Source: Lyngbya sp. HA4199-MV5
Lineage (GTDB): Bacteria; Cyanobacteriota; Cyanobacteriia; Leptolyngbyales; Leptolyngbyaceae
Length of the DNA: 64,000 nucleotides
Reading direction: 5' to 3'
NCBI GenBank assembly: GCA_019359375.1
Contig: JAHHHL010000001.1
Coordinates: 248,001-312,000 of the forward strand
The translations under genes were made by a program, and so were the position numbers. The notes beneath the pieces were generated by a model that had not been told where the DNA came from, ran no database searches, and saw only the letters and a program-made list of their open reading frames with translations. Every line of letters begins with the position of its first letter. Position 1 is the first letter of the stretch. This document shows positions 1 through 64,000 of this stretch, one piece after another.

Positions 1-753
1 CTTCCCCTATCGGAGTCACAGAAATATGAAATTCCTGGGTCACAGTTCTTCTCCAAGGAGACTATAGATGCAATCCCCTGTTTGTCTGCACGTCGATCGT
101 ATGGGGCTAACCTATCTAATCAACGATCGCAGGGGTCAATCAGGGGAACTTGTTGTGATCTTGATCATGCTCACTCAGATTTAGGTTGCCCTACTGAAGC
201 CATAACAACACAATCGGTCTAGGGTCTCCACAAAACGTAGCTCGATTGCAGACGACTTCAGAGAAAGGGCGGATGTTTTCGGTAAATGCACTGAGTCAGC
301 AAACTCAGTTTTATTAAGTCTTATTGATCATGGCATGGGCTATGTCCGTGGATATTCTTCAACGGGGAACGTTACCGAAACTTCAAACAGCTTCCCAATT
401 TCTTTAAGGAATCAGCGTAAAGTAAGCCGGAAAATACAGCTTTGCTCTAGAAGGTGAGGTGCAGCTAGTGGGGACAGGGTGTAGGGTGTGGGGTGTGGGG
501 TGTAGAACCAAGACACAGACCAAAGGACAGACGCTAAGATACGGCTGCTTGTAAAGAACCATGTCTAATCCGTCGTCACTGTAAGTCCATAGTTTCATTC
601 TAGGGAGTTCGATCGTCCGCTTGGGGAGGTGGTACACCCCTCGACAAGATTTGCAACAGTTTGAGCGCGAGATCGATCGGCATTCCAACGTAGAATTTAA
701 GCATCGCTCCCGTCATGGTGGGCGATCGCTCATGTGTTGAAGAGGCTGATTCT
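1..753. other. Intergenic region, no convincing gene
   Basis: No reading frame here looks like a real protein on either strand. The only recognisable structure is a GT-rich low-complexity stretch at about 467-506 (repeats of GTGTAGG/GTGTGGG), a member of a dispersed family seen elsewhere in the window. The segment directly upstream of the thioredoxin-like gene presumably carries its promoter, but I cannot point to convincing -35/-10 boxes. Confidence 0.5.
467..506 (+). repeat. GTGTGGGGTGTAGGG low-complexity tract
   Basis: Short tandem GTGTGGGGT/GTAGGGTGT units. Related tracts are at 16190-16222 and, in complement, 21386-21412 and inside lysA. Confidence 0.7.
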
Positions 754-1068
754 ATGACGCGGGCTGTGATCAAATTTTCGTCGGAAGACTGCGGCATTTG
801 CCACAAGATGTCGTTCTACGACCAGAAAGTGGTTGAGGAGCTTGGGCTTGAGTTCGTTAGCGTCAAGATGCAGGACACGGCGACCTATCGGAAGTACCGC
901 AAGATTTTGCTGGCGCAGTATCCTGACAAAGCTGACATGGGGTGGCCCACCTATTTGATCTGTGACACTCCTGAAGGTGATTTCAAAATTTTGGGCGAAG
1001 TCAAAGGCGGACATCCCAAGGGCGAATTTCGTAGCCGCTTGCAGGAAGTGCTGGCAGAGACGAATTGA
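754..1068 (+). CDS. Thioredoxin-like protein
   Basis: A small protein of 104 residues starting MTRAVIKF. It carries a CGIC (CxxC) redox centre near residue 13, preceded by a short beta strand, and a later WPTYL segment with the cis-proline position typical of thioredoxin folds. It is probably a cytoplasmic thiol-disulfide oxidoreductase; its partner is unknown. The frame extends 39 bases upstream to 715, but the ATG at 754 places the first strand and CxxC at the usual distance from the N-terminus. It stands alone, followed by a long gap. Confidence 0.8.
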   Translation: MTRAVIKFSSEDCGICHKMSFYDQKVVEELGLEFVSVKMQDTATYRKYRKILLAQYPDKADMGWPTYLICDTPEGDFKILGEVKGGHPKGEFRSRLQEVLAETN

Positions 1069-1919
1069 GTTGCATAGGACTTACGCACTTGGCACTTGAA
1101 ACATCCTTAAGAAAGGGAGGAACTCCGAAAGCCCCTCTTTAATAGGGTTGAGGATCTCCTCTGCTTAATTCTCTTCTGTCTCTCTAAAGTAGATGAAAAG
1201 ATGCGTTGTCAGTTTGATTGCTGCACCCGTGGACAAATAAAGCCATTCATCTTGTGCCGCAGTTGCTCAAAACCAGCTTCTTAGTTTTGTCAGTCAGGCA
1301 GATCTTGCCACATAGGGTCACGTTGACGCAGATTTTCACGATCGACCTGGAAGCGGATGCATTAACAGGTCTACGACATTGGCTTCAGAGGCAGTATCTA
1401 CAAATCATTGCTCCTCGGTTCACCAACACTCACGCTGCCAATAACTCAAAAAACTGTTCCTCCAAAAAGCAATCCAGGAGCAGTGATCCCGCAGTGAAGT
1501 ACATCACCTGGTCTGAACGCTAGGGGCTGTCATCAATTACTACGACACATCAGTTGCAGCAAGGCTTACAGCCCCTGACCTGGTGTGTTGGTACGGGCGC
1601 GGTAATGCTGGTACCGCAAGGCTTCGGAGCTGAATTGATGACGCGCCCTAGCATGGAAGCCTTCTTCACTTCTAACTCCTGGCTTCTGAATGGTACTGTA
1701 TACCCAACTGCCTAAACCTTAAGAAACCTGCTTGGTTTCGCCCCACGGTCAGTAGCCAGCGAAACAGTAGATTAAAGCTTTTGGATGATAATCTCCGTTC
1801 TTACGAACCCCCGGTACTATAGCCGTAGCGACGATCGCCACTGCGATGATCTAGTCAGCCCGTAGCGTGTTGTACGCTGCCAACCTGCCAACTCTGCGTC
1901 CATCTCTTAGGAGTCACTC
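1069..1919. other. Long intergenic region with a MITE-like copy
   Basis: About 850 bases without a supported gene. The frame at 1218-1523 has no recognisable domain and an odd composition. A MITE-like element occupies 1521-1650 and is listed separately. The 3' part before transaldolase presumably contains the tal promoter; AGGAGT at 1909-1914, just before the ATG at 1920, is a plausible ribosome binding site. Confidence 0.5.
1521..1650 (+). mobile_element. MITE-like element, copy 1 (most diverged full copy)
   Basis: A 130-bp element beginning TAGGGGCTGTCATCAATTA and ending with its imperfect inverse, AATTGATGACGCGCCCTA. The interior has a second inverse of the left end (CAGCCCCT) and a GGGCG segment that pairs with the right end, so the element can fold into two adjacent hairpins. 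It shares its whole length with copies at 17335, 32339 and 60316. TA at both ends could be a target duplication. It has no coding capacity. Confidence 0.75.
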
Positions 1920-3095
1920 ATGGCAAAGAATTTACTCGAACAACTGCGGGAGATCACGGTTGTCGTCGCAGACACCGGGGATATTCAGGCGATCGAAACC
2001 TTCAAGCCACGCGATGCCACCACCAATCCGTCGTTGATTACCGCAGCGGCACAAATGCCCCAATATCAGGAAATTGTGGATGGCACTCTGAAGCAGGCAA
2101 AACTCGATGCGGGTGCCAGTGCCAGCAATGAAACGATTTTGTCACTGGCGTTCGATCGCCTCGCAGTTGCGTTTGGGCTTCGCATTCTTAAAATTATTCC
2201 CGGTCGCGTTTCAACGGAAGTGGATGCACGGCTGTCCTACGACACCGAAGCAACGATCGCCAAAGGTCGTGCCTTGATCGCGCAATACGAAGCCGCTGGG
2301 GTCACCCGCGATCGTGTTCTCATAAAAATTGCGTCTACTTGGGAAGGCATCAAAGCGGCTGAAGTGCTGGAAAAGGAGGGCATTCACTGCAACCTGACGC
2401 TGTTGTTTGGCATTCACCAGGCGATCGCCTGTGCCGAAGCGGGGATCACGCTCATCTCTCCCTTTGTGGGGCGCATTCTCGACTGGTACAAAGCCAGCAC
2501 TGGCAAAGATTATGTGGCGACCGAAGATCCCGGTGTCCTCTCCGTCACCAAAATCTACAACTACTACAAAAAATTCGGCTACAAAACCGAAGTGATGGGA
2601 GCCAGCTTCCGCAATGTGGGCGAGATTACGGAACTGGCAGGCTGCGATTTGCTCACCATTTCTCCTGCCCTGCTCAAGGAACTGCACACCACTGAAGCTG
2701 ACCTGCCCCGCAAGCTTGATCCCGCCAGGGCAGAGGGTCTGGAGCTAGAAAAAATCACGATCGACCAGGACACCTTCAACCAACTCCACGCTGAAGATCC
2801 AATGGCAACGCAAAAGCTGGATGAAGGCATCACAGGCTTTACCAAAGCATTGGTGGCGCTCGAAAAACTGCTTGAAAAGCGACTGTCAATGCTGGAGGGC
2901 GAAGAGGCGGTCATTCACGCTGCCGAAGATATCTTTCATACCTATGATCTCGATGGTGATGGCTTTATTACCCGCGAAGAATGGATGGGCACCGATGCTG
3001 TGTTTGATGCCCTGGATATTAACCACGACGGCAAAATTACACCAGCCGAAATGGGCGCAGGGCTAGGAGCCGCGTTCCATCTGGCTGAAGTGTAA
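1920..3095 (+). CDS. tal: Transaldolase with C-terminal EF-hand pair
   Basis: Transaldolase of the pentose phosphate/Calvin network, transferring dihydroxyacetone units between sedoheptulose 7-phosphate and glyceraldehyde 3-phosphate. The 391-residue protein has the N-terminal TNPSL motif and the Schiff-base lysine within VLIKIAST at about residue 136. After the barrel (about residue 325) come two calcium-binding loops, [12 protein letters not shown] (from 343) and [12 protein letters not shown] (from 366). This fused form is known in cyanobacteria and suggests calcium responsiveness. It lies 21 bases upstream of glgP on the same strand, probably co-transcribed, linking sugar-phosphate and glycogen turnover. 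Confidence 0.95.
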
Positions 3096-3116
3096 ATTCT
3101 GAAAAGGACTCAAATT

Positions 3117-5654
3117 ATGCAGACCGCACCAAACCAACCGATCGAGTGCGTGCCCACGATTGTCGTGGAGGACGATCGCACCGGGCTGAGTGTCGAAACC
3201 CTGAAGCGCGCCTTTCAGGACAATCTCTTCTACATCCAGGGCAAATTTCCTAAAATTGCGACCCAAAACGACTACTACATGGCGCTGGCATACACCGTGC
3301 GCGATCGGCTGCTGCGACGCTGGCTCACCACCGCTGAGACCTATACTCAACAGGGTGTACGCACGGTTGCTTACCTGTCTGCCGAGTTTCTGATGGGACC
3401 GCATCTGGGCAACAACCTGATCAGCCTGGGCATTTACGATGAAGTGAAACAGGCGATCGAAGAACTGGGGCTTAGCTTTGAGGAAATTGCCGATCAGGAA
3501 GAAGAACCCGGACTCGGCAATGGCGGTCTGGGACGCTTAGCCGCCTGTTACCTCGATTCGATGGCAGCGCTCGACATTCCCTCGATCGGGTACGGCATCC
3601 GCTACGAGTTCGGCATTTTTGACCAGGACATCCGCGATGGCTGGCAGTTTGAAATCACCGACAAATGGCTGCGCTACGGCAATCCGTGGGAAATCGCTCG
3701 ACCCGAATGGGCAGTCGAAGTCAAGCTGGGCGGACACACCGAAACCTACCTGGACGAGGCGATCGGTCGCAACCGGGTGCGCTGGGTGCCCAATGAAGTG
3801 GTGATGGGCATTCCCTACGACACGCCAATTTTGGGCTACAAGACCAATACAGCCACCACACTGCGGCTTTGGAGTGCAGCAGCGGCAGAATCCTTTGATT
3901 TTGCAGCCTTTAACTCCGGCGACTACTTCCGGGCAGTACAGCAAAAGACCGTATCGGAAACGCTGACGAAGGTGCTTTATCCGAACGACGAGCTATCCCA
4001 GGGAAAAAAACTCCGGCTCGCGCAACAGATTTTCTTCGTGTCCTGTTCCCTACAAGACATGATGTTGATCCTCACTCGTCAAGGCATTCCGCTCGACCAG
4101 TTCCACGAGAAGTTTGCGATTCAATTGAATGACACGCACCCCGCGATCGCCGTCGCCGAACTCATGCGCTTGCTCATCGATGAACACGCCTTTGAGTGGG
4201 ATGCCGCCTGGAGCATCACCCAAAAAACGCTCGCCTATACCAACCACACGCTGTTACCAGAAGCACTGGAGCGCTGGGGGTTAACTCTCTTTGGCACCCT
4301 CCTGCCCCGTCATCTGGAGATCATCTACGAAATCAATCGCCGCTTTTTAGACGCGATTCGCCTGAAGTTTCCTAATGATCCCGATCGCTTAAACCGCATG
4401 TCGCTCATTGATGAAGCAGGCGAACGCTACGTCCGCATGGCACATCTTGCCTGTGTGGGTAGCCATGCCATCAACGGGGTAGCTGCGCTTCATAGTGAAC
4501 TGCTCAAGCAAGACGTGTTGCGCGACTTTTACGAACTCTATCCCGAAAAGTTTAGCAACAAGACGAACGGAGTCACACCACGTCGGTTTATGGTGCTGAG
4601 TAATCCTCGCCTGACCAACCTCATCACCAGCAAGATTGGCGATGGCTGGATCAAGCATCTGGACGACCTGCGCCAGCTTGAACCTTACGTTGAGGATGCC
4701 GAGTTTCGTCAACAGTGGCGGCAGATCAAGCTTGAAATTAAGCAAGACCTCGCGGCTTACATCAAACAGGTCAACGGGATTAACGTGGATCCTACTTCTC
4801 TGTTTGACATTCAAGCAAAGCGTATTCACGAATACAAGCGGCAACACCTGGATGTTCTCCACATCATTACGCTGTACAACCGCATTAAAGCTAACCCAGA
4901 CATTGAGGTGACACCTCGCACGTTCATTTTTGGTGGCAAGGCGGCTCCCGGCTACTACATGGCGAAGCTGATCATCAAGTTCATCAACTCCGTGGGTGAC
5001 GTAGTGAACAATGATCCCGATGTGCGCGATCGCATTAAGGTGGTGTTCCTCAAAGACTACAACGTGAAATTTGCCCAGCGCGTTTATCCCGCCGCCGACC
5101 TTTCCGAGCAGATTTCGCTGGCTGGGAAAGAAGCCTCTGGGACGGGCAACATGAAATTCTCGATGAACGGGTCGTTGACGATCGGCACGCTAGACGGTGC
5201 CAATGTGGAAATCCGCGAAGAAGTGGGAGCCGAAAATTTCTTTCTCTTTGGTCTTACCACACCCGAAGTCTACGCCCTCAAAGCCAGTGGCTACAATCCC
5301 TGGCAATACTACAACAGCAACCCCGAACTCAAAGCGGCAATGGATCTCATCGCGTCTGGTGGCTTCTCCAACGGCGATACCAATCTGTTCAACGCACTGG
5401 TCAGCACGCTGCTCTACAAAGACGACTACTTGTTGATGGCAGACTACCAGTCCTACATTGACTGCCAGGATCGCGTCAGTCAGGCCTACCGCGATCAGGA
5501 TCACTGGACGCGCCTATCCATCCTCAACTCCGTCCGCATGGGCAAATTCTCGTCCGATCGCTCCATCCGGGAATATTGCGAAGATATCTGGCACGTCAAA
5601 CCCGTCACGATCGAGCAAAAAGAATACGTCCAGGCAGGAGCAGCGATGGTTTGA
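3117..5654 (+). CDS. glgP: Glycogen phosphorylase
   Basis: Releases glucose 1-phosphate from glycogen with inorganic phosphate and pyridoxal phosphate (PLP). The 845-residue length matches the family. Visible features are the N-terminal phosphorylase block, GLGNGGLGRLAACYLDSMA, and the PLP site EASGTGNMKFSMNG with the Schiff-base lysine at about residue 680. It follows tal closely with an AAAAGGA ribosome binding site just before the ATG. The C-terminal codons run into a dispersed repeat immediately after the stop. The enzyme looks complete and cytoplasmic. Confidence 0.97.
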   Translation: MQTAPNQPIECVPTIVVEDDRTGLSVETLKRAFQDNLFYIQGKFPKIATQNDYYMALAYTVRDRLLRRWLTTAETYTQQGVRTVAYLSAEFLMGPHLGNNLISLGIYDEVKQAIEELGLSFEEIADQEEEPGLGNGGLGRLAACYLDSMAALDIPSIGYGIRYEFGIFDQDIRDGWQFEITDKWLRYGNPWEIARPEWAVEVKLGGHTETYLDEAIGRNRVRWVPNEVVMGIPYDTPILGYKTNTATTLRLWSAAAAESFDFAAFNSGDYFRAVQQKTVSETLTKVLYPNDELSQGKKLRLAQQIFFVSCSLQDMMLILTRQGIPLDQFHEKFAIQLNDTHPAIAVAELMRLLIDEHAFEWDAAWSITQKTLAYTNHTLLPEALERWGLTLFGTLLPRHLEIIYEINRRFLDAIRLKFPNDPDRLNRMSLIDEAGERYVRMAHLACVGSHAINGVAALHSELLKQDVLRDFYELYPEKFSNKTNGVTPRRFMVLSNPRLTNLITSKIGDGWIKHLDDLRQLEPYVEDAEFRQQWRQIKLEIKQDLAAYIKQVNGINVDPTSLFDIQAKRIHEYKRQHLDVLHIITLYNRIKANPDIEVTPRTFIFGGKAAPGYYMAKLIIKFINSVGDVVNNDPDVRDRIKVVFLKDYNVKFAQRVYPAADLSEQISLAGKEASGTGNMKFSMNGSLTIGTLDGANVEIREEVGAENFFLFGLTTPEVYALKASGYNPWQYYNSNPELKAAMDLIASGGFSNGDTNLFNALVSTLLYKDDYLLMADYQSYIDCQDRVSQAYRDQDHWTRLSILNSVRMGKFSSDRSIREYCEDIWHVKPVTIEQKEYVQAGAAMV

Positions 5655-5658
5655 GAGA

Positions 5659-5731
5659 GTTTTTAGTTGTTGGTTGTATAGCCCTTTGGGCATTCAAGAA
5701 AAGTTGTTAGAAAGGAGTCAGCAGTCAGCTT
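5659..5731 (+). repeat. Dispersed repeat (TATAGCCCTTTGGGCATTCA family), copy 1
   Basis: Directly after glgP lies TTTTTAGTTGTTGGTTGTATAGCCCTTTGGGCATTC followed by AAGAAAAGTT and AGAAAGGAGTCAG. The same string order recurs at 30900-30970, and its right part recurs at about 17293-17334. AAGCCC/GGGC-type pairing in the core could form a small hairpin. Non-coding; function unknown. Confidence 0.65.
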
Positions 5732-5783
5732 TTTAGCCTTTATCCTTCATCCTTTAGCCTTTCCCCCACTCCCCCCAAGCCTT

Positions 5784-6422
5784 ATGAGCCTGAAGCTATA
5801 TTTTATGCGTCATGGTGAAACGACCTACAGCATTACGGGTGGGTACTGTGGCGAGCTTGACCCAGAGTTAACGCCCAATGGCACCAAAATGGCAGAAGCT
5901 TTCGCAGCGGCGTATCAGTCGATGGATTGGACAGCGGTGTATGTGAGTCCGATGAAGCGCACGATCGCGACTGCAAAGCCCCTCTGCACCGCCATTGGGA
6001 TGGACATGCAGTTTCGGGATGGTTTAAAAGAAATTCGCTATGGCGAATGGGAAGGCAAAACCCAGGAATATGTCAAAGAGCACTATCCAGAAGACTACGT
6101 TCGCTGGTTAGCTGAACCAGCCTGGAATGCACCCACAGGCGGCGAAACATCGGTGCAAATTGCTAGCCGTGCTTCTCTTGTCGTAGCTGAAATTGAGCAG
6201 AAGCATCCCTCTGGCAACATCCTGGTGGTGTCGCACAAAGCTACCATTCGGATTATTCTATGCAGCTTGTTGGGGATTGATTTGGGGCGCTATCGCGATC
6301 GTATCAACGCCCTTGCAGCCTCAATCAGTGTCGTCAAATTTGGTGAACACGGTCCACTGCTGGAAGTTTTGGGCGATCGCTCCTACATGGATGACGAATT
6401 GCGCGCCTTAGAAGGGACTTAA
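5784..6422 (+). CDS. Histidine phosphatase family protein
   Basis: A 212-residue member of the phosphoglycerate mutase-like histidine phosphatases. The catalytic RHGET motif is at residues 9-13, and further conserved features are SPMKRTIATA, a GEWEG segment and the second catalytic histidine in VVSHKATIR. Family members dephosphorylate small phosphoesters or sugar phosphates; the substrate cannot be fixed from sequence. A CpcF-like or glucosyl-3-phosphoglycerate phosphatase role is not supported. It stands after glgP on the same strand, separated by 129 bases of repeat-rich sequence, so co-transcription is uncertain. Confidence 0.85.
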   Translation: MSLKLYFMRHGETTYSITGGYCGELDPELTPNGTKMAEAFAAAYQSMDWTAVYVSPMKRTIATAKPLCTAIGMDMQFRDGLKEIRYGEWEGKTQEYVKEHYPEDYVRWLAEPAWNAPTGGETSVQIASRASLVVAEIEQKHPSGNILVVSHKATIRIILCSLLGIDLGRYRDRINALAASISVVKFGEHGPLLEVLGDRSYMDDELRALEGT

Positions 6423-7181
6423 GAGACCGTCTGAAAAGCGTTCGATTGGGGGCGACGGCTCGAAAACAGCTCAGCGACTGCTTCAGGTTGGCTTAAACTT
6501 CAAGCTGGCTTAAATTTCAGGTTGGCTTAAAGCGGTGGGCTATCCGTTTCGTCCGCTCCTCTCCGCTGCTGATCATACTACTCAGACATCCTATGACCAC
6601 GACACTCGATCGCCTTGAATGCACGATCGTTGTCAAAACCTCAGCCGCTCCAAAGCATCGGAGCTGCATACATACAAAACGCTGGGAAGAAAAAGGTCAG
6701 ACAGCATAGATCCACCTCACGTTTACCTGATGCTTACCCACAGCCATCATGCGATTGGCAAAAGAGGGGCACGGGTCACGAAAGCAGGTTACTAGCTGTC
6801 TGCCTTTAACAGTTCATTCACCTGTGATTAGAAACTATCAACTCGACTTGTCAATCGCATGTTCTCAGCATGAACTTAAAATGACAACGTTTTTTGTCCG
6901 CCCGGGAGCAAACCGCCGTCCTTGAGCGTCCTTCTTCATTCAACTGCGATGCCAGAGCAACTGCAACGTCACATACCTGATCTAGATTTTGGATAAGGTA
7001 GGATGAGCGTAAGGGTGAAGTTTAGGTGGCTCTCAATCGTCGCCCCCTAGCTGCTAAGAGCCAAGAAACGCTAAGAGCAAGAAAGCGGAGCAAGAGCTAA
7101 GAGAGCGTAGCGGGGCGATCGATTGCATGGCGTTGGTCTCAACATACTTTTTACACTCGCCGACAACTGGACAGTACAACA
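6423..7181. other. Intergenic region upstream of htrA-like gene
   Basis: About 760 bases without a convincing gene. It contains three tandem 17-base units at 6482-6532 (listed separately) and a stretch rich in GCTAAGAGC-like words at about 7050-7110. The frame at 6615-6809 has no recognisable protein character. The promoter of the downstream protease presumably lies in the last 200 bases. Confidence 0.5.
6482..6532 (+). repeat. Three tandem 17-bp repeats
   Basis: Three consecutive units TTCAGGTTGGCTTAAA(C), TTCAAGCTGGCTTAAA(T), TTCAGGTTGGCTTAAA(G) occur 59 bases after the phosphatase stop. The exact 17-base spacing with small substitutions marks true tandem duplication. It could be a regulator binding array or a neutral microsatellite. 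Confidence 0.85.
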
Positions 7182-8441
7182 ATGAACACTTCTACAGATA
7201 AACAAAGCAACACACGCAAGCCCGTCTGGAAACAGCCAGCGGTATTTTTGTTACTGCCGCTCCTGGGTGCAGGAACAGCGCTGCTGGGTGATCACTGGTT
7301 GTCGTCCAGCGAGGCTTCGACGCAGGTTGCGATCGCACAGACGGTCAGCCCTTCTGCCCAAACGCAAACGATCGCGCAGGCTCCTAACCGAAGCAACGCT
7401 ATCCTGTCGTCTAGCGATCCAAACTTTATTGTGAATGCGGTCGATCGAGTTGGTCCCGCCGTCGTTCGCATCAACTCGTCTCGCACCGTTAAAACCCGCC
7501 GACCAGAAATCTTCAACGATCCCTTCTTTCGGCAGTTTTTTGGCGATATTCCAACAGGTCCCTCCACTCGCGTCGAGCGTGGCACGGGGTCTGGGTTCAT
7601 CATCAAAGCGGATGGTTTAATTTTGACCAATGCCCACGTTGTGGATGGTGCTGATACTGTAATCGTGACGCTCAAAGATCAGCGCGAGTTCAAAGGAAAA
7701 GTCTTAGGTGCCGATCCCCTGACAGATGTTGCGGTGGTGAAGGTAGAAGCAAGCAACCTGCCCACAGTGAACTTGGGTAACTCAGAGCAGCTTAGACCGG
7801 GCGAATGGGCGATCGCGATCGGCAACCCGCTTGGGCTTGACAACACCGTCACTGTTGGCATCATCAGCGCTACCGGACGCTCCAGTGCTCAGGTAAAAGC
7901 CCCCGACAAGCGCGTGAGCTTCATCCAAACCGATGCCGCCATCAACCCTGGTAACTCTGGCGGTCCGCTGCTCAACCAGCGTGGCGAAGTCATTGGGATG
8001 AACACCGCCATCATTGGGGGCGCACAAGGCTTGGGCTTTGCCATTCCCATCAACACAGCCCAGCAAATTTCGAGCCAGCTTATCGCCACAGGCAAAGCCA
8101 GCCATCCCTACCTCGGCATTCGCATGACCACGCTGACCCCTGAACTCAAGAAGCAAATTAACAACGATCCCGAAGCTGGTGTCAGTGTGAAAGAAGATAG
8201 TGGGGTGTTGGTGTATCGCGTGATGCGGGGTTCGCCAGCCGCTCAAGCCGGACTCAAGCCGGGTGATGTGATTCAAAAAATCAACGGGCAACTGGTGAAA
8301 ACCGCCGAGGATGTGCAGCAAGCTGTGGAAAGAAGCTCTGTCGGCGGCAACCTCCAGGTCGAATTGAAGCGCAACGGACAACCACAAACGCTAGCGGTAC
8401 GTCCTGGTGCGTTTCCAACACAAACCGCGCAGAATGAGTAG
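7182..8441 (+). CDS. HtrA/Deg-type serine protease (HhoA/HhoB/HtrA family)
   Basis: A 419-residue trypsin-like protease with one PDZ domain, acting in protein quality control in the periplasm or at the membrane. An N-terminal hydrophobic segment (about residues 21-37) is a signal anchor. The catalytic triad is visible: His152 in LTNAHVVDGA, Asp182 in LTDVAVVKV and Ser259 in NPGNSGGPLLN. The PDZ domain covers about residues 305-405 (YLGIRM, GVLVYRV, AGLKPGDVI). Cyanobacteria carry three paralogues (HtrA, HhoA, HhoB); I cannot choose between them, so no symbol is given. An A/G-rich repeat follows. Confidence 0.93.
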   Translation: MNTSTDKQSNTRKPVWKQPAVFLLLPLLGAGTALLGDHWLSSSEASTQVAIAQTVSPSAQTQTIAQAPNRSNAILSSSDPNFIVNAVDRVGPAVVRINSSRTVKTRRPEIFNDPFFRQFFGDIPTGPSTRVERGTGSGFIIKADGLILTNAHVVDGADTVIVTLKDQREFKGKVLGADPLTDVAVVKVEASNLPTVNLGNSEQLRPGEWAIAIGNPLGLDNTVTVGIISATGRSSAQVKAPDKRVSFIQTDAAINPGNSGGPLLNQRGEVIGMNTAIIGGAQGLGFAIPINTAQQISSQLIATGKASHPYLGIRMTTLTPELKKQINNDPEAGVSVKEDSGVLVYRVMRGSPAAQAGLKPGDVIQKINGQLVKTAEDVQQAVERSSVGGNLQVELKRNGQPQTLAVRPGAFPTQTAQNE

Positions 8442-8445
8442 GTGT

Positions 8446-8608
8446 TAGAGAGGCAGAGGGCAGAAGGCAGAAGGTAGAGGGGGCAAGGGGAGCGGAGGGA
8501 GAGTAACGGCTTAAACGCGAAGGAACCTTTGGGCGTTACTCCATAGCTTCCCCTGCTTCCTCCGCCTCCCCTGCTTCTCCCATTTCCCCTGCCTCCCCTA
8601 CTTCTCTT
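8446..8608. repeat. Low-complexity GGCAGAGGGCAGAAGG repeat pair
   Basis: The purine-rich tract at 8450-8505 (GGCAGAGGGCAGAAGGCAGA and variants) is followed at about 8540-8608 by a pyrimidine-rich tract of CTTCCCCTGC/CTCCCCTG units. They are complementary in character and may form a long imperfect hairpin between the protease and def. The family recurs throughout the window, including inside two genes. Confidence 0.7.
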
Positions 8609-8660
8609 CTACAAACGACCGTTTTAGACTAAAAACTTGTTGTTCATTGCAGCACTGTCT

Positions 8661-9188
8661 ATGCCTGAACTACTTGACGTGATTGAGTTAGGGAATCCCA
8701 TCTTGCGTCAAAAGGCGCAGTGGGTTGAAGCGGTGCAGTCGGAGCGTATCCAAACACTGGTTGATAATCTCCTCGTTACGGTGAAAGACGCGAATGGGGT
8801 TGGCATTGCGGCTCCACAAGTGGCACAGTCCGATCGCCTGTTCATTGTTGCGTCCCGTCCAAATTTGCGTTATCCTCATGCGCCGACGATGGAACCAACC
8901 GCGATGATTAATCCGCAAATCCTTACCCACTCGGATGAAACCGTTAAAGGCTGGGAAGGGTGCCTCAGCATTCCAGGCATTCGCGGACAGGTGCCGAGAT
9001 ATCAAGCGATCGAAGTAGAGTATACCGATCGCAACGGCAAACGACACAAACAGGAATTGACCGACTTTGTAGCCCGTATCTTCCAGCACGAACTGGATCA
9101 TCTGGATGGCATCGTCTTTGTCGATCGCCTGGAAAGCACCCAGGACATGATCACCGAACGCGAGTATCAGCGCATTCTGGTCGATTGA
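8661..9188 (+). CDS. def: Peptide deformylase
   Basis: Removes the N-formyl group from nascent proteins; a metal hydrolase. The three family motifs are present: GVGIAAPQ (motif 1), EGCLSIPG with its metal-binding cysteine (motif 2), and HELDHLDG with the HExxH metal site (motif 3). Starting at the ATG at 8661 (MPELLDVIELG) gives 175 residues, close to the family norm; a TTG at 8637 would add eight residues and is less likely. It converges with the minus-strand permease gene downstream. Confidence 0.93.
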   Translation: MPELLDVIELGNPILRQKAQWVEAVQSERIQTLVDNLLVTVKDANGVGIAAPQVAQSDRLFIVASRPNLRYPHAPTMEPTAMINPQILTHSDETVKGWEGCLSIPGIRGQVPRYQAIEVEYTDRNGKRHKQELTDFVARIFQHELDHLDGIVFVDRLESTQDMITEREYQRILVD

Positions 9189-9200
9189 TTAATGCTTTTT

Positions 9201-9572
9201 CTAACGGAAAAAGAGATACCGGGCACCAATGACAAACAGAAAAATGCCATAGAGCTTTTTCATCAAAGCGCTGCTGATAAACGGTTGGTTGGCAAACACT
9301 GCGCCGAATAAAAAGCCGACGAACAGACCAGCCGCAATGAAAACGGCATCTCGAATGCTCAGGTTGCCTTCTTTGTAATACACAACGGCACCGAGAAGCC
9401 CGATCGGCAGAATTTGTGCTGCGATCGAGGTTCCGGTTGCGAACTTCTGATCCATTCCCAACAGCAGCACCATTGCGGGCACCATAATGGCACCACCGCC
9501 AATGCCAAACATGCCGCCAGCAATGCCAGCTGCCAAACCAATGAGCAACAGTTGAACCATCAAGGTAGACAT
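9201..9572 (-). CDS. Small TSUP (TauE/SafE) family permease
   Basis: A 123-residue membrane protein with about four hydrophobic segments and the glycine-rich GIAGGMFGIGGGAIMVPA signature that marks TauE/SafE transporters. Typical members are about 250 residues with two repeated halves; this is one half, as in the short TSUP proteins of cyanobacteria, which probably dimerise. The substrate is unknown (family members move sulfite, sulfonates or other anions). It ends 13 bases from def in tail-to-tail orientation. Confidence 0.85.
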   Translation of the reverse strand: MSTLMVQLLLIGLAAGIAGGMFGIGGGAIMVPAMVLLLGMDQKFATGTSIAAQILPIGLLGAVVYYKEGNLSIRDAVFIAAGLFVGFLFGAVFANQPFISSALMKKLYGIFLFVIGARYLFFR

Positions 9573-9697
9573 AGGGCTTAAGTCCGATCGATGCTGTTAA
9601 GTATGCAATGACCCTACTTATAGCAGCACTTGACGACGAATTTCGTCGCAGCCTGTACGACAAGGCTCTTGAATGAACGCCTCTTCTGTTAAGCAGC

Positions 9698-10030
9698 CTA
9701 GACTTGCTGGAAAATTGCTTCGATCGCTTGCTTTAACTTCGGTAAATAGTTCTCCACTACATTCCAGACGATATCAAGGTCAATGTCTAGATACTGGTGA
9801 GCGAGGACGTTGCGAAAATCACCGATCGTTCTCCAGTCAATGTCAGAACGTATCGCTTTCCAGTCATCTGGCAGTCGTTGGGTGGATTCACATAACGTTT
9901 GCAGATTGCGGATCACAGCATCTTGCGTTTTTGGGTCGACAAAGAAGGCTGTCTTGCCCTCATCGGTGTACGCTTCAATGCGGTTGATACAGTCTCGAAT
10001 GTGTATCAGGTAAACGCGGCTATCTTTCAT
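9698..10030 (-). CDS. HepT-like toxin (DUF86)
   Basis: A 110-residue helical protein of the DUF86/HepT family with the nuclease-associated motif RNVLAHQY (the family RxxxxHxY) near residues 72-79. HepT toxins are neutralised by AMPylation by a partner MntA nucleotidyltransferase. The gene follows its MntA-like partner with a 4-base ATGA overlap, the usual arrangement. It is the most downstream gene of the toxin-antitoxin island. Confidence 0.85.
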   Translation of the reverse strand: MKDSRVYLIHIRDCINRIEAYTDEGKTAFFVDPKTQDAVIRNLQTLCESTQRLPDDWKAIRSDIDWRTIGDFRNVLAHQYLDIDLDIVWNVVENYLPKLKQAIEAIFQQV

Positions 10031-10335
10031 AGCGGTTGGGCTTCGTTGAGGATGCGATCGCGGATGAAGTAGTGCAGCGATTTTTCGGTGACAACATCGA
10101 CTTTGCGCCCTAGTAAGGTCTCTAAATCTTGGATGAGTCCGACAGGAAACCAGGGGCTTAACGGTTCGTCCAGATCCACCAGTAAATCAATATCGCTATT
10201 GGGCTGGGCTTCTCCCCGCACGACAGAACCAAAGAGACGCACGTTCCTGGCACCATGTTGTAACGCAATTTCCAAAATGCGATCGCGCTGCTGCTGGAGC
10301 ATCGCTTCAAGTCTCAGTGTCTCTGGTGTTTTCAT
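10027..10335 (-). CDS. MntA-like nucleotidyltransferase antitoxin
   Basis: A 102-residue minimal nucleotidyltransferase with the GSVVRGEAQPNSDIDLLVD motif (GSx10DxD) at about residues 36-54, which binds the catalytic metals. MntA family members AMPylate the HepT toxin. It overlaps the HepT gene by four bases and precedes it in the operon. Upstream, at 10398-10470, lies copy A of the island's ~70-bp repeat. Confidence 0.85.
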   Translation of the reverse strand: MKTPETLRLEAMLQQQRDRILEIALQHGARNVRLFGSVVRGEAQPNSDIDLLVDLDEPLSPWFPVGLIQDLETLLGRKVDVVTEKSLHYFIRDRILNEAQPL

Positions 10336-10397
10336 CGGACAACCCTAAGCAGCCACCATCCTTGCACCTTAAATCTACCCTTTTTCGCTGTCAAACA

Positions 10398-10470
10398 CGA
10401 TCGCCCACTTCAGCCCATGTGTTAGGTTTGGCGATGCTTCAGGGAATTTGGGAGAGGGGCGATCGTGCTA
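10398..10470 (-). repeat. TA-island repeat, copy A
   Basis: About 73 bases bounded by CGATCGCCCACTTCAG on the left and GGCGATCGTGCTA on the right, with CGATGCTTCAGGGAATTTGG in the core. Copies B (11105-11177) and C (11836-11904) share the order and most bases. It lies 63 bases upstream of the MntA-like gene and just beyond the 3' end of the MazF-like gene. Its edges resemble HIP1 octamers. Confidence 0.8.
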
Positions 10471-10473
10471 TTG

Positions 10474-10836
10474 CTATGGCGATTCACTTGTATTGACAGA
10501 ATCTTCCAATGCCGCGAGAGCTACTTTTACACGCATACGAACACTTTTCCAATCACGTTCTGACAAGTGCCCGATCAGTATCAGATTAGCGGAAGGGGGC
10601 AAGGTAACGATAAAACTGCGAAAAACTGAGGCGACCCGTAAGCCTGCTGCTACCCAATCCTCAAGCTCATAGTCAGTTGCGCCAAGCCCACTGGTTCGGG
10701 TGGTGATGAGTCCAACGATCGTATCGGGGCGAAGGGCGTGATAGGTTTCGGACGACAAAACCACAGCAGGACGACGCTTGATGCCTGTGACTCCGGGAAA
10801 ATCGACTGTAACCAGATCACCAGGCTTGAACGGCAC
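10474..10836 (-). CDS. MazF/PemK-like toxin
   Basis: A 120-residue protein of the PemK/MazF fold starting GTG (MPFKPGDLVTVDFPG). Recognisable parts are the KPGDLVTVDFP first strand, RRPAVVLSS, and the GHLSERD segment near the end. Known family members are ribosome-independent mRNA interferases. The start overlaps the stop of the upstream antitoxin by one base (TAGTG), so translation is coupled. Confidence 0.85.
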   Translation of the reverse strand: MPFKPGDLVTVDFPGVTGIKRRPAVVLSSETYHALRPDTIVGLITTRTSGLGATDYELEDWVAAGLRVASVFRSFIVTLPPSANLILIGHLSERDWKSVRMRVKVALAALEDSVNTSESP

Positions 10837-11066
10837 TAAACCATCTCCTCATCATCGGGGAAAAGACTGGTTGCATGTTGCAAAGAGAATGATGCTAACT
10901 CAAGCTGATCCTGCTCTGTCCAGGTATAACTGGTGTCAATTACATCAACGTTTGGCTGAGCCAAATCATTCAAGATGAGAGCAGCAAGACGTAGACGATC
11001 GCCCGCTGGCAACGCAGCTACGATCGTCTGATAAACGTCCTGAATCCTCTGATCAGTATTCGGCAT
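10836..11066 (-). CDS. Antitoxin of the MazF-like pair
   Basis: A 76-residue acidic protein (MPNTDQRIQDVYQTIVAAL) directly upstream of and translationally coupled to the MazF-like toxin. No classic DNA-binding motif is obvious; the segment LPAGDRLRLAALILNDLAQ is common to small cyanobacterial antitoxins. The assignment rests mainly on size, charge and gene order. Copy B of the island repeat lies 39 bases upstream. Confidence 0.7.
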   Translation of the reverse strand: MPNTDQRIQDVYQTIVAALPAGDRLRLAALILNDLAQPNVDVIDTSYTWTEQDQLELASFSLQHATSLFPDDEEMV

Positions 11067-11104
11067 CTCTCTGTCCTCCTAACTTGAATTTTAACTTGAA
11101 GAGT

Positions 11105-11177
11105 CGATCGCCCACTTCAGAGCCCATGTTGCGTTTTGCGATGCTTCAGGGAATTTGGGAGAGGTGCGATCGTGCTA
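11105..11177 (-). repeat. TA-island repeat, copy B
   Basis: About 73 bases bounded by CGATCGCCCACTTCAG and TGCGATCGTGCTA, nearly the same as copy A apart from a short indel in the CAGCCCATG part. It lies between the MazE-like antitoxin start and the 3' end of the VapC pseudogene; the restored VapC stop codon (11175-11177) is the last three bases of the repeat. Confidence 0.8.
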
Positions 11178-11565
11178 CCGGTGCTCCAAGATCAGTCCAT
11201 CCACATAATCAAAGTCTGTATCATCAGTGACCAGCACCCAGCAATGTTCCAGGCACTGAGCAGCAATCCAGACATCATTCATTGGGATGGGTCGTGCGCT
11301 TCAACATCAACCGGGATTGAGCATAAGCGACTGCTGTTTCTTTCCCTAAAGGCACTGCGACACAAGCTGCTACAAACTCTAGATAACGAGGCAAATTTTG
11401 CAGCGGACGTGTCGAGTTCTCGGCTCCAAACAGCAATTCTCCGACAGCGACCATCGGTAGTATTATTTCCGGCAAAGCCAGAACTCTTGCGGCGATCGCT
11501 GCATCTCCATTTAAGAAGCGAACGGCAACAGACGTATCCAATGCAATCTCACCACTCATTGACAT
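11175..11565 (-). pseudogene. VapC-like PIN toxin, frameshifted
   Basis: The PIN domain begins at the ATG at 11565 (MSMSGEIALDTSVAVRFLNG) with the first catalytic aspartate in LDTS and continues to KRTTHPNE, where the frame stops at 11275. In the next frame the missing C-terminus follows at once: MNDVWIAAQCLEHCWVLVTD, then DTDFDYV and stop at 11175. NDxWIAA and VTDD carry the remaining acidic residues of a PIN active site. A net shift near 11278-11282 therefore splits the gene. It is probably an inactivated RNase toxin, unless a sequencing error is present. It overlaps the antitoxin end by 17 bases. Confidence 0.85.
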
Positions 11566-11758
11566 CAGCCTGTCGGCAATCGGTTGCAATAGTTCTCTGT
11601 AGCTCTTCTGCCTCTGCATCACTCAAAATGCCTGCAAACTTTGCAAGGGGATGATTTTGGCGTACAGCCTTGAGCCGATGTAAAAAATCAAGCACTGGTT
11701 GTACCAAATCATCGGGAACCTGTTCAATCTCCTGAATTAGTTGCTCACGATTTTCCAT
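11549..11758 (-). CDS. VapB-like antitoxin
   Basis: A 69-residue protein starting MENREQLIQEIEQVPDDLV. The frame runs farther upstream to 11839, but the ATG at 11758 gives the usual small antitoxin. The pattern IEQVPDDLVQPVLDFLHRLK followed by HPLAKFAGILSDAEAEEL is common in cyanobacterial partners of PIN toxins. It overlaps the start of the frameshifted VapC. If VapC is dead, this antitoxin may persist only as a remnant or as a cross-protecting factor. Confidence 0.75.
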   Translation of the reverse strand: MENREQLIQEIEQVPDDLVQPVLDFLHRLKAVRQNHPLAKFAGILSDAEAEELQRTIATDCRQADVNEW

Positions 11759-11835
11759 GTGCCTCTTATCCTCTAGCAACGTCCATTTGTTTGAACTCGT
11801 TATGATTTCATCCTTTGATTTTAGCTGAAGGACAG

Positions 11836-11904
11836 TCACTCACTTCAGAGCCTCTGTCGAGTTTCGTGGTGCTTGATTGGATTTGGAAGAGGAGCGATCG
11901 TACT
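11836..11904 (-). repeat. TA-island repeat, copy C (diverged)
   Basis: About 69 bases sharing the word order of copies A and B: CACTTCAGAGCC, then a TCGTGGTGCTT block, GGATTTGGAAGAGG, GCGATCGTACTA. It is less similar than A and B are to each other. It lies 78 bases upstream of the VapB start, continuing the pattern of one repeat upstream of each TA module. Confidence 0.65.
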
Positions 11905-12000
11905 AATATTCCTAGCTAACGATTGTCAATAATTTTTGCCCCTCCAGCAATGACTTTAAGTAGTTCGCTTTAAAGAATTATTGGAGCGTGCAGTATGCAG

Positions 12001-12801
12001 CTATTTGTTTGGCGGAATTTTTTGCTGAACCTCTAACCTAAGCTTTTCACAAGAGGAAGGCGTTTCAAATACATACATTTTTTCCTTGTTTCTTTGATTA
12101 CTTCTTGCTAGTTCTTTTACAAGAGAAAAGTAAGCTTTAAAATCTTCCGCAACATAAGCATACAAACAGCCTAGTTCTGTAATCATAAAATCTAAATCAT
12201 AAAGCATCAGGCTGCTCAAACCTCGACCCAGGCTTTGAGCCTTACTATTGAGATCAATGGAAACTAAGCAGGTTGATAAAAGGCTTCCATAATTTTTCTT
12301 AGATAATCCGCATGTACTTCTAATGAAACGATTTCTGTCCTTCCAGTAGGATGTAGAGAAGGTCTTCAGGTCTTCAATGGGTGCCGAGTTGAGAGCAGAT
12401 GAAAGAGCGCTGAATTCTTCTTTTCTTATTTTGTTTGTGATAAAGCAGGAAAATATTTTTGCAAACAAATTAGATTTGTACATGTCATCAAATTTGTCGA
12501 TCTTTAGGAAGATAGCATTGTAGAGCTTATCTCTTTTTTCCTTATCTTTTTTAAGTTCTTCAGTAAAAGCGACTCTCTGATTCTCTGTTGTTTTCTCATT
12601 AATTGTTTTGATGAATTCCCCAACTTTATGCAAGAAAATCACATCTGGGATTGAGCTTAAAGTTTTGCCAAGCTTATAAATTAAGCCTGCAACTGGTATA
12701 TCTCTAAGAAGCTCACTTTCAGTCAACAGGTCAATTGCAATATCTGCTCCATCGACACTTAATTCTAAAAAGTCTTGTTCTAATTTATCCTTATTTTTCA
12801 T
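12001..12801 (-). CDS. Uncharacterised AT-rich protein in the TA island
   Basis: A 266-residue protein from ATG 12801 (MKNKDKLEQDFLEL). I do not recognise a named family. The N-terminal part LLTESELLRDIPVAGLIYKL with following KLGKTLSSIPDVIFLHKV, and then a central FTEELKKDKEKRDKLYNAIF/DDMYKSNLFAKIF region, has the look of a family of soluble, mostly helical proteins found sporadically in many bacteria beside mobile or defence genes. Its base composition and codons (many A/T third positions) differ from neighbours, indicating recent acquisition. A role in phage defence or toxin-antitoxin biology is a guess from context. Confidence 0.8.
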   Translation of the reverse strand: MKNKDKLEQDFLELSVDGADIAIDLLTESELLRDIPVAGLIYKLGKTLSSIPDVIFLHKVGEFIKTINEKTTENQRVAFTEELKKDKEKRDKLYNAIFLKIDKFDDMYKSNLFAKIFSCFITNKIRKEEFSALSSALNSAPIEDLKTFSTSYWKDRNRFIRSTCGLSKKNYGSLLSTCLVSIDLNSKAQSLGRGLSSLMLYDLDFMITELGCLYAYVAEDFKAYFSLVKELARSNQRNKEKMYVFETPSSCEKLRLEVQQKIPPNK

Positions 12802-12852
12802 TAGGGTTACTGCCCTCAAACAGCAAGAGACAATGAAATAGATAGACTTTCT

Positions 12853-15317
<2,465 letters not shown>

Positions 15318-15504
15318 GGGATACCGAAAGAGCCTTTCTAAATCGTATGTTCTGCATCTTAACAGCCTCCCTGGTTAGATAGTGTCTCAGCTCACATTGT
15401 TTCGGTGTCAGTGCCAGAGCGCGTCATCATTTGCGATCGAAATTCGCTATTGTTCAAATAGAGCGGTAGCCCTAAAACTCCATCCCAACCCCTCACCCCT
15501 CACT

Positions 15505-16146
15505 ATGGTTCAGCTTCAGCCTAAATTGTTAACGGATACCTGGGTCACTGCCACCTGGGACGATTACCTGAGGGTGATTGACGATCCTGCCTGTGCCAAA
15601 GCAAAAGGGTATTATTTCAACGGGCAGATGAGGGTAGAAACGATGGGAGTCGGACCGGATCACGCCAGCGAAAATACGATTGTTATTTTGGCGATCGGCT
15701 TATTTTGCGGTCTTAAAGGCATTCCCATCAAAGGATTAACGAACTGTACCTACCGCAAAACGGGTGTCCGTGAAGCGCAGCCAGATGTTTCTTACTACGT
15801 GGGTGACCGCACCGCACTTGTCCCTCAGGGAAGCACGATTGCCAATCTGGATGAAATTTCCCCACCTGATTTGGCGATCGAAGTGGCGGATTCGTCCCTT
15901 GACGCTGATTTGGGCAAGAAACGGTTGCTCTACGAAGAGATGGCGATCGCGGAATATTGGGTCGTTGATGTGGAAAACGCGCAGATTGTCGCGTTTCAAA
16001 TTGTTAGTAATGGCAGCAGGCGCATTGACCAGTCTCAGATTTTACCAGGGCTTGAGATAGCAGTGCTATGCGAAGCTATGATCCGGCGACGACAACAGGA
16101 TGACAGCCAGGTGGTTGCATGGTTACTATCTAAATTTCAGTCATAG
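15505..16146 (+). CDS. Uma2 family (DUF820) putative endonuclease
   Basis: A 213-residue protein starting MVQLQPKLLTDTWVTATWDD. It has the PD-(D/E)XK-like layout of the Uma2 family: a QPDVSYYVG strand, PDLAIEVADSSLDADLGKK and YEEMAIAEYWVVDVE. These proteins are extremely abundant in cyanobacteria; a nuclease activity is predicted from the fold but not established. The frame extends to 15382, but the ATG at 15505 matches family starts. Two other Uma2 genes occur in the window. Confidence 0.88.
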   Translation: MVQLQPKLLTDTWVTATWDDYLRVIDDPACAKAKGYYFNGQMRVETMGVGPDHASENTIVILAIGLFCGLKGIPIKGLTNCTYRKTGVREAQPDVSYYVGDRTALVPQGSTIANLDEISPPDLAIEVADSSLDADLGKKRLLYEEMAIAEYWVVDVENAQIVAFQIVSNGSRRIDQSQILPGLEIAVLCEAMIRRRQQDDSQVVAWLLSKFQS

Positions 16147-16189
16147 AGCGGTGACTGATGAGGTAAGCCACAGCCCTGTGAATACGACG

Positions 16190-16222
16190 GGTACAGGGTG
16201 TAGGGTATAGGGTGTGGTGGAT
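16190..16222 (+). repeat. GGGTGTAGGGTATAGGGTGTGG low-complexity tract
   Basis: Short tandem GGGTGTA units between the first Uma2 gene and the asparaginase gene; same family as 467-506. Confidence 0.65.
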
Positions 16223-16245
16223 GCAAATGAAAACGGCTGTAAGGC

Positions 16246-17199
16246 TCATAGCATCGACAGTTCGCCAGCAACTTCGAGCCGCGTGACATTGCTCATCGTC
16301 ATAAAGCTTTCGGAGAGGGTTTCAGAGACCGAAGGACTGATCCAGCCCATCTGCTTCAGCAAATGAATCGCAACGGCGTATTTGGCTCGTTTCGCGCCAT
16401 CCATCACCTTGATCGCCAAGCCCATGCCTTCCCCCAATCGCCCAACGCATTGAATGCCTTCTGCACCCGCTTTGCTGACCAATTCACCCTCTGTCAGGCG
16501 CATGAGTTCGGTATCAAACTCGCCATCGCCCGCTACCATCGTTGGGTGATGGGTCATTGCCCGCACAATCCGTTCCATATCCAAACTATCGCCAGAGGAC
16601 AGACGGGCGTAGAGTGAGGCAATTTGCCCTAGCTGCATAAAATAGGTCGGCGCACCGCAATCATCCCGCGCACTGATGAATTCTTCAGCAGGCATGCGGA
16701 GCAGTTCGGCAACCTTTTGCAAGATCAACTGCTGAACAGGATGGCTACGCTGGAGGTAGCTGCTGAGGGGGAAGTTGCGCTGTTGGCATACAGCCAGCAT
16801 CCCTGCATGTTTGCCAGAGCAATTGTATTCCAGCCGACTCCGTTTACCGAATGGCACCGGACATTGAAGCACGGTGGGGTCAATATCCGCACGCCAGAGA
16901 ATGTTGAATGCCTGACGCACCTGCCCGATCGTCCCACGATGAGAGCTACAGATAATCGCCAGGTCACGATCGCTCAAGCCATAGCGCTCTAGCGTACCCG
17001 TCGTCGTCACCGCTAAGGCTTGAAACGGCTTCAAGGCAGAACGCACGAACGTCGCGGTTTCTGCACTGCCAGCCACCAACAAATTTCGCCCACGGGTATC
17101 ACAAATAACCGCCTGGACGTAATGTTTGGATTCAATAATCCCTTCGCGCAGTAACCGTACTTCCAGTTCTGCGGCTTGTGTGCGTCTTCCCCTTGTCAT
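16246..17199 (-). CDS. L-asparaginase II family protein
   Basis: A 317-residue protein of the asparaginase family typified by rhizobial thermolabile asparaginase (AnsA/PF06089 type), unrelated to the E. coli enzymes. Visible blocks are VFRSALKPFQAL-like sequence (FVRSALKPFQALA), the SSHRGTIGQ segment, YNCSGKHAGMLA with candidate catalytic Ser/Lys residues, and DDCGAPTYFMQL. It should hydrolyse asparagine to aspartate and ammonia. It converges with the upstream Uma2 gene. Confidence 0.88.
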   Translation of the reverse strand: MTRGRRTQAAELEVRLLREGIIESKHYVQAVICDTRGRNLLVAGSAETATFVRSALKPFQALAVTTTGTLERYGLSDRDLAIICSSHRGTIGQVRQAFNILWRADIDPTVLQCPVPFGKRSRLEYNCSGKHAGMLAVCQQRNFPLSSYLQRSHPVQQLILQKVAELLRMPAEEFISARDDCGAPTYFMQLGQIASLYARLSSGDSLDMERIVRAMTHHPTMVAGDGEFDTELMRLTEGELVSKAGAEGIQCVGRLGEGMGLAIKVMDGAKRAKYAVAIHLLKQMGWISPSVSETLSESFMTMSNVTRLEVAGELSML

Positions 17200-17334
17200 G
17201 GGTAAGACTCTAGCATTGGAAGGGGACGGGAGGAGGAAAAGTTTTGAGTTTGGGGAAGAGAGGGGCGAGGAGAGAGGAGTGAGAAGTCGGAACAGTTTTT
17301 AGAAGGAGTCAGGAAAGGTTCATGCACTAACAAC

Positions 17335-17463
17335 TAGGGGCTGTCATCAATTACTACTACACATTGCTTGCAGAAAGGGTTCCAGCCCCTAGCCTGGTGT
17401 GTTGGGACGGGCGTGACACTGCTGATATTGCAAGGTTTCGGAGCTAATTGATGACACGCCCTA
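17335..17463 (+). mobile_element. MITE-like element, copy 2
   Basis: A 129-bp copy with termini TAGGGGCTGTCATCAATTA and AATTGATGACACGCCCTA. The internal CAGCCCCTAG at 17383-17392 pairs with the left end, and the GGGCGTGACA segment pairs with the right end. It differs from copy 3 at only four positions. Removing the element with one TA joins CACTAACAAC to TAACAACTCC, a word that exists elsewhere in the window in the dispersed AACAACTAACAAC repeat, so an empty site can be inferred. Confidence 0.88.
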
Positions 17464-17534
17464 ACAACTCCTAAGCTGACCGCTGACCGCTGTTCAAGCT
17501 CAAAACTTAAAGCTTGTACTTTTACTTTTTTACG

Positions 17535-17588
17535 CCCGACTCCCTGCTCCCCACCTTCTGCCCTCTGCCTCCTGCCTTCTGCCTTCTT
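17535..17588. repeat. Low-complexity TTCTGCCCTCTGCCTCCTGCC repeat
   Basis: Pyrimidine-rich tract of CTTCTGCC/CTCTGCC/TCCTGCC units immediately downstream of the CGLD27-family gene. Complement of the GGCAGAGGGCAG family found at 8446, 20580, 26214 and elsewhere. Confidence 0.75.
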
Positions 17589-17589
17589 A

Positions 17590-18087
17590 CTACAACAACT
17601 GCCACACCAACGCACCCATAATGGACACGATCGCCAGCACACCAAAGGTCTGTGTGAGACGCTTCAAAACAGGCTGAATCTGGTAGGTCACTACAAGACG
17701 GTCTTGGGCGAGCATTTCGGGTGGCTTTGCCCATAGTTGACCGTCGTACCAACCCGACTCTTCGTAAAAAATCGTGGCATTTGCAAGCCGCGATCGAACG
17801 TATGTCCAGCCCAGGTACAGACGGAGCAGCACGAATGCCAGAAATAAAGCGGCTCCCGCTGTCCCAGCCAACGCAAATTGAACTGGATGCTTGGCGGGTG
17901 GAAAACTAGCAGCCGCGATCGGACCTACAAGGAGCCAACTCCAGCCCCAAATCCAGAGCAGCTTCCGAATATAGCGCGGCAAGTCGAGCGTTGCCCACCG
18001 AAAAAACCAGGACTCTTTGAGTTCCTCGTATTCGTTCAAGGGTTGTTGCTCGAACGGAACCGGACAGGCAGAGACAGAGGACTTCAT
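17590..18087 (-). CDS. CGLD27/Ycf36 family (DUF1230) membrane protein
   Basis: A 165-residue protein starting MKSSVSACPVPFEQQPLNEY. The opening CPVPFEQQPLNEYEELKESW followed by FFRWATLD is the hallmark of the DUF1230/Ycf36 family, conserved across cyanobacteria, algae and plants (CGLD27 in Chlamydomonas). Two membrane segments lie at about residues 45-62 and 72-90, with a third at the C-terminus. WTYVRSRLANATIFYEESGW is also typical. The function is not settled; the plant homologue has been linked to iron-deficiency responses. The track start at 18225 is too far upstream. Confidence 0.88.
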   Translation of the reverse strand: MKSSVSACPVPFEQQPLNEYEELKESWFFRWATLDLPRYIRKLLWIWGWSWLLVGPIAAASFPPAKHPVQFALAGTAGAALFLAFVLLRLYLGWTYVRSRLANATIFYEESGWYDGQLWAKPPEMLAQDRLVVTYQIQPVLKRLTQTFGVLAIVSIMGALVWQLL

Positions 18088-18177
18088 GGTTAGGCCACGC
18101 GGTAGCGAGCTAGCACACTCTACACTATAAACGACTTCAGCCGTGGGAACGAGAGGGCTATGGGCGATCGGGCTCGT

Positions 18178-18218
18178 AAAAAATTCCCCTACGCCTATTT
18201 GCATAAACCGTAGGGGAA
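18178..18218 (-). terminator. Rho-independent terminator for the 18280-18651 gene
   Basis: On the minus strand, TTCCCCTACG pairs perfectly with CGTAGGGGAA (10-bp stem, about 15-base loop) and is followed by a run of T. It lies about 60 bases past the stop of the minus-strand hypothetical gene at 18280. Confidence 0.85.
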
Positions 18219-18279
18219 ACAACACGTTAGACCAAGCAAACTATCTAGTTTGGAGCGAAGCGTTGCTTAAGCAAATGGA

Positions 18280-18651
18280 CTAAAGCGCGTCATCCTCCAT
18301 CCGCGCCATCACGACGGCACAAAAGGTAAACGCAGCAACCAGTGGCATAGGAGAGGCAAAGAAATAGCTAAATGCGCCAGCCATCACAGCGCTTAAACCC
18401 GCCGCAGCGCACCATACTTTTTCTTCAAAACACAAGCCACGCTTTGCCTTAATTGCTCTCAACACCTGGGTAGGAATGGGCACTGGCATCACTGCATTGG
18501 GTGGAAACGCCCAATAGTCAGTGCGTTCTTGAAACAGGTCAGTCCAACCGTTTTCGGCACACCAGTCTTCAATCCATTGAGGAGCGTAATGTTGCATAAC
18601 TCGGCGCGTCGGTAAATGTCGTCGTAAATAAATGTCGTCGTGAACAATCAA
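18280..18651 (-). CDS. Conserved cyanobacterial hypothetical membrane protein
   Basis: A 123-residue protein starting MIVHDDIYLRRHLPTRRVMQ. The N-terminal half is soluble (HYAPQWIEDWCAENGWTDLF, ERTDYWAFPPNAVMPVP), and the C-terminal part has two hydrophobic segments (about residues 82-97 and 100-116). I recognise it as the sort of small protein kept in many cyanobacteria, but no function is known to me. It has its own terminator and is monocistronic. Confidence 0.75.
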   Translation of the reverse strand: MIVHDDIYLRRHLPTRRVMQHYAPQWIEDWCAENGWTDLFQERTDYWAFPPNAVMPVPIPTQVLRAIKAKRGLCFEEKVWCAAAGLSAVMAGAFSYFFASPMPLVAAFTFCAVVMARMEDDAL

Positions 18652-19323
18652 GCGAGAATGTGACTAAAGGTGAAGTGCTAACGTAACGCTAAAACTCGAT
18701 CGCCCCATGCACCTGTTCGCAGATTTCGGCAAGTTCCCTTATGGTTTGAGACTAACAGAATCACTGATTAGGCAACAGTCAAAGAAATTAAAGTTTACGT
18801 ATTTCAGCCGCCGTGTTCAAAGATGTCTTCAAAGCACCCTGAGGGTGAGTTGTTCTACTCAAAATTCTGCCTTACGGCATTGCCATCATCAGACCTCAAA
18901 CCATCTTCCAGCCGACATCTCGTCGATTCGCAGCCTCTTTTTACACTCGTTAACAATCCGCCATAATCCTTCAAAAACAGGATTATCTATGATTAGTTTG
19001 ATCTTGGTTTGAATCATCTTTGACTTAATCAGTATGTATGAACGAAACTCCCACTACCAGACATTTTTCCGTCAGCATTAGGCTGCTCTTTGCCTTCTGC
19101 CCTCTGCCCTCTGCCTCCTGCCTTCTGCCCTCTGCTTTCTACCGCTCATGCAAGGCTCAAACTGCAAAAACAGTCCAAGGAGCAACAGGATGTGGTGAAA
19201 TAAAAATTGCGATCGTTCTATCTAGCCATGAGCCAATGAGCAATGCAACTTAACGCCATCAATTGCAGGCTCAATGGACAACGCAATGCCTACATCAATG
19301 TCTCTATCATTCAAACGTCTCCT
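18652..19323. other. Intergenic region with low-complexity repeat
   Basis: About 670 bases between divergent genes. It holds TCTGCCCTCTGCC repeats at 19090-19141. The frame at 18707-19012 is not protein-like. A short CTTCAAAAACAGG region at about 18968 may belong to the promoter of the substrate-binding protein gene but no boxes are convincing. Confidence 0.5.
19090..19141 (+). repeat. TTCTGCCCTCTGCC low-complexity tract
   Basis: Pyrimidine-rich tract of CTTCTGCC/CTCTGCC units upstream of the Liv-type binding protein; complementary to the GGCAGAGGGCAG family. Confidence 0.75.
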
Positions 19324-20568
19324 ATGCTGAAAGCTATGCAAACCAAGGCTGGACTCTCATTGTTAGTGGCTTTCACGATCGCGCTGGGTGCCTGTAGCCC
19401 TAATCCTGCGCCGACGGCATCGGGTTCGCCTCAAGCTTCAGGTACATCCAGTTCAGCGCCCAGTGGCTCGGCAACCGGGATTCCCCTTGGCATTGGGGTT
19501 GCCCAAACCAGTAATGTGGCGCTCTTGGGTCAAGAAGAAGTCGCCGGTGCAAAAATTGCAGAGAAATACTTTAACGACAAGGGCGGCATCAACGGTACGC
19601 CGATCAAGCTCGTGTTTCAAGATACGGGCGGCGATGAACAAGGGGCAATTAATGCGTTTCAAACTCTCATTACGAAAGACAAAGTAGTGGGTATTGTCGG
19701 CCCCACGCTATCGCAGCAGGCGTTTGGTGCCGACCCGATCGCCGATCGTGCCAAAGTACCCGTCATTGGACCCTCCAACACCGCCAAAGGGATTCCGCAG
19801 ATTGGTGACTTTGTTGCCCGCGTGTCCGCGCCCGTGTCAGTCGTTGCGCCCAACTCGGTGAAGGCTGCCCTTAAGATCAATCCAAATATCAAGAAAGTAG
19901 CCGTTTTCTACGCTCAGAACGATGCCTTTAATAAGTCAGAAACGGAGATTTTTCAGCAGACTGTCAAAGATCAAAAGCTAGAACTGGTGACGGTACAGAA
20001 GTTTCAAACCACGGATACCGATTTTCAAAGTCAAGCAACGGCAGCGCTCAACCTGAAACCCGACCTGGCAATTATTTCGGGTCTTGCCGCTGATGGAGGC
20101 AATCTGGTGCGACAACTGCGAGAACTGGGCTACAAGGGGCTGATCATCGGTGGCAACGGACTCAATACGTCCAACCTTTTTCCCGTTTGCAAAGCATTGT
20201 GTGATGGCGTGTTGATTGCTCAAGCCTATAGCCCAGAGCAGCCCGGTGAGGTTAATGCTGCCTTCCGCGAAGCCTATCGCAGCCAGTTTAAGAAAGAACC
20301 GCCCCAGTTCAGCGCTCAGACCTTTGCAGGCGTTCAGGTGTTTGTCGAAGCGTTGAGGGCAGTTGATAAACAGACCAAAATTAGCCAGCAAGCCTTGCCT
20401 GATCTCCGAGTGGCGCTCAACAAGCAGCTTCTCATCGGCAAGTACAGCACCCCGCTGGGTGATATCTCGTTTACACCCGAAGGTGAGATTGTGCAGAAGG
20501 AGTTTTATGTAGCGCAGATCAAGATGGATGCGAATGGTAGCAGCGGTCAGTTTGCGTATTTGAAGTGA
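19324..20568 (+). CDS. Branched-chain amino acid ABC transporter substrate-binding lipoprotein (LivJ/NatB-like)
   Basis: A 414-residue periplasmic-binding protein starting MLKAMQTKAGLSLLVAFTIA with a lipobox LGAC (Cys24), so it is anchored to a membrane. A Ser/Ala/Pro-rich linker follows, then the type I binding fold: GIGVAQTSNVALLGQEEVAG, KYFNDKGGINGTPIKLVFQD, GPTLSQQAFGADPIADRAKV and VAVFYAQND. It should deliver amino acids to the LivH-like permease at 22726. The frame extends to 19243, but the signal sequence fixes the start at 19324. Confidence 0.9.
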   Translation: MLKAMQTKAGLSLLVAFTIALGACSPNPAPTASGSPQASGTSSSAPSGSATGIPLGIGVAQTSNVALLGQEEVAGAKIAEKYFNDKGGINGTPIKLVFQDTGGDEQGAINAFQTLITKDKVVGIVGPTLSQQAFGADPIADRAKVPVIGPSNTAKGIPQIGDFVARVSAPVSVVAPNSVKAALKINPNIKKVAVFYAQNDAFNKSETEIFQQTVKDQKLELVTVQKFQTTDTDFQSQATAALNLKPDLAIISGLAADGGNLVRQLRELGYKGLIIGGNGLNTSNLFPVCKALCDGVLIAQAYSPEQPGEVNAAFREAYRSQFKKEPPQFSAQTFAGVQVFVEALRAVDKQTKISQQALPDLRVALNKQLLIGKYSTPLGDISFTPEGEIVQKEFYVAQIKMDANGSSGQFAYLK

Positions 20569-20570
20569 GG

Positions 20571-20685
20571 GGAGAGGAGAGAGGGGTGAAAAGGCAGGAG
20601 GCAGGAGGCAGAGGGCAGGAGGGTGGGGATGAAGGATGAGGGATGAAGGATAAAAGGTTGATTGCTAGAGAGGCAGGAGGCAGTT
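20571..20685. repeat. Low-complexity GGCAGGAGGCAGAGGGCAGG repeat
   Basis: Purine-rich tract following the binding-protein gene, with GGCAGGAGGCAGAGGGCAGG and GATGAAGGATGAGGGATGAA units. The same two words in complement (CTTCATCCCTCATCC, CTTCTGCCCTCTGCC) precede the LivH-like gene at 22607-22725. Confidence 0.8.
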
Positions 20686-20689
20686 TCAA

Positions 20690-21256
20690 CTATGGAATGT
20701 GCAGCACAAACCCTGGTAGAACAGCTTCACCTGATAGCTGGGCGGGAGTGGGAATGATTTCTACGGGACGATCGCACCGATAGATTTCCACCCTGCGATT
20801 CTGTGGATCGATGAGCCAGCCAAGTCGCACGCCATTCTCCATATACTCCTGCATCTTTGCTTGTAGCGGCTTCAGGTCGTCACTGGGAGACCGTAGCTCA
20901 ATGACAAAATCGGGGGCTAAGGGCGGAAAGCGACGGCGTTGATCTGGTGTGAGCGCTTCCCAACGGGGCAGGGCAATCCAGGCAGCATCGGGGGAGCGAT
21001 CGGCTCCATTCGGCAACTTAAACCCACCGGAGGAGTCAAATACAACGCCCAATCCCGTCTGACGATTCCACAAACCAAGATCCACAGTCATTTCAGCGTT
21101 CTGACTGCTGCTTTCGCCACCAGCGGGTGTCATGATAATAAGCTCTCCTTTCGCGTTGCGTTCAAAGCGCAAATCTCGATTGACCTGACAAAGCTGAAAA
21201 AACTGCTCATCGGTCAGGTAAATCACGGAGTCTAAATTGACGGTGAAAGCGGTCAT
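20690..21256 (-). CDS. Uma2 family (DUF820) putative endonuclease
   Basis: A 188-residue protein starting MTAFTVNLDSVIYLTDEQFF. Family marks: LIIMTPAGGESS, RSPDAAWIALPRWEALTP, PDFVIELRSPSDDLKPLQAK (the predicted E.xK-like part) and YMENGVRLGWLIDPQNRRVE. Activity unproven. It is divergent from the membrane protein at 21472. The frame runs to 21331, but 21256 is the start consistent with relatives. Confidence 0.9.
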   Translation of the reverse strand: MTAFTVNLDSVIYLTDEQFFQLCQVNRDLRFERNAKGELIIMTPAGGESSSQNAEMTVDLGLWNRQTGLGVVFDSSGGFKLPNGADRSPDAAWIALPRWEALTPDQRRRFPPLAPDFVIELRSPSDDLKPLQAKMQEYMENGVRLGWLIDPQNRRVEIYRCDRPVEIIPTPAQLSGEAVLPGFVLHIP

Positions 21257-21384
21257 AGCAACAACCTGCCATTGCGACACAAAAATCCGTTGAAGTTGGG
21301 CGATTTCTGGCTTAGAGTCTTCATCAAACAACTCTAACTTCAGTCAGGCTATCTGCGAGTCATACAGCGTTTTCTGGTCTGCTG

Positions 21385-21412
21385 AGGTACACCCCACACC
21401 CCACACCCCGTC
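21385..21412 (-). repeat. CACCCCACACCCC low-complexity tract
   Basis: Short tandem ACACCCC units in the divergent gap between the Uma2 gene and the membrane protein gene; complement of the GTGTGGGG family. Confidence 0.65.
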
Positions 21413-21471
21413 TCAACGCGATGTACCTACTTGAACGAAAATTACTATAGAACCCATCAAGTGATTTAATT

Positions 21472-22596
21472 ATGCCGAATCGTGCATGGGTGTTGCAGCA
21501 GGTGAGTCTACGATCGCTCCGTCCATTCGTGTTGAGCTTGGGCATAAGCGCGATCGCTCTGCTGTTTGCAACGATCGTGCAGGCGAACGCACCAGCACCG
21601 CCGACGTATGCCTGGTTTACGTTTACCGACGCTGCCTCAAAGCCTGTCATGGTGCAAAGCGCTCAGTTTGTCGAATGCGAGACCATTGCCTGTGAACGTC
21701 CGGTGTTGCTGCTCCAGTCGGGCACCTGCCAGGTGAATGGCTGCTTGCGTTCAGTGCCAGCGTTGACCAGTTCACTTCATCGGTTTGACTGCGCTGAACA
21801 GACCTGTCTCTATGTTGTTGACCCAATCAGCGATCGCACGCCGAGACGGTACTACAAGCTGATTGTCCAGTTTGCGGATGGGGTGCGATCGAGTCAAGGG
21901 TTTCGCCTCAGCCAAAAAGGTCAATTTGCGTTCAGTACGTCCGATCGTCTACAGGTGCGTGTGCAAGCTGGAGAGTTGACGATCGCACCTGATACCAGCG
22001 CCAGTCACCCGTCGCGCCTGGACTTATTCTGGATTGCCTTTGGTCTCACACAAGTGACAGAGTTGGCAATCGCGGCTGTGGTGCTGTGGTGGCTCAAGGT
22101 CGATCGCTCATTTTTGGTGAAAACGCTCGTGGCGATCGCCTTCATCAATCTGCTCACGTTTCCCGTTGTGTGGTGGTTTTTCCCATCCTTGCAGCCGTTT
22201 CACTATCGCGCAGAACGGGTCGTCGGTGCCTTGAGTCTGGTCGTGGCGATCGTCTTTGGTCTGCTGCTGGCACGTCAATCGATCGTCACCCTCAAAACGC
22301 TGGGCAAATTCTTTGGTGGTTGGCTGCTCTCGTTGCCGCTTCTAGCCATCCTTGGTTTTTTGGTGCTGCTGTTCTTTGCTCCCAGCGAATGGTTGCCCTC
22401 TGCCAGCGGTTTCACTGCCCGCATCACCCTACCCGCTTCTGAACTGTTTGCATTTGGAGGCGAAACCTGGCTCATCCATCGCGTGAGTCAGCCAATGCTA
22501 TCCCTACCCAAAGCCGGACTGCTTAGCCTCCTCATGAACACAGCCAGCTTGCTACTCGGTCTTCTCCTCTTCCCCACCCTCCAACACATCCCCTAA
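21472..22596 (+). CDS. Uncharacterised membrane protein with cysteine-rich extracytoplasmic domain
   Basis: A 374-residue protein not assigned to a known family. It has an N-terminal signal/anchor (about residues 18-38), then a periplasmic domain of about 150 residues with several paired cysteines (CETIACERP, CQVNGCLRS, CAEQTCLY), each a CxnC pair suggesting disulfides. Four or five membrane helices follow (about 187-210, 222-243, 256-275, 290-315, 350-370). It lies between genes for a Liv-type binding protein and permease, but this may be coincidence because repeats separate them. Confidence 0.8.
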   Translation: MPNRAWVLQQVSLRSLRPFVLSLGISAIALLFATIVQANAPAPPTYAWFTFTDAASKPVMVQSAQFVECETIACERPVLLLQSGTCQVNGCLRSVPALTSSLHRFDCAEQTCLYVVDPISDRTPRRYYKLIVQFADGVRSSQGFRLSQKGQFAFSTSDRLQVRVQAGELTIAPDTSASHPSRLDLFWIAFGLTQVTELAIAAVVLWWLKVDRSFLVKTLVAIAFINLLTFPVVWWFFPSLQPFHYRAERVVGALSLVVAIVFGLLLARQSIVTLKTLGKFFGGWLLSLPLLAILGFLVLLFFAPSEWLPSASGFTARITLPASELFAFGGETWLIHRVSQPMLSLPKAGLLSLLMNTASLLLGLLLFPTLQHIP

Positions 22597-22599
22597 CCC

Positions 22600-22725
22600 T
22601 ACTTCTTACTCCTGCCTCCTGCCTTCTCTCTAGCAATTAGCCTTTTATCCTTCATCCCTCATCCTTCTGCCTTCTGCCCTCTGCCTTTCCCTACTCCCTA
22701 CTCCCCACTCCCCACTCCCCCTCCC
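22600..22725. repeat. Low-complexity repeat block before the LivH-like gene
   Basis: Nearly uninterrupted pyrimidine-rich repeat: TCCTGCCTTCTCT, TTTTATCCTTCATCCCTCATCC, CTTCTGCCCTCTGCC and CCCTACTCCCTACTCCCCAC units, running to within a few bases of the ATG at 22726. No ordinary ribosome binding site is visible, because the repeat occupies that position. Confidence 0.85.
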
Positions 22726-23676
22726 ATGTCCCTCACCCTCTTCTTCCAAAACGTTTTGAATGGTCTGTCGATCGGCAGTGTTTACGCCATCTTCGCGCTG
22801 GGCTACACGCTGGTTTTCTCCATTCTGGGGATTATCAACTTTGCTCACGGTGCCATTTTTACGCTGGGTGCCTACTTTACCTATGTGCTGATTGGCGGTG
22901 CCTTTGGGTTCAATGGCTTGCTGGCGAACGCGATGTTACCCGTGAAGATGCCGTTTTGGGCGGCGATCGTCCTCAGTGGCGTTCTCTCTGGTCTGGTGAG
23001 CGTGCTGGTAGAACGATTGGCGTTTCGCCCCTTGCGACGGAGAAAAGCTGATCCACTGCTGACGGTGGTTTCTAGCCTTGGTGTCGCCTTCGTCATTGTC
23101 AACCTGATTCAGTATCTCGTCGGCGCTGAAAGCTATACCTTTCCTGCCGATACCTATGGCACCTTGCCGCCTGCCATTAACTTCGGTACCGCAGACAACC
23201 CCATTCCCATTCGGAGCGTGCAAATTGTCATCTTTGCCGTCTCAGCCGTGATTTTGACGCTTCTCACCTACCTCATTAACGCGACCAAGTACGGTAAAGC
23301 GATGCGAGCCGTCGCCGAAGATGCCACAACCGCGAGTTTGTTAGGGATTGATACCGATCGCTTCATCGTCCTCACCTTCTTTGTCAGTGGCTTTCTGGGC
23401 AGTTTGGCAGGCACCCTTGTCGGCTCCAGCGTGAGTATTGCAGGTCCTTACTTTGGCATCGGCTTTGGGTTAAAAGGGCTGGCGGTGATCGTGCTGGGCG
23501 GGCTGGGAAGCATTCCCGGTGCAGTAGTAGGAGGGCTGGTGATTGGACTGATCGAAGCCTTTGTGCCAGGAGAATTTTCGGCTTACAAAGATGCCGTTGC
23601 CTTTGGGCTACTGTTCATCATGCTCATGGTGCGACCCCAGGGATTGCTGGGACGATCGTTTGTGCAAAAGGTTTAG
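22726..23676 (+). CDS. Branched-chain amino acid ABC transporter permease, LivH type
   Basis: A 316-residue integral membrane protein with about eight hydrophobic segments and the LivH-type signatures SIGSVYAIFALGYTLVFSIL, GIINFAHGAIFTLGAYFTY and GLKGLAVIVLGGLGSIPGAV. It forms half of the transmembrane pore for neutral/branched-chain amino acids. The LivM-type permease and the ATPases are not in the window. The low-complexity repeat just upstream leaves no clear ribosome binding site. Confidence 0.92.
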   Translation: MSLTLFFQNVLNGLSIGSVYAIFALGYTLVFSILGIINFAHGAIFTLGAYFTYVLIGGAFGFNGLLANAMLPVKMPFWAAIVLSGVLSGLVSVLVERLAFRPLRRRKADPLLTVVSSLGVAFVIVNLIQYLVGAESYTFPADTYGTLPPAINFGTADNPIPIRSVQIVIFAVSAVILTLLTYLINATKYGKAMRAVAEDATTASLLGIDTDRFIVLTFFVSGFLGSLAGTLVGSSVSIAGPYFGIGFGLKGLAVIVLGGLGSIPGAVVGGLVIGLIEAFVPGEFSAYKDAVAFGLLFIMLMVRPQGLLGRSFVQKV

Positions 23677-23773
23677 GCTGTGCAGCGCGATGAGGTTGCG
23701 TCTCTGAACCAATAGGCTTGCTCATATAGGGTCGATCGTGCTTGCAAGGAGAAGGGTCGATCACCTCTACAAG

Positions 23774-23992
23774 CTATGCAGCGCTACAGAAAGCTGGTTC
23801 AGGTAACGGATCACCAGCCGCCTCGTAAGCGATCGTCAACGACTCTAGTGCTTCAATGCCATGAGTGACGGCTGCCTCGTAGGTGTCTCCATGCGTTCGC
23901 CATCGTTGCCCAGGAAAATCAGGAAAGCCAACCAAAAAACAGTCATCCTCACCAGACCACTGAATAACCATCTGGTATTTAAGCTTCGTCAT
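23774..23992 (-). CDS. HicB-like antitoxin
   Basis: A 72-residue protein starting MTKLKYQMVIQWSGEDDCFL. It has the partial RNase H-like HicB fold: YQMVIQWSGEDDCFLVGFPD, FPGQRWRTHGDTYEAAVTHG and a closing helix. HicB proteins neutralise HicA. The coding frame extends to 24154, but that portion is the shadow of the partner. It overlaps the HicA-like gene by 14 bases. Confidence 0.85.
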   Translation of the reverse strand: MTKLKYQMVIQWSGEDDCFLVGFPDFPGQRWRTHGDTYEAAVTHGIEALESLTIAYEAAGDPLPEPAFCSAA

Positions 23993-24200
23993 TTTGTTCT
24001 TGCTCCTTGACGCTCTCAATTGCCTCGCGCACTTCCTTCTCCTGGTAACGTTTTGCGTCTGCCCCATCCTTACCAGAAACCGTAATTTTTCCAGCATACA
24101 AAGCATGTATCCAGTTTGTATGACTTCCCTTGCCCGGAAGTTCGCTGAAACCATAAAACAGGCGAAAATAGAACCAAAGAAGATCGCGGAGACAAGCCAT
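23979..24200 (-). CDS. HicA-like toxin with atypical N-terminus
   Basis: The 73-residue frame contains a clear HicA core: LPGKGSHTNWIHALYAGKIT with the active-site histidine in GSH, then VSGKDGADAKRYQEKEVREA. The expected first helix (a charged segment leading to GF) is replaced by a hydrophobic string LRDLLWFYFRLFYGF, so the N-terminus may be damaged or the gene may be inactive. Its apparent start shares the CATG with the divergent Uma2 gene start. Known HicA toxins are ribosome-dependent or free mRNA nucleases. Confidence 0.65.
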   Translation of the reverse strand: MACLRDLLWFYFRLFYGFSELPGKGSHTNWIHALYAGKITVSGKDGADAKRYQEKEVREAIESVKEQEQNDEA

Positions 24201-24786
24201 GAGTCAAACCTCGTCTGAGAAAGTTCGCTGGACGACTGCCGATCTCGAACTGCTTGCCGCTGATGAATGGAAGCGCTACGAAATCATTGACGGAGAACTC
24301 TTTGTGACCAGAGCACCCCACCTCAGGCATCAATCCGTTATTCGCAATATCTGCAACGAATTAGGCGATTGGTCAGACGAAACCCAACTAGGAGAAGCGT
24401 TTCCAACTCCTGGCATTATCTTCAGCGATGCCGATAATGTCATTCCCGATGCGGTCTGGATCAGTGTTGAACGCATGGAGCGCTTTACAGACGACGCGGG
24501 GCATTTTACAAGTGCACCTGAATTGATTGTCGAGGTGCTATCTCCAGGCGCTACTAATGAACGACGAGACCGTGAAGCGAAGCTCAAGCTCTACTCCTCT
24601 CAGGGCGTTGAGGAATACTGGATTGTCAGCCGAGAATTACAACAGGTTGAAGTGTACCGTCGTGAGAATGCAGTCCTCAAGCGAGCCGCTACTTACACCG
24701 CTCAAGATACGATCACCTCACCACTTTTACCAGGGTTTGCATGCCCCGTAAAACGCTTCTTCAAACAGATTGGCACAACTCAATAG
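24199..24786 (+). CDS. Uma2 family (DUF820) putative endonuclease
   Basis: A 195-residue protein starting MSQTSSEKVRWTTADLELLA. Clear Uma2 features: KRYEIIDGELFVTRAPHLRH, PDAVWISVERME, APELIVEVLSPGATNERRDR, KLKLYSSQGVEEYWIVSREL. Third Uma2 gene of the window and not notably similar to the other two beyond family motifs. Its start overlaps that of the divergent HicA-like gene by two bases, leaving no intergenic promoter space. Confidence 0.92.
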   Translation: MSQTSSEKVRWTTADLELLAADEWKRYEIIDGELFVTRAPHLRHQSVIRNICNELGDWSDETQLGEAFPTPGIIFSDADNVIPDAVWISVERMERFTDDAGHFTSAPELIVEVLSPGATNERRDREAKLKLYSSQGVEEYWIVSRELQQVEVYRRENAVLKRAATYTAQDTITSPLLPGFACPVKRFFKQIGTTQ

Positions 24787-24931
24787 AGCGATTGTGCTCC
24801 TGAGGCGGCGGACGATCGTTTGTGCGGTCTAGCCTTAAATCACTCGTCATGAGTAAGGCAGATCGTCGATCGTCCGGCTCTGGCAGTGTATCCTGGGATG
24901 AACATCCCCCTGTATAGAATGAGAACGATCT

Positions 24932-26212
24932 GTGCTTGACCTGAAGCTAATCCGCGAAAAGCCCGACCTGGTGCGCGAGAAACTCAACACTCGCAATGGT
25001 AGCTATGATCTTCAACCATTGTTGCAGTTAGACGAACAACGCCGATCGCTGGAGCAGGAGCGATCGCAGCTTCAGGCGCGGAGCAACGAAATTGGCAAAC
25101 TGGTCGGGCAACAGATGAAAGCTGGTACGAAACTTGATGATCCTGCCTTGCAGGCGCTGAAGGACGAAGGCAACCAGGTCAAAGCCAGGTTGAGCGATCT
25201 GGAACCTCAGGAAAAAGACCTGAAAGCGCAGATCGAAGCGCTGTTGCTGACGTTTCCAAATTTGCCTGGTGACACTACGCCGATCGGCAAAAACGAGACC
25301 GAAAACGTGGAAGTGCGCCGCTGGGGCGATGAATATAAGCCTCAGCAGGAAGGTATCTTGCCCCACTGGGAGATTGCAGAAAAGCTCGGCATTCTCAACA
25401 CCGAACGGGCAACGAAACTGGCTCAGACTCGGTTTGTGGCGCTGATCGGTGCGGGTGCCGCTTTAGAACGGGCGTTGATTAGCTTCATGCTCGATCGTCA
25501 AACCGCCGCAGGTTATGTTGAAGTGCTACCGCCACTTCTGGTCAACACCCAATCGCTAACCGCTACGGGACAGTTACCTAAATTTGCGGAAGAAAGCTTC
25601 CAGTGCAAGGATGACGACCTCTGGCTCATTCCCACCGCCGAAGTGCCTGTCACCAACCTTTACCGGGATGAAATTCTCGCAGCAGAAGCGTTGCCCATTC
25701 ATCACTGTGCCTATACCCCCTGCTTTCGCCGTGAGGCAGGCAGCTACGGGCGCGATACCCGTGGACTCATTCGGCTACACCAGTTCAACAAAGTGGAACT
25801 GGTCAAACTGGTGCGCCCCGAAACCTCCGAGCAAGAACACCAAACCCTGGTACAAAACGCCGAAGCCATTCTGCAAGCCTTGAAGCTGCCTTATCGTGTC
25901 GTCGAACTCTGCACAGGCGATTTAGGCTTCGGCGCTGCCAAATGCTACGACCTGGAAGTGTGGCTTCCTTCGGCTGGCACCTACCGCGAAATTTCAAGCT
26001 GCTCCAACTTTGGCGATTTCCAGGCGCGACGCGGCAACATTCGCTTCAAAGAAGCAGGCAAAAAGGGCACGGAGTTTGTCCACACGCTCAATGGCTCTGG
26101 TTTAGCCGTCGGTCGCACGATGGCAGCCGTTTTAGAGAACTATCAGCAGTCTGATGGAACGGTGAGCATTCCAGAGGTGTTGCAACCGTTTTTGGGGCGA
26201 TCGGCGTTGTAG
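24932..26212 (+). CDS. serS: Seryl-tRNA synthetase
   Basis: Charges tRNA-Ser; class II synthetase of 426 residues. It starts with GTG ([20 protein letters not shown]). The N-terminal coiled-coil arm spans about residues 30-105. Class II motifs are visible: motif 2 [20 protein letters not shown], and motif 3 [20 protein letters not shown]. The length matches the bacterial family. It appears complete and monocistronic; a low-complexity repeat follows the stop. Confidence 0.97.
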
Positions 26213-26352
26213 AGAAGGCAGGAGGCAGAGGGCAGGAGGCAGAGGGCAGGAGGCAGAGGGGGCAGCGGAAGCAGCGGAAGCAGTTCAAACCTTTTAGCCT
26301 TCATCCCTCATCGCTCTTTATCCTTCATCCTTTAACCTTTTCCCCTCACCCC
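26213..26352. repeat. Low-complexity repeat between serS and the beta-lactamase-like gene
   Basis: Purine-rich GGCAGGAGGCAGAGGGCAGG units (to about 26280) followed by pyrimidine-rich CTTCATCCCTCATCG and CCCCTCACCCCTCACCC. As at 8446 the two halves are roughly complementary and could fold back in the convergent gap. Confidence 0.8.
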
Positions 26353-27825
26353 TCACCCATCCGTTCCCTTCGTTGCGTTCGCATGGACACTGCGCTCAGT
26401 CATCTGGGTATAGACCGCTTTAGAAATAGCAGGCAGAATTTCAGAGTTCTGGCTGTAGGTGGGATCGGTGCCAAACACGGCAAGAATGTAAGCAACGCTG
26501 CCGTCTTTTGATTCGATGAAGGCGACTTCGTGGCGGACTTTGGAGGTCATGCCCACTTTGGAGGCAAAGCGCACATCGGCGGGAAGGGGTTCGCCCAAAA
26601 AGCCCGCGATCGAATTATCTGCCTGCTTCTTCCAGACTTCTGGGTTCAAGTCTCGCGTAAGTAACGCCATCATTTCCTGGCTGCGACTGGCAGAGATGGC
26701 TTTGCCAGCATGGATTTCGCTCATGAGCCGTGCTGCCTGATCGCTGGTAATCAGGCTACGAATGGGCTGTTGCTGCTCATCCAGCATTTGCAGTTCGCGT
26801 CCGTTGGGACCGTCGAGCTTGAGTGAGTAAATGGGGTAGTTTTTCTGGCTGATGCTAAGCCCCTCGTAGCCTGCCGCGCGAAAGAATTGGTTAATCCGCA
26901 GACGGTTTTTGAGCCAGGAATCGTATTCTGCACCGCTGAGTGGGTTGCCAGAGGTGGTTTGGGTAATGCGATCGAAAATACGGCTGGCGGCATCATTATC
27001 CGAGTGAACCGCCATTGCAGTCAGGTCGGCAGTTAAAGCGGCATCCGGTTGCAACAGGCTCTGCTCTAGCTGTGCTTCACAGACGACGAGCCAAAAGAGC
27101 TTCACCACGCTGGCAGGATAGCGGGGAACCTCTTGCTGGTAGCCTGCGATCGTGTTGCCCTTGAGGTCAATCAGCGTGATGGAAAGTGGTTTCGTATCCA
27201 AAGATCTGCTCGCAGCCAGCGCGACCGCTCCATCGACGATCGCCTGTAGTTCTTCGCTACGCTGCATCGAATTCTCTGGCTGAGTATTGTAAGCCAGGGT
27301 GTCAAATGTTTGCTTCGGCTCGGTCGAAGGCTTTTGAATGATCGCTGCTGCTGAGGGTTGCGGTGAAGCAGACGACACGGGTGAAGCAGATGGCGTTTGA
27401 GAAACCTGAAGCTGTGGACGCAACCGTTGTACGCCCCAAAAACCTGCCCCGGCTAGCCCAATCATGGCAGTCGCCAAAAGGGTAACGCGGGTTAACCGCA
27501 GTAGACGTGCCGGGAGCCGTCGTGGAGTCGCCTTGCGCGATCGCTTAGCCTGTGGCTGAGAACGTTTTTGGCTACTCCGATTACCACCCATGGTCGATCG
27601 CTCAACCGTTGACCCGATCGCAAACGATCGCGGTTTGGCATGAGAGCGCTGAGCCATTGTGGGTGGCACTGCCGGGTGCCGTTCCAGGTGCGCCACTTGA
27701 GTGCGGAGAAAGGCGGTTTCAGCCTGAAGTCGGGCGATGATGCGATCGGCTCGGGCAAGTCTTGCCTTTAGCTGAGCATTTTGCTGCTGAAGCGACTCCG
27801 GTTTGGGTTTGAGTAAGAGAGGCAC
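26353..27825 (-). CDS. Membrane-anchored serine hydrolase of the class A beta-lactamase fold
   Basis: A 490-residue protein. It opens with a coiled coil (about residues 8-50, ARADRIIARLQAETAFLRTQ), a basic linker, one membrane helix (about 108-127) and a Ser/Pro/Ala linker. The C-terminal domain (about 190-475) has the beta-lactamase motifs YPASVVKLF (SxxK, about residue 240) and SDNDAASRI (SDN). The third KTG motif is only approximate (KVGMTS). It may be a cell-wall-active or esterase-like protein rather than a true antibiotic resistance enzyme. Confidence 0.85.
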   Translation of the reverse strand: MPLLLKPKPESLQQQNAQLKARLARADRIIARLQAETAFLRTQVAHLERHPAVPPTMAQRSHAKPRSFAIGSTVERSTMGGNRSSQKRSQPQAKRSRKATPRRLPARLLRLTRVTLLATAMIGLAGAGFWGVQRLRPQLQVSQTPSASPVSSASPQPSAAAIIQKPSTEPKQTFDTLAYNTQPENSMQRSEELQAIVDGAVALAASRSLDTKPLSITLIDLKGNTIAGYQQEVPRYPASVVKLFWLVVCEAQLEQSLLQPDAALTADLTAMAVHSDNDAASRIFDRITQTTSGNPLSGAEYDSWLKNRLRINQFFRAAGYEGLSISQKNYPIYSLKLDGPNGRELQMLDEQQQPIRSLITSDQAARLMSEIHAGKAISASRSQEMMALLTRDLNPEVWKKQADNSIAGFLGEPLPADVRFASKVGMTSKVRHEVAFIESKDGSVAYILAVFGTDPTYSQNSEILPAISKAVYTQMTERSVHANATKGTDG

Positions 27826-28056
27826 GGGGACACGTCTGGGTTAGTTGACACAATCTGGATACTGGTATACCGCAAGTTTTGGCTTCTGATGAAACTATTT
27901 TGCGTTTGCCCCCTTTCGGACTGGACGCAATCACGGTAGGGATTTTGTGTCAGGCAACATTTACGGAGTTGTAGCTTCTAGAATAGGGATTACGCGTGTT
28001 GCACTGGTGTCTCGCCGTTGCTGTAACCGCAAACCGCCGTTTTATGGGAATTTGGT

Positions 28057-29142
28057 ATGTCAGTTTTGGCTGCGATCGCCGTTTTGGCGATCCTCATTGT
28101 GGTTCACGAACTGGGGCACTTTACGGCTGCCCGTGCCCAGGGCATTTACGCCAACCGCTTCTCCATTGGGTTTGGTCCCATTTTGTGGAAGTATCAGGGT
28201 CCGCAAACCGAGTATGCGCTGCGTGCCTTTCCCCTGGGTGGCTTTGTTGGATTCCCAGACGATGATCCAGACAGCACCATCCCGCAAAACGACCCAAATT
28301 TGTTGAAAAATCGCCCGGTGCTCGATCGAGCGATCGTTATCAGCGCGGGAGTCATCGCCAACCTGGTGTTTGCCTACTTCCTGCTCGTCACCCAGATTGG
28401 CATTGCAGGCACTCAGGACGTGAACTTTCAGCCCGGAGTCCTGGTGCCCGACGTAAAAACGGAAGTTAGCTCGGCAGCAGCGAAAGCAGGCGTGAAACCG
28501 GGAGATATCGTTCTCGCCGCCGATGGCAAAGAGCTAGGAGCCTCCAAAGATGCCATCAAAACTCTGATGACGACGATTCAGAATCGCCCTAATCAAGCGA
28601 TCGCCCTCACCATTCAGCGTGACGGGAAGGTTTTGCCCAAACCGCTCATTGTCACCCCTGATGCCAATGCCAAGATTGGCGTGCAGCTTTCACCCAACGT
28701 GATTATTGAACGTCGCCGCGTCAGCAACCCGATCGAAATTCTGACGATCGCCGCTAGCGAATTCCAGCGCATTACTGTTCTCACCGTTCAAGGCTTTGGT
28801 CAACTCATCACCAACTTTGGGCAGGTTGCCGATCAAATTTCGGGACCCGTGCGGATTGTGGATGAAGGGGCAAAGCTGGCGCGATCGGATGCCTTCAACC
28901 TCTTTACCTTTGGCGCACTCATCAGCATCAACCTGGCAATTATCAACATCCTGCCTCTGCCTGCCCTGGATGGAGGACATTTGGCATTCTTGCTGGTAGA
29001 AGGCTTACGCGGCAAACCCCTCCCCACCAAAATTCAGGATGGCGTAATGCAAACGGGCTTGATGTTGCTCCTGGGGTTGGGCATTTTTCTCATCGTGCGC
29101 GATACCAGCCAGTTGGAATCGGTGCAAAAACTTTTTCGGTAA
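28057..29142 (+). CDS. rseP: RseP-type site-2 membrane metalloprotease
   Basis: A 361-residue intramembrane zinc protease. The active site HELGH is at residues 17-21 in the first membrane helix and the third zinc ligand is in LPLPALDGGHLAFLL near residue 305. A PDZ domain lies between them (about 115-200, AGVKPGDIVLAADG). A further two membrane segments are at about 93-113 and 330-350. The family cleaves membrane-bound regulators such as anti-sigma factors. A 28-base perfect-type palindrome sits five bases after the stop. Confidence 0.94.
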   Translation: MSVLAAIAVLAILIVVHELGHFTAARAQGIYANRFSIGFGPILWKYQGPQTEYALRAFPLGGFVGFPDDDPDSTIPQNDPNLLKNRPVLDRAIVISAGVIANLVFAYFLLVTQIGIAGTQDVNFQPGVLVPDVKTEVSSAAAKAGVKPGDIVLAADGKELGASKDAIKTLMTTIQNRPNQAIALTIQRDGKVLPKPLIVTPDANAKIGVQLSPNVIIERRRVSNPIEILTIAASEFQRITVLTVQGFGQLITNFGQVADQISGPVRIVDEGAKLARSDAFNLFTFGALISINLAIINILPLPALDGGHLAFLLVEGLRGKPLPTKIQDGVMQTGLMLLLGLGIFLIVRDTSQLESVQKLFR

Positions 29143-29146
29143 ATCC

Positions 29147-29174
29147 GTAGGGACATTACATGTAACGTCCCTAC
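29147..29174 (+). repeat. 28-bp palindrome (GTAGGGACxTTACA family), copy 1
   Basis: GTAGGGACATTACA followed by its inverse TGTAACGTCCCTAC, one mismatch. The same element occurs at 52490-52517 as a perfect palindrome. Both copies lie within 15 bases after a plus-strand stop codon and so may act as 3' stem-loops; such palindromes are widely dispersed in cyanobacteria. Confidence 0.85.
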
Positions 29175-29233
29175 AAATTGTTTATCTCTTTTCATCCCTC
29201 ATCCCTCCCTTTTAGCCTTTAGCCTTTCCCCCT

Positions 29234-29995
29234 ATGTGTGCCGCACGTAAGTTGCCAGCGAAGCAAAAGCGGGCGATCGAACTGCTCCTACGACTCAAGC
29301 GCCTCTACCCGGATGCAACGTGTTCGCTGGACTACGAAACGCCGATGCAGCTTATGGTTGCGACCATTCTGTCTGCTCAATGTACCGATATGCGGGTAAA
29401 TCTGGTCACGCCCGAACTCTTTCGGCGATTCCCTGATGCTGAGTCGATGGCAGGTGCAGACTTGTCTGAGATTGAGACGCTGGTTAAGTCCACGGGCTTC
29501 TACCGCAACAAGGCGAAGAATATCCAGGCAGCCTGCCGCATGATCATGACGGAGTTTGGCGGCAACGTGCCCCAGGTCATGGAAGAGTTGCTGAAGTTGC
29601 CAGGAGTGGCACGCAAGACGGCAAACGTGGTGCTGGCAAATGCCTTTGGCATCAACATGGGTGTCACGGTGGACACGCACGTCAAACGCTTGAGCTATCG
29701 GCTGGGCTTGACGAAGCATACCGATCCCATTCGCATTGAGCGCGACTTGATGAAGCTGTTGCCCCAACCCGATTGGGAAAACTGGTCAATTCGGGTCATC
29801 TATCATGGTCGAGCCGTCTGCATGGCGCGCAAACCTCAGTGCGATCGCTGCGACCTTGCCGACCTGTGCCCCTCTGCCACCCTTGCAGAGAAACCGCTGG
29901 CAATCCCTGAACCCGACGATCTGGCAATTACACCCGAACATCCCACGCCTGCGATCGATCCCCCGGCGACGAATTTAAATTTGGTTGGCAAGTAG
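29234..29995 (+). CDS. nth: Endonuclease III
   Basis: DNA glycosylase/AP lyase for oxidised pyrimidines in base-excision repair. The 253-residue protein has the helix-hairpin-helix LLKLPGVARKTANVVLANAF with the catalytic lysine, the catalytic aspartate in GVTVDTHVKRL, and the 4Fe-4S cluster cysteines in CMARKPQCDRCDLADLC (C-x6-C-x2-C-x5-C). A C-terminal tail of about 35 residues beyond the cluster is longer than in E. coli. It is followed by rpsN in the same orientation. Confidence 0.95.
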   Translation: MCAARKLPAKQKRAIELLLRLKRLYPDATCSLDYETPMQLMVATILSAQCTDMRVNLVTPELFRRFPDAESMAGADLSEIETLVKSTGFYRNKAKNIQAACRMIMTEFGGNVPQVMEELLKLPGVARKTANVVLANAFGINMGVTVDTHVKRLSYRLGLTKHTDPIRIERDLMKLLPQPDWENWSIRVIYHGRAVCMARKPQCDRCDLADLCPSATLAEKPLAIPEPDDLAITPEHPTPAIDPPATNLNLVGK

Positions 29996-30055
29996 CCGTT
30001 TGAATTTGGTACGATAATAAGCTGTGTCTTAAATTAAAGAGCATCGGAATGACTC

Positions 30056-30358
30056 ATGGCTAAAAAGAGCATGATTGAGCGCGAAAACAAGCGCAAGAAG
30101 CTGGTGGCAAAGTATGCCGATAAACGTGCAGATCTGCTAGAGCAGTTTGCAGCCGCGACCTCGCAACAGCAAAAGCTCACAATCCACCGCCAAATTCAAC
30201 AGCTTCCCCGCAACAGCGCTCCCACCCGCGTTCGCAATCGTTGCTGGGTAACGGGTCGTTCTAGAGGTTTCTACCGCGATTTTGGCTTATCTCGCCACGT
30301 CCTGCGCGAAATGGCACACGAGGGTCTGCTGCCCGGTGTGGTGAAGTCTAGCTGGTAA
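30056..30358 (+). CDS. rpsN: 30S ribosomal protein S14
   Basis: A 100-residue component of the small subunit head. The long, zinc-free form, ending [20 protein letters not shown] followed by [20 protein letters not shown]. As usual in cyanobacteria it stands outside the main ribosomal protein cluster. TACGATAATA just upstream (about 30011-30020) could be a -10 element; I see no clean -35. ATG start with [12 protein letters not shown]. Confidence 0.97.
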
Positions 30359-30489
30359 GGGAGAGTTTTTAGTTGTTAGAGCGAAGTCTAGAGCGATTGA
30401 AACGATTAGTCGAACAGTTCGTTCTTCTGCTCTGAATGTGTTTAGATTGTAACTCTCTAAAAACTAGCAACTAACAACCAACAACTGCC

Positions 30490-30840
30490 TCACTGTCCAC
30501 AGCAGCGATCGATTCCCAGGCTATCGAGCAAGAGATCGCTGACGGCGTTGGCGACGGTGAATTCGCCAAAGAAGCTGTTTGAAAAATCAAAGGATTCCAT
30601 CTCGGTGACGATCGCCATTACCAGCGAACCGAGATCGTTTTCGCCCTCCATGCGCTGCCGGACGAAGATCTGAGCAGCGCGTTTTGCAATGTCTTGATTT
30701 GCGTCTTCAGGAATGAATTCTTGATTCAGCCAGCGCAAGAGCGCCAGTCGCAGCCATTCTCCCTCTTGTACAGGGTTTTGGGCTGGCGGTAACGTAATCG
30801 GTGGAATCGGTTCAACCATCGGCGCGATCGCATCTCTCAC
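30490..30840 (-). CDS. Conserved cyanobacterial hypothetical protein
   Basis: A 116-residue soluble acidic protein (MRDAIAPMVEPIPPITLPPA). A proline-rich opening is followed by EWLRLALLRWLNQEFIPEDA and an AAQIFVRQRMEGENDLGSLV helix, then a CCGQ terminus with two adjacent cysteines. I do not recognise a family with known function; the size and composition resemble short proteins present in many cyanobacteria near rpsN. Confidence 0.75.
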   Translation of the reverse strand: MRDAIAPMVEPIPPITLPPAQNPVQEGEWLRLALLRWLNQEFIPEDANQDIAKRAAQIFVRQRMEGENDLGSLVMAIVTEMESFDFSNSFFGEFTVANAVSDLLLDSLGIDRCCGQ

Positions 30841-30899
30841 ACGGTTGCTGTTCCTAGTGTACGTCTGCTGGGGTCGTGTTTGGGCGGTCAGAAGTCAGG

Positions 30900-30970
30900 G
30901 GAGTTGTTGGTTTTTAGTTGTATAGCCCTTTGGGCATTCAAGAAAAGTTTTTAGAAAGAGTCAGGAACAG
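30900..30970 (+). repeat. Dispersed repeat (TATAGCCCTTTGGGCATTCA family), copy 2
   Basis: Same core as 5659-5731: TTTTTAGTTGTATAGCCCTT, TGGGCATTCAAGAAAAG, then AGAAAGAGTCAG. It is followed by AACAACTAACAACC-type words up to about 31060, the sequence into which MITE copy 2 seems to have inserted elsewhere. Confidence 0.7.
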
Positions 30971-31096
30971 CTCACGCACCAACAACCTTAGCGGAGCTAT
31001 GCCGTTCCCAGAGCGTGCCGCAGGAAAGACTTTACAACTAACAACTAACAACCAACAACTGATTCAACTCAAAACTTCCGCCCTGCCCGCTGACCG

Positions 31097-32167
31097 CTAG
31101 AAACCAGTCGGGCTGGCTTTTTCTTTTGTTAAAAGCGCTTGTTTGCGATCGCGTCCCCAGCGATAGCCCCTCAAATTTCCGTCGCTGCCTATGACTCGAT
31201 GACAGGGGATCACAACAGCAATCTGGTTATTGGCACAGGCGTTTGCTACGGCGCGGACGGCTTTGGGTTTGCCGATGTGCTGTGCCAAATCGCTGTAGCT
31301 TAGTGTAGTGCCGGGTGCGATCGTCTGTAGTGCTTGCCATACTTGCTGCTGAAAGGCGGTGCCTTGAATATCGAGCGGGAGATCGACGGTTTGATGAGGC
31401 GTTTCAAGTAAGCTCAGCACTTGCTCGACCCAGCCTGCAAAGGCACGATCGCCGTCACACAGTTGCGCTTGTGAAAAGGTTGTCTGGAGATGGGTTGTCA
31501 GTGCCTCAGGGGTGTCATCGAAGGCGATCGTGCAAATGCCTTTAGCAGTCGCCGCAATCAGTACCCAACCCAGCCAGCAAGGTTGCACCGTGTAGCGAAT
31601 TGTCAGCCCCTTTGCCCCTTGCTGATATTGGGCAGGGGTCATCCCTAAGAGCGTTGTGGATTGGTCGTAAAAGTTGCTGCTGCTCTGAAAGCCAGCGTCA
31701 TACATGGCTTGTGTCACGGTATGCTCCTGTAACTGTTGGCGAAGACGTTGAGTGCGATGGGCAGACGCGTATTGCTTTGGGGTCACGCCCACAAGTGACT
31801 TGAAGACTCGATGGAAATGGTAAGCGCTGAGTCCTGCCCTTTGCGCCATTGCAGCTAATGACAGGGGCATCTCTGCGGTTTCAATCTGCTGACAAATGGC
31901 GGCGATCGTTTCAGCCTGCTGCTGCTGTAGGGAGGTCGATCGCGGGCTACAGCGCTTGCAAGGGCGAAACCCCGCTGCTTCTGCCTCGGCACAACTGCTA
32001 AAAAAGCGGACATTTTCTCGGTTCGGTTGTCGTGAAGCGCACGTTGGGCGGCAGTAAATGCCCGTTGTTTGCACGGCATAGAGAAAGGAACCGTCGGCAC
32101 TGGGATCGCGGTGAACGATCGCATCCCAACACTCAGCTTCAGCGAAACTAGCCTTTAGTTTACTCAT
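31097..32167 (-). CDS. ada: Bifunctional Ada: methylphosphotriester/O6-methylguanine-DNA methyltransferase and regulator
   Basis: Repairs alkylated DNA by irreversible transfer to cysteine and activates alkylation-response genes. From ATG 32167 it has 356 residues. The N-terminal zinc domain carries GIYCRPTCASRQP (acceptor cysteine) and FRPCKRC. An AraC-type helix-turn-helix follows (about 95-180, AQRAGLSAYHFHRVFKSLVG). The C-terminal methyltransferase has VIPCHRVIGSDGNLRGYRWG with the acceptor cysteine in PCHR. All three Ada domains are present. It is followed by dispersed repeats. Confidence 0.95.
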   Translation of the reverse strand: MSKLKASFAEAECWDAIVHRDPSADGSFLYAVQTTGIYCRPTCASRQPNRENVRFFSSCAEAEAAGFRPCKRCSPRSTSLQQQQAETIAAICQQIETAEMPLSLAAMAQRAGLSAYHFHRVFKSLVGVTPKQYASAHRTQRLRQQLQEHTVTQAMYDAGFQSSSNFYDQSTTLLGMTPAQYQQGAKGLTIRYTVQPCWLGWVLIAATAKGICTIAFDDTPEALTTHLQTTFSQAQLCDGDRAFAGWVEQVLSLLETPHQTVDLPLDIQGTAFQQQVWQALQTIAPGTTLSYSDLAQHIGKPKAVRAVANACANNQIAVVIPCHRVIGSDGNLRGYRWGRDRKQALLTKEKASPTGF

Positions 32168-32635
32168 GGCGATCATCAAGGCTACAGGTCTATTTTCTAA
32201 ATGTATTCTCCAACCATTACAAAGCGCGGACTATCGGTTTCTTGCGGTGTCATTCTGGAGTCGTTAGCCACACCAACGAGTGTGAGTGTCTCGCTCACGG
32301 ACGCAAGCAAGAAAGGTGAGAACCCACGATAACTTTGCTAGGGGCTGTCATCAATTACTACTACACATTGCTTGCAGCCAGGGTTCTAGCCCCTAGCCTG
32401 GTGTGTTGAGACGGGCGTGACACTGCTGATATTGCAAGGTTTCGGAGCTAATTGATGACACGCCCTAGAGCGTCTGGTTACCAGGAGTTGCCCAAAGCAG
32501 CAAAAACCGCTAGAGCGAGCAAGAACCTAGAGTGAGCAAGGACAGAGATACTCTGCCCTATTTAGACTACTCCAGTCTTCATAACCTCGCTCTTCGCGGT
32601 CTCAAGGTTGCGATCGCCCTTGCCAAAAGGGGCGC
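32168..32635. other. Intergenic region containing MITE copy 3
   Basis: Between ada (upstream side) and gmd (downstream side) on the minus strand. The MITE-like element at 32339-32467 is listed separately. CACCAACGAGTGTGAGTG and CTCGCTCACGGACGC around 32270-32305 contain short inverted words but no convincing terminator. No coding sequence is evident. Confidence 0.5.
32339..32467 (+). mobile_element. MITE-like element, copy 3
   Basis: A 129-bp copy with TAGGGGCTGTCATCAATTA and AATTGATGACACGCCCTA ends. It is almost the same as copy 2 (four differences), which indicates recent spread. It sits in the gap between ada and gmd with TA at both borders. Confidence 0.88.
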
Positions 32636-33718
32636 TTAAGACCGTGGACTGCCTACAACATTTTGCCGCACGGTTGCATGGTCACTCACGGTTTGGTGTA
32701 GATGTCCGTTTAAAGGGACAAGCCCCAGAGCTTTCAAGTCGGCTTCTACCATCAAGTAGACGAGTTGCTCAAAGGTAACGGATGGCTCCCAGCCAAGCTT
32801 TTGTTTCGCTTTGGTGGGGTCGCCGATGAGCAGTTCCACCTCGGCGGGACGCAGGTAGCGTTCGTCGAACTCTACATAATCCTGCCAGTTTAAGTTGACG
32901 TAGCCAAAGGCAAGCTCCAGAAACTCATGAATGGCGTGAGTTTCGCCTGTAGCGACTACATAATCGTCTGGCTCCTCCTGCTGGAGCATCAGCCACATGG
33001 CTTTGACGTAATCTTTGGCATAGCCCCAGTCGCGCTTGGCATCCAGGTTGCCCAGGTAAAGCTTTTTCTGCTGTCCCGCAATAATGCGTGCGATCGCGCG
33101 GGTAATTTTACGGGTGACAAACGTCTCGCCTCGGCGGGGCGACTCGTGGTTAAACAGAATGCCATTTGTCGCGAACAGTCCGTAGGATTCTCGGTAATTC
33201 ACCGTTTGCCAGTGAGCATACACCTTGGCGCAGGCATACGGGCTACGAGGATAAAACGGGGTTGTTTCGCTTTGAGGAATCTCCTGCACCTTACCGTACA
33301 TCTCAGATGATCCTGCCTGATAGAAGCGCACTTGAATGTCTGTACGGTGCTGATAGTCTCGAATGGCTTCCAGAAGGCGGAGGGTGCCCGTGCCAACAGT
33401 ATCCACAGTGTATTCAGGCGAATCAAAGCTGACACGAACATGCGATTGAGCACCGAGGTTATAAATTTCGGTCGGTTTTACGTCTTCCAAGATGCGTCGC
33501 AGCGTGGTGCCATCGGTCAGGTCGCCGTAGTGTAGAAAAAGGCGTGCTTCCTGGTTGTGCGGATCTTCATAAACGTGATCGATGCGATCGGTGTTAAACG
33601 TAGAGGTGCGCCGAATAATGCCGTGAACTTCATAATCTTTTTCTAATAACAATTCACTTAAGTAAGAGCCATCTTGACCTGTGATACCCGTAATGAGTGC
33701 CCGTTTGCGTTGTGTCAT
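32636..33718 (-). CDS. gmd: GDP-mannose 4,6-dehydratase
   Basis: Converts GDP-D-mannose to GDP-4-keto-6-deoxymannose, the entry to GDP-fucose and GDP-rhamnose for surface polysaccharides. The 360-residue short-chain dehydrogenase has the NAD(P) motif [11 protein letters not shown] near the N-terminus, and the catalytic [16 protein letters not shown] (YxxxK) at about residue 160, plus [19 protein letters not shown], characteristic of Gmd. No fcl/GDP-fucose synthase gene lies next to it. Confidence 0.96.
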
Positions 33719-34132
33719 GTGTCAAAGTTTGTGGAATGTGCAGGATGGACGATGTCTTATGAAGCGTGGCAAGAGCAGCATTTGCGATGCCTAAACTACC
33801 CCATCGTGCTCCTTCCTAACATATCTCTGATGAAGAAATAGTGATCTTTGATGAAGAAATAGTAAATGCACGTTCTCCGATGCACTTGTGTCAGGGTTAA
33901 GTTAAGGTTTCGGTCTACAGGTGAGCGCCCTTTTGTCACGGGGTCGTTACGTGAGGATTGCTGCTGCGATCGCAGACTGCATGGCGTTTTGCAGCTTTGT
34001 CCCATCCAGTTTAAAGGCATCGGTTATCACGACTTCACGGTGCCTTCTTGACGTTCTTCCTCAACTAAAGCCCTGCTGACCTTACAATAGTAAACACAAT
34101 CAAGCATCCAGAACAAAGGGTCGTTGTCAACG
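33719..34132. other. Intergenic region between gmd and cpcS
   Basis: Divergent promoter region of about 410 bases. It contains a 21-base tandem duplication at 33824-33865 (TGATGAAGAAATAGT core, listed separately). No coding sequence is supported; the frame at 33796-34020 spans that repeat and is not protein-like. Confidence 0.5.
33824..33865 (+). repeat. Tandem 21-bp duplication
   Basis: Two adjacent 21-base units, TCTCTGATGAAGAAATAGTG(A) and TCTTTGATGAAGAAATAGTA(A), upstream of gmd and cpcS. Two differences separate the units. It may be a duplicated regulator site or simple slippage. Confidence 0.85.
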
Positions 34133-34702
34133 ATGGATATTGTGGAGTTTTTCCAACTCAGCAGCGGTAAGTGGTTTTCGCAACGCACGAGCCACCATTT
34201 GACGTTCAAACAAACGGAGGGTGGTCAATCAGAGCTTCAGATTGAACTGCTGCCCAAGCTCGATCCAGACGTAATCAAGCTGTGTGAACAATACGAAATG
34301 GATCCAGCGCTGGCACTGTGCGGTGCGCGAGTGCTTTGGGGTGGCACGATGGAGTGGGACAAGGAGAAGCATACGGGGAATACGGTGCTGGTGCCGATCG
34401 CCAACCCTGACAAGCCGAATGAAGGCAAACTGCTTCGAGAAATGGACTCTGCCGAAAAAGCGCCCGTTGCGGGTCGCTACATCATGGGTAGCGATGAAGC
34501 GCTGACCTTAATCACTGAATACGAAACGATGTACTCAGAGGAACGGTTGTGGTTTGCTAGCCCCAATCTGCGGTTACGTACCAGCATTTTGAAGCAGCCT
34601 GGGGGCTTTAGTATGGCTTCGTTCTGCTCTGAAATTCGCAAGGGAGTCGTCACGCCACCAGCCGATCCAAAAGCTAAATCGTCTGTTGAGCAAACTGCTT
34701 AG
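34133..34702 (+). CDS. CpcS/CpeS-type phycobiliprotein bilin lyase
   Basis: Attaches phycocyanobilin to a cysteine of phycobiliprotein subunits, in the cytoplasm. From ATG 34133 ([20 protein letters not shown]) it has 189 residues with the lipocalin-like CpcS fold: [18 protein letters not shown], the [12 protein letters not shown] strand, [20 protein letters not shown] and [20 protein letters not shown]. No phycobiliprotein gene is adjacent. The stop codon TAG (34700-34702) is the first three bases of a MITE fragment. CpcS and CpeS subgroups cannot be separated by eye. Confidence 0.9.
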
Positions 34703-34745
34703 GGGCTGCCATCAATGATGACTATACATTCTTGCAGCAAGTTTT
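34700..34745 (+). mobile_element. MITE-like element, left-end fragment
   Basis: TAGGGGCTGCCATCAATGATGACTATACATTCTTGCAGCAAG-type sequence (given here from 34700 to about 34745) matches the first ~45 bases of the full MITE copies with some substitutions, after which similarity ends. No right end is found. The fragment supplies the stop codon of the cpcS gene. Confidence 0.7.
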
Positions 34746-34832
34746 TGAGCGTTCCCAAAGACCTCCGAGGTTTTGAAAATCTCGAGGTCTAAACTCTCGA
34801 TTTTTACCCTGAATCTGAGTGTTGACAAAGCA

Positions 34833-36032
34833 CTAGGGCTGTTCGTCTTCTTGAGGTACTAGCGGTTGGGAAACGGCTTTGAGCTTGCTATAGAACGCGG
34901 ATGGCTCTGGAGTTGGGGTGAACTGATGAATGGGCTGCTTCCGTGAAGGGTCAGTCAACCAGGTTGGCTGATAGGGCGTTGTTGGATGCAACTGAAGCTT
35001 TGGCTTGAGTGTGGATGTAATCAATCCTAAAGCTGGCAACTCGATGTTGGCTTTTAGCTCCTGGTGCTCTAGCTGCTGCAAAATTTTGGCGATCGCCCCG
35101 ACGGGTGGGAGTGGTATCACTTGCCCCTCACTCATCGTTGACAGTGAAGGTAGAGAATTTGAAGGTAGAGAATTTTCCCTGCTTTGATGGTGGTCTGGCT
35201 CATTGTCTGGTTGGGTATGGTCTGGTTGGGTATGGTCTGATTGGGTATTGAGAGGGGCGATCGACTGCTCTGGCAACGCAGCACCGCTCACTTGAGGCAT
35301 GTGCATCTCAGCGTCTTCACCCTCTATCTCCTGCCGAACCAACCCTGCATCAGGTGTGTCTTCATGGAGGTGGATGGGCTGCTCTTCCTCACTCTGCGTC
35401 AGGGGGCTACTGTGCTCCTGCCTGAGTGCAGGATACGATGGCTCATCCGATCGCACGCTGTAAGCATAAGTCTGGGCAGGAGGCTGATCTGTCTCGGCTG
35501 GTTCTGGCGCTTCTCTTTGAGCGTCCTCTGCGAGAGCGGCTTCTTGTAGCGCTGCCATTTCTTTACTGTGAAGCGTTCTCAGCGCTAGCATGACATCGGC
35601 TTCAGGCAAGGGCACACGTTCAAAGTGGGGTAGCTGTAAAGCGGCACGATGTGGTGGCACTTGGGTACTGAGCGGGGTCGATCGCGCTAACGGTGCTTCA
35701 CTCTGACCGGAAGCCGTGCTAGCAACCTGATGATCGGGCAAGCGATCGCACACTAAGCGCTCAAATTCATGATTAAAGTGCGGGAGTGGCTGGCTGCGTC
35801 GCTGCCACATGGCTAAAATTTGCTCAACTGAAATGGCTTTGTAGCGTCCCTGATACAGAGCTTCAATGGTTGCCATGCGTATCCATGCGGTTGGGTAGTG
35901 CAGTTGCCAATTAATCAGCAACTGAGACAGCGGGTAGCCACCCAGGTCAAAGCCATAGTGATGTAGCAACTTGATAGCACAAGCCGCCGCATCGTTCGAT
36001 CGTTCTGTGGCATGGTTGACCAGTTCTGTCAT
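34833..36032 (-). CDS. Uncharacterised cyanobacterial protein with low-complexity middle
   Basis: A 399-residue protein. The N-terminal ~110 residues form a conserved-looking helical domain: AAACAIKLLHHYGFDLGGYP, LLINWQLHYPTAWIRMATIE, YQGRYKAISVEQILAMWQRR. The middle (about 110-290) is disordered and acidic, including tandem DHTQPDHTQPD units from short repeats at about 35200-35250. The C-terminus includes GAIAKILQQLEHQELKANIE. The domain resembles cyanobacterial proteins of unknown function; no catalytic motif is visible. Confidence 0.75.
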   Translation of the reverse strand: MTELVNHATERSNDAAACAIKLLHHYGFDLGGYPLSQLLINWQLHYPTAWIRMATIEALYQGRYKAISVEQILAMWQRRSQPLPHFNHEFERLVCDRLPDHQVASTASGQSEAPLARSTPLSTQVPPHRAALQLPHFERVPLPEADVMLALRTLHSKEMAALQEAALAEDAQREAPEPAETDQPPAQTYAYSVRSDEPSYPALRQEHSSPLTQSEEEQPIHLHEDTPDAGLVRQEIEGEDAEMHMPQVSGAALPEQSIAPLNTQSDHTQPDHTQPDNEPDHHQSRENSLPSNSLPSLSTMSEGQVIPLPPVGAIAKILQQLEHQELKANIELPALGLITSTLKPKLQLHPTTPYQPTWLTDPSRKQPIHQFTPTPEPSAFYSKLKAVSQPLVPQEDEQP

Positions 36033-36197
36033 AGATCCTCACTGCATCAGCAAGGCGCTTGATGAGTGCAGCAAGCGCGGCTGATCCCAAGTGTATAGTT
36101 TGACTTCAATCCTGAAGCGCGATTATGAGATCCTGATGCAGATGTTGAGGCACTTGGGCGTTAAAAGCGTGCCTTCTCTATCGTTTATTATCGGGTA

Positions 36198-38936
36198 CTA
36201 TTCATCACGACGCAAAATGACACCCCCTTCTACCGGCGTAATGTCAGAGCCTTCAAAGGTATCAGTGCCGCCTGTCCAGTTAAAGTCGCTGATGCGTAGC
36301 CCGATCGCGCCAATCGCCAGCACCGGGTTGTAGCGCAGTACGATCGCATAGGTACGGCGACTGTATTCCAGAATGTAATCCGTACTGAACTGATTGCTGG
36401 AATCTAAGTTGATCGACGTTTGAAACCCAATCCGAAACGGACCATAGATCTGCTGCGTCACGCCAATGCTGAGAATGCGGGTATCGACCGTGCGATCGAA
36501 CAGAAAGGGCGATTGCCCGCTTCCAATAAATTGAGCATAGCCAATACTGAAGGCAGTGTAGTCAAAGAAGTCACGGGAGAAATGCCCAAATTGCCCACTC
36601 AGCCCGACGCTGGCAATCAGGTTCTGCTGCGTGTCGCCATTGGTATAGGCATTGGCAACGCCTCTCAGCGATACGCCCAAGTTAATGTAGGGTGTAAGCG
36701 GTACGGGGCTGTAGCGTAACCCCTCGGCTTGGGTGGGCGGCAGTGCTTTTCCTTGCCAGAGTGTAAAGCCGCGAGCCAACTGTGCGGTGGCTCCAAACCG
36801 TCCCAGGCTAATCCGATTATTGGTACGTCCAGGTTCTAACAAATCGAGGCGATCAGTATCCGCATTGACGTACTGGAAGCCCACTTGATAGGTGAGTTCA
36901 ATACCAGAGTTGCCTAGAAGAATCTTAGGTGACAGCACGACAGCACCCAGGCTGCTTTGTACCGTTTGAAAGCCCAGGGAGCCGTTAAACAGGCGATCGC
37001 GGTAGCTATAGTCCAGCGCCAAAGTGTGGCTACCGATGATTTGGCGTGCCCGGAGGCTGGCTCGCACATTGTTCTCCAGGTCATTGACATCCAGGGTTGT
37101 GAAGGATGCTTTCCCACGAATGCTGGTAAATGGACCTGGATCAGCATTGACCCCCAACCTGAAGCCAAAGTTTTCTGCCTTGAAGGGATTGCCCCCGTTG
37201 CTCAGCGCCCGCTGTAAGAAGAATTGAGGCGTAAACGTTACCCGCAATGGGGCGGTTGACAGCACGTTAAAACCACGCTCGATGAATAGCCCTCCCCGAT
37301 CTTCATCATCGTAGCCAAAACTGAAGAGTGCAGGCGATCGCTGCCGACGATCGAGGGCAATCACAGGCACAAAAAACGGCAGCGTCAGGCGTTGATCAAA
37401 CACTAAGCGCGGTCGTCTGGTACGTATCTCATCGCGCAGGGGTGATATGCGTGTGAGGGTTGCCTGTTCTGCTTTCAAGACCAGTTCTGGCGGTGAGAAG
37501 GGGTCATTGGTAATTTGAATCTTTTTGGCAACCCAGCCGTCTGGGGTAAAGTCAATCTGGTCGGCTTCAAAGCGTAGCCGCCGAATCTGTCCGCCTTGAG
37601 GCACACCACCGGGCACCCGACTGATATCTCGTCCAAAGCCAATCCCAACCCCAAAGCTGCCAGAACTATTCACGTTTTGCGTGGGTTGAGCAGCCGTCAC
37701 CCGATCACTCACAGGACGGGCGATCGTCACACCTTCATTGTCGCTTCGGGCACCGATCGCCAGATCAGTGCCTGCTTGCGGCAGGAAAATTTCACCTCTG
37801 GCATTCAGGATGCTGCCTGTGCCCTGCACAAAGCTGTATTCCAACCGTTGCCCCCGTAAGACCTGGTTGCCTCGCGTCAAAGCCACATTGCCCTCAGCCA
37901 CCGCCAGCCGATTATCCAGATTCACCTGCACGCGATCGGCATCCAACAGCGCCCCACGGAACCGCATCAAAACTTTCCCTTCAGCCGTAAACACTTTGCG
38001 CTGCTCATCATACTCCTGTCGGTCTGCCGTCAACTCAATGACCGATCCTACACTCGGCGTTTCCCCAGCAGGGGGAGGACTACTTGCGGGGGGCTTTTGT
38101 GGGGTGGGTGGTTGAGTTTCGATGCCAGGGGGTGTGGAGAGCTGTCCAGGAAGAGGCGTGGTTGCTGGGAGCGGAGTGCCTGGGGGTTGATCGAGTGTGG
38201 GGAGGGGTAACAGCAGGGGGGCTTGATCAGAGGCTTGAGCGCGAATTTCTAAACCAGATTTGCCAGGTGTACCCGCTTCTTCCTGTGCAAGCGTTTCCTG
38301 GGCAAACTCATCGACCACGATCGCATCACTTAACCCCGACATCACAGCCGCCTCAGCCGCATTTTGGGTTTGTTGTGTGGTGCCTGACAGAGAGTACACA
38401 ACTGATTTAGAAGCTTCCAGCAGCGTCGCAGCAGGCTGATCTGCAACTTGAAATGGCTCTTTAGGTTTCGGTGAAGGTGCGATCGGTGGAGCTGCTGGTG
38501 GGGGTGCGATCGAGCGATGGAGTGGCAACAACCGGGCATTGGCTAGTGGCTGCCTGTCATCAAACGTAGACGTTTGTGGCTCACGACTGATAGCCGCTTT
38601 CTCGTTGAGCTTCTGCTTTAATGCAGCAGGCTCTACCAGAGGCTTGAAGACTCCAGGCTGCAAGTTTTGCTTTAAGAGATAGCCCGTTGTTGTTGACGTT
38701 CCCAGCAACGAGGCTTGCGACACGGCTGTTTGCTGTCTAAACGTCGCCACAGTGGGTAGGCTTTCCATCGCCGACACAGGTGAACCAACGATACCTGCAT
38801 CGGGTAGCTGATGCTTCGCGGCTGGTGGTGAATTTACGGCTGATGCGATGAGGGGTGCTTGGGGCGGATAACGAACCTCCTGAGAAGGAGTTGTAATCAA
38901 AGCAGGGGGAACAGGGGGCGAAGCCGGATAAGGCAT
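36198..38936 (-). CDS. DUF3769 outer-membrane protein (LptD/OstA-like)
   Basis: A 912-residue protein in which the N-terminal ~270 residues are Pro/Ala/Ser-rich and disordered. An OstA-like segment follows: VIELTADRQEYDEQRKVFTA, EGKVLMRFRGALLDADRVQV, NLDNRLAVAEGNVALTRGNQ. The C-terminal half (about 480-912) has the alternating pattern and aromatic girdle of a beta-barrel (FFLQRALSNGGNPFKAENFG, RGKASFTTLDVNDLENN), ending in DUF3769-type strands. It is probably the cyanobacterial counterpart of the LPS-insertion protein. I see no convincing signal peptide at the annotated start, so the true N-terminus is uncertain. Confidence 0.85.
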   Translation of the reverse strand: MPYPASPPVPPALITTPSQEVRYPPQAPLIASAVNSPPAAKHQLPDAGIVGSPVSAMESLPTVATFRQQTAVSQASLLGTSTTTGYLLKQNLQPGVFKPLVEPAALKQKLNEKAAISREPQTSTFDDRQPLANARLLPLHRSIAPPPAAPPIAPSPKPKEPFQVADQPAATLLEASKSVVYSLSGTTQQTQNAAEAAVMSGLSDAIVVDEFAQETLAQEEAGTPGKSGLEIRAQASDQAPLLLPLPTLDQPPGTPLPATTPLPGQLSTPPGIETQPPTPQKPPASSPPPAGETPSVGSVIELTADRQEYDEQRKVFTAEGKVLMRFRGALLDADRVQVNLDNRLAVAEGNVALTRGNQVLRGQRLEYSFVQGTGSILNARGEIFLPQAGTDLAIGARSDNEGVTIARPVSDRVTAAQPTQNVNSSGSFGVGIGFGRDISRVPGGVPQGGQIRRLRFEADQIDFTPDGWVAKKIQITNDPFSPPELVLKAEQATLTRISPLRDEIRTRRPRLVFDQRLTLPFFVPVIALDRRQRSPALFSFGYDDEDRGGLFIERGFNVLSTAPLRVTFTPQFFLQRALSNGGNPFKAENFGFRLGVNADPGPFTSIRGKASFTTLDVNDLENNVRASLRARQIIGSHTLALDYSYRDRLFNGSLGFQTVQSSLGAVVLSPKILLGNSGIELTYQVGFQYVNADTDRLDLLEPGRTNNRISLGRFGATAQLARGFTLWQGKALPPTQAEGLRYSPVPLTPYINLGVSLRGVANAYTNGDTQQNLIASVGLSGQFGHFSRDFFDYTAFSIGYAQFIGSGQSPFLFDRTVDTRILSIGVTQQIYGPFRIGFQTSINLDSSNQFSTDYILEYSRRTYAIVLRYNPVLAIGAIGLRISDFNWTGGTDTFEGSDITPVEGGVILRRDE

Positions 38937-38990
38937 ATTGCAGCAGTCTCAAACGAATAAGCAACCCCTAAAGATTGCCTCACTTACAAA

Positions 38991-39016
38991 GTAGGGGCAG
39001 CCTACGCTACCCCTAC
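38991..39016 (-). terminator. Hairpin downstream of psbI
   Basis: GTAGGGGCAGC and GCTACCCCTAC form a strong stem with a 4-base loop and one mismatch. On the minus strand it follows the psbI stop by 24 bases and is followed by TTTG. Probably a terminator or 3' stabilising stem-loop. Confidence 0.6.
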
Positions 39017-39040
39017 CGCCATGCTGTACTGAAGCAATGG

Positions 39041-39157
39041 TTACTCTAAATCCCGCTGCTTCGGGTTACGGGCAGGGTCATTAGACAAAAAGCCAAAGAT
39101 GAACAGCGCAACAAAGAAGGCAACCACAATATAAACGGCAATTTTGAGAGTGACCAT
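39041..39157 (-). CDS. psbI: Photosystem II reaction centre protein I
   Basis: A 38-residue single-pass thylakoid protein, too short for a usual gene scan. The translation [20 protein letters not shown] followed by [18 protein letters not shown] matches PsbI over its whole length, including the conserved FLSxDPxRNP C-terminus. PsbI assembles early with D1 beside CP43. The start ATG is at 39157 with GGAG about ten bases upstream on the minus strand. It is monocistronic with a terminator-like hairpin after it. Confidence 0.97.
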
Positions 39158-39633
39158 ACCAATAGCTCCAGAAGTATCAAAAACAGCAATCCGCCCACAG
39201 CACTAGATCACTCTCCTTATCATACAGAACTGAGGTTCCGTTTTAGCTGTGTGCTTACTTCCGTCATGCCTCTGATGCAACCCAGTCTTTCTGCACGATA
39301 TAAAGCTACCGTAAGTACTCCAACAAAGATTCCATAAATACTATTAATTCCTTCTCAAGGGTTTTTGAAGAGAACGTAGGATTGATGGCAATTGTTTCCC
39401 GGTAGGATGACGGTGTGACGATCGCCCCCATCCCTGTCACCTAGAATTTGAGAACATTAAGACCGACGAAAAACGTTTCCATTCAGAACCAGCAGGGTAT
39501 TACCTTCTCTCATCTTTCGCCCTGCACCCCTTAAATCTGGATCATTTTCGACGCGATCGTTTTACTCCAACGAGGGTTATTCAAGCGATCGTGCTCCTTT
39601 CGCGGCTGTCAGTATGAACGTTAAGGTAAACCT
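39158..39633. other. Intergenic region between psbI and a glycosyltransferase
   Basis: About 475 bases containing divergent promoters. It is comparatively AT-rich at 39300-39370. I see no RNA gene, repeat or convincing frame here. Confidence 0.5.
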
Positions 39634-40842
39634 GTGATACAAAGCCCTTTGAGCGGACAACCCGCTTCTAACCTTAACTCCACCAAACGCTATCGGTTTG
39701 GGATTGTGTTGAGCGTTGGCATGGGCAACATGACCCGCTACCTCAATTTCCGCAAGTATGCCGAGCGCGATCCAGAGGTCGATCTGCTTTGGGCACCTGT
39801 GAAACACTTTATTGCCCCAGAAGAGCCAAACCCGTTCAAATATTTGCCAGATCCCTTCTACACACGAGCCGTCATTCTGTATCAGTCTTCTCCGGTGTTG
39901 AAGCAGATGCATCAGTTAGATGTCGTGCTGTTTCACATGTTTGAAGCTTACGTCTTTGCCTGTTGTCGCAGCCTGATCTATAAACAGCCGCTGATCATCT
40001 GGAATAATGACGATCCTCCAGTCGTTGACCCCTATACCTATCCGATTTATCCCAAAGATTTCAACAAGTCACTCCGGCGACACCGCTTTCGGTTAGGGCT
40101 TGACGTGTGGTGTGCTAAGCGAGCCGCCGCGTTTATTCCCTGGTCTGCGTGGGGTGAGAAGATCTGGGTAAACGAGTGCGGTATGCCCCGTGAGAAGGTG
40201 CAGACGATCCATCCAGGCTTAGACCTTGAGCACTGGACAGCCATCGATCGCCCTCCCCTAGCTCCCGACGCAAAACCCAAGATTCTGTTTGTGGGCGGAG
40301 ACTTCGAGCGCAAAGGGGGCGATCGGCTGCTCAATGTCTTCAGCGAACAGTTTGCCGATCGTGCAGAGTTGCATCTAGTCACCAAGGAACCACCCGCAAC
40401 TACGCTGCCAAATGTATACGTCTACACGGATATTGGTCCCAACGACGATCGACTTGCCCAGTTGTATGCCAGAGCCGATCTCTTTGTATTGCCTACCACT
40501 GCCGATCTTTCACCCTGGGCGTATTTAGAAGCAATGGCATCGGGTTGTGCGGTGATTAGTACAGGCGTTGGCGGCGTAGGGGATATGGTACGTCACAATG
40601 AAACAGGGTTGATTGTGCCTGTCGGCGATGAGGCAGCTTTGGCGGAGGCAATCCGATCGCTGTTAGACAATCCCACCCTGCGTCGTCAAATGGGCACCCA
40701 GGGGCGCAAGGTTGTGGAACGTGATTTTAACGCCGCGATTAATGTGCCGCGCATGTTAGATGTGATGAAGAAAGTAGCCGATCGTAAACGCATGATCCAA
40801 CCAACCGCTGAGTCCAGCGATCGCTTGCAGAGAGGCGATTGA
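39634..40842 (+). CDS. Glycosyltransferase family 4-like protein
   Basis: A 402-residue GT-B glycosyltransferase starting GTG (MIQSPLSGQPASNLNSTKRY). The C-terminal Rossmann domain is clear: KILFVGGDFERKGGDRLLNV, a nucleotide-sugar site, DRLAQLYARADLFVLPTTAD and LEAMASGCAVISTGVGGVGD (the E-x7-E-like site region), NETGLIVPVGDEAALAEAIR. The N-terminal acceptor domain has RYLNFRKYAERDPEVDLLWA. Probably builds a surface polysaccharide; donor and acceptor unknown. Context with gmd and HpsE-like genes points to exopolysaccharide. Confidence 0.9.
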   Translation: MIQSPLSGQPASNLNSTKRYRFGIVLSVGMGNMTRYLNFRKYAERDPEVDLLWAPVKHFIAPEEPNPFKYLPDPFYTRAVILYQSSPVLKQMHQLDVVLFHMFEAYVFACCRSLIYKQPLIIWNNDDPPVVDPYTYPIYPKDFNKSLRRHRFRLGLDVWCAKRAAAFIPWSAWGEKIWVNECGMPREKVQTIHPGLDLEHWTAIDRPPLAPDAKPKILFVGGDFERKGGDRLLNVFSEQFADRAELHLVTKEPPATTLPNVYVYTDIGPNDDRLAQLYARADLFVLPTTADLSPWAYLEAMASGCAVISTGVGGVGDMVRHNETGLIVPVGDEAALAEAIRSLLDNPTLRRQMGTQGRKVVERDFNAAINVPRMLDVMKKVADRKRMIQPTAESSDRLQRGD

Positions 40843-40921
40843 GATCTGTGGCACGATCTCGTGAGCTAACTCCTTAGGATCATGGATTAACTAACATCGA
40901 CAAAGCCGATCGTAAGGGCTT

Positions 40922-40959
40922 AGCATACCCTACGGGAAGCAAGCTACGGCAGGTATGCT
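40922..40959 (+). terminator. Possible terminator after the glycosyltransferase
   Basis: AGCATACC and GGTATGCT form an 8-base stem around a 22-base loop, about 80 bases past the stop, followed by TTCGG rather than a long T run. Weak evidence; may be a dispersed palindrome instead. Confidence 0.35.
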
Positions 40960-41048
40960 TTCGGTGATGGTAAAGGGTTTCTCCCACATGCTAAACCCCT
41001 ACAGTTTGCATCGGGTTTATTTTGTTCTCGTTCCTTAGAAACCTTGAC

Positions 41049-42020
41049 CTAATCCTTGTAGGGCTGCACAGCAGGCGTTTGGAACGAGCTAAGCAGCACA
41101 TTGAGCTTGTACTGAAAGAGGCAGGCTTTCGCCAGATCCGTCGCAAACTGATTTCTGTATTGCAGGTAATACAACCCCACCCGCCAAGCGCTCAACAGTA
41201 CATAAAACGGGGTAAACAAGGGCATCAGCGGGCGCTGCCAGGGATGCAACTTCGCGTAACGGCAAGAATGCGCGGCTAACCCACCACTTTGAGCCAGCCG
41301 CAGCAGATACTCACGCTCAAAGCGTCTGGGCGGCAGGTGGTGCCACACTTCCATCTTGGGGTTGTGCCACAGTTCCCAGTGGCTACTTTGGATGTAGAGC
41401 ATCACCTCAATGTCTTCCGCATTGGCAATCATTGTTTTCCAGGTTTCATCCCGCCCCTTCAGTCGGCGCTGCTGTGGTACGGCTTCCTGCCATGCCTGCT
41501 TACGAATCACGCAACCGGGACCGTTCGGAGCCATGCCTCGCCTTGTGAAACGAAAGGGAACCGCGCCGCGCTCTTCTACTGCCAGCAGAAATTTGATCTG
41601 ATGAAACTCTGGTGGGGGTGGCGCATCCAGCTTGGCAAAAATATTACCGCCATACGCTCCTGCTTCAGGATGTTCTAATCCAAAGCGATAGGCTTCTGCT
41701 ACCCAGTTTGGAGCGGGATAGTTGTCGTCATCCAGAAAGCCAACGAGACTCTCACTCTCCGCCGCTTGCATGGCACGATCGCGGGCAAAAGCGCTGCCCT
41801 GTCGAGGTTCCGAAACCCAGCGCAATTGACTGTCCGATCGCCACCGTTGGGCATATTCATCCACCACCGCTGTCGTGCGATCGGTGCTGTTGTTATCGAC
41901 CACCAGCACTTCCCACTGAATCCCTTCCGTGTCCGTTTGAGTTAGAAGGCGATCGAGTACCTCTGGCAGACGCATCTCGGCGTTGTACGTGCGGATGGCA
42001 ACCGTAAAATCAATTGGCAT
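41049..42020 (-). CDS. hpsE: Glycosyltransferase family 2, HpsE-like
   Basis: A 323-residue GT-A transferase starting MPIDFTVAIRTYNAEMRLPE. The GT2 features are VAIRTYN, EVLVVDNNSTDRT, and the metal-binding site VGFLDDDNYPAPNW. The C-terminal half has FEREYLLRLAQSGGLAAHSC and hydrophobic stretches. It resembles the HpsE proteins of hormogonium polysaccharide loci, involved in motility and biofilm slime in filamentous cyanobacteria; the other hps genes are not in the window, so the symbol is tentative. Confidence 0.85.
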   Translation of the reverse strand: MPIDFTVAIRTYNAEMRLPEVLDRLLTQTDTEGIQWEVLVVDNNSTDRTTAVVDEYAQRWRSDSQLRWVSEPRQGSAFARDRAMQAAESESLVGFLDDDNYPAPNWVAEAYRFGLEHPEAGAYGGNIFAKLDAPPPPEFHQIKFLLAVEERGAVPFRFTRRGMAPNGPGCVIRKQAWQEAVPQQRRLKGRDETWKTMIANAEDIEVMLYIQSSHWELWHNPKMEVWHHLPPRRFEREYLLRLAQSGGLAAHSCRYAKLHPWQRPLMPLFTPFYVLLSAWRVGLYYLQYRNQFATDLAKACLFQYKLNVLLSSFQTPAVQPYKD

Positions 42021-42230
42021 GGCAGGCGATCGGCAAAGACCTTTATCATTATGAATACCCAGAACGGGAACGCTTTACCCTTGCCGTTTCTTCATAAAGG
42101 CACCGTTCCTCGTAAAGCTTTGTTAAAGAGCAGTGTGAAGCATCAGGTGTTGGGACAAGCGGTGCGTGTGCAACCCAACGGCTCATAACAGTAGTCTGTG
42201 TATTGAAACCTACTACAAAAAAGCTTCGCT

Positions 42231-42803
42231 ATGGTTAATCCATTCCGCCCGTCTATGCTTGGCGATCGTCCATTCTGGTTTGCAAAGCTGCTTTCAGCGC
42301 TACCAGTCTTTAGTGCAACGATCGCTTTCGCAGCGATGTGTTGGCTGATATTCCCTGCTTCAGCGTCTGCATCACCGTTGCCGCCTGCGCCGATCGTCGG
42401 TGCAATCCTCTCCTTTCCAGGCACCCGACCTGCCAATCTGGGGGTGGCAGATGGTCAATTTGCGCCCTGCCCCACCACTCCAAATTGTGTCAGCAGCCAG
42501 AGCCAGGAGCGAGAAAACGCGATCGCCCCCTTCCGCTACACCACCTCACTCGAAGCCGCCTTCGATAAACTGAAAACCATCCTTGCCGCCCAGCCCAGAG
42601 TCAGTATCTTGACGACAACCAACGATTACATCCGCACTGAATTCACCCTGCCGATCGTCGGGTTTGTGGACGATGTGGAGTTTTATCTCGATCGCAAAGC
42701 CAACGTCATCCAGGTTCGTTCTGCTTCCCGCCTGGGCGAGTCGGATTTAGGAGTCAATCGCAAGCGCGTTGAGACACTGAGGGAGAAGTGGGGGGAGGGA
42801 TAA
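42231..42803 (+). CDS. DUF1499 family secreted protein
   Basis: A 190-residue protein starting MVNPFRPSMLGDRPFWFAKL with a signal/anchor at about residues 22-45 ending in ASASPLPPA. The DUF1499 core follows: CPTTPNCVSSQ with a pair of cysteines, then FDKLKTILAAQPRVSILTTT, NDYIRTEFTLPIVGFVDDVE and SASRLGESDLGVNRKRVETL. Family members are common in cyanobacteria and plastids; the function is unknown. Probably exported or lumenal. Confidence 0.88.
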   Translation: MVNPFRPSMLGDRPFWFAKLLSALPVFSATIAFAAMCWLIFPASASASPLPPAPIVGAILSFPGTRPANLGVADGQFAPCPTTPNCVSSQSQERENAIAPFRYTTSLEAAFDKLKTILAAQPRVSILTTTNDYIRTEFTLPIVGFVDDVEFYLDRKANVIQVRSASRLGESDLGVNRKRVETLREKWGEG

Positions 42804-42960
42804 GGGATGAGGGATGAAGAGTGAAGAGTGAAGGGTTGATTGAGCAGTCAGCAGTCAGCAGTCAGCTTTTTAGCCTTTAGCCTTCATCCTTTTCCCCTTT
42901 CCCTTTCCCTTCTGCCCTTTCCCCCTTCTGCCTCCTGCCCTCTGCCTTCTGCCTTCCTCC
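42804..42960. repeat. Low-complexity repeat block
   Basis: GGATGAGGGATGAAGAGTGA purine-rich units, then CAGTCAGCAGTCAGC and a long pyrimidine-rich CCTTTAGCCTTCATCC / CTTCTGCCTCCTGCCCTCTG tract. It fills most of the gap between the DUF1499 gene and the TPR gene. Confidence 0.8.
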
Positions 42961-43066
42961 CCGCAAACCTACGTAGCCAATAACCCTCACGTCTCCGAGA
43001 AATAACGGAGCTACAGTTCATCGCCTGTGGCTATAGTTGAGCGGTACTGCTACCGATCCCCCCGTT

Positions 43067-45754
43067 ATGAATGCCGAAGCGTTCTTGAATCAAGGGTTAG
43101 CGAAGGCGCAAAAAGGTGACTACAAGGGAGCCATTGCCGACCTGACCGAAGCCATCCAGCTTTACCCCAAGTATGCCGGGGCGTTTTTGCATCGCGGGAA
43201 TGCGCGGCTGGCATTGCACGACCACAAGGGCGCGATCGCCGATTTTGACGACGTGTTGCAGATCAATCCCAACATTGCCGAGGCATACATGGGACGCGGG
43301 ACAGCGCTGGCTCATGCCGGGAATAAGCAGGGTGCCGTGACAAATTTCAATCAAGCGCTTCAGCTTAAACCCAAAGCTCCGGCTGTGTATGTCCAGCGGG
43401 GCATGGTACGGGCGGATCTCAACGATCCGACTGGTGCGTTAGAGGATTTCAATCAGGCATTGCAGCTTGCACCCAACGCGGTGTCTGCTTACATTCAGCG
43501 AGGCATTGTGCGATCGGCCACAAACGATCCATCAGGAGCGCTAGAAGACTTCAACCAGGCGCTACAGCTTGCACCCAACGCGATCGCCGCTTACGTCCAG
43601 CGCGGGATTGCCTATGCCGAACGGGGCGAACCAGAACGGGCGATCGCGGATTTTGATCAGGCGCTACAAATTAATCCCAATGCCGCGAATGTGTACGTGC
43701 AGCGGGGCATCGTGCGGGCGAAACAGAAAGATCCGTTGAGCGCGATCGCCGACTTCAATCATGCCCTGAAGCTCAACCCCAATTTTTTAGCCGCCTACGT
43801 GCAGCGAGGGTTGGTGCGATCGACGTTAGGTGATGCTCAAGGTGCCCTGGACGACTTCAATCGGGGACTCAAACTGAACCCTCACGCGATTTCGGCGTAT
43901 CTGCAACGGGGCATTGCCTGTGCCGCACTGGGCAACAAACCAAAAGCACTGGAAGACTTCAACCGGGCGCTGGAATTAGATCCTGGTTCTGTTGAGGCAC
44001 TGGTCAACCGAGGCAAAATTCACGCTGAACTGGGCGATCGAGAAGCCGCGATCGCCGACTTTACGCATGCCCTGAAGCTGAACCCCAACACCCCTAACGC
44101 CCATCTGTATCGCAGCGTGATGCAGCTTGAACTGGACGATCGCCAGAAAGCCTCCGAAGACTTCAACCTGGCGGTACAAATGTTGCCCAATGCCGCCGAT
44201 GCCTACATTGAGCGTGGGCTGTTTCGTGCTCTCATTGGCAACCACCATGCTGCCCTCGAAGACTTCAACCGCTGCCTGCGGATGCATTCGGATTCTGCGG
44301 CTGGCTACCTGCAACGCGGACTTTTGAGAACAACGCTGGGTGAACTGGACGGCGCGATCGCAGACTTCGACCAGGCGATTCGCCTTGACCCCAGTTCTGA
44401 TAGCGCGTACCTGCATCGAGGCTTGTTGAAAGCACGGCTGACCGACTTTGAAGGAGCCTTAGCCGATTTGAACTATGCCATCCAGCATGATCCCAACCTG
44501 GTCGATGCCTACATCAACCGGGGTGCAATTCACCTCAAACTGGGCAACACAGAAGCGGCTGAGGCTGATCTGCAAGCGTTGCTCACCATCAGCCCGAACC
44601 CTGCGACGGCGGCGCTCAATCGTGGGCTGGTGCTGGTCAAACTGGGTCAGGAAGAAGGCGCGATCGCGGACTTCAATCACGCGCTACAGGTTAACCCAAC
44701 CACCATCGGCGCACATCTCAATCGGGGCATCCTCCTGGCGGCTCTGAGCGATCAGCAAACCGCCCTCACCGATTTCAACCAGGAACTCAACATCAATCCG
44801 TCGTCTGCGGAAGCATTGGTACAGCGAGGCATTTTGCTGGCAGAACTGGGTGAAACCGCGATGGCGTTGCAGGATTTTGATCAGGCGCTCAAGCTCAATC
44901 CCCGCCTGCCTGTTGCCCGGTTCCAGCGCGGCAAATTGCACACTGAGGTTGGGACTCCTCAAGCCGCGATCGCCGATCTTCACCCCATTCTCACCAGCAA
45001 AGCCGCTTCCATTCCTGCCTACGTGCAGCGCGGACTGGCGCACCTGGAACTGGGCAAGCGCAAACCTGCAATGGATGATTTTGGTGAAGCCCTACGCCTC
45101 CAACCCAAATCGCCTGAAGATTATCTGTATCTAGGCATCGCGCATACCCAACAGGGCGAACCCCGCGCCACCGAGGACGATTTCAATCAAGCCGTCGAAA
45201 GCAGCCTTTATCCCGTCAAAACCTGCCTCCAGCGGGGCATTCTGCAAGCCAAACTCGGCAATAAAGTCGGCGCACTGACCGATTTTGACTACGTGGTGCA
45301 GGTGAATCCTAACTTGCCAACCGTGTATCTGCATCGCGGCATCGTCCGAGCAATGAATGCCGATACCGAAGGCGCGATCGCCGATTTCACCCAGGTCGCC
45401 CACCTCTATCCCACCTCTACCGCTACTGCCATCCATCACAGCGCCATCCAGATTATCCTGGGTGATGCGACTGCCGCAACTCAGGCGTTAGAGCAAGCCA
45501 TGCAAAACGGCACTACGTCCGCTGATGCCTTCTACCAGCGAGGCTTAGTGCGCGCAACCCTGGCAGACAATAAAGGAGCCGTTGCCGATTTTGATGCCGC
45601 GATCGCCGCCAACCCCAACTTCGCCGCCGCCTACTTCAAACGCAGCAAACTACGATCGACCTTGGGTGATCAAGAAGGTGCCGAAGTCGATACGCAACGG
45701 GTTACAGAACTCACTGCCCATCTGGTGATTGTAACCAAAGAAGCCGATCGCTGA
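43067..45754 (+). CDS. Giant tetratricopeptide repeat (TPR) protein
   Basis: An 895-residue protein made almost wholly of about 26 TPR units of 34 residues, each close to A..DF..AL.LNP....AY..RG. Examples: AIADFDQALQINPNAANVYV, GALEDFNQALQLAPNAVSAY, AIADFTHALKLNPNTPNAHL. No signal peptide, membrane segment or enzymatic domain is seen, so it is probably a cytoplasmic scaffold. The ATG at 43067 is preferred over the TTG at 43037. Many repeats contain an in-frame GCGATCGC (Ala-Ile-Ala), so HIP1 octamers accumulate here. A role is not known. Confidence 0.9.
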   Translation: MNAEAFLNQGLAKAQKGDYKGAIADLTEAIQLYPKYAGAFLHRGNARLALHDHKGAIADFDDVLQINPNIAEAYMGRGTALAHAGNKQGAVTNFNQALQLKPKAPAVYVQRGMVRADLNDPTGALEDFNQALQLAPNAVSAYIQRGIVRSATNDPSGALEDFNQALQLAPNAIAAYVQRGIAYAERGEPERAIADFDQALQINPNAANVYVQRGIVRAKQKDPLSAIADFNHALKLNPNFLAAYVQRGLVRSTLGDAQGALDDFNRGLKLNPHAISAYLQRGIACAALGNKPKALEDFNRALELDPGSVEALVNRGKIHAELGDREAAIADFTHALKLNPNTPNAHLYRSVMQLELDDRQKASEDFNLAVQMLPNAADAYIERGLFRALIGNHHAALEDFNRCLRMHSDSAAGYLQRGLLRTTLGELDGAIADFDQAIRLDPSSDSAYLHRGLLKARLTDFEGALADLNYAIQHDPNLVDAYINRGAIHLKLGNTEAAEADLQALLTISPNPATAALNRGLVLVKLGQEEGAIADFNHALQVNPTTIGAHLNRGILLAALSDQQTALTDFNQELNINPSSAEALVQRGILLAELGETAMALQDFDQALKLNPRLPVARFQRGKLHTEVGTPQAAIADLHPILTSKAASIPAYVQRGLAHLELGKRKPAMDDFGEALRLQPKSPEDYLYLGIAHTQQGEPRATEDDFNQAVESSLYPVKTCLQRGILQAKLGNKVGALTDFDYVVQVNPNLPTVYLHRGIVRAMNADTEGAIADFTQVAHLYPTSTATAIHHSAIQIILGDATAATQALEQAMQNGTTSADAFYQRGLVRATLADNKGAVADFDAAIAANPNFAAAYFKRSKLRSTLGDQEGAEVDTQRVTELTAHLVIVTKEADR

Positions 45755-46094
45755 CCGTTTTGTGTTACGAGGCTTGAGGTTAACTGTTGAGGAAATGTAT
45801 TGAAAGTTGTTGGCAAGACGAACTTGCTAGAGTTCCGAGATTTTTTTGCCGTAGCTTAGCCCTTTTATTTAGACTAATGTCGCAAGTAGTGCTTTTTAAC
45901 GAAAAATTCCCAGAATTAGACACTACCAGTAGCATTTTTAGAATTAGTCCAAACTCCAGTTAGCCAAAAGCTTTTATAGTACAAAGAAACTATAAAGCAT
46001 AAGAGTTTTCATAGCTTTTGTTGCAAAAAATGTATAAGCTGGTCATATACGACTATCCGTCTTCCTAAGACTTCGCAATAAGGAGGTGAGCTTA
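45755..46094. other. AT-rich intergenic region
   Basis: About 340 AT-rich bases between the TPR gene and the Panacea-type pair. No gene or repeat is recognised. AGGAGG at 46081-46086 lies eight bases before the GTG at 46095 and is a strong ribosome binding site that fixes that start. Confidence 0.6.
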
Positions 46095-46553
46095 GTGCTG
46101 TCCTGCTTTGACATAGCAGACTATTTTATTTGGTTGGCGAATGAGACTGGCTCCTTCATTAGTAACCTAAAGCTTCAAAAGCTTGTTTACTATGCTCAGG
46201 CTTGGCATATTGCTCTCTACAACGAGCCTCTCTTTGCAGAAGATTTTCAGGCTTGGGTGCACGGACCAGTAATCCCATCTCTTTATCAAAAATACAAAGC
46301 TTTTGGATGGCAGCCAATTTGGGAAGATGCTACCCCCAAGCTTCCTGAAGATGTTGTTCAATTCCTTGATGAGGTCGCGGATGAGTATTTTGCTTGCGAT
46401 GCATATGAGTTAGAGCAAATGACTCATGCTGAAGATCCGTGGGGCTGGGCTAGAGGCAACTTACCACCAGATGCACCCTCCAACGAGATTATCAAGAAAG
46501 AGTGGATGAAGGAGTATTACGGAGCGCGTGTCGAAGAAAATAAAGAAGATTAA
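46095..46553 (+). CDS. Panacea-domain (DUF4065/SocA-like) antitoxin
   Basis: A 152-residue protein starting GTG (MLSCFDIADYFIWLANETGS). The opening pattern followed by LKLQKLVYYAQAWHIALYNE, then PLFAEDFQAWVHGPVIPSLY and YELEQMTHAEDPWGWARGNL, is the Panacea/SocA/GepA signature. Panacea proteins are antitoxins that pair with many unrelated toxins. The start is set by the perfect AGGAGG eight bases upstream. The next gene overlaps its end by 26 bases, as expected for a toxin-antitoxin pair. Confidence 0.9.
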   Translation: MLSCFDIADYFIWLANETGSFISNLKLQKLVYYAQAWHIALYNEPLFAEDFQAWVHGPVIPSLYQKYKAFGWQPIWEDATPKLPEDVVQFLDEVADEYFACDAYELEQMTHAEDPWGWARGNLPPDAPSNEIIKKEWMKEYYGARVEENKED

Positions 46554-46959
46554 AGTCTCGAAAAGTAGTACGTCTGGGATTGAATCAGTAAAGCTGAAGC
46601 CGCAAGGCATCAGCTTTTCGTTTAAGTATTATCAAGACGATCATGAGAAGTTTTCTTGTATTGAGAAAGCGTCTACGTACTGGCTAACTCTGATTGATCG
46701 TTTAAAGGCTCTATCAGGTTTGTCCAACCGAGAATTATTAATGAATCGTAGTAGTTCTTTGAGATGTCATCCAATTAAATGGGAAGACACAAGTGAAAAT
46801 TGGTTTGGATTGCCGAACGAGGAGCAGTTAGTAGACACTCCCTACCAGTTTTCACTTTCCTCAAACGAGCATGGCAGAGTTCATGGATTTTTTATTGACG
46901 AGATCTTCTATATTGTTTGGCTAGATCCTGACCATTTACTTTATCCTGCAAGAAATTAG
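46528..46959 (+). CDS. Putative toxin partner of the Panacea antitoxin
   Basis: A 143-residue basic-N-terminal protein starting GTG (MSKKIKKIKVSKSSTSGIES). Conserved-looking segments are ISFSFKYYQDDHEKFSCIEK, LTLIDRLKALSGLSNRELL and GRVHGFFIDEIFYIVWLDPD. I recognise this type as the common small protein encoded beside DUF4065/SocA genes, but no biochemical activity is known to me. Toxin status follows from the 26-base overlap and operon order; it is an inference. Confidence 0.7.
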   Translation: MSKKIKKIKVSKSSTSGIESVKLKPQGISFSFKYYQDDHEKFSCIEKASTYWLTLIDRLKALSGLSNRELLMNRSSSLRCHPIKWEDTSENWFGLPNEEQLVDTPYQFSLSSNEHGRVHGFFIDEIFYIVWLDPDHLLYPARN

Positions 46960-47120
46960 TAGAGCGCCGTGTAACAATGCCAATTTGCTGAGGTTGAGAG
47001 AATATTTGCAAGATATAGACATTGTTCACAGCGAATGAGTGAGGAACATTCACAACGCGTCACGCTGAGCGATACACTCTGAGGGGATGACTCGCACACC
47101 TCCTCACACTGACCTGTACC

Positions 47121-47867
47121 GTGAAGCCATTTCTTTTTGTGACCGACCTGGATCATACGCTGGTGGGGGACGATCGCGCCATGCACGAACTCAACCAGCG
47201 GTTAGAGCAGCATCGCCAGCAGTACGGCACCAAGCTGGTGTATTCCACCGGGCGATCGCTCACCAGCTACCAACACCTCACCACCGAAAAGTCGCTCCTG
47301 CCGCCCGATATTCTCATTTGCGCCGTAGGGACTGAGATTTACCATCAAGACAGCAAAGAACCCGATTCCATCTGGTTTCAGAAACTTTCGGTCGGGTGGC
47401 AACGGGATGTGGTCGTAAACAGTGCCGCCCGCTTTGTTGACCTTACGCCTCAACCCGATTCGGAGCAACGTCCCTTCAAAGTCAGCTACTTTTTGAGCGA
47501 ACAAGCTGCCGTCGAAGTCATTCCCGATCTAGAATCCCTGCTTGAAGAACAGGGTGTAGACGCTCAAGTTATTTTCAGCGGGGGCAAAGATCTCGACATT
47601 CTGCCAAGACAGGCGAATAAAGGCATGGCGATGACCTTCGTACGGCAATTTCTGGAGTTTGAATCTGCTCGTACCGTTGCCTGCGGTGATTCTGGTAATG
47701 ACATCGCGCTGTTTTGCGATCGCCAGGAACGCGGCATCATCGTCGGCAACGCCCGCCCCGAACTGCTCCACTGGCACCGTGTAAATCCCAACCCTAATCG
47801 TTACCTTGCCCTTGCCGAATGTGCTGGTGGCATTCTAGAAGGGCTACAACACTTTGGATTTCTTTGA
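47121..47867 (+). CDS. Sucrose-phosphate phosphatase family protein
   Basis: A 248-residue HAD phosphatase starting GTG (MKPFLFVTDLDHTLVGDDRA). The nucleophile motif DLDHT is at residues 9-13, motif II in YSTGRSL, the lysine in QANKGMAM and motif IV in CGDSGNDIALF. The C2-type cap matches the sucrose-6-phosphate phosphatase group, which releases sucrose, a compatible solute of cyanobacteria. A related role in glucosylglycerol or mannosylglycerate phosphate hydrolysis cannot be excluded. Sucrose-phosphate synthase is not in the window. Confidence 0.85.
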   Translation: MKPFLFVTDLDHTLVGDDRAMHELNQRLEQHRQQYGTKLVYSTGRSLTSYQHLTTEKSLLPPDILICAVGTEIYHQDSKEPDSIWFQKLSVGWQRDVVVNSAARFVDLTPQPDSEQRPFKVSYFLSEQAAVEVIPDLESLLEEQGVDAQVIFSGGKDLDILPRQANKGMAMTFVRQFLEFESARTVACGDSGNDIALFCDRQERGIIVGNARPELLHWHRVNPNPNRYLALAECAGGILEGLQHFGFL

Positions 47868-47955
47868 TTGAAAGCTGCCAGATACGAGCCTACATTCAGG
47901 TTCAATTTATTGCCATAATATTGCTGAGGACTCGATCGTTAAGTAAGTAAGATAT

Positions 47956-48219
47956 ATGGCTCAAACAGCACTTCAAGCGATTCTTAATCAACTTCGAGAG
48001 CTTGAAATCGAAGAATTAAAAGAAGTGAACCAAGCTGTTCAACAATATCTCGTTGCAAGAGCTATAACATTTGAAAGAACAGCATTCGATCGAGCGCTGC
48101 TCGATTCTGGCTTAATTGAGCAACTCAAGCAACCTCACTATCGGCAAGAAACCGATCGACAACTACTTCAGGTGCAGGGAAAACCGTTGTCTGAAACGAT
48201 TATTGAGGAACGGCGCTAA
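47956..48219 (+). CDS. Antitoxin of a VapBC-type pair
   Basis: An 87-residue helical, acidic protein (MAQTALQAILNQLRELEIEE) ending one base before the PIN toxin ATG. LREL..EEL.EVNQAVQQYL is common among small antitoxins of cyanobacterial PIN toxins. No DNA-binding domain is evident. Function is inferred from the abutting PIN gene. Confidence 0.75.
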   Translation: MAQTALQAILNQLRELEIEELKEVNQAVQQYLVARAITFERTAFDRALLDSGLIEQLKQPHYRQETDRQLLQVQGKPLSETIIEERR

Positions 48220-48681
48220 ATGGCTGTTTACTTCATTGACAGCAGTGCCCTTGTCAAACGCTATGTAAACGAAACAGGTTCCTCCTGGGTTTTAAGCTTG
48301 TTCGATCCAGCATCAAATAACCGAATCGTGATTGCTGCTATTACCGCTGTTGAGATGATTGCAGCCATTTCTCGCCGTGAAAGAGGTGGAAGTCTTGCCC
48401 CATTGGGCGCAAAGACATTGTGCAATCAGTTTCGCCTTGACTATCAATCCGATTACCAAAGTGTCAACATTACAAGCGCTATTGTTACGTCTGCAATGGG
48501 TTTGTCGGAAACTTACGGCTTACGTGGTTATGATGCGGTTCAGTTAGCTGTGGGTTGCGCCATTCATGCTGTATGTTTAGCAAGTGGCACGTCATTAACA
48601 TTTGTTTCCTCCGATGGGGAGTTGAACGAAGCCGCTTTAAGAGAAGGCATAGTTGTCGAAAATCCCAACAGTTACCCATGA
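48220..48681 (+). CDS. PIN-domain ribonuclease toxin (VapC type)
   Basis: A 153-residue intact PIN protein (MAVYFIDSSALVKRYVNETG). The acidic active-site residues are visible: D in FIDSSAL, E in VEMIAAI, D in LRGYDAVQLAV and D in FVSSDGELN. VapC toxins cut tRNA or rRNA. It directly abuts the upstream antitoxin. Unlike the VapC at 11175 it is complete. Confidence 0.88.
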   Translation: MAVYFIDSSALVKRYVNETGSSWVLSLFDPASNNRIVIAAITAVEMIAAISRRERGGSLAPLGAKTLCNQFRLDYQSDYQSVNITSAIVTSAMGLSETYGLRGYDAVQLAVGCAIHAVCLASGTSLTFVSSDGELNEAALREGIVVENPNSYP

Positions 48682-48726
48682 ACTTGCTTCTAATGCCTTG
48701 CCCATTTACTCTTGCTCCTTACTCGC

Positions 48727-49347
48727 ATGATTGGTTATCTCAAGGGCACGGTTGCCTACATTCAAAAAGCGAATAACCGCGTGACATTGACGCTGGAGGT
48801 GGGGCAGATTGGGTATGACATTCAGATTGTGCCTCGAATTTTGCAATGGGTGGGTATCGGCGAGACCGTACAAATTTTTACCCATCTCCATGTGCGCGAA
48901 GATCAGGTCGTGCTGTTTGGGTTCGATTCTGCTGCCGAGCGAGATTTGTTTCGCCAGTTGGTGAGCGTGAGTGGCATTGGTCCCCAACTGGCGCTGGCGT
49001 TGCTAGATACGATGGGTTTGCAAGATCTGGTGCAGGCGATCGTCGTGGGCAATACTCGCGCCCTCTCTCGCACTCCTGGCGTGGGCACCAAAACGGCTGA
49101 ACGGATCGCGCTTGAACTCAAAACCAAACTAGCAGAATGGCGGCAGCAGGCTGGCATGATTACCACTCCATCGTCGGGGCCTGTCCTCTCCATTCAAGAA
49201 GATGTGGAAATGACTTTACTGGCGCTAGGCTACACCAATAGCGAAATCTCGCAGGCATTGCAAACCGTTGGGCAAAGCAGCACCCTCTCCAAAACCGCTG
49301 ATGCCGAAGAGTGGATTCGGAGCGCGATCGCATGGCTCAGTCGATAA
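48727..49347 (+). CDS. ruvA: Holliday junction helicase subunit RuvA
   Basis: A 206-residue protein starting MIGYLKGTVAYIQKANNRVT. It has the OB-fold N-terminus, two helix-hairpin-helix motifs (FRQLVSVSGIGPQLALALLD and LSRTPGVGTKTAERIALELK) and a C-terminal domain that stimulates RuvB (EMTLLALGYTNSEISQAL). RuvA tetramers hold junctions for RuvB-driven branch migration. The upstream in-frame codons to 48712 are not part of the family. Confidence 0.96.
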   Translation: MIGYLKGTVAYIQKANNRVTLTLEVGQIGYDIQIVPRILQWVGIGETVQIFTHLHVREDQVVLFGFDSAAERDLFRQLVSVSGIGPQLALALLDTMGLQDLVQAIVVGNTRALSRTPGVGTKTAERIALELKTKLAEWRQQAGMITTPSSGPVLSIQEDVEMTLLALGYTNSEISQALQTVGQSSTLSKTADAEEWIRSAIAWLSR

Positions 49348-49416
49348 AGACCAGAGGACTAATGCGGTAATAATATCATTCGGTCAGTGATGCTTCACTA
49401 CAGTCAGCCAACGCTT

Positions 49417-49929
49417 ATGCCAAAACCAACCAAGTCAGAAAATGTCCCTGAACCTATGCGAGCAAAGTTTGAGGAACTTACTCAACTGACGGATCGCTTT
49501 TGCAAAGAACACCTGAATGATGAGTACGCCCAGCTTTGCCGCTATTTAACGGCTGCCCTTTGCCGTAAGCGTCCTTCACCACTGACAAGCGGGAAAGCCA
49601 ACACTTGGGCTTGCGGGATTGTTCACGCGATCGGCACAGTCAACTTCTTATTTGACTCATCTCAAACGCCTCACATGAAGGCAACTGAAATCTACCAGTT
49701 GTTTGGTGTGGGTCAAAGTACGGGGCAGGGAAAATCCAAACAAATTCGAGATGTGATGAAGATGCACCAGATGGACCCAAACTGGTCGCTGCCCAGCCTC
49801 ATTGATCAAAACCCACTGGTCTGGCTGATTTCTGTGAATGGGTACATCATTGATGCTCGTCAGGCACCACGAGCGATTCAGGAAGAAGCCTTTCAAAAAG
49901 GGATTATTCCTTATCTTCCTGAAGAGTAG
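49417..49929 (+). CDS. DUF6398-type protein
   Basis: A 170-residue protein from ATG 49417 (MPKPTKSENVPEPMRAKFEE). Notable blocks are LTDRFCKEHLNDEYAQLCRY, KRPSPLTSGKANTWACGIVH, a TGQGKSKQIRD segment and NPLVWLISVNGYIIDARQAP. I recognise it as the DUF6398 family, often found with a SEC-C-type or plasmid-borne protein; the function is not established. It follows ruvA on the same strand after 70 bases. Confidence 0.75.
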   Translation: MPKPTKSENVPEPMRAKFEELTQLTDRFCKEHLNDEYAQLCRYLTAALCRKRPSPLTSGKANTWACGIVHAIGTVNFLFDSSQTPHMKATEIYQLFGVGQSTGQGKSKQIRDVMKMHQMDPNWSLPSLIDQNPLVWLISVNGYIIDARQAPRAIQEEAFQKGIIPYLPEE

Positions 49930-50033
49930 CTTTAGCCTGCTGTCCTTGCCACTCCTGCAATTCAGCTTCTCTTTGCCAAGAGATTAGAATCTAAAGAGAA
50001 CGATCGCTCCATTTTTGAACCCTTTCAGCTTTG
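49930..50033. other. Intergenic lead-in to the 21-bp array
   Basis: About 100 bases after the DUF6398 stop with no gene or repeat. The 21-bp periodic array begins at about 50034 and fills most of the remaining gap to 50356. Confidence 0.5.
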
Positions 50034-50264
50034 GAAGGCGGAAGTTTGAGTCTTTTGCTTGAAGTTTCAAGGAACGAACTCGAAGCGCCAAGTCTGGAAC
50101 TCGAATAGTCGAGCCTCAGGCTCAAAATTCCGAGCCTAGATCTCGAAGTAACAGGTTCAGAACTCGAAACACCGAGTGCGGTACTCGAATGATCAGGCTC
50201 AAGACTCGAAGTAACAGGTTCAGAACTCGAAACACCGAGTTTGGAAGGGGAAAGTTCAGGTTCA
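50034..50264 (+). repeat. Degenerate tandem array of 21-bp units
   Basis: Eleven consecutive units of exactly 21 bases with the core ACTCGAA at offset 3 and CxGAG/CAGGTT in the second half. Units beginning at 50139 and 50202 share CTCGAAGTAACAGGTTCA, and those at 50160 and 50223 share GAACTCGAAACACCGAGT, showing a 63-base (3x21) higher-order duplication. In the frame of the unit start each unit codes for seven residues of the pattern xLExxSx, with in-frame stops after units 4 and 8. Degenerate coding remnant or regulatory array. Confidence 0.9.
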
Positions 50265-50355
50265 GAGGCTGAGTCGGTTTAGATTAGTTCGGTGCGCGTT
50301 AGAAGTGAGCAGCATCAGCGCGATCGCAACCCGGAAACGTCAGGAGAAAGACTGA

Positions 50356-52476
50356 GTGGATGCCATTCTTAAGTTCTTGAGCAGCAACAAAGATGCGCTC
50401 CTAGTTGTGATTGGGTGCATTACGGTCACGCTGGGTCTGTTCACGCTGCTATTTGGCTCTGGTTTTTTGGTGGCGTTTTTCAAGTCCATTGCTGCTTACC
50501 TGCAACAGCGCCTTCGTCCCCGGATTCCACCCCTTGATACCTTTCCGTTTGAGGTGATTAAGCCCAACAGTGATGTGTTGAAAGCCGTGTTTGGCGGAGC
50601 AAAGGACAATCCGCTTGCCGATCGCAACATTCGCTATGTGCAACGGGTGGCAGATCGGGATATGCAGCAGGAGCTAGAGGCGCAGCTAGAAGAGTCTCAC
50701 TGGATCATCATCCTGGGTGAGACAGGCTTGGGCAAAACGCGGGAAGCCGCAGAACTGGCTCAGAAATATAACCGCAGGGGTTGGACGGTTCTCAGGCTGA
50801 AGCATTCGGAACTGCTGGATGAGCCGTTTCAGTTTCCGATGGAAAAGGTTGGCAGCGATCGCAAGCTGCTGTTTTTCCTGGACGACCTGAACAAGCTGAT
50901 GTATAAGCGGGGCGAACTGCTGAAAGATGACCCGCGACAGTTTCGAGATTTACCTGCCCAGGAACGATTACGCCTGACGCTGGAATACTATGAGCGCTTT
51001 TGCCGTCCCGAAGAAATCCGCATCATCGCCACTGCCCGTAATGAGGCTGTTCCTCAGTACAATGAGTCGATCAGCGAACTCGACAAGCTCGGCTTCGACC
51101 AGCATCCCAGGCTATGGCAGAAGTTTAGGCGCTATCTTCTGGTCAAACCGAGCGATGCTGCCATTGTGCAATTGATTCAAGCAACGGTAGAGCAGACGGA
51201 CATTACCGCGAACCCGGATGAGTATGCTCGTTTAGCCAGACGGAACGATCGCACCTTCCGAAATATCCAGTTGAACTTGCAAACGGCGAACGATGAGGGA
51301 CGGGCACTTACCCTGGATACCTTTCGTGAGTCGTTGCGGGAAAGCTGGGAAGCAAAATACCGCAAAGCCACACGAAAATACCCGATCGCGGCGGTCATTT
51401 ACGACGCGGTTGAACTACTGCGGGCGGTGAATGTCGAGCTATACGCTTTCACGGTCATCGCCACCACCCAAATGCTGGCAGGCGGGAATTTCCTTCAGCG
51501 GCTTCAGCGCTGGCAACCGATTCGTCGCGCCCTCCATTATTTGATCCACGACGGCAACAGCATTCTGGAACCCCGTGATGGTCAAATTGAAGCAAAGGGA
51601 ACCTCAGTAGCGGTGGCTGAAAACATTCCTCGCCTGTCGCGTCTGCTGTTGAGGTTGAGCGATCGTCATTCACAAATGCGTGCCTCACTGGGCGGCTTTT
51701 CAGTAGCAGCCTATGATCTGGAGCACTATCGAGAAAGCCTCACCAGTCTAAACAAACTCCTCGTCATCAAGCCGGATTTCCACAAAGCCTGGAACAACCG
51801 GGGCGTTGCGCTGGGCAACCTGGAGCGCCACGAAGAGGCAATTGCCAGCTATGACAAAGCGATAGCCATTAAACCGGACGACCACGGAGCTTGGAGTAAC
51901 CGAGGCGGTGCACTGGGCAAATTGAAGCGCTACGAAGAGGCAGTTGCTAGCTTTGACCAAGCGATCGCCATCAAACCGGACGACCACGAAGCCTGGGACA
52001 GCCGGGGCGTTATGCTAGGTAGATTGGAGCGCTACGAGGAGGCAATTGCTAGCTTTGACCAAGCGATCGCCATCAAACCGGACATACACGAAGCCCGGTA
52101 CAATCGGGGCGTTTCACTAATCAAACTGAAGCGCTATGAAGCGGCAATTGCCAGCTTTGACCAAGCGATCGTCATCAAACCGGACGATCACGGAGCTTGG
52201 AGCAATCGGGGGTTTGTACTGATGAATTCAGGTGATTACGAGAACGCTATACAGAGCTTCGATACGTCGCTGAAATTCCTGCCGGATGATGCTGACGCTT
52301 TTTACAACAAAGCTTGCTGTTTTGCCCTTTGGGATAAGGTTGAGGAGGCAGTTGCAAATCTGCGACGGGCAGTTGAGCTAAACCCCGACAAATACCGGGA
52401 GATGGCAAAGACGGACGCTGATTTTGATGGGATTCGAGGTGACAGGCGGTTTCAGGCGTTGGTGCCAACAGATTAA
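50356..52476 (+). CDS. Membrane-anchored P-loop NTPase with C-terminal TPRs (STAND-like)
   Basis: A 706-residue protein starting GTG (MDAILKFLSSNKDALLVVIG). A membrane helix lies at about 15-45, followed by a nucleoside triphosphatase domain: Walker A ILGETGLGKT (about residue 117), Walker B LLFFLDDLN (about 172) and a sensor-like IRIIATARNE. A helical segment follows, then six or seven TPRs (about 455-680) in which several are nearly identical (ERYEEAIASFDQAIAIKPD), reflecting recent 102-bp duplication. The layout resembles STAND signalling ATPases, some of which act in stress or phage defence; here that is inference. AGGAG at about 50342-50346 is its ribosome binding site. Confidence 0.85.
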   Translation: MDAILKFLSSNKDALLVVIGCITVTLGLFTLLFGSGFLVAFFKSIAAYLQQRLRPRIPPLDTFPFEVIKPNSDVLKAVFGGAKDNPLADRNIRYVQRVADRDMQQELEAQLEESHWIIILGETGLGKTREAAELAQKYNRRGWTVLRLKHSELLDEPFQFPMEKVGSDRKLLFFLDDLNKLMYKRGELLKDDPRQFRDLPAQERLRLTLEYYERFCRPEEIRIIATARNEAVPQYNESISELDKLGFDQHPRLWQKFRRYLLVKPSDAAIVQLIQATVEQTDITANPDEYARLARRNDRTFRNIQLNLQTANDEGRALTLDTFRESLRESWEAKYRKATRKYPIAAVIYDAVELLRAVNVELYAFTVIATTQMLAGGNFLQRLQRWQPIRRALHYLIHDGNSILEPRDGQIEAKGTSVAVAENIPRLSRLLLRLSDRHSQMRASLGGFSVAAYDLEHYRESLTSLNKLLVIKPDFHKAWNNRGVALGNLERHEEAIASYDKAIAIKPDDHGAWSNRGGALGKLKRYEEAVASFDQAIAIKPDDHEAWDSRGVMLGRLERYEEAIASFDQAIAIKPDIHEARYNRGVSLIKLKRYEAAIASFDQAIVIKPDDHGAWSNRGFVLMNSGDYENAIQSFDTSLKFLPDDADAFYNKACCFALWDKVEEAVANLRRAVELNPDKYREMAKTDADFDGIRGDRRFQALVPTD

Positions 52477-52489
52477 CGCCTCCCATTAT

Positions 52490-52517
52490 GTAGGGACGTT
52501 ACATGTAACGTCCCTAC
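52490..52517 (+). repeat. 28-bp palindrome (GTAGGGACxTTACA family), copy 2
   Basis: GTAGGGACGTTACA followed by its exact inverse TGTAACGTCCCTAC. It lies 14 bases after the stop of the NTPase-TPR gene and has the same position relative to a gene as the copy at 29147. Confidence 0.9.
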
Positions 52518-52565
52518 ACAACCAAATTCAGGTTATTTAACCGGATTTGATGTTTGATTTGAGGT

Positions 52566-52601
52566 ACTAAAAAGCGGTAGAGGAATGTCCTTCTACCGCT
52601 T
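52566..52601 (-). terminator. Rho-independent terminator of clpC
   Basis: On the minus strand AAGCGGTAGA pairs perfectly with TCTACCGCTT (10-base stem, 10-base loop) and is followed by TTTTTAG. It lies about 30 bases after the clpC stop. Confidence 0.9.
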
Positions 52602-52632
52602 CGATTAGAGTAAGGGTATTCGACGAACCTAC

Positions 52633-55107
52633 CTACTCAGCAGCCTGAGGAAGCAACTCTCGCTTCTCTCCTTGCAGCACTTTCACCTGTCCATCACTAT
52701 CTACATCAACGACAGCGGTATCGCCGTCCTTGATGCGGCTAGAGAGGATTTCCTCTGCCAGCGAGTCTTCTAACAAGCGCATAATGGCTCGACGAAGCGG
52801 ACGGGCACCGTAGCTGGGATTGTAGCCTTCTTCAACCAACCGATCTTTAAATCGTTCCGTCACTTCCAGGGTGATTCCCTGATCGCGCAAACGACCGAAG
52901 ACCTCGTTGAGCATGATGACTGCAATCTCCTTCACCTCGTCCTTCGACAGTTGGCGGAAGACGATGATTTCATCCAGACGGTTGAGGAATTCAGGGCGGA
53001 AGTATTGCTTCAGCTCTTCATTCACCAGCGATCGGATGCGGTTGTACTGAGATTCAGCCGCATCGCCCGCAGCGGAGAACTCGAAGCCCAAACCACCGCC
53101 ACCTTTCTCAATCACCTTAGAACCGATGTTGGAGGTCATGATGAGCAAGGTGTTTTTAAAGTCCACCGTGCGACCTTTCGCATCCGTTAGGCGACCGTCT
53201 TCCAGGATTTGCAGCAGCATGTTGAAGACATCAGGGTGAGCCTTCTCAATTTCGTCAAACAGGACGACGGTGTAAGGACGACGACGGACGGCTTCAGTCA
53301 ACTGACCACCTTCGTTGTACCCGACGTAGCCCGGAGGCGAACCGATGAGTTTGGACACCGTATGGCGTTCCATGTACTCCGACATATCCAGCCGGATCAT
53401 GGCTTCTTCAGAGCCAAAGAAGTAAGTTGCCAGTGCCTTCGTTAGCTCTGTCTTACCAACCCCAGTCGGACCAGAGAAGATAAAGCTAGCGATTGGTCGG
53501 TTGGGGTTTTTCAAACCCACCCGCGCCCGACGAATGGCACGAGAGACCGCACGAACGGCTTCTTCCTGACCAATCAAACGCTGGTGCAGGGTGTCTTCCA
53601 TGTGCAACAGCTTCTCGGATTCAGATTCCGTCAGCTTATTCACCGGAACACCTGTCCAGGAAGCCACGATTTGAGCAATGTCCTCTTCATCCACAATCGG
53701 AGAAGCGTCTTCACCTGTCGATTCGTTCTTCTTGGTTTGAGCGATCGCTCGGATTTCGGCTTTGATTTCCATTTCGCGATCGCGCAGTTCGCCAGCCCGG
53801 TCAAAGTTTTGGGAGCGAACCGCATCGTCTTTATCCTTCAGGACTTGACGCAGTTCTTTGTCCAATTCCTTAGCAGCGGGAGGCAATTGAGAATTGATCA
53901 AGCGAACACGGGAACCCGCTTCATCAATCAAGTCGATCGCTTTATCTGGTAAAAAGCGGTCTGAAATGTAACGGTCTGAAAGTTTGGCGGCGGCTTCCAG
54001 TGCCAGATCCGAGATCTTCAGCTTGTGGTGCTGTTCGTAGCGTTCACGCAGACCCCGAAGGATTTCGATCGTCTCGTCAACGCTGGGTTCACCCACCATC
54101 ACAGGCTGAAAGCGACGCTCAAGGGCAGCATCCCGCTCAATGTGCTTGCGGTATTCATCCAGGGTTGTTGCACCGATGCACTGAAGTTCACCCCGTGCTA
54201 AGGCTGGTTTGAGGATGTTGGCAGCGTCAATCGCGCCTTCAGCCGCACCAGCCCCAATCAGGGTATGCACTTCGTCAATGACCAGGATGACGTTTCCAGC
54301 AGAGCGGATCTCATCCATGATTTTCTTCAGGCGCTCTTCAAACTCACCCCGATACTTGGTACCTGCCACCAGGAGACCAATATCTAGGGTGACGACGCGC
54401 TTATCTTCGAGGATATCTGGGATATCGTCGTTGGCAATGCGTTGAGCAAGACCTTCCGCGATCGCGGTCTTACCCACACCCGGTTCCCCAATCAACACCG
54501 GGTTATTCTTCGTGCGGCGACCCAGGATTTGGATCACCCGTTCAATTTCCTTTTGGCGACCCACCACTGGATCGAGCTTCCCTTCGGCTGCCATTTGAGT
54601 CAGGTTTGAACCAAACTCATCTAGCGTTGGCGTTTTCGTGCGACCCTGACCACCGCCAGACGTAACCTCAGCAGTTTCGCCCAGCATCCGAATGACCTGA
54701 GTGCGAACCTTAGAAAGGTCAACGCCCAGATTTTCCAGCACCCTGGCAGCAACGCCTTCGCCCTCGCGGATGAGACCGAGAAGCAAATGCTCCGTTCCAA
54801 TATAGTTATGACCGAGTTGACGGGCTTCTTCTAGAGAAAGCTCCAGAACCCGCTTTGCTCGTGGTGTAAATGGAATTTCAACGGCAACGAAGCCAGAGCC
54901 TCGACCGATGATTTTCTCTACTTCAATCCGAGCGTCTTTAAGGTTGACACCCATCGATTTCAGCACTTTGGCGGCGACGCCGGTCCCTTCTCCAATCAGA
55001 CCCAAGAGGATCTGTTCAGTACCCACAAAGTTGTGTCCCAGGCGGCGTGCTTCCTCCTGGGCAAGCATGATCACCTTAATGGCTTTTTCTGTGAAGCGTT
55101 CAAACAT
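52633..55107 (-). CDS. clpC: ATP-dependent Clp protease ATPase subunit ClpC
   Basis: An 824-residue Hsp100 unfoldase that feeds proteins to ClpP/ClpR. It has the double Clp_N domain ([20 protein letters not shown], and [20 protein letters not shown]), the first AAA domain (GEPGVGKT, then [20 protein letters not shown]), a UVR-like linker ([20 protein letters not shown]) and the second AAA domain ([35 protein letters not shown]). Essential in cyanobacteria and homologous to chloroplast ClpC. Gene is complete with ATG at 55107. Confidence 0.97.
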
Positions 55108-55305
55108 GGCGTATTTCTGTCACCTGCTGCTTGCTCGGTAGAGTTGATTCTATCATAGACGATTCTTCCGAGAGCCTGAAAAACACCCTCGAAGATTCGT
55201 GATCCCCGTACCTGCACCAGTGACGCGCCGTGATGTATTGGACTGCCACGAAGGGAGATTGTCATCGGAAAGCGGCGTGTAAGTCAAGCAGGATTTCTTA
55301 ATCTC

Positions 55306-56145
55306 TTAAGCATTGAATTTCGATCGGGGAAACAGATGATCGCGCTCCATTGCCACCTGCAAGCCTGTTTGATGCAAGCGATCGTCCACCTGCCGCTGCC
55401 AATCTGCCAAGCATCCAGGAAACTCAGGATACTGCAATCCCCCACGCCACAGCACCAGCGCATCCTCGCCATTATCTGGGTAATAGCGCCGCCTGCGACC
55501 CGCTTCCCGAAAACCAAACTTTTGATATAGCGAAACCGCTGCCTGATTAGAGACTCTGACTTCCAGGGTTGCTCGTTCTAACCCGCGATCGTAGGCAGAT
55601 GACATCAAGGCGACCAGCAACGCTTGCCCTAAGCCTTGCCCTTGATAGGCAGGGTCGATCGCCAGCATGGTAATGTGAGCTTCTTCAAGAATTGCCCAAT
55701 AGCAGCCGAGACCGAGGAGGGGTGGGGGGGAGAAATGGGGAGTGGGGAGTGGGGAGTGGGGAGTGGGGGAGGAGAGTTTTGAGTTATGAGTTTTGAGTTT
55801 TGAGTTTTGAGTCGTGCTTTGCGCCGCTGCGCTAGAGAGTTTTGAGTTCATTCTGACTTCTGACTCCTGACTCCTGACTCCTCTCTCCTCACCCCTGTCC
55901 CCTGCTTCCCCTGCTTCCCCTGCTTCCCCTTCCCCCTCTGCTCCCCCTTCTGCCCTCTGCCCCCTGCCTTCTGCCTCTCTTCCCCCCTCTCCCTTCTCTA
56001 CAAAAACGAGCAATTCACTATTCGGACTCTCCAACTCCCGTCGATACCCTTCTAGCGTCCACATGCCACCGAAGCAGCGTCGATCGAGCGCTACAGCAGC
56101 AGGAAGTAATTCGACAGAGAGCGGCTGAAGTGCGAGAAAGGTCAC
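55306..56145 (-). CDS. rimI: RimI-like N-acetyltransferase with in-frame repeat insertion
   Basis: GNAT acetyltransferase; RimI acetylates the N-terminus of ribosomal protein S18. The 279-residue frame has the GNAT start (LDRRCFGGMWTLEGYRRELE), the acetyl-CoA loop PAYQGQGLGQALLVALM and NQAAVSLYQKFGFREAGRRR. Between VFVEK and GLGCYWAILEEAHITML lies an insertion of about 92 residues (51-142) that is not found in the family: it is a translation of the dispersed repeats (REAEGRGQRAEGG, GEAGEAGEAG, NSKLKTHNSKLS, PTPHSPLPTPHF). The frame is kept open. Activity depends on the loop being tolerated. Confidence 0.88.
   Translation of the reverse strand: MTFLALQPLSVELLPAAVALDRRCFGGMWTLEGYRRELESPNSELLVFVEKGEGGREAEGRGQRAEGGAEGEGEAGEAGEAGDRGEERGVRSQESEVRMNSKLSSAAAQSTTQNSKLKTHNSKLSSPTPHSPLPTPHFSPPPLLGLGCYWAILEEAHITMLAIDPAYQGQGLGQALLVALMSSAYDRGLERATLEVRVSNQAAVSLYQKFGFREAGRRRRYYPDNGEDALVLWRGGLQYPEFPGCLADWQRQVDDRLHQTGLQVAMERDHLFPRSKFNA
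55720..55995. repeat. Dispersed low-complexity repeat inside rimI
   Basis: About 276 bases (a multiple of three) made of GGCAGAGGGCAG / GGGGAAGCAGG / TTTTGAGTTTTGAG / GGGGAGTGGGGAGTGGGGAG words, the same as intergenic repeats here. It interrupts the conserved strand before the acetyl-CoA site. Confidence 0.9.
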
Positions 56146-56240
56146 AAAAGGTACGCTTTTGGCTCAGGATTGACAAGGCTCGATTGTAAACTAGAGATCA
56201 TATTGCACGTATGCTAGTTAACGAAGGCAGGAATGATGTC

Positions 56241-57776
56241 ATGGGATCGACTCACGCTACAGCGGTTCAGGCAACGGGTCGTCGCTATTTAAGCGAGACA
56301 GGCGGTACGTTAGCGGAGCGATCGCCTAACCAGCAATTGCTACCCCTGACAGCAACGGTCAACGCCAAAGAGCATCTAGAAATTGGTGGCTGCGATATCG
56401 TTGAGTTGGCACAGAAATTTGGCTCCCCTCTCTATATATTGGACGAAACCACCCTGCGATCGGCGTGTCGGCAGTATCGGGATGCTTTTACGCGCTATTA
56501 CCCCGGTGAATCGCAGGTGCTATACGCCTCCAAAGCCTGGAATTGTCTGGCGGTTTGCGCGATCGTGGCAAGCGAAGGCTTAGGTATCGATATCGTGTCG
56601 GGCGGCGAACTCTATACGGCACTCCAGGCAGGCGTGAGTTCGACCAGGCTATACCTGCATGGCAACAACAAATCGCGGGACGAGCTTCAATTTGCTGTAG
56701 AAGCTGGTTGCACGATCGTCGTGGATAACTGGCATGAATTGAAAACGCTGGTGGCGATCGGGGGGGAGGCAGAAGGCAGAGGGCAGAGGGCAGAAGGGGT
56801 AGGGGAGGCAGAGGGAGCAGGGGAGGCACTCAAAACCCATGACTCAAAACTCTCCCTCCACCCTACACCCCACACCCTACACCCTACACCCCACACCCTA
56901 CACCCCACCCGCATCCTCCTCCGCCTCACACCGGGCATCGAATGCCACACTCATGACTACATTCGGACGGGTAGCATCGACAGCAAGTTTGGGTTTGGGC
57001 TGGATCAGTTGGATGACGTGTTTCAATTCCTTAGCCAGCAGCCGAGTTTGTCGTGTATTGGTCTCCATGCCCACATTGGCTCCCAAATTTTTGAACTGGA
57101 GCCGCATCACGATTTGGGTGCTGTGATGATGCAATGGTTAAGCAAAGCGGCTCATTATGGGTTGCCGATTCAAGAATTAGATATTGGCGGTGGTTTGGGG
57201 ATTCGCTACACCGAAGCAGATGATCCGCCGAGCATTGACGCGTGGGTCAAGGTTGTGAGTGAGTCGATCGTCGCTGCGTGCAAAGCCCAAAACCTTCCCC
57301 TGCCAAAACTGTTAAGTGAACCGGGGCGATCGCTCATCGGCTCTGCATGCGTCACGGCGTATACTGTTGGCGGACAGAAAGTGATTCCTGGTGTTCGCAC
57401 TTACGTGACGGTCGATGGTGGCATGTCAGACAATCCACGCCCCATCACGTATCAGTCGGTGTATCAAGCAGTAGTGGCAAATCGGATGTCGGCTCCGCTC
57501 ACAGAAACGGTGACGATCGCGGGCAAGCACTGTGAGTCGGGTGACATTGTAATCCAGGAAGCCTTGCTGCCAGCGACGCAACCGGGTGATTTGCTCGTCG
57601 TAATGGCAACGGGCGCTTACAATTACAGCATGGGCTCCAACTACAACCGCATTCCTCGACCCGCCGCTGTTTTGGTGAACGATGGAGAGGCAAATCTGAT
57701 TTTGCAGCGGGAAACCTATCACGATTTGATTCGTCACGATCGGTTGCCGGAGCGATTGCAAACCCCGCATGTATGA
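56241..57776 (+). CDS. lysA: Diaminopimelate decarboxylase with in-frame repeat insertion
   Basis: Last step of lysine synthesis. From ATG 56241 it has 511 residues. The PLP lysine is in LYASKAWNC (about residue 98), the active-site loop in LSEPGRSL, and HIGSQIFELEPH and ELDIGGGLGIRY are further family motifs. Between LVAI and RILLRLTPGIECHTHDYIRT an insertion of about 49 residues (EAEGRGQRAEGVGEAEGAGE, HPTPHTLHPTPHTLHPT) is translated repeat. The frame is intact; normal LysA is about 460 residues. An alternative ATG lies at 56211. Confidence 0.95.
   Translation: MGSTHATAVQATGRRYLSETGGTLAERSPNQQLLPLTATVNAKEHLEIGGCDIVELAQKFGSPLYILDETTLRSACRQYRDAFTRYYPGESQVLYASKAWNCLAVCAIVASEGLGIDIVSGGELYTALQAGVSSTRLYLHGNNKSRDELQFAVEAGCTIVVDNWHELKTLVAIGGEAEGRGQRAEGVGEAEGAGEALKTHDSKLSLHPTPHTLHPTPHTLHPTRILLRLTPGIECHTHDYIRTGSIDSKFGFGLDQLDDVFQFLSQQPSLSCIGLHAHIGSQIFELEPHHDLGAVMMQWLSKAAHYGLPIQELDIGGGLGIRYTEADDPPSIDAWVKVVSESIVAACKAQNLPLPKLLSEPGRSLIGSACVTAYTVGGQKVIPGVRTYVTVDGGMSDNPRPITYQSVYQAVVANRMSAPLTETVTIAGKHCESGDIVIQEALLPATQPGDLLVVMATGAYNYSMGSNYNRIPRPAAVLVNDGEANLILQRETYHDLIRHDRLPERLQTPHV
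56763..56909. repeat. Dispersed low-complexity repeat inside lysA
   Basis: About 147 bases (a multiple of three) consisting of GGCAGAAGGCAGAGGGCAGA purine-rich units followed by TACACCCCACACCCTACACC units, the same words as the intergenic repeats at 467, 16196, 21386 and 26214. Placed after the second strand of the barrel. Confidence 0.9.
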
Positions 57777-57848
57777 GGAGCGATCGCAGTCGCTGCCTCG
57801 CAGACTTTAGAGATTAGAACGTGTAGAAGCGCAGGTTAATCCAGATCA

Positions 57849-58787
57849 ATGGGATATCTATGGAGGCAATGGCTGCTGACGACGACTCCTAGCTGGATGC
57901 AGTCCCTACCGCTTCTGATTGCTCAAAACCTGAGATTGTTTCTGGATGTTGGGCTTGTGCTTGCCCTCACCTACATGATGCTGGTCATCATTGGTGAACG
58001 GCGCACCCTCTGGATGGTGCGTGGCTTTATCGTGTTGATGCTGGCGGCCGCCCTTAGCCGACGCTTGGAATTAACGCTGTTGAGCTTTGTCCTGAGCAAT
58101 CTGGTGATTGGGTCAGCGGTGGCGATGGCGTTTATTTTACAATCAGAGTTTCGTCGCTTGTTAGAGCAACTGGGTCGCGGTGAACTGCTTCAGTTGTTCC
58201 AATCTTCACGAAGAACCCCCTTGAAATCTGGTAGTGTCACGGATGAAATTGTGGATGCGGTGAAAGAGCTATCGCAGAACCGCATTGGTGCGTTGCTGAT
58301 TTTGGAAACGAGTAGCCCGATCGATGAGCGTGATTTTTCGGTGCCAGGTGTGAGGCTGAACGCTGAAGTCTCTAAGGAGCTGATTCAAACCATTTTTCAG
58401 ACGACGACCTTACTGCATGATGGCGCTGTGCTTATTCGCGATAATCGCCTGGTAGCAGCAGGAGTCATTTTGCCGCTCTCCGAACGTACCGCTTCCCGTC
58501 AGTTAGGCACCCGTCATCGTGCCGCGATGGGGATCACGGAGCGCGTCGAGAACTGCGTTTGTGTTGTAGTTTCAGAGGAAACCGGATCGATTTCGCTGGC
58601 AGAACGGGGAACCCTAAATCGTCCGCTGACCAGCAGTAAACTCAAAGAATTGCTAGAGTCGCGCTTCTCACAAACGGCCGATCGTGACACTGTTGCTCCT
58701 AATCTCCGGAGTTTGGCACGTCAGATGGGTAGTCAAGGACTATCGCTGGTTTCCCGGTTTCTCAATCGTCATAAGAGTAAAAGTTAA
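57849..58787 (+). CDS. cdaA: Diadenylate cyclase CdaA
   Basis: Makes the second messenger c-di-AMP from two ATP. A 312-residue protein with three N-terminal membrane helices (about 25-105), a short coiled coil and the DAC domain. The catalytic DGA motif is in LLHDGAVLIRDNRLVAAG and the RHR motif in QLGTRHRAAMGITE. It lies between lysA and uppS in the same orientation, a conserved cyanobacterial order. c-di-AMP controls potassium/osmotic and day-night responses. Confidence 0.95.
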   Translation: MGYLWRQWLLTTTPSWMQSLPLLIAQNLRLFLDVGLVLALTYMMLVIIGERRTLWMVRGFIVLMLAAALSRRLELTLLSFVLSNLVIGSAVAMAFILQSEFRRLLEQLGRGELLQLFQSSRRTPLKSGSVTDEIVDAVKELSQNRIGALLILETSSPIDERDFSVPGVRLNAEVSKELIQTIFQTTTLLHDGAVLIRDNRLVAAGVILPLSERTASRQLGTRHRAAMGITERVENCVCVVVSEETGSISLAERGTLNRPLTSSKLKELLESRFSQTADRDTVAPNLRSLARQMGSQGLSLVSRFLNRHKSKS

Positions 58788-58880
58788 GGGCGAAAACTTA
58801 CAGGCACATGCCTCTGGTGCATTCACGTTTGCTGTATAGATTCACTTGATACATCCACTTGTCTGCTGTGGGGAGAGACC

Positions 58881-59630
58881 ATGACCGTAACACCAACTGG
58901 TTTGAAGGAGTTGCCTGCTGATCTGATGTGCGATCGCCTGCCGAGACATGTGGCTGTCATTATGGACGGCAACGGGCGGTGGGCAAAACAGCGCGGTATG
59001 CCGAGAATTATGGGGCATCGTCGTGGGGTGGATGTGCTGAAAGATCTCCTGCGTTGCTGCCGCGATTGGGGCATTCAAGCACTCACAGCCTATGCGTTCT
59101 CCACCGAAAATTGGGGGCGGCCTTCAGAAGAAGTTGAATTTTTGATGACGCTATTTGAACGGGTGCTGCGGCAAGAATTACGAGAGATGGTGCAGGAAAA
59201 TGTGCAAATCCGTTTTGTCGGCAACTTGCAGGCATTGCCAGCATCGCTCCAGGACGAAATCGCCCGATCGGTCGAGCTAACGCAGCACAACCAGAGCATT
59301 CGGTTTACAGTGGCGACCAACTACGGCGGTCGGCAAGAAATTCTGCAAGCCTGCCGGACGATCGCCACCCAGGTACAGCAGGGGCTTTTGCAGCCCGATC
59401 AAATCGATGAAGCGGTGTTTGAACGGCATCTTTACACCTCAGGCATTTGTGACCCAGACTTGCTGATTCGCACCAGTGGCGAGATGCGGCTGAGTAACTT
59501 TTTGCTGTGGCAGATGGCATACGCCGAGCTGTATGTTACAGAAACGCTGTGGCCCGATTTCGATCGCAGTGCCTTTCATCAAGCGTTAGTTGCCTACCAG
59601 CAGCGCGATCGTCGCTTTGGCAAGCTCTAA
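58881..59630 (+). CDS. uppS: Undecaprenyl pyrophosphate synthase
   Basis: Cis-prenyltransferase making the lipid carrier for peptidoglycan and other glycans. A 249-residue protein with the signature [20 protein letters not shown] (catalytic Asp29), [28 protein letters not shown] and the C-terminal [20 protein letters not shown]. The gene follows cdaA after about 90 bases and may be in the same transcription unit. Confidence 0.96.
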
Positions 59631-59755
59631 CCTGCTGCTAGACAGCTTGAAACTCACGGAAGAGTGTAAGAGTACTGACGATCATGGTTTAAACCACTTC
59701 TTCAGATTCGGCTCCCAAGTTAGGATAAAGCTATCAGTCATCGGTGAAAGCAATT

Positions 59756-60010
59756 ATGCCGAAAACATTCAATGCTTGGTTGAGAGGAAGCCGTCTAGAG
59801 TGGATTGGTGACGTGTCTGAGATGGGAGAGCAAATGTCTCAGGTTCATGTCACGTTCCTTGATGACAAACCAGTCATTGAGCCGAAGACACGCGGGAAAA
59901 AGATGGCTGAAATATTGGAAAAACTTGCTGCTACTCAAGTATCGAGGAGTATTGATCCTGGCGTTTGGCAGCAAGAAACTCGGCAAGACCGTTCGCTGCC
60001 AGGGCGATAA
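59756..60010 (+). CDS. Antitoxin of a broken PIN pair
   Basis: An 84-residue protein starting MPKTFNAWLRGSRLEWIGDV. The GSRLEWIGDVSE... HVTFLDD pattern and a basic C-terminus are usual for small antitoxins that precede PIN genes in cyanobacteria. It is three bases before the toxin ATG. The toxin is disrupted (see next), so this antitoxin may be an orphan. Confidence 0.75.
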   Translation: MPKTFNAWLRGSRLEWIGDVSEMGEQMSQVHVTFLDDKPVIEPKTRGKKMAEILEKLAATQVSRSIDPGVWQQETRQDRSLPGR

Positions 60011-60013
60011 AAC

Positions 60014-60315
60014 GTGCTTCTTGACAGCAACATCATTATTTACTCCGCACAACTAGAATATTCTCAATTGAGAAAATTGATTGCTGAACATTCACCTGTG
60101 GTATCAGCTCTCAGTTATCTTGAAGTATTGGGCTATCATCTTCTGACTGAGCAGCAGCGTCAGTATTTTGAGGAGTTTTTTCAGGTTGCTCAAGTTCTAC
60201 CAATATCGCAGGATGTGTTAGCTCAAGCAGTGACTCTACGACAATAGAGACGAATGACTTTAGGCGATTCAATCATTGCAGGGGCTGCACTGGTACATGA
60301 ATTAACGCTGATTAC
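60014..60315 (+). pseudogene. PIN-domain toxin, broken by a stop codon and a MITE insertion
   Basis: The first 77 residues (MLLDSNIIIYSAQLEYSQLR) are the start of a PIN toxin, with the first catalytic aspartate in LLDSNI. A TAG stop at 60245-60247 ends the frame, but the same frame continues RRMTLGDSIIAGAALVHELT and LIT, the family's C-terminal part with the DS motif. The next bases are the left end of MITE copy 5. Removing the MITE and one TA joins CTGATTAC to TAACGAAGAT and continues in frame. Nonsense plus insertion, so certainly inactive. Confidence 0.88.
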
Positions 60316-60444
60316 TAGGGGCTGTCATCAATTACAACTACACATTATTTGCAGCAAGGGTTCCAGCCCCTAGCCTCGTGTGTTGGGGCGGGCGCAATTG
60401 TGCTGATACTGCAAGGTTTTGGAGCTAATTGATGACACGCCCTA
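60316..60444 (+). mobile_element. MITE-like element, copy 5 (full), in the PIN pseudogene
   Basis: A 129-bp full copy starting TAGGGGCTGTCATCAATTA and ending AATTGATGACACGCCCTA. The internal word CAGCCCCTAG and the GGGCGG segment are present. It lies at the 3' end of a PIN reading frame. TA borders and an in-frame reconstruction when removed support TA-target insertion. Confidence 0.9.
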
Positions 60445-60483
60445 ACGAAGATCTCCTTTATAAAAGAAGTATGGGTTACTTGC

Positions 60484-60762
60484 CTATAGACCCGTGCTAT
60501 TCAACATTCTCGTTACCGTGTCAATAAACTTTTCTCCCCAAAAAATTGACAGTAACCCACAAGATATAATTGACACGAATGCGACACCTACTTGAACTAG
60601 CCCGAAGTTATTCAATTCTCCATATGTAACGGGGATAAGCAGTACAAGAATGCCAAGTACAGCACCACCAAGAAAGCGATAGATAGCTTTAGTCAGTGAA
60701 CGCTGGTTAGAATTAGTATTGTCAGCGGTCATAAGGGGGTCATTTTTCTGTTCAGTAGTCAT
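60484..60762 (-). CDS. Small hypothetical membrane protein
   Basis: A 92-residue protein (MTTEQKNDPLMTADNTNSNQ) with a polar N-terminus and two hydrophobic segments, GGAVLGILVLLIPVTYG (about 32-48) and LVQVGVAFVSIISCGLLSIF (about 55-74). Resembles other short cyanobacterial two-helix proteins, function unknown. Confidence 0.65.
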   Translation of the reverse strand: MTTEQKNDPLMTADNTNSNQRSLTKAIYRFLGGAVLGILVLLIPVTYGELNNFGLVQVGVAFVSIISCGLLSIFWGEKFIDTVTRMLNSTGL

Positions 60763-61056
60763 GTCAACACATTCCTGGTTTGGGGCGGATACTCCGATTA
60801 TACAAGACTCATTTTGCCCCTGAAAAAGCTGACATACTCCCGACTCTGCCTGGATTTCAAGAATCTCCCAATGATAGCTCAGGGAATCTAATGTCCCCCT
60901 GGCAAGCTAACAAACAGGCGTAGGGCGGGTTGCTAAGCAACGCACCCTGCAAAATCGGCGATCGCCCGCTGAACAATACAGTTAGCGATCGCTGAGGCAA
61001 CGGCGGTGAGAAAACAAGAAGTTGTTGGGTTTCGTTTCTCAACCTAACCTACAAAA
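60763..61056. other. Intergenic, no feature seen
   Basis: About 290 bases between the small membrane protein and the SH3 gene, both on the minus strand. No repeat or coding sequence recognised. TAGCTTGCCAGGGGGACAT-type words at 60890-60910 are not clearly paired. Confidence 0.4.
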
Positions 61057-61647
61057 TCAGCGATCGTACTGGACAAACTCAGCCCATACCCAACCAGATT
61101 TTCCATTTTGAGTTGTGATTTGTTGCCATTTAGTATCACTACTGAGTTCTCCCAAGGTTACATAAGTGCCATTTTGTAACCTGCCGATTATTTCGCCATT
61201 TGGAGTGGCACGCAGGTTGACTATATTCTCACCAGGAAGTCTTATTTGAATTACTCCGAATCTGCTTTGATCTCGCTCTACAAAAGCATCGCTTCCAAGT
61301 GTAGGAGGGGAAACTACAGCTTCAGGGCTTTGAGAAAGAACTGCAAGGTTCATGATTACTTGCCTTCCCTCGCGAAGGGCTGTCTGAACCTCTTGATCCA
61401 ATCCTTTGTACTTCGATATAACTATGTCTACGGTTTCAACATACTTTTCTACTTTATTAAGCCCTACCTCGACCTGAAAAACATTTAGAATGTTGTCATA
61501 GTCTTTGATTGATGTTTTAAGTTTCGATGAAACACCCTCAGCGATTGCTATTTTCTCTGAAAAAGTTTTCTTCTTGGCACTGATATTACGTAGGGAGCCT
61601 TCTCTAAGTAAAGATTCAGAGTTTTGGTTAGCTCTAGTTTCAAGCAT
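61057..61647 (-). CDS. Coiled-coil protein with C-terminal SH3b domain
   Basis: A 196-residue protein as read from ATG 61647. The first ~110 residues are helical (LNKVEKYVETVDIVISKYKG, LDQEVQTALREGRQVIMNLA) and the last ~70 are a bacterial SH3b domain (VNLRATPNGEIIGRLQNGTY, WQQITTQNGKSGWVWAEFVQ), which usually binds cell-wall material. It has no signal peptide, although SH3b domains act outside the cytoplasm. The ATG overlaps the TAA of the upstream lipoprotein gene, and a T7 run there permits a -1 fusion (see findings). Treat it as the 3' half of one protein. Confidence 0.8.
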   Translation of the reverse strand: MLETRANQNSESLLREGSLRNISAKKKTFSEKIAIAEGVSSKLKTSIKDYDNILNVFQVEVGLNKVEKYVETVDIVISKYKGLDQEVQTALREGRQVIMNLAVLSQSPEAVVSPPTLGSDAFVERDQSRFGVIQIRLPGENIVNLRATPNGEIIGRLQNGTYVTLGELSSDTKWQQITTQNGKSGWVWAEFVQYDR

Positions 61648-62015
61648 TAAAAAAAGTTGTTTGCAGCTACATTAGTGTTATCGATTGAATTATCCAATTC
61701 CTTATGCTTCGCTAACAATTCCAAATGCCGAGCTTCCATTTTTACAATAGTCTCATTAGAGAATTTGCTGCTAGTCCTAAAACCTTGACTACTAATATCT
61801 GTTCTTAGTACTTCATAAGAAGCATTCACTAAATTAGAAGTTATGTACAACGCTTTCTCAGCAGTGTCAATCAAGGATACAACCGCCTTAGCTTGACTAG
61901 CTATTCTTGATAAATTTATTACAGGAGCAGCACAGCTTACTGTTATGACGAAAAAAAGAGATAGACAAAACAATGGAGCTATAGTTTTTCGACATTTGGC
62001 ATTGAACTTAATCAT
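61647..62015 (-). CDS. Lipoprotein, 5' half of a probable frameshifted lipoprotein-SH3 protein
   Basis: A 122-residue product from ATG 62015 (MIKFNAKCRKTIAPLFCLSL) with a signal sequence and a lipobox-like VTVSC/ITVSCAAPV. The rest is helical (IASQAKAVVSLIDTAEKALY, and ARHLELLAKHKELDNSIDNT). It ends AANNFF and TAA at 61647-61649, just at the T7 run at 61649-61655 (A7 on the plus strand). In the -1 frame the sequence continues LMLETRANQNSES directly into the SH3 gene, so a combined ~319-residue exported lipoprotein with SH3b domain is likely the ancestral or the real product. Confidence 0.8.
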   Translation of the reverse strand: MIKFNAKCRKTIAPLFCLSLFFVITVSCAAPVINLSRIASQAKAVVSLIDTAEKALYITSNLVNASYEVLRTDISSQGFRTSSKFSNETIVKMEARHLELLAKHKELDNSIDNTNVAANNFF

Positions 62016-62045
62016 ACAAAAACTACTTTTTGCCTTAAGTCTCAA

Positions 62046-62559
62046 TAAAAATTTACAGCCTGATCGAGGTAATTAGAAAGCGGCTTGTCTGCATATTAAC
62101 CTCTTATAAAGGTAATATGCAAATTTTAGACTATTTTTTGGGGCGGTGAGGTCTTTACTTGGTCTCACACCTGTTAACGGCTTGTAGTTAATCAACCTCT
62201 CCTCACAACTCAACCAGGCGATCGCAGCCTAAAATCTTTTGCAACCTACACCCATTTCTCGATCTTCGATGAGCACTTGTTGCTTTTGGGTTTGCGTTTC
62301 TTGAGCCGAATGGGTTGTTCCTTGAGTATTCTTGCCTTTCACCCTCGATCGTCTTCGCATGGCGACACAAAATTATGTGTTTCAAACCCAAAAGGATCGA
62401 GTAAAGTTGACCAGAGTTCAGCGCATGTTCCCTTCAAGCTCAACTGCTATCAGGCTTTGAGCCGTTTCTTGGTTGCGTTGAATGGCTCTGTGGCAGATCA
62501 ACCTGCTGTGGTCTGCACTTTTATTTCTGGCGATCGCTCCTCTCATGACTGCTCCTGTA
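62046..62559. other. Intergenic region before the beta-helix gene
   Basis: About 500 bases. The minus-strand frame at 62203-62391 (RSRNGCRLQKILGCDRLVE) has the feel of a transposase remnant, but I cannot confirm it. The plus-strand frame of the next gene extends back to 62482 (just after a TGA). Confidence 0.4.
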
Positions 62560-64000
62560 ATGCACTACTTCGTCACCAACCCTGTGTCTAAGCGGCAAAG
62601 TTCACGCATCTGGCTGTTGCTGCTGGCTGGATGTACTATGCTGACCGTGCTCGATCGTGGGCAATCAGCAGCCGTTGCTCAAACGGTTTCTGCCGCTGAC
62701 TTTGCAACACCGAATCTTGCGTCTCCCATTGCGGCGGCACCCATCCAACAAAGCAGTATGACTCAAACTGTTCTGCTGGTTGATTCTACGACGGGCAATG
62801 ATGCTACAGCGGATGGGAGCGATCGCGCCCCGTTTAAGACGATTACCCAGGCGTTGCAGGTGGCTCAGGCAGGGACGATCGTGCTGTTGTCGCCAGGGAC
62901 GTATAGCCAGGAGACGGGTGAACGATTGCCGCTGCGCCTCAAGCCGGATGTGACGGTGCAGGGTAATCCGGAAACGCGGGGTCAGGGCATTGTCATTCAG
63001 GGGAGTGGGTTCATTCTGAGTCCAGCCTTTGCGCGGCAGAAGGTGACGATCGTCGGAGCCGATCGCGCCATTCTCTCTGGGGTGACGGTGAAGAATCCCG
63101 ATCCGCAGGGCTACGGCGTGTGGATTGAGTCCACCAATCCCGCTATTCTGGACAGTACGTTTACTGAAAGTGGGCACGATGGCATCTCCGTCATGGGCAA
63201 CGGTGCGCCGCTGATTCGCAACAACTATTTCTACCAGAACGGGGCGAATGGCATCACGATTTACGGCACGTCCCAGTCCGAGGTGCGGGAGAATATCTTT
63301 GAGCAGACGGGGTTTGCCATCAACGTGAACCAGAAGGCAACGCCGCTGCTGGTCGGCAATCGCATCACCCAAAATAAAGACGGCATTGTGGTGCAGGCAA
63401 GCGCACAGCCGATTTTGCAAGGCAATTCGGTAGAGGGAAACCAGCGGGATGGGTTGGTGGCGATCGGTCGGGCGCGTCCCAATTTGGGCACGGCTGCTGC
63501 ACCAGGGGCAAACTCCTTTCGCAACAACGGTCAGTTTGATGTGAATGTGAAAGGGTCAAGCCAGCAAATTCCAGCGTTTGGCAATGATCTGGAGAAAACC
63601 AGCGGCACGCTCGACTTAGCAGGCACCAGTCTGGGAGCGGCATCACCCGGTGCTGCTACGCTGTGGTCTGCTACAAACCCATCTTCTGGGAGCAGTCGGC
63701 TAGTGGCGCTCTCGGCAGGACAGCGATCGCCCACCAGTGCCGAAAAATCGACTTCCGAAAGCAAGACCCTTCCAGTCCGCGCCCAGAAGCTATCCACGCC
63801 CACCACGATCGCGTCCACCAGTCAGACCATTCCGTTTGGGCAACGCTTAGAAGACGACCGGCTGGATGGAAGCAGTTCTACCCCTCAACCATTGCAACCG
63901 ACAGCGGACAGCGGCTCAGCCCCCAGTGGCATCTCAGCGTCAGCCTTTCCAGTGCCTGCGGCTCAGCCATCGGTGTCATCCAATCGCCCGATCGTGCCTG
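62560..64000 (+). CDS. Secreted parallel beta-helix (DUF1565) protein, 3' end beyond the window
   Basis: An exported repeat protein, open to the last base of the window. From ATG 62560 the N-terminus MHYFVTNPVSKRQSSRIWLL has a signal sequence with a likely cleavage near AVAQT. A DUF1565/right-handed beta-helix follows: DRAPFKTITQALQVAQAGTI, then GTYSQETGERLPLRLKPDVT, IVGADRAILSGVTVKNPDPQ, GHDGISVMGNGAPLIRNNYF and repeated IxxNxIxxN-type turns. The C-terminal part is Ser/Pro/Thr-rich. Longest frame begins at 62482. Probably a surface carbohydrate-binding or carbohydrate-active protein. Confidence 0.88.
   Translation, partial: MHYFVTNPVSKRQSSRIWLLLLAGCTMLTVLDRGQSAAVAQTVSAADFATPNLASPIAAAPIQQSSMTQTVLLVDSTTGNDATADGSDRAPFKTITQALQVAQAGTIVLLSPGTYSQETGERLPLRLKPDVTVQGNPETRGQGIVIQGSGFILSPAFARQKVTIVGADRAILSGVTVKNPDPQGYGVWIESTNPAILDSTFTESGHDGISVMGNGAPLIRNNYFYQNGANGITIYGTSQSEVRENIFEQTGFAINVNQKATPLLVGNRITQNKDGIVVQASAQPILQGNSVEGNQRDGLVAIGRARPNLGTAAAPGANSFRNNGQFDVNVKGSSQQIPAFGNDLEKTSGTLDLAGTSLGAASPGAATLWSATNPSSGSSRLVALSAGQRSPTSAEKSTSESKTLPVRAQKLSTPTTIASTSQTIPFGQRLEDDRLDGSSSTPQPLQPTADSGSAPSGISASAFPVPAAQPSVSSNRPIVP

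Follow-up and report, generated by a model that had tools for sequence, protein, structure and literature searches.

Tandem heptamer repeats have been known from cyanobacterial genomes for decades, and we know of no account of how they form or spread. In Nostoc punctiforme, small dispersed repeats (SDR) of 21–27 bases, described in 2008 by Elhai et al., are reportedly often nested in heptamer arrays. In Nostoc PCC 7120, 68% of the GGGGA(C/T)T repeats are reported to be intergenic, with a notable intragenic fraction, and the occurrence of heptamers in cyanobacterial genes is already published (Rehm et al., 2015; PMC4692102). Selfish DNA inserted in frame into genes has likewise been published for Rickettsia, in which the Rickettsia palindromic elements (RPE) are described as palindromic units of about 150 bp that encode a conserved peptide (PMC10969869). 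A literature search, thin on subscription papers, returned none on ordered heptamer composites, on a polarity rule for such composites, or on their in-frame spread among housekeeping genes.

In-Frame Heptamer Mosaics in rimI and lysA

The window, a stretch of 64 kb from Lyngbya sp. HA4199-MV5, contains rimI and lysA as divergent ORFs, as listed, with a gap of 65 bases (Table 1). RimI and LysA score above the curated cut-offs of TIGR01575 and TIGR01048, respectively, and the nearest solved structures to their predicted folds are E. coli RimI (5isv, TM-score 0.84 by target length) and mycobacterial LysA (1hkw, TM-score 0.85 by target length). A sequence-only reading of this DNA had described two essential genes carrying in-frame repeat inserts of 276 bases (rimI) and 147 bases (lysA). 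As general knowledge, lysA is fairly called essential and rimI is usually not. The insert lengths agree with the sequence, both ORFs are open, and the repeats were recovered by TRF. On the coding strand, both mosaics have GGCAGRR-type units at the start and C-rich units at the end. A unit similar to the 25-base unit of rimI is present in the same setting, among AAAACTC heptamers, in recN and in the related genome G006.

Table 1. Positions in the window of the rimI and lysA genes, their mosaics, and the repeat blocks within them.
Feature	Position	Strand	Remark
rimI, ribosomal protein S18-alanine N-acetyltransferase	55306..56145	-	279 aa; GTG start as listed
rimI in-frame heptamer mosaic	55720..55995 (approximate)	-	residues about 51-142, between strand 43-50 and strand 143-152; low-pLDDT block
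rimI block A, GGCAGRR heptamers on coding strand (TCTGCCC on +)	55949..55984	-	TRF
rimI 9-mer block, GGGGAAGCA-like on coding strand	55898..55960	-	TRF
rimI block C, GAGTCAG on coding strand (CTGACTC on +)	55853..55897	-	TRF
rimI 25-base dispersed unit	55813..55837	-	nested between AAAACTC heptamers
rimI block D, AAAACTC on coding strand (GAGTTTT on +)	55774..55812	-	TRF
rimI block E, CTCCCCA on coding strand (TGGGGAG on +)	55736..55768	-	TRF
lysA, diaminopimelate decarboxylase	56211..57776	+	521 aa
lysA in-frame heptamer mosaic	56763..56909 (approximate)	+	about residues 185-233; G-rich part first, C-rich part last
lysA block A, AGGCAGA	56767..56797	+	TRF
lysA block F, CCCTACA	56854..56905	+	TRF

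Other tandem repeats are present in the window. A 102-base repeat of about four units is located at 51761-52211, and the 102-base period appears again at 43421-43610 (TRF); its length is divisible by three, and we guess that it encodes a repeat such as TPR. Tandem 21- and 63-base repeats at 50138-50264 are also multiples of three, and their units differ from the heptamers.

Dispersed and Ordered Composites

Period 7 alone is strongly enriched in these genomes. In 464 kb of the own genome, 132 period-7 arrays were found, and the same settings gave 0 arrays at periods 5, 6, 8, and 11, 12 at period 9, and 1 at period 10; three further samples contained 86, 125, and 67 period-7 arrays and at most 8 for each of the other periods between 5 and 10. 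The arrays thus share with the short tandemly repeated repetitive (STRR) heptamers of filamentous cyanobacteria, which were first described in Calothrix, both the tandem seven-base unit and the many dispersed copies, cyanobacterial relatives included. One relative of the same family (G016) is 100% identical to Pantanalinema sp. GBBB05 over the compared loci. As a DNA query, the rimI insert gave at least 66 further matches at no fewer than 39 places in its own genome, a lower bound as 40 of 840 first-look candidates were scored, and the inserts consist, as had been proposed, of the same repeats as elsewhere in the genome. Among same-strand pairs of different parts of this insert, 18 were colinear and 0 misordered; four further same-strand pairs repeat one part, and nine pairs lie on opposite strands. 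The recN insert matches the rimI insert with 92% identity over 107 bases.

In G006, 125 bases are common to the rimI and lysA inserts with 93% identity, and an 87-base block of this shared stretch has at least 42 matches in G006, at least 44 in G001, at least 24 in G005, and at least 21 in G000, most of them partial. The two copies of the block in rimI and lysA of G006 (contig C13, 19720-19805 and 20730-20816) have two differences and opposite chromosomal orientation, as though one insert were a copy of the other. Exchange between the neighbors rimI and lysA was rejected as a rule, as the partner insert of the own genome was the best match in only two of eight genomes.

Five block families, A (GGCAGRR), C (GAGTCAG), D (AAAACTC), F (CACCCYA), and E (CTCCCCA), were mapped as exact double units in four samples taken from three genomes. 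At least two block types were combined in 49 composites, 34 in one orientation and 15 in mixed orientation, and the order A, C, D, F, E had no violation in the 34 single-orientation composites. It was the first sample (16 of 22 composites in one orientation) that revealed the order, which then held in the remaining three (18 of 27). Where multi-block composites lie inside genes, the order runs with the gene in 6/6 cases; C, D, and CACCCTA contain stops when read in the other direction. The arm types of the composites are not paired at random (table 19, 3, 4, 10; Fisher p 0.0009; 36 of the 49 composites, after 13 with both arms of one skew were dropped), which favors an element with two different ends and disfavors the simplest version of the bold 3′-extension model considered below. 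A single fixed element does not cover everything because 15 of the 49 composites are mixed and nine part pairs lie on opposite strands. The heptamer units are mostly parts of an ordered composite with polarity; the earlier description of dispersed intergenic repeats holds for their identity but not for the picture of loose units.

A search for empty sites anchored 38 of 164 composites of G000 in the G006 sample, of which 21 had and 17 lacked period-7 DNA there; in the reverse direction, 23 of 63 composites were anchored, 20 of them with period-7 DNA in G000. The candidate empty sites in G006 are too diverged for a duplication or deletion to be read. Contig C93 of G000 (122446-122517; L168 2446-2517) carries paired heptamers of the type GTTGTTA and AACAACC/AAAAACT in a layout that starts G/T-rich and ends C/A-rich, and a similar sequence occupies the same place in G006.

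Polarity of the Composites

Array windows of 14 bases were labeled G-rich or C-rich at a difference of at least 3. Within 150 bp, the G-rich window preceded the C-rich window in all 107 cases (107:0; three genomes, four samples), with 37:0 in the sample where the rule was found and 24:0, 33:0, and 13:0 in the others. The ratio is 115:1 up to 300 bp, the sole reverse case lying at 150–200 bp, and the reverse order prevails beyond about 600 bp because the next composite begins G-rich. Stated as G-rich first, the rule is identical on both strands. Skewed windows outside arrays were near 50:50 in each of the four samples (e.g., 848:861), and named loci from Nostoc, Desmonostoc, Trichormus, and Oscillatoria records (L009-L062) gave 6:0. 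The sign test value of 1e-32 treats the cases as independent, which they are not quite, since some sites are common to G000 and G006. The polarity does not follow from a hairpin alone because C-rich-first hairpins pair equally well.

G-rich heptamers between genes are described as lying nearer to the 5′ neighboring ORF in an earlier study (Rehm et al., 2015; PMC4692102), and this placement is half of the polarity rule, seen at gene borders. Among 45 composites inside genes, 22 have both sides and all 22 are G-rich first, which suggests that gene borders are not the cause of the polarity. The polarity rule itself is new here.

Mosaics in Other Genes

Genes with internal mosaics were surveyed in 804 kb of four contigs (C55, C79, C81, and C85), the 64-kb window included; these contigs were picked for their length from a prior hit list and are not a random draw. 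Fourteen genes with an internal composite were found, 12 of them in the 740 kb outside the window, and a further 60 kb chosen for hits yielded three more (recN, squalene-hopene cyclase, and hpnB). Extrapolation from the 12 genes in 740 kb gives about 112 genes in one genome (95% range 58-196), although gene counts are rough because the gene caller was crude (coding share 0.69). Products assigned by family search include nagA, a copper P-type ATPase, pyrC, a PMT_2-type transferase, a HerA-like ATPase (DUF87), rsmG, a WD40 protein, a GGDEF protein, two histidine kinases, recF, and recJ; rsgA has a mosaic near its start. The in-frame mosaics of recN (G000 C79 186957-189014, L166), recF (C81 155274-156509, L221), and recJ (C85 128306-130735, L228) lie in three DNA-repair genes, which may be chance given so few genes. 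The peptides encoded by the inserts, which the sequence-only reading placed in other cyanobacterial proteins too, indeed recur in the own and related genomes.

Loops and Reading Frames Among Relatives

Each protein was used to search 58 genomes, the own included, all of which matched; the loci of 30 of these genomes were compared for each gene. The alignment with relatives proposed beforehand revealed no unique uninserted state, as the loop between fixed anchors spans 21-115 aa in RimI and 18-87 aa in LysA (30 genomes each) and is mostly short outside the genus. In the seven genomes of the genus, the RimI loop has 59, 67, 80, 82, 90, 92, and 110 aa and the LysA loop 29, 33, 41, 42, 43, 62, and 87 aa, against medians of 31 and 23, respectively, in the other genomes excluding G010. 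The RimI loop is thus enlarged in 7/7 and the LysA loop clearly in 5/7, being just slightly longer in G004 and G005 (33 and 29 aa), while loops of other relatives are mostly short, some about 20 aa. Within the genus, no two loops of one gene are equal in length and all are in frame. The picture for recN and pyrC is alike (20 loci each). Colonization of genes by dispersed repeats, as suggested earlier, stands in so far as the repeats are dispersed and lie inside genes, but it does not look recent, given this enlargement across the genus and the turnover of the loop content.

A base equals the base seven positions further on at a rate of 0.39-0.56 in six of seven RimI loops of the genus and 0.43-0.58 in four of five LysA loops of at least 40 aa, the exceptions being RimI of G002 (0.30) and LysA of G001 (0.28), which are near the quarter of plain sequence. 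Loop peptides are built from similar words (EAEGRGQ, RSQESG, NSKLKTQ, PTPHSPL) in numbers that vary among genomes, and the heptamer family and copy number at the same site differ between congeners. The rimI loop of G002 (L093) is partly filled with a different repeat, in which ASHAAP occurs several times, so this site accepts other repeats. Loop length is related to repeat count for LysA (rho 0.69) and weakly to repeat load for RimI (rho 0.40, p 0.027), each over 30 genomes and uncorrected for kinship. G004, with few counted repeats, keeps a RimI loop of 67 aa, and the long RimI loops of G018, G027, and G008 contain no hit to either of the two patterns counted. Heptamer-like DNA is also present in the rimI and lysA loops of the filamentous cyanobacterium CCP2 (L011); a frameshifted rimI in this record, suggested by a 102-aa ORF, was rejected, as the contig ends inside the array.

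By pattern match, the frame is open through the loop in 30/30 rimI, 30/30 lysA, 20/20 recN, and 19/20 pyrC loci (99/100 in total), and a separate comparison of pyrC placed both flanks within one ORF in all 20 rows. Frame closure was counted in the 42 of 99 loops with at least 40 aa, after 57 shorter ones were dropped: a stop interrupts 66 of the 84 other sense frames and 110 of the 126 antisense ones. In 41/42 loops, the first half exceeds the second in G-skew. Slippage changes the length in steps of 7, so two thirds of such changes would break the frame. Intragenic length differences relative to G006 are a multiple of three at five of seven comparable sites. For the two non-multiples, rsmG and recJ, protein alignment shows a full-length open frame in either genome, and we take their misfits for BLAST edge effects; the intergenic contrast for length change is weak (multiples of three in 15/31). 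The loops stay in frame although most of the alternative frames are closed, and this speaks for translation and against removal at the RNA level, without amounting to proof; as judged from the sequence, the inserts are probably translated as loops in RimI and LysA.

Protein Structure and RNA Folding

AlphaFold models, based on 32 sequences for LysA and 21 for RimI, predict both inserts with low confidence, in keeping with the unstructured loops proposed from the sequence. In RimI, residues 61-140 have a pLDDT of 45-58 by blocks of ten and the remainder is mostly above 90; in LysA, residues 196-228 are below 50. The LysA model is uneven (mean 75.4; five models range from 56.5 to 75.4), and some conserved loops (242-249, 405-415, and 440-445) also fall below 50. 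On these models, both inserts are probably floppy, unstructured loops. Lys108, His288, Cys441, Glu442, and Tyr470 of LysA, which we take to have roles in catalysis, are invariant in the 32 sequences.

The minimum folding energies of the inserts are -101.6 (rimI) and -58.0 kcal/mol (lysA). A hairpin function, suggested by the resemblance of the inserts to long hairpins, was rejected, as 15 of 200 dinucleotide shuffles folded as well in each case (z -1.46 and -1.45). The rimI insert has five short arm pairs of 10-23 nt with 74-92% complementarity, and a search of the lysA insert for inverted repeats found none. An Rfam search of the inserts gave no family at the gathering score and four sub-threshold matches (three microRNA families and Hsp83_3_UTR). 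Family searches of RimI and LysA listed acetyltransferase and decarboxylase-type families and no splicing domain.

Origin and Maintenance of the Inserts

Several features were read directly from the compared sequences, namely the identity of the inserts with dispersed copies, their order and polarity, the open frames, and the loops enlarged in relatives with turned-over content. The inserts probably represent a dispersed, mostly ordered composite that is tolerated in its stop-poor orientation in coding loops, with the frame kept by selection on the host protein. The composite is found chiefly in intergenic DNA and occupies loops of housekeeping proteins as well, its D block carrying the nested 25-base unit in some copies. 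It would spread through copying between sites, and its block numbers would change by slippage. Inside genes, only copies in tolerant loops that have the stop-poor orientation and a length divisible by three would survive; the frame would be kept through purifying selection on the host enzyme, and the composite would be translated as an unstructured loop without a role of its own in either RimI or LysA.

Alternatively, the arrays may be independent microsatellites that arose on the spot by slippage, their order and polarity being accidents of base composition and the in-gene ones being ordinary low-complexity loops. The variation of heptamer family and copy number at the same site between congeners, the variable loop lengths even in repeat-poor genomes, and the ASHAAP repeat of G002 all fit this reading, but the polarity of 107:0 and the colinearity of 18:0 disfavor it strongly, as do the 125-base block common to rimI and lysA of G006 and the 25-base unit nested in AAAACTC heptamers in rimI and recN alike, and we regard it as quite unlikely. 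A role for the loop peptides, such as that of flexible linkers tuning the enzymes, is unlikely too: although much of the genus keeps enlarged loops, and G004 with its few counted repeats has a RimI loop of 67 aa, neither loop sequence nor loop length is conserved, the same peptides occur in unrelated proteins, and other relatives have loops of about 20 aa.

Removal or skipping of the insert before the protein is finished, whether by splicing, ribosomal bypass, or intein-like excision, is very improbable. Both inserts can fold, but not clearly better than shuffled sequence, and they match no RNA family at the gathering score; a skipped insert would not need the open frame seen in 99/100 loci of the four genes. 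Removal at the RNA level, which the sequence-only reading had named as the outcome that would overturn it, is further disfavored by genus loops that all differ in length and are all in frame, with the other frames mostly closed. The G-rich-first rule might reflect how the elements are built: by analogy with telomere addition, G-rich heptamer tracts would be added to both 3′ ends of a DNA break or nick, and the ends would then be joined. Such addition and joining would leave G-rich sequence on the left and C-rich sequence on the right, whichever strand is read, between and inside genes, and we consider this origin unlikely. If it were true, coding loops would be places that tolerate repair scars, past breaks could be read from the genome, and this record would furnish proteins with sequence.

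With a polarity rule and a block order, the formation and spread of heptamer repeats can be put to the test. Judging by the coding copies, conserved enzymes may gain new protein sequence from dispersed repeats, in roughly a hundred genes of one genome by the above extrapolation, and because the host gene constrains the frame, what becomes of such inserts can be measured.

Comparison With Known Repeat Systems

The 25-base unit of rimI and recN may be likened to the SDR in its size and its nesting within heptamers. A further likeness is found in the mitochondria of Nematomorpha, where repeats of inverted character lie in functional protein genes; the arms there are perfect inverted repeats that encode conserved protein, whereas the arms here are imperfect and the loops variable (PMC6649704). 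For comparison with MITEs, which have terminal inverted repeats and a target-site duplication, the inverted-repeat search gave none in the lysA insert, and the candidate empty sites in G006 are too diverged to show a duplication.

Like the RPE, the heptamer mosaics are dispersed small repeats inserted in frame into unrelated protein genes, to which they add a peptide (PMC10969869). They work like RPE in this respect yet lack two of the defining features. The RPE unit is a palindromic hairpin, whereas here the inserts are heptamer mosaics, of which rimI has its five short arm pairs, lysA has no inverted repeat, and neither folds clearly better than shuffled sequence. Moreover, instead of one conserved peptide per family, the peptides share words, vary in number and length, and change between genomes.

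Also close are the STRR heptamers and the G-rich heptamers studied by Rehm et al. (2015), which are likewise tandem heptamers across the genome. That paper treats a single family in the form of single arrays, with only few paired repeats reported for Nostoc (PMC4692102). Here, by comparison, several families occur mostly as ordered composites, G-rich first in genes too, and their coding copies are followed in frame across relatives.
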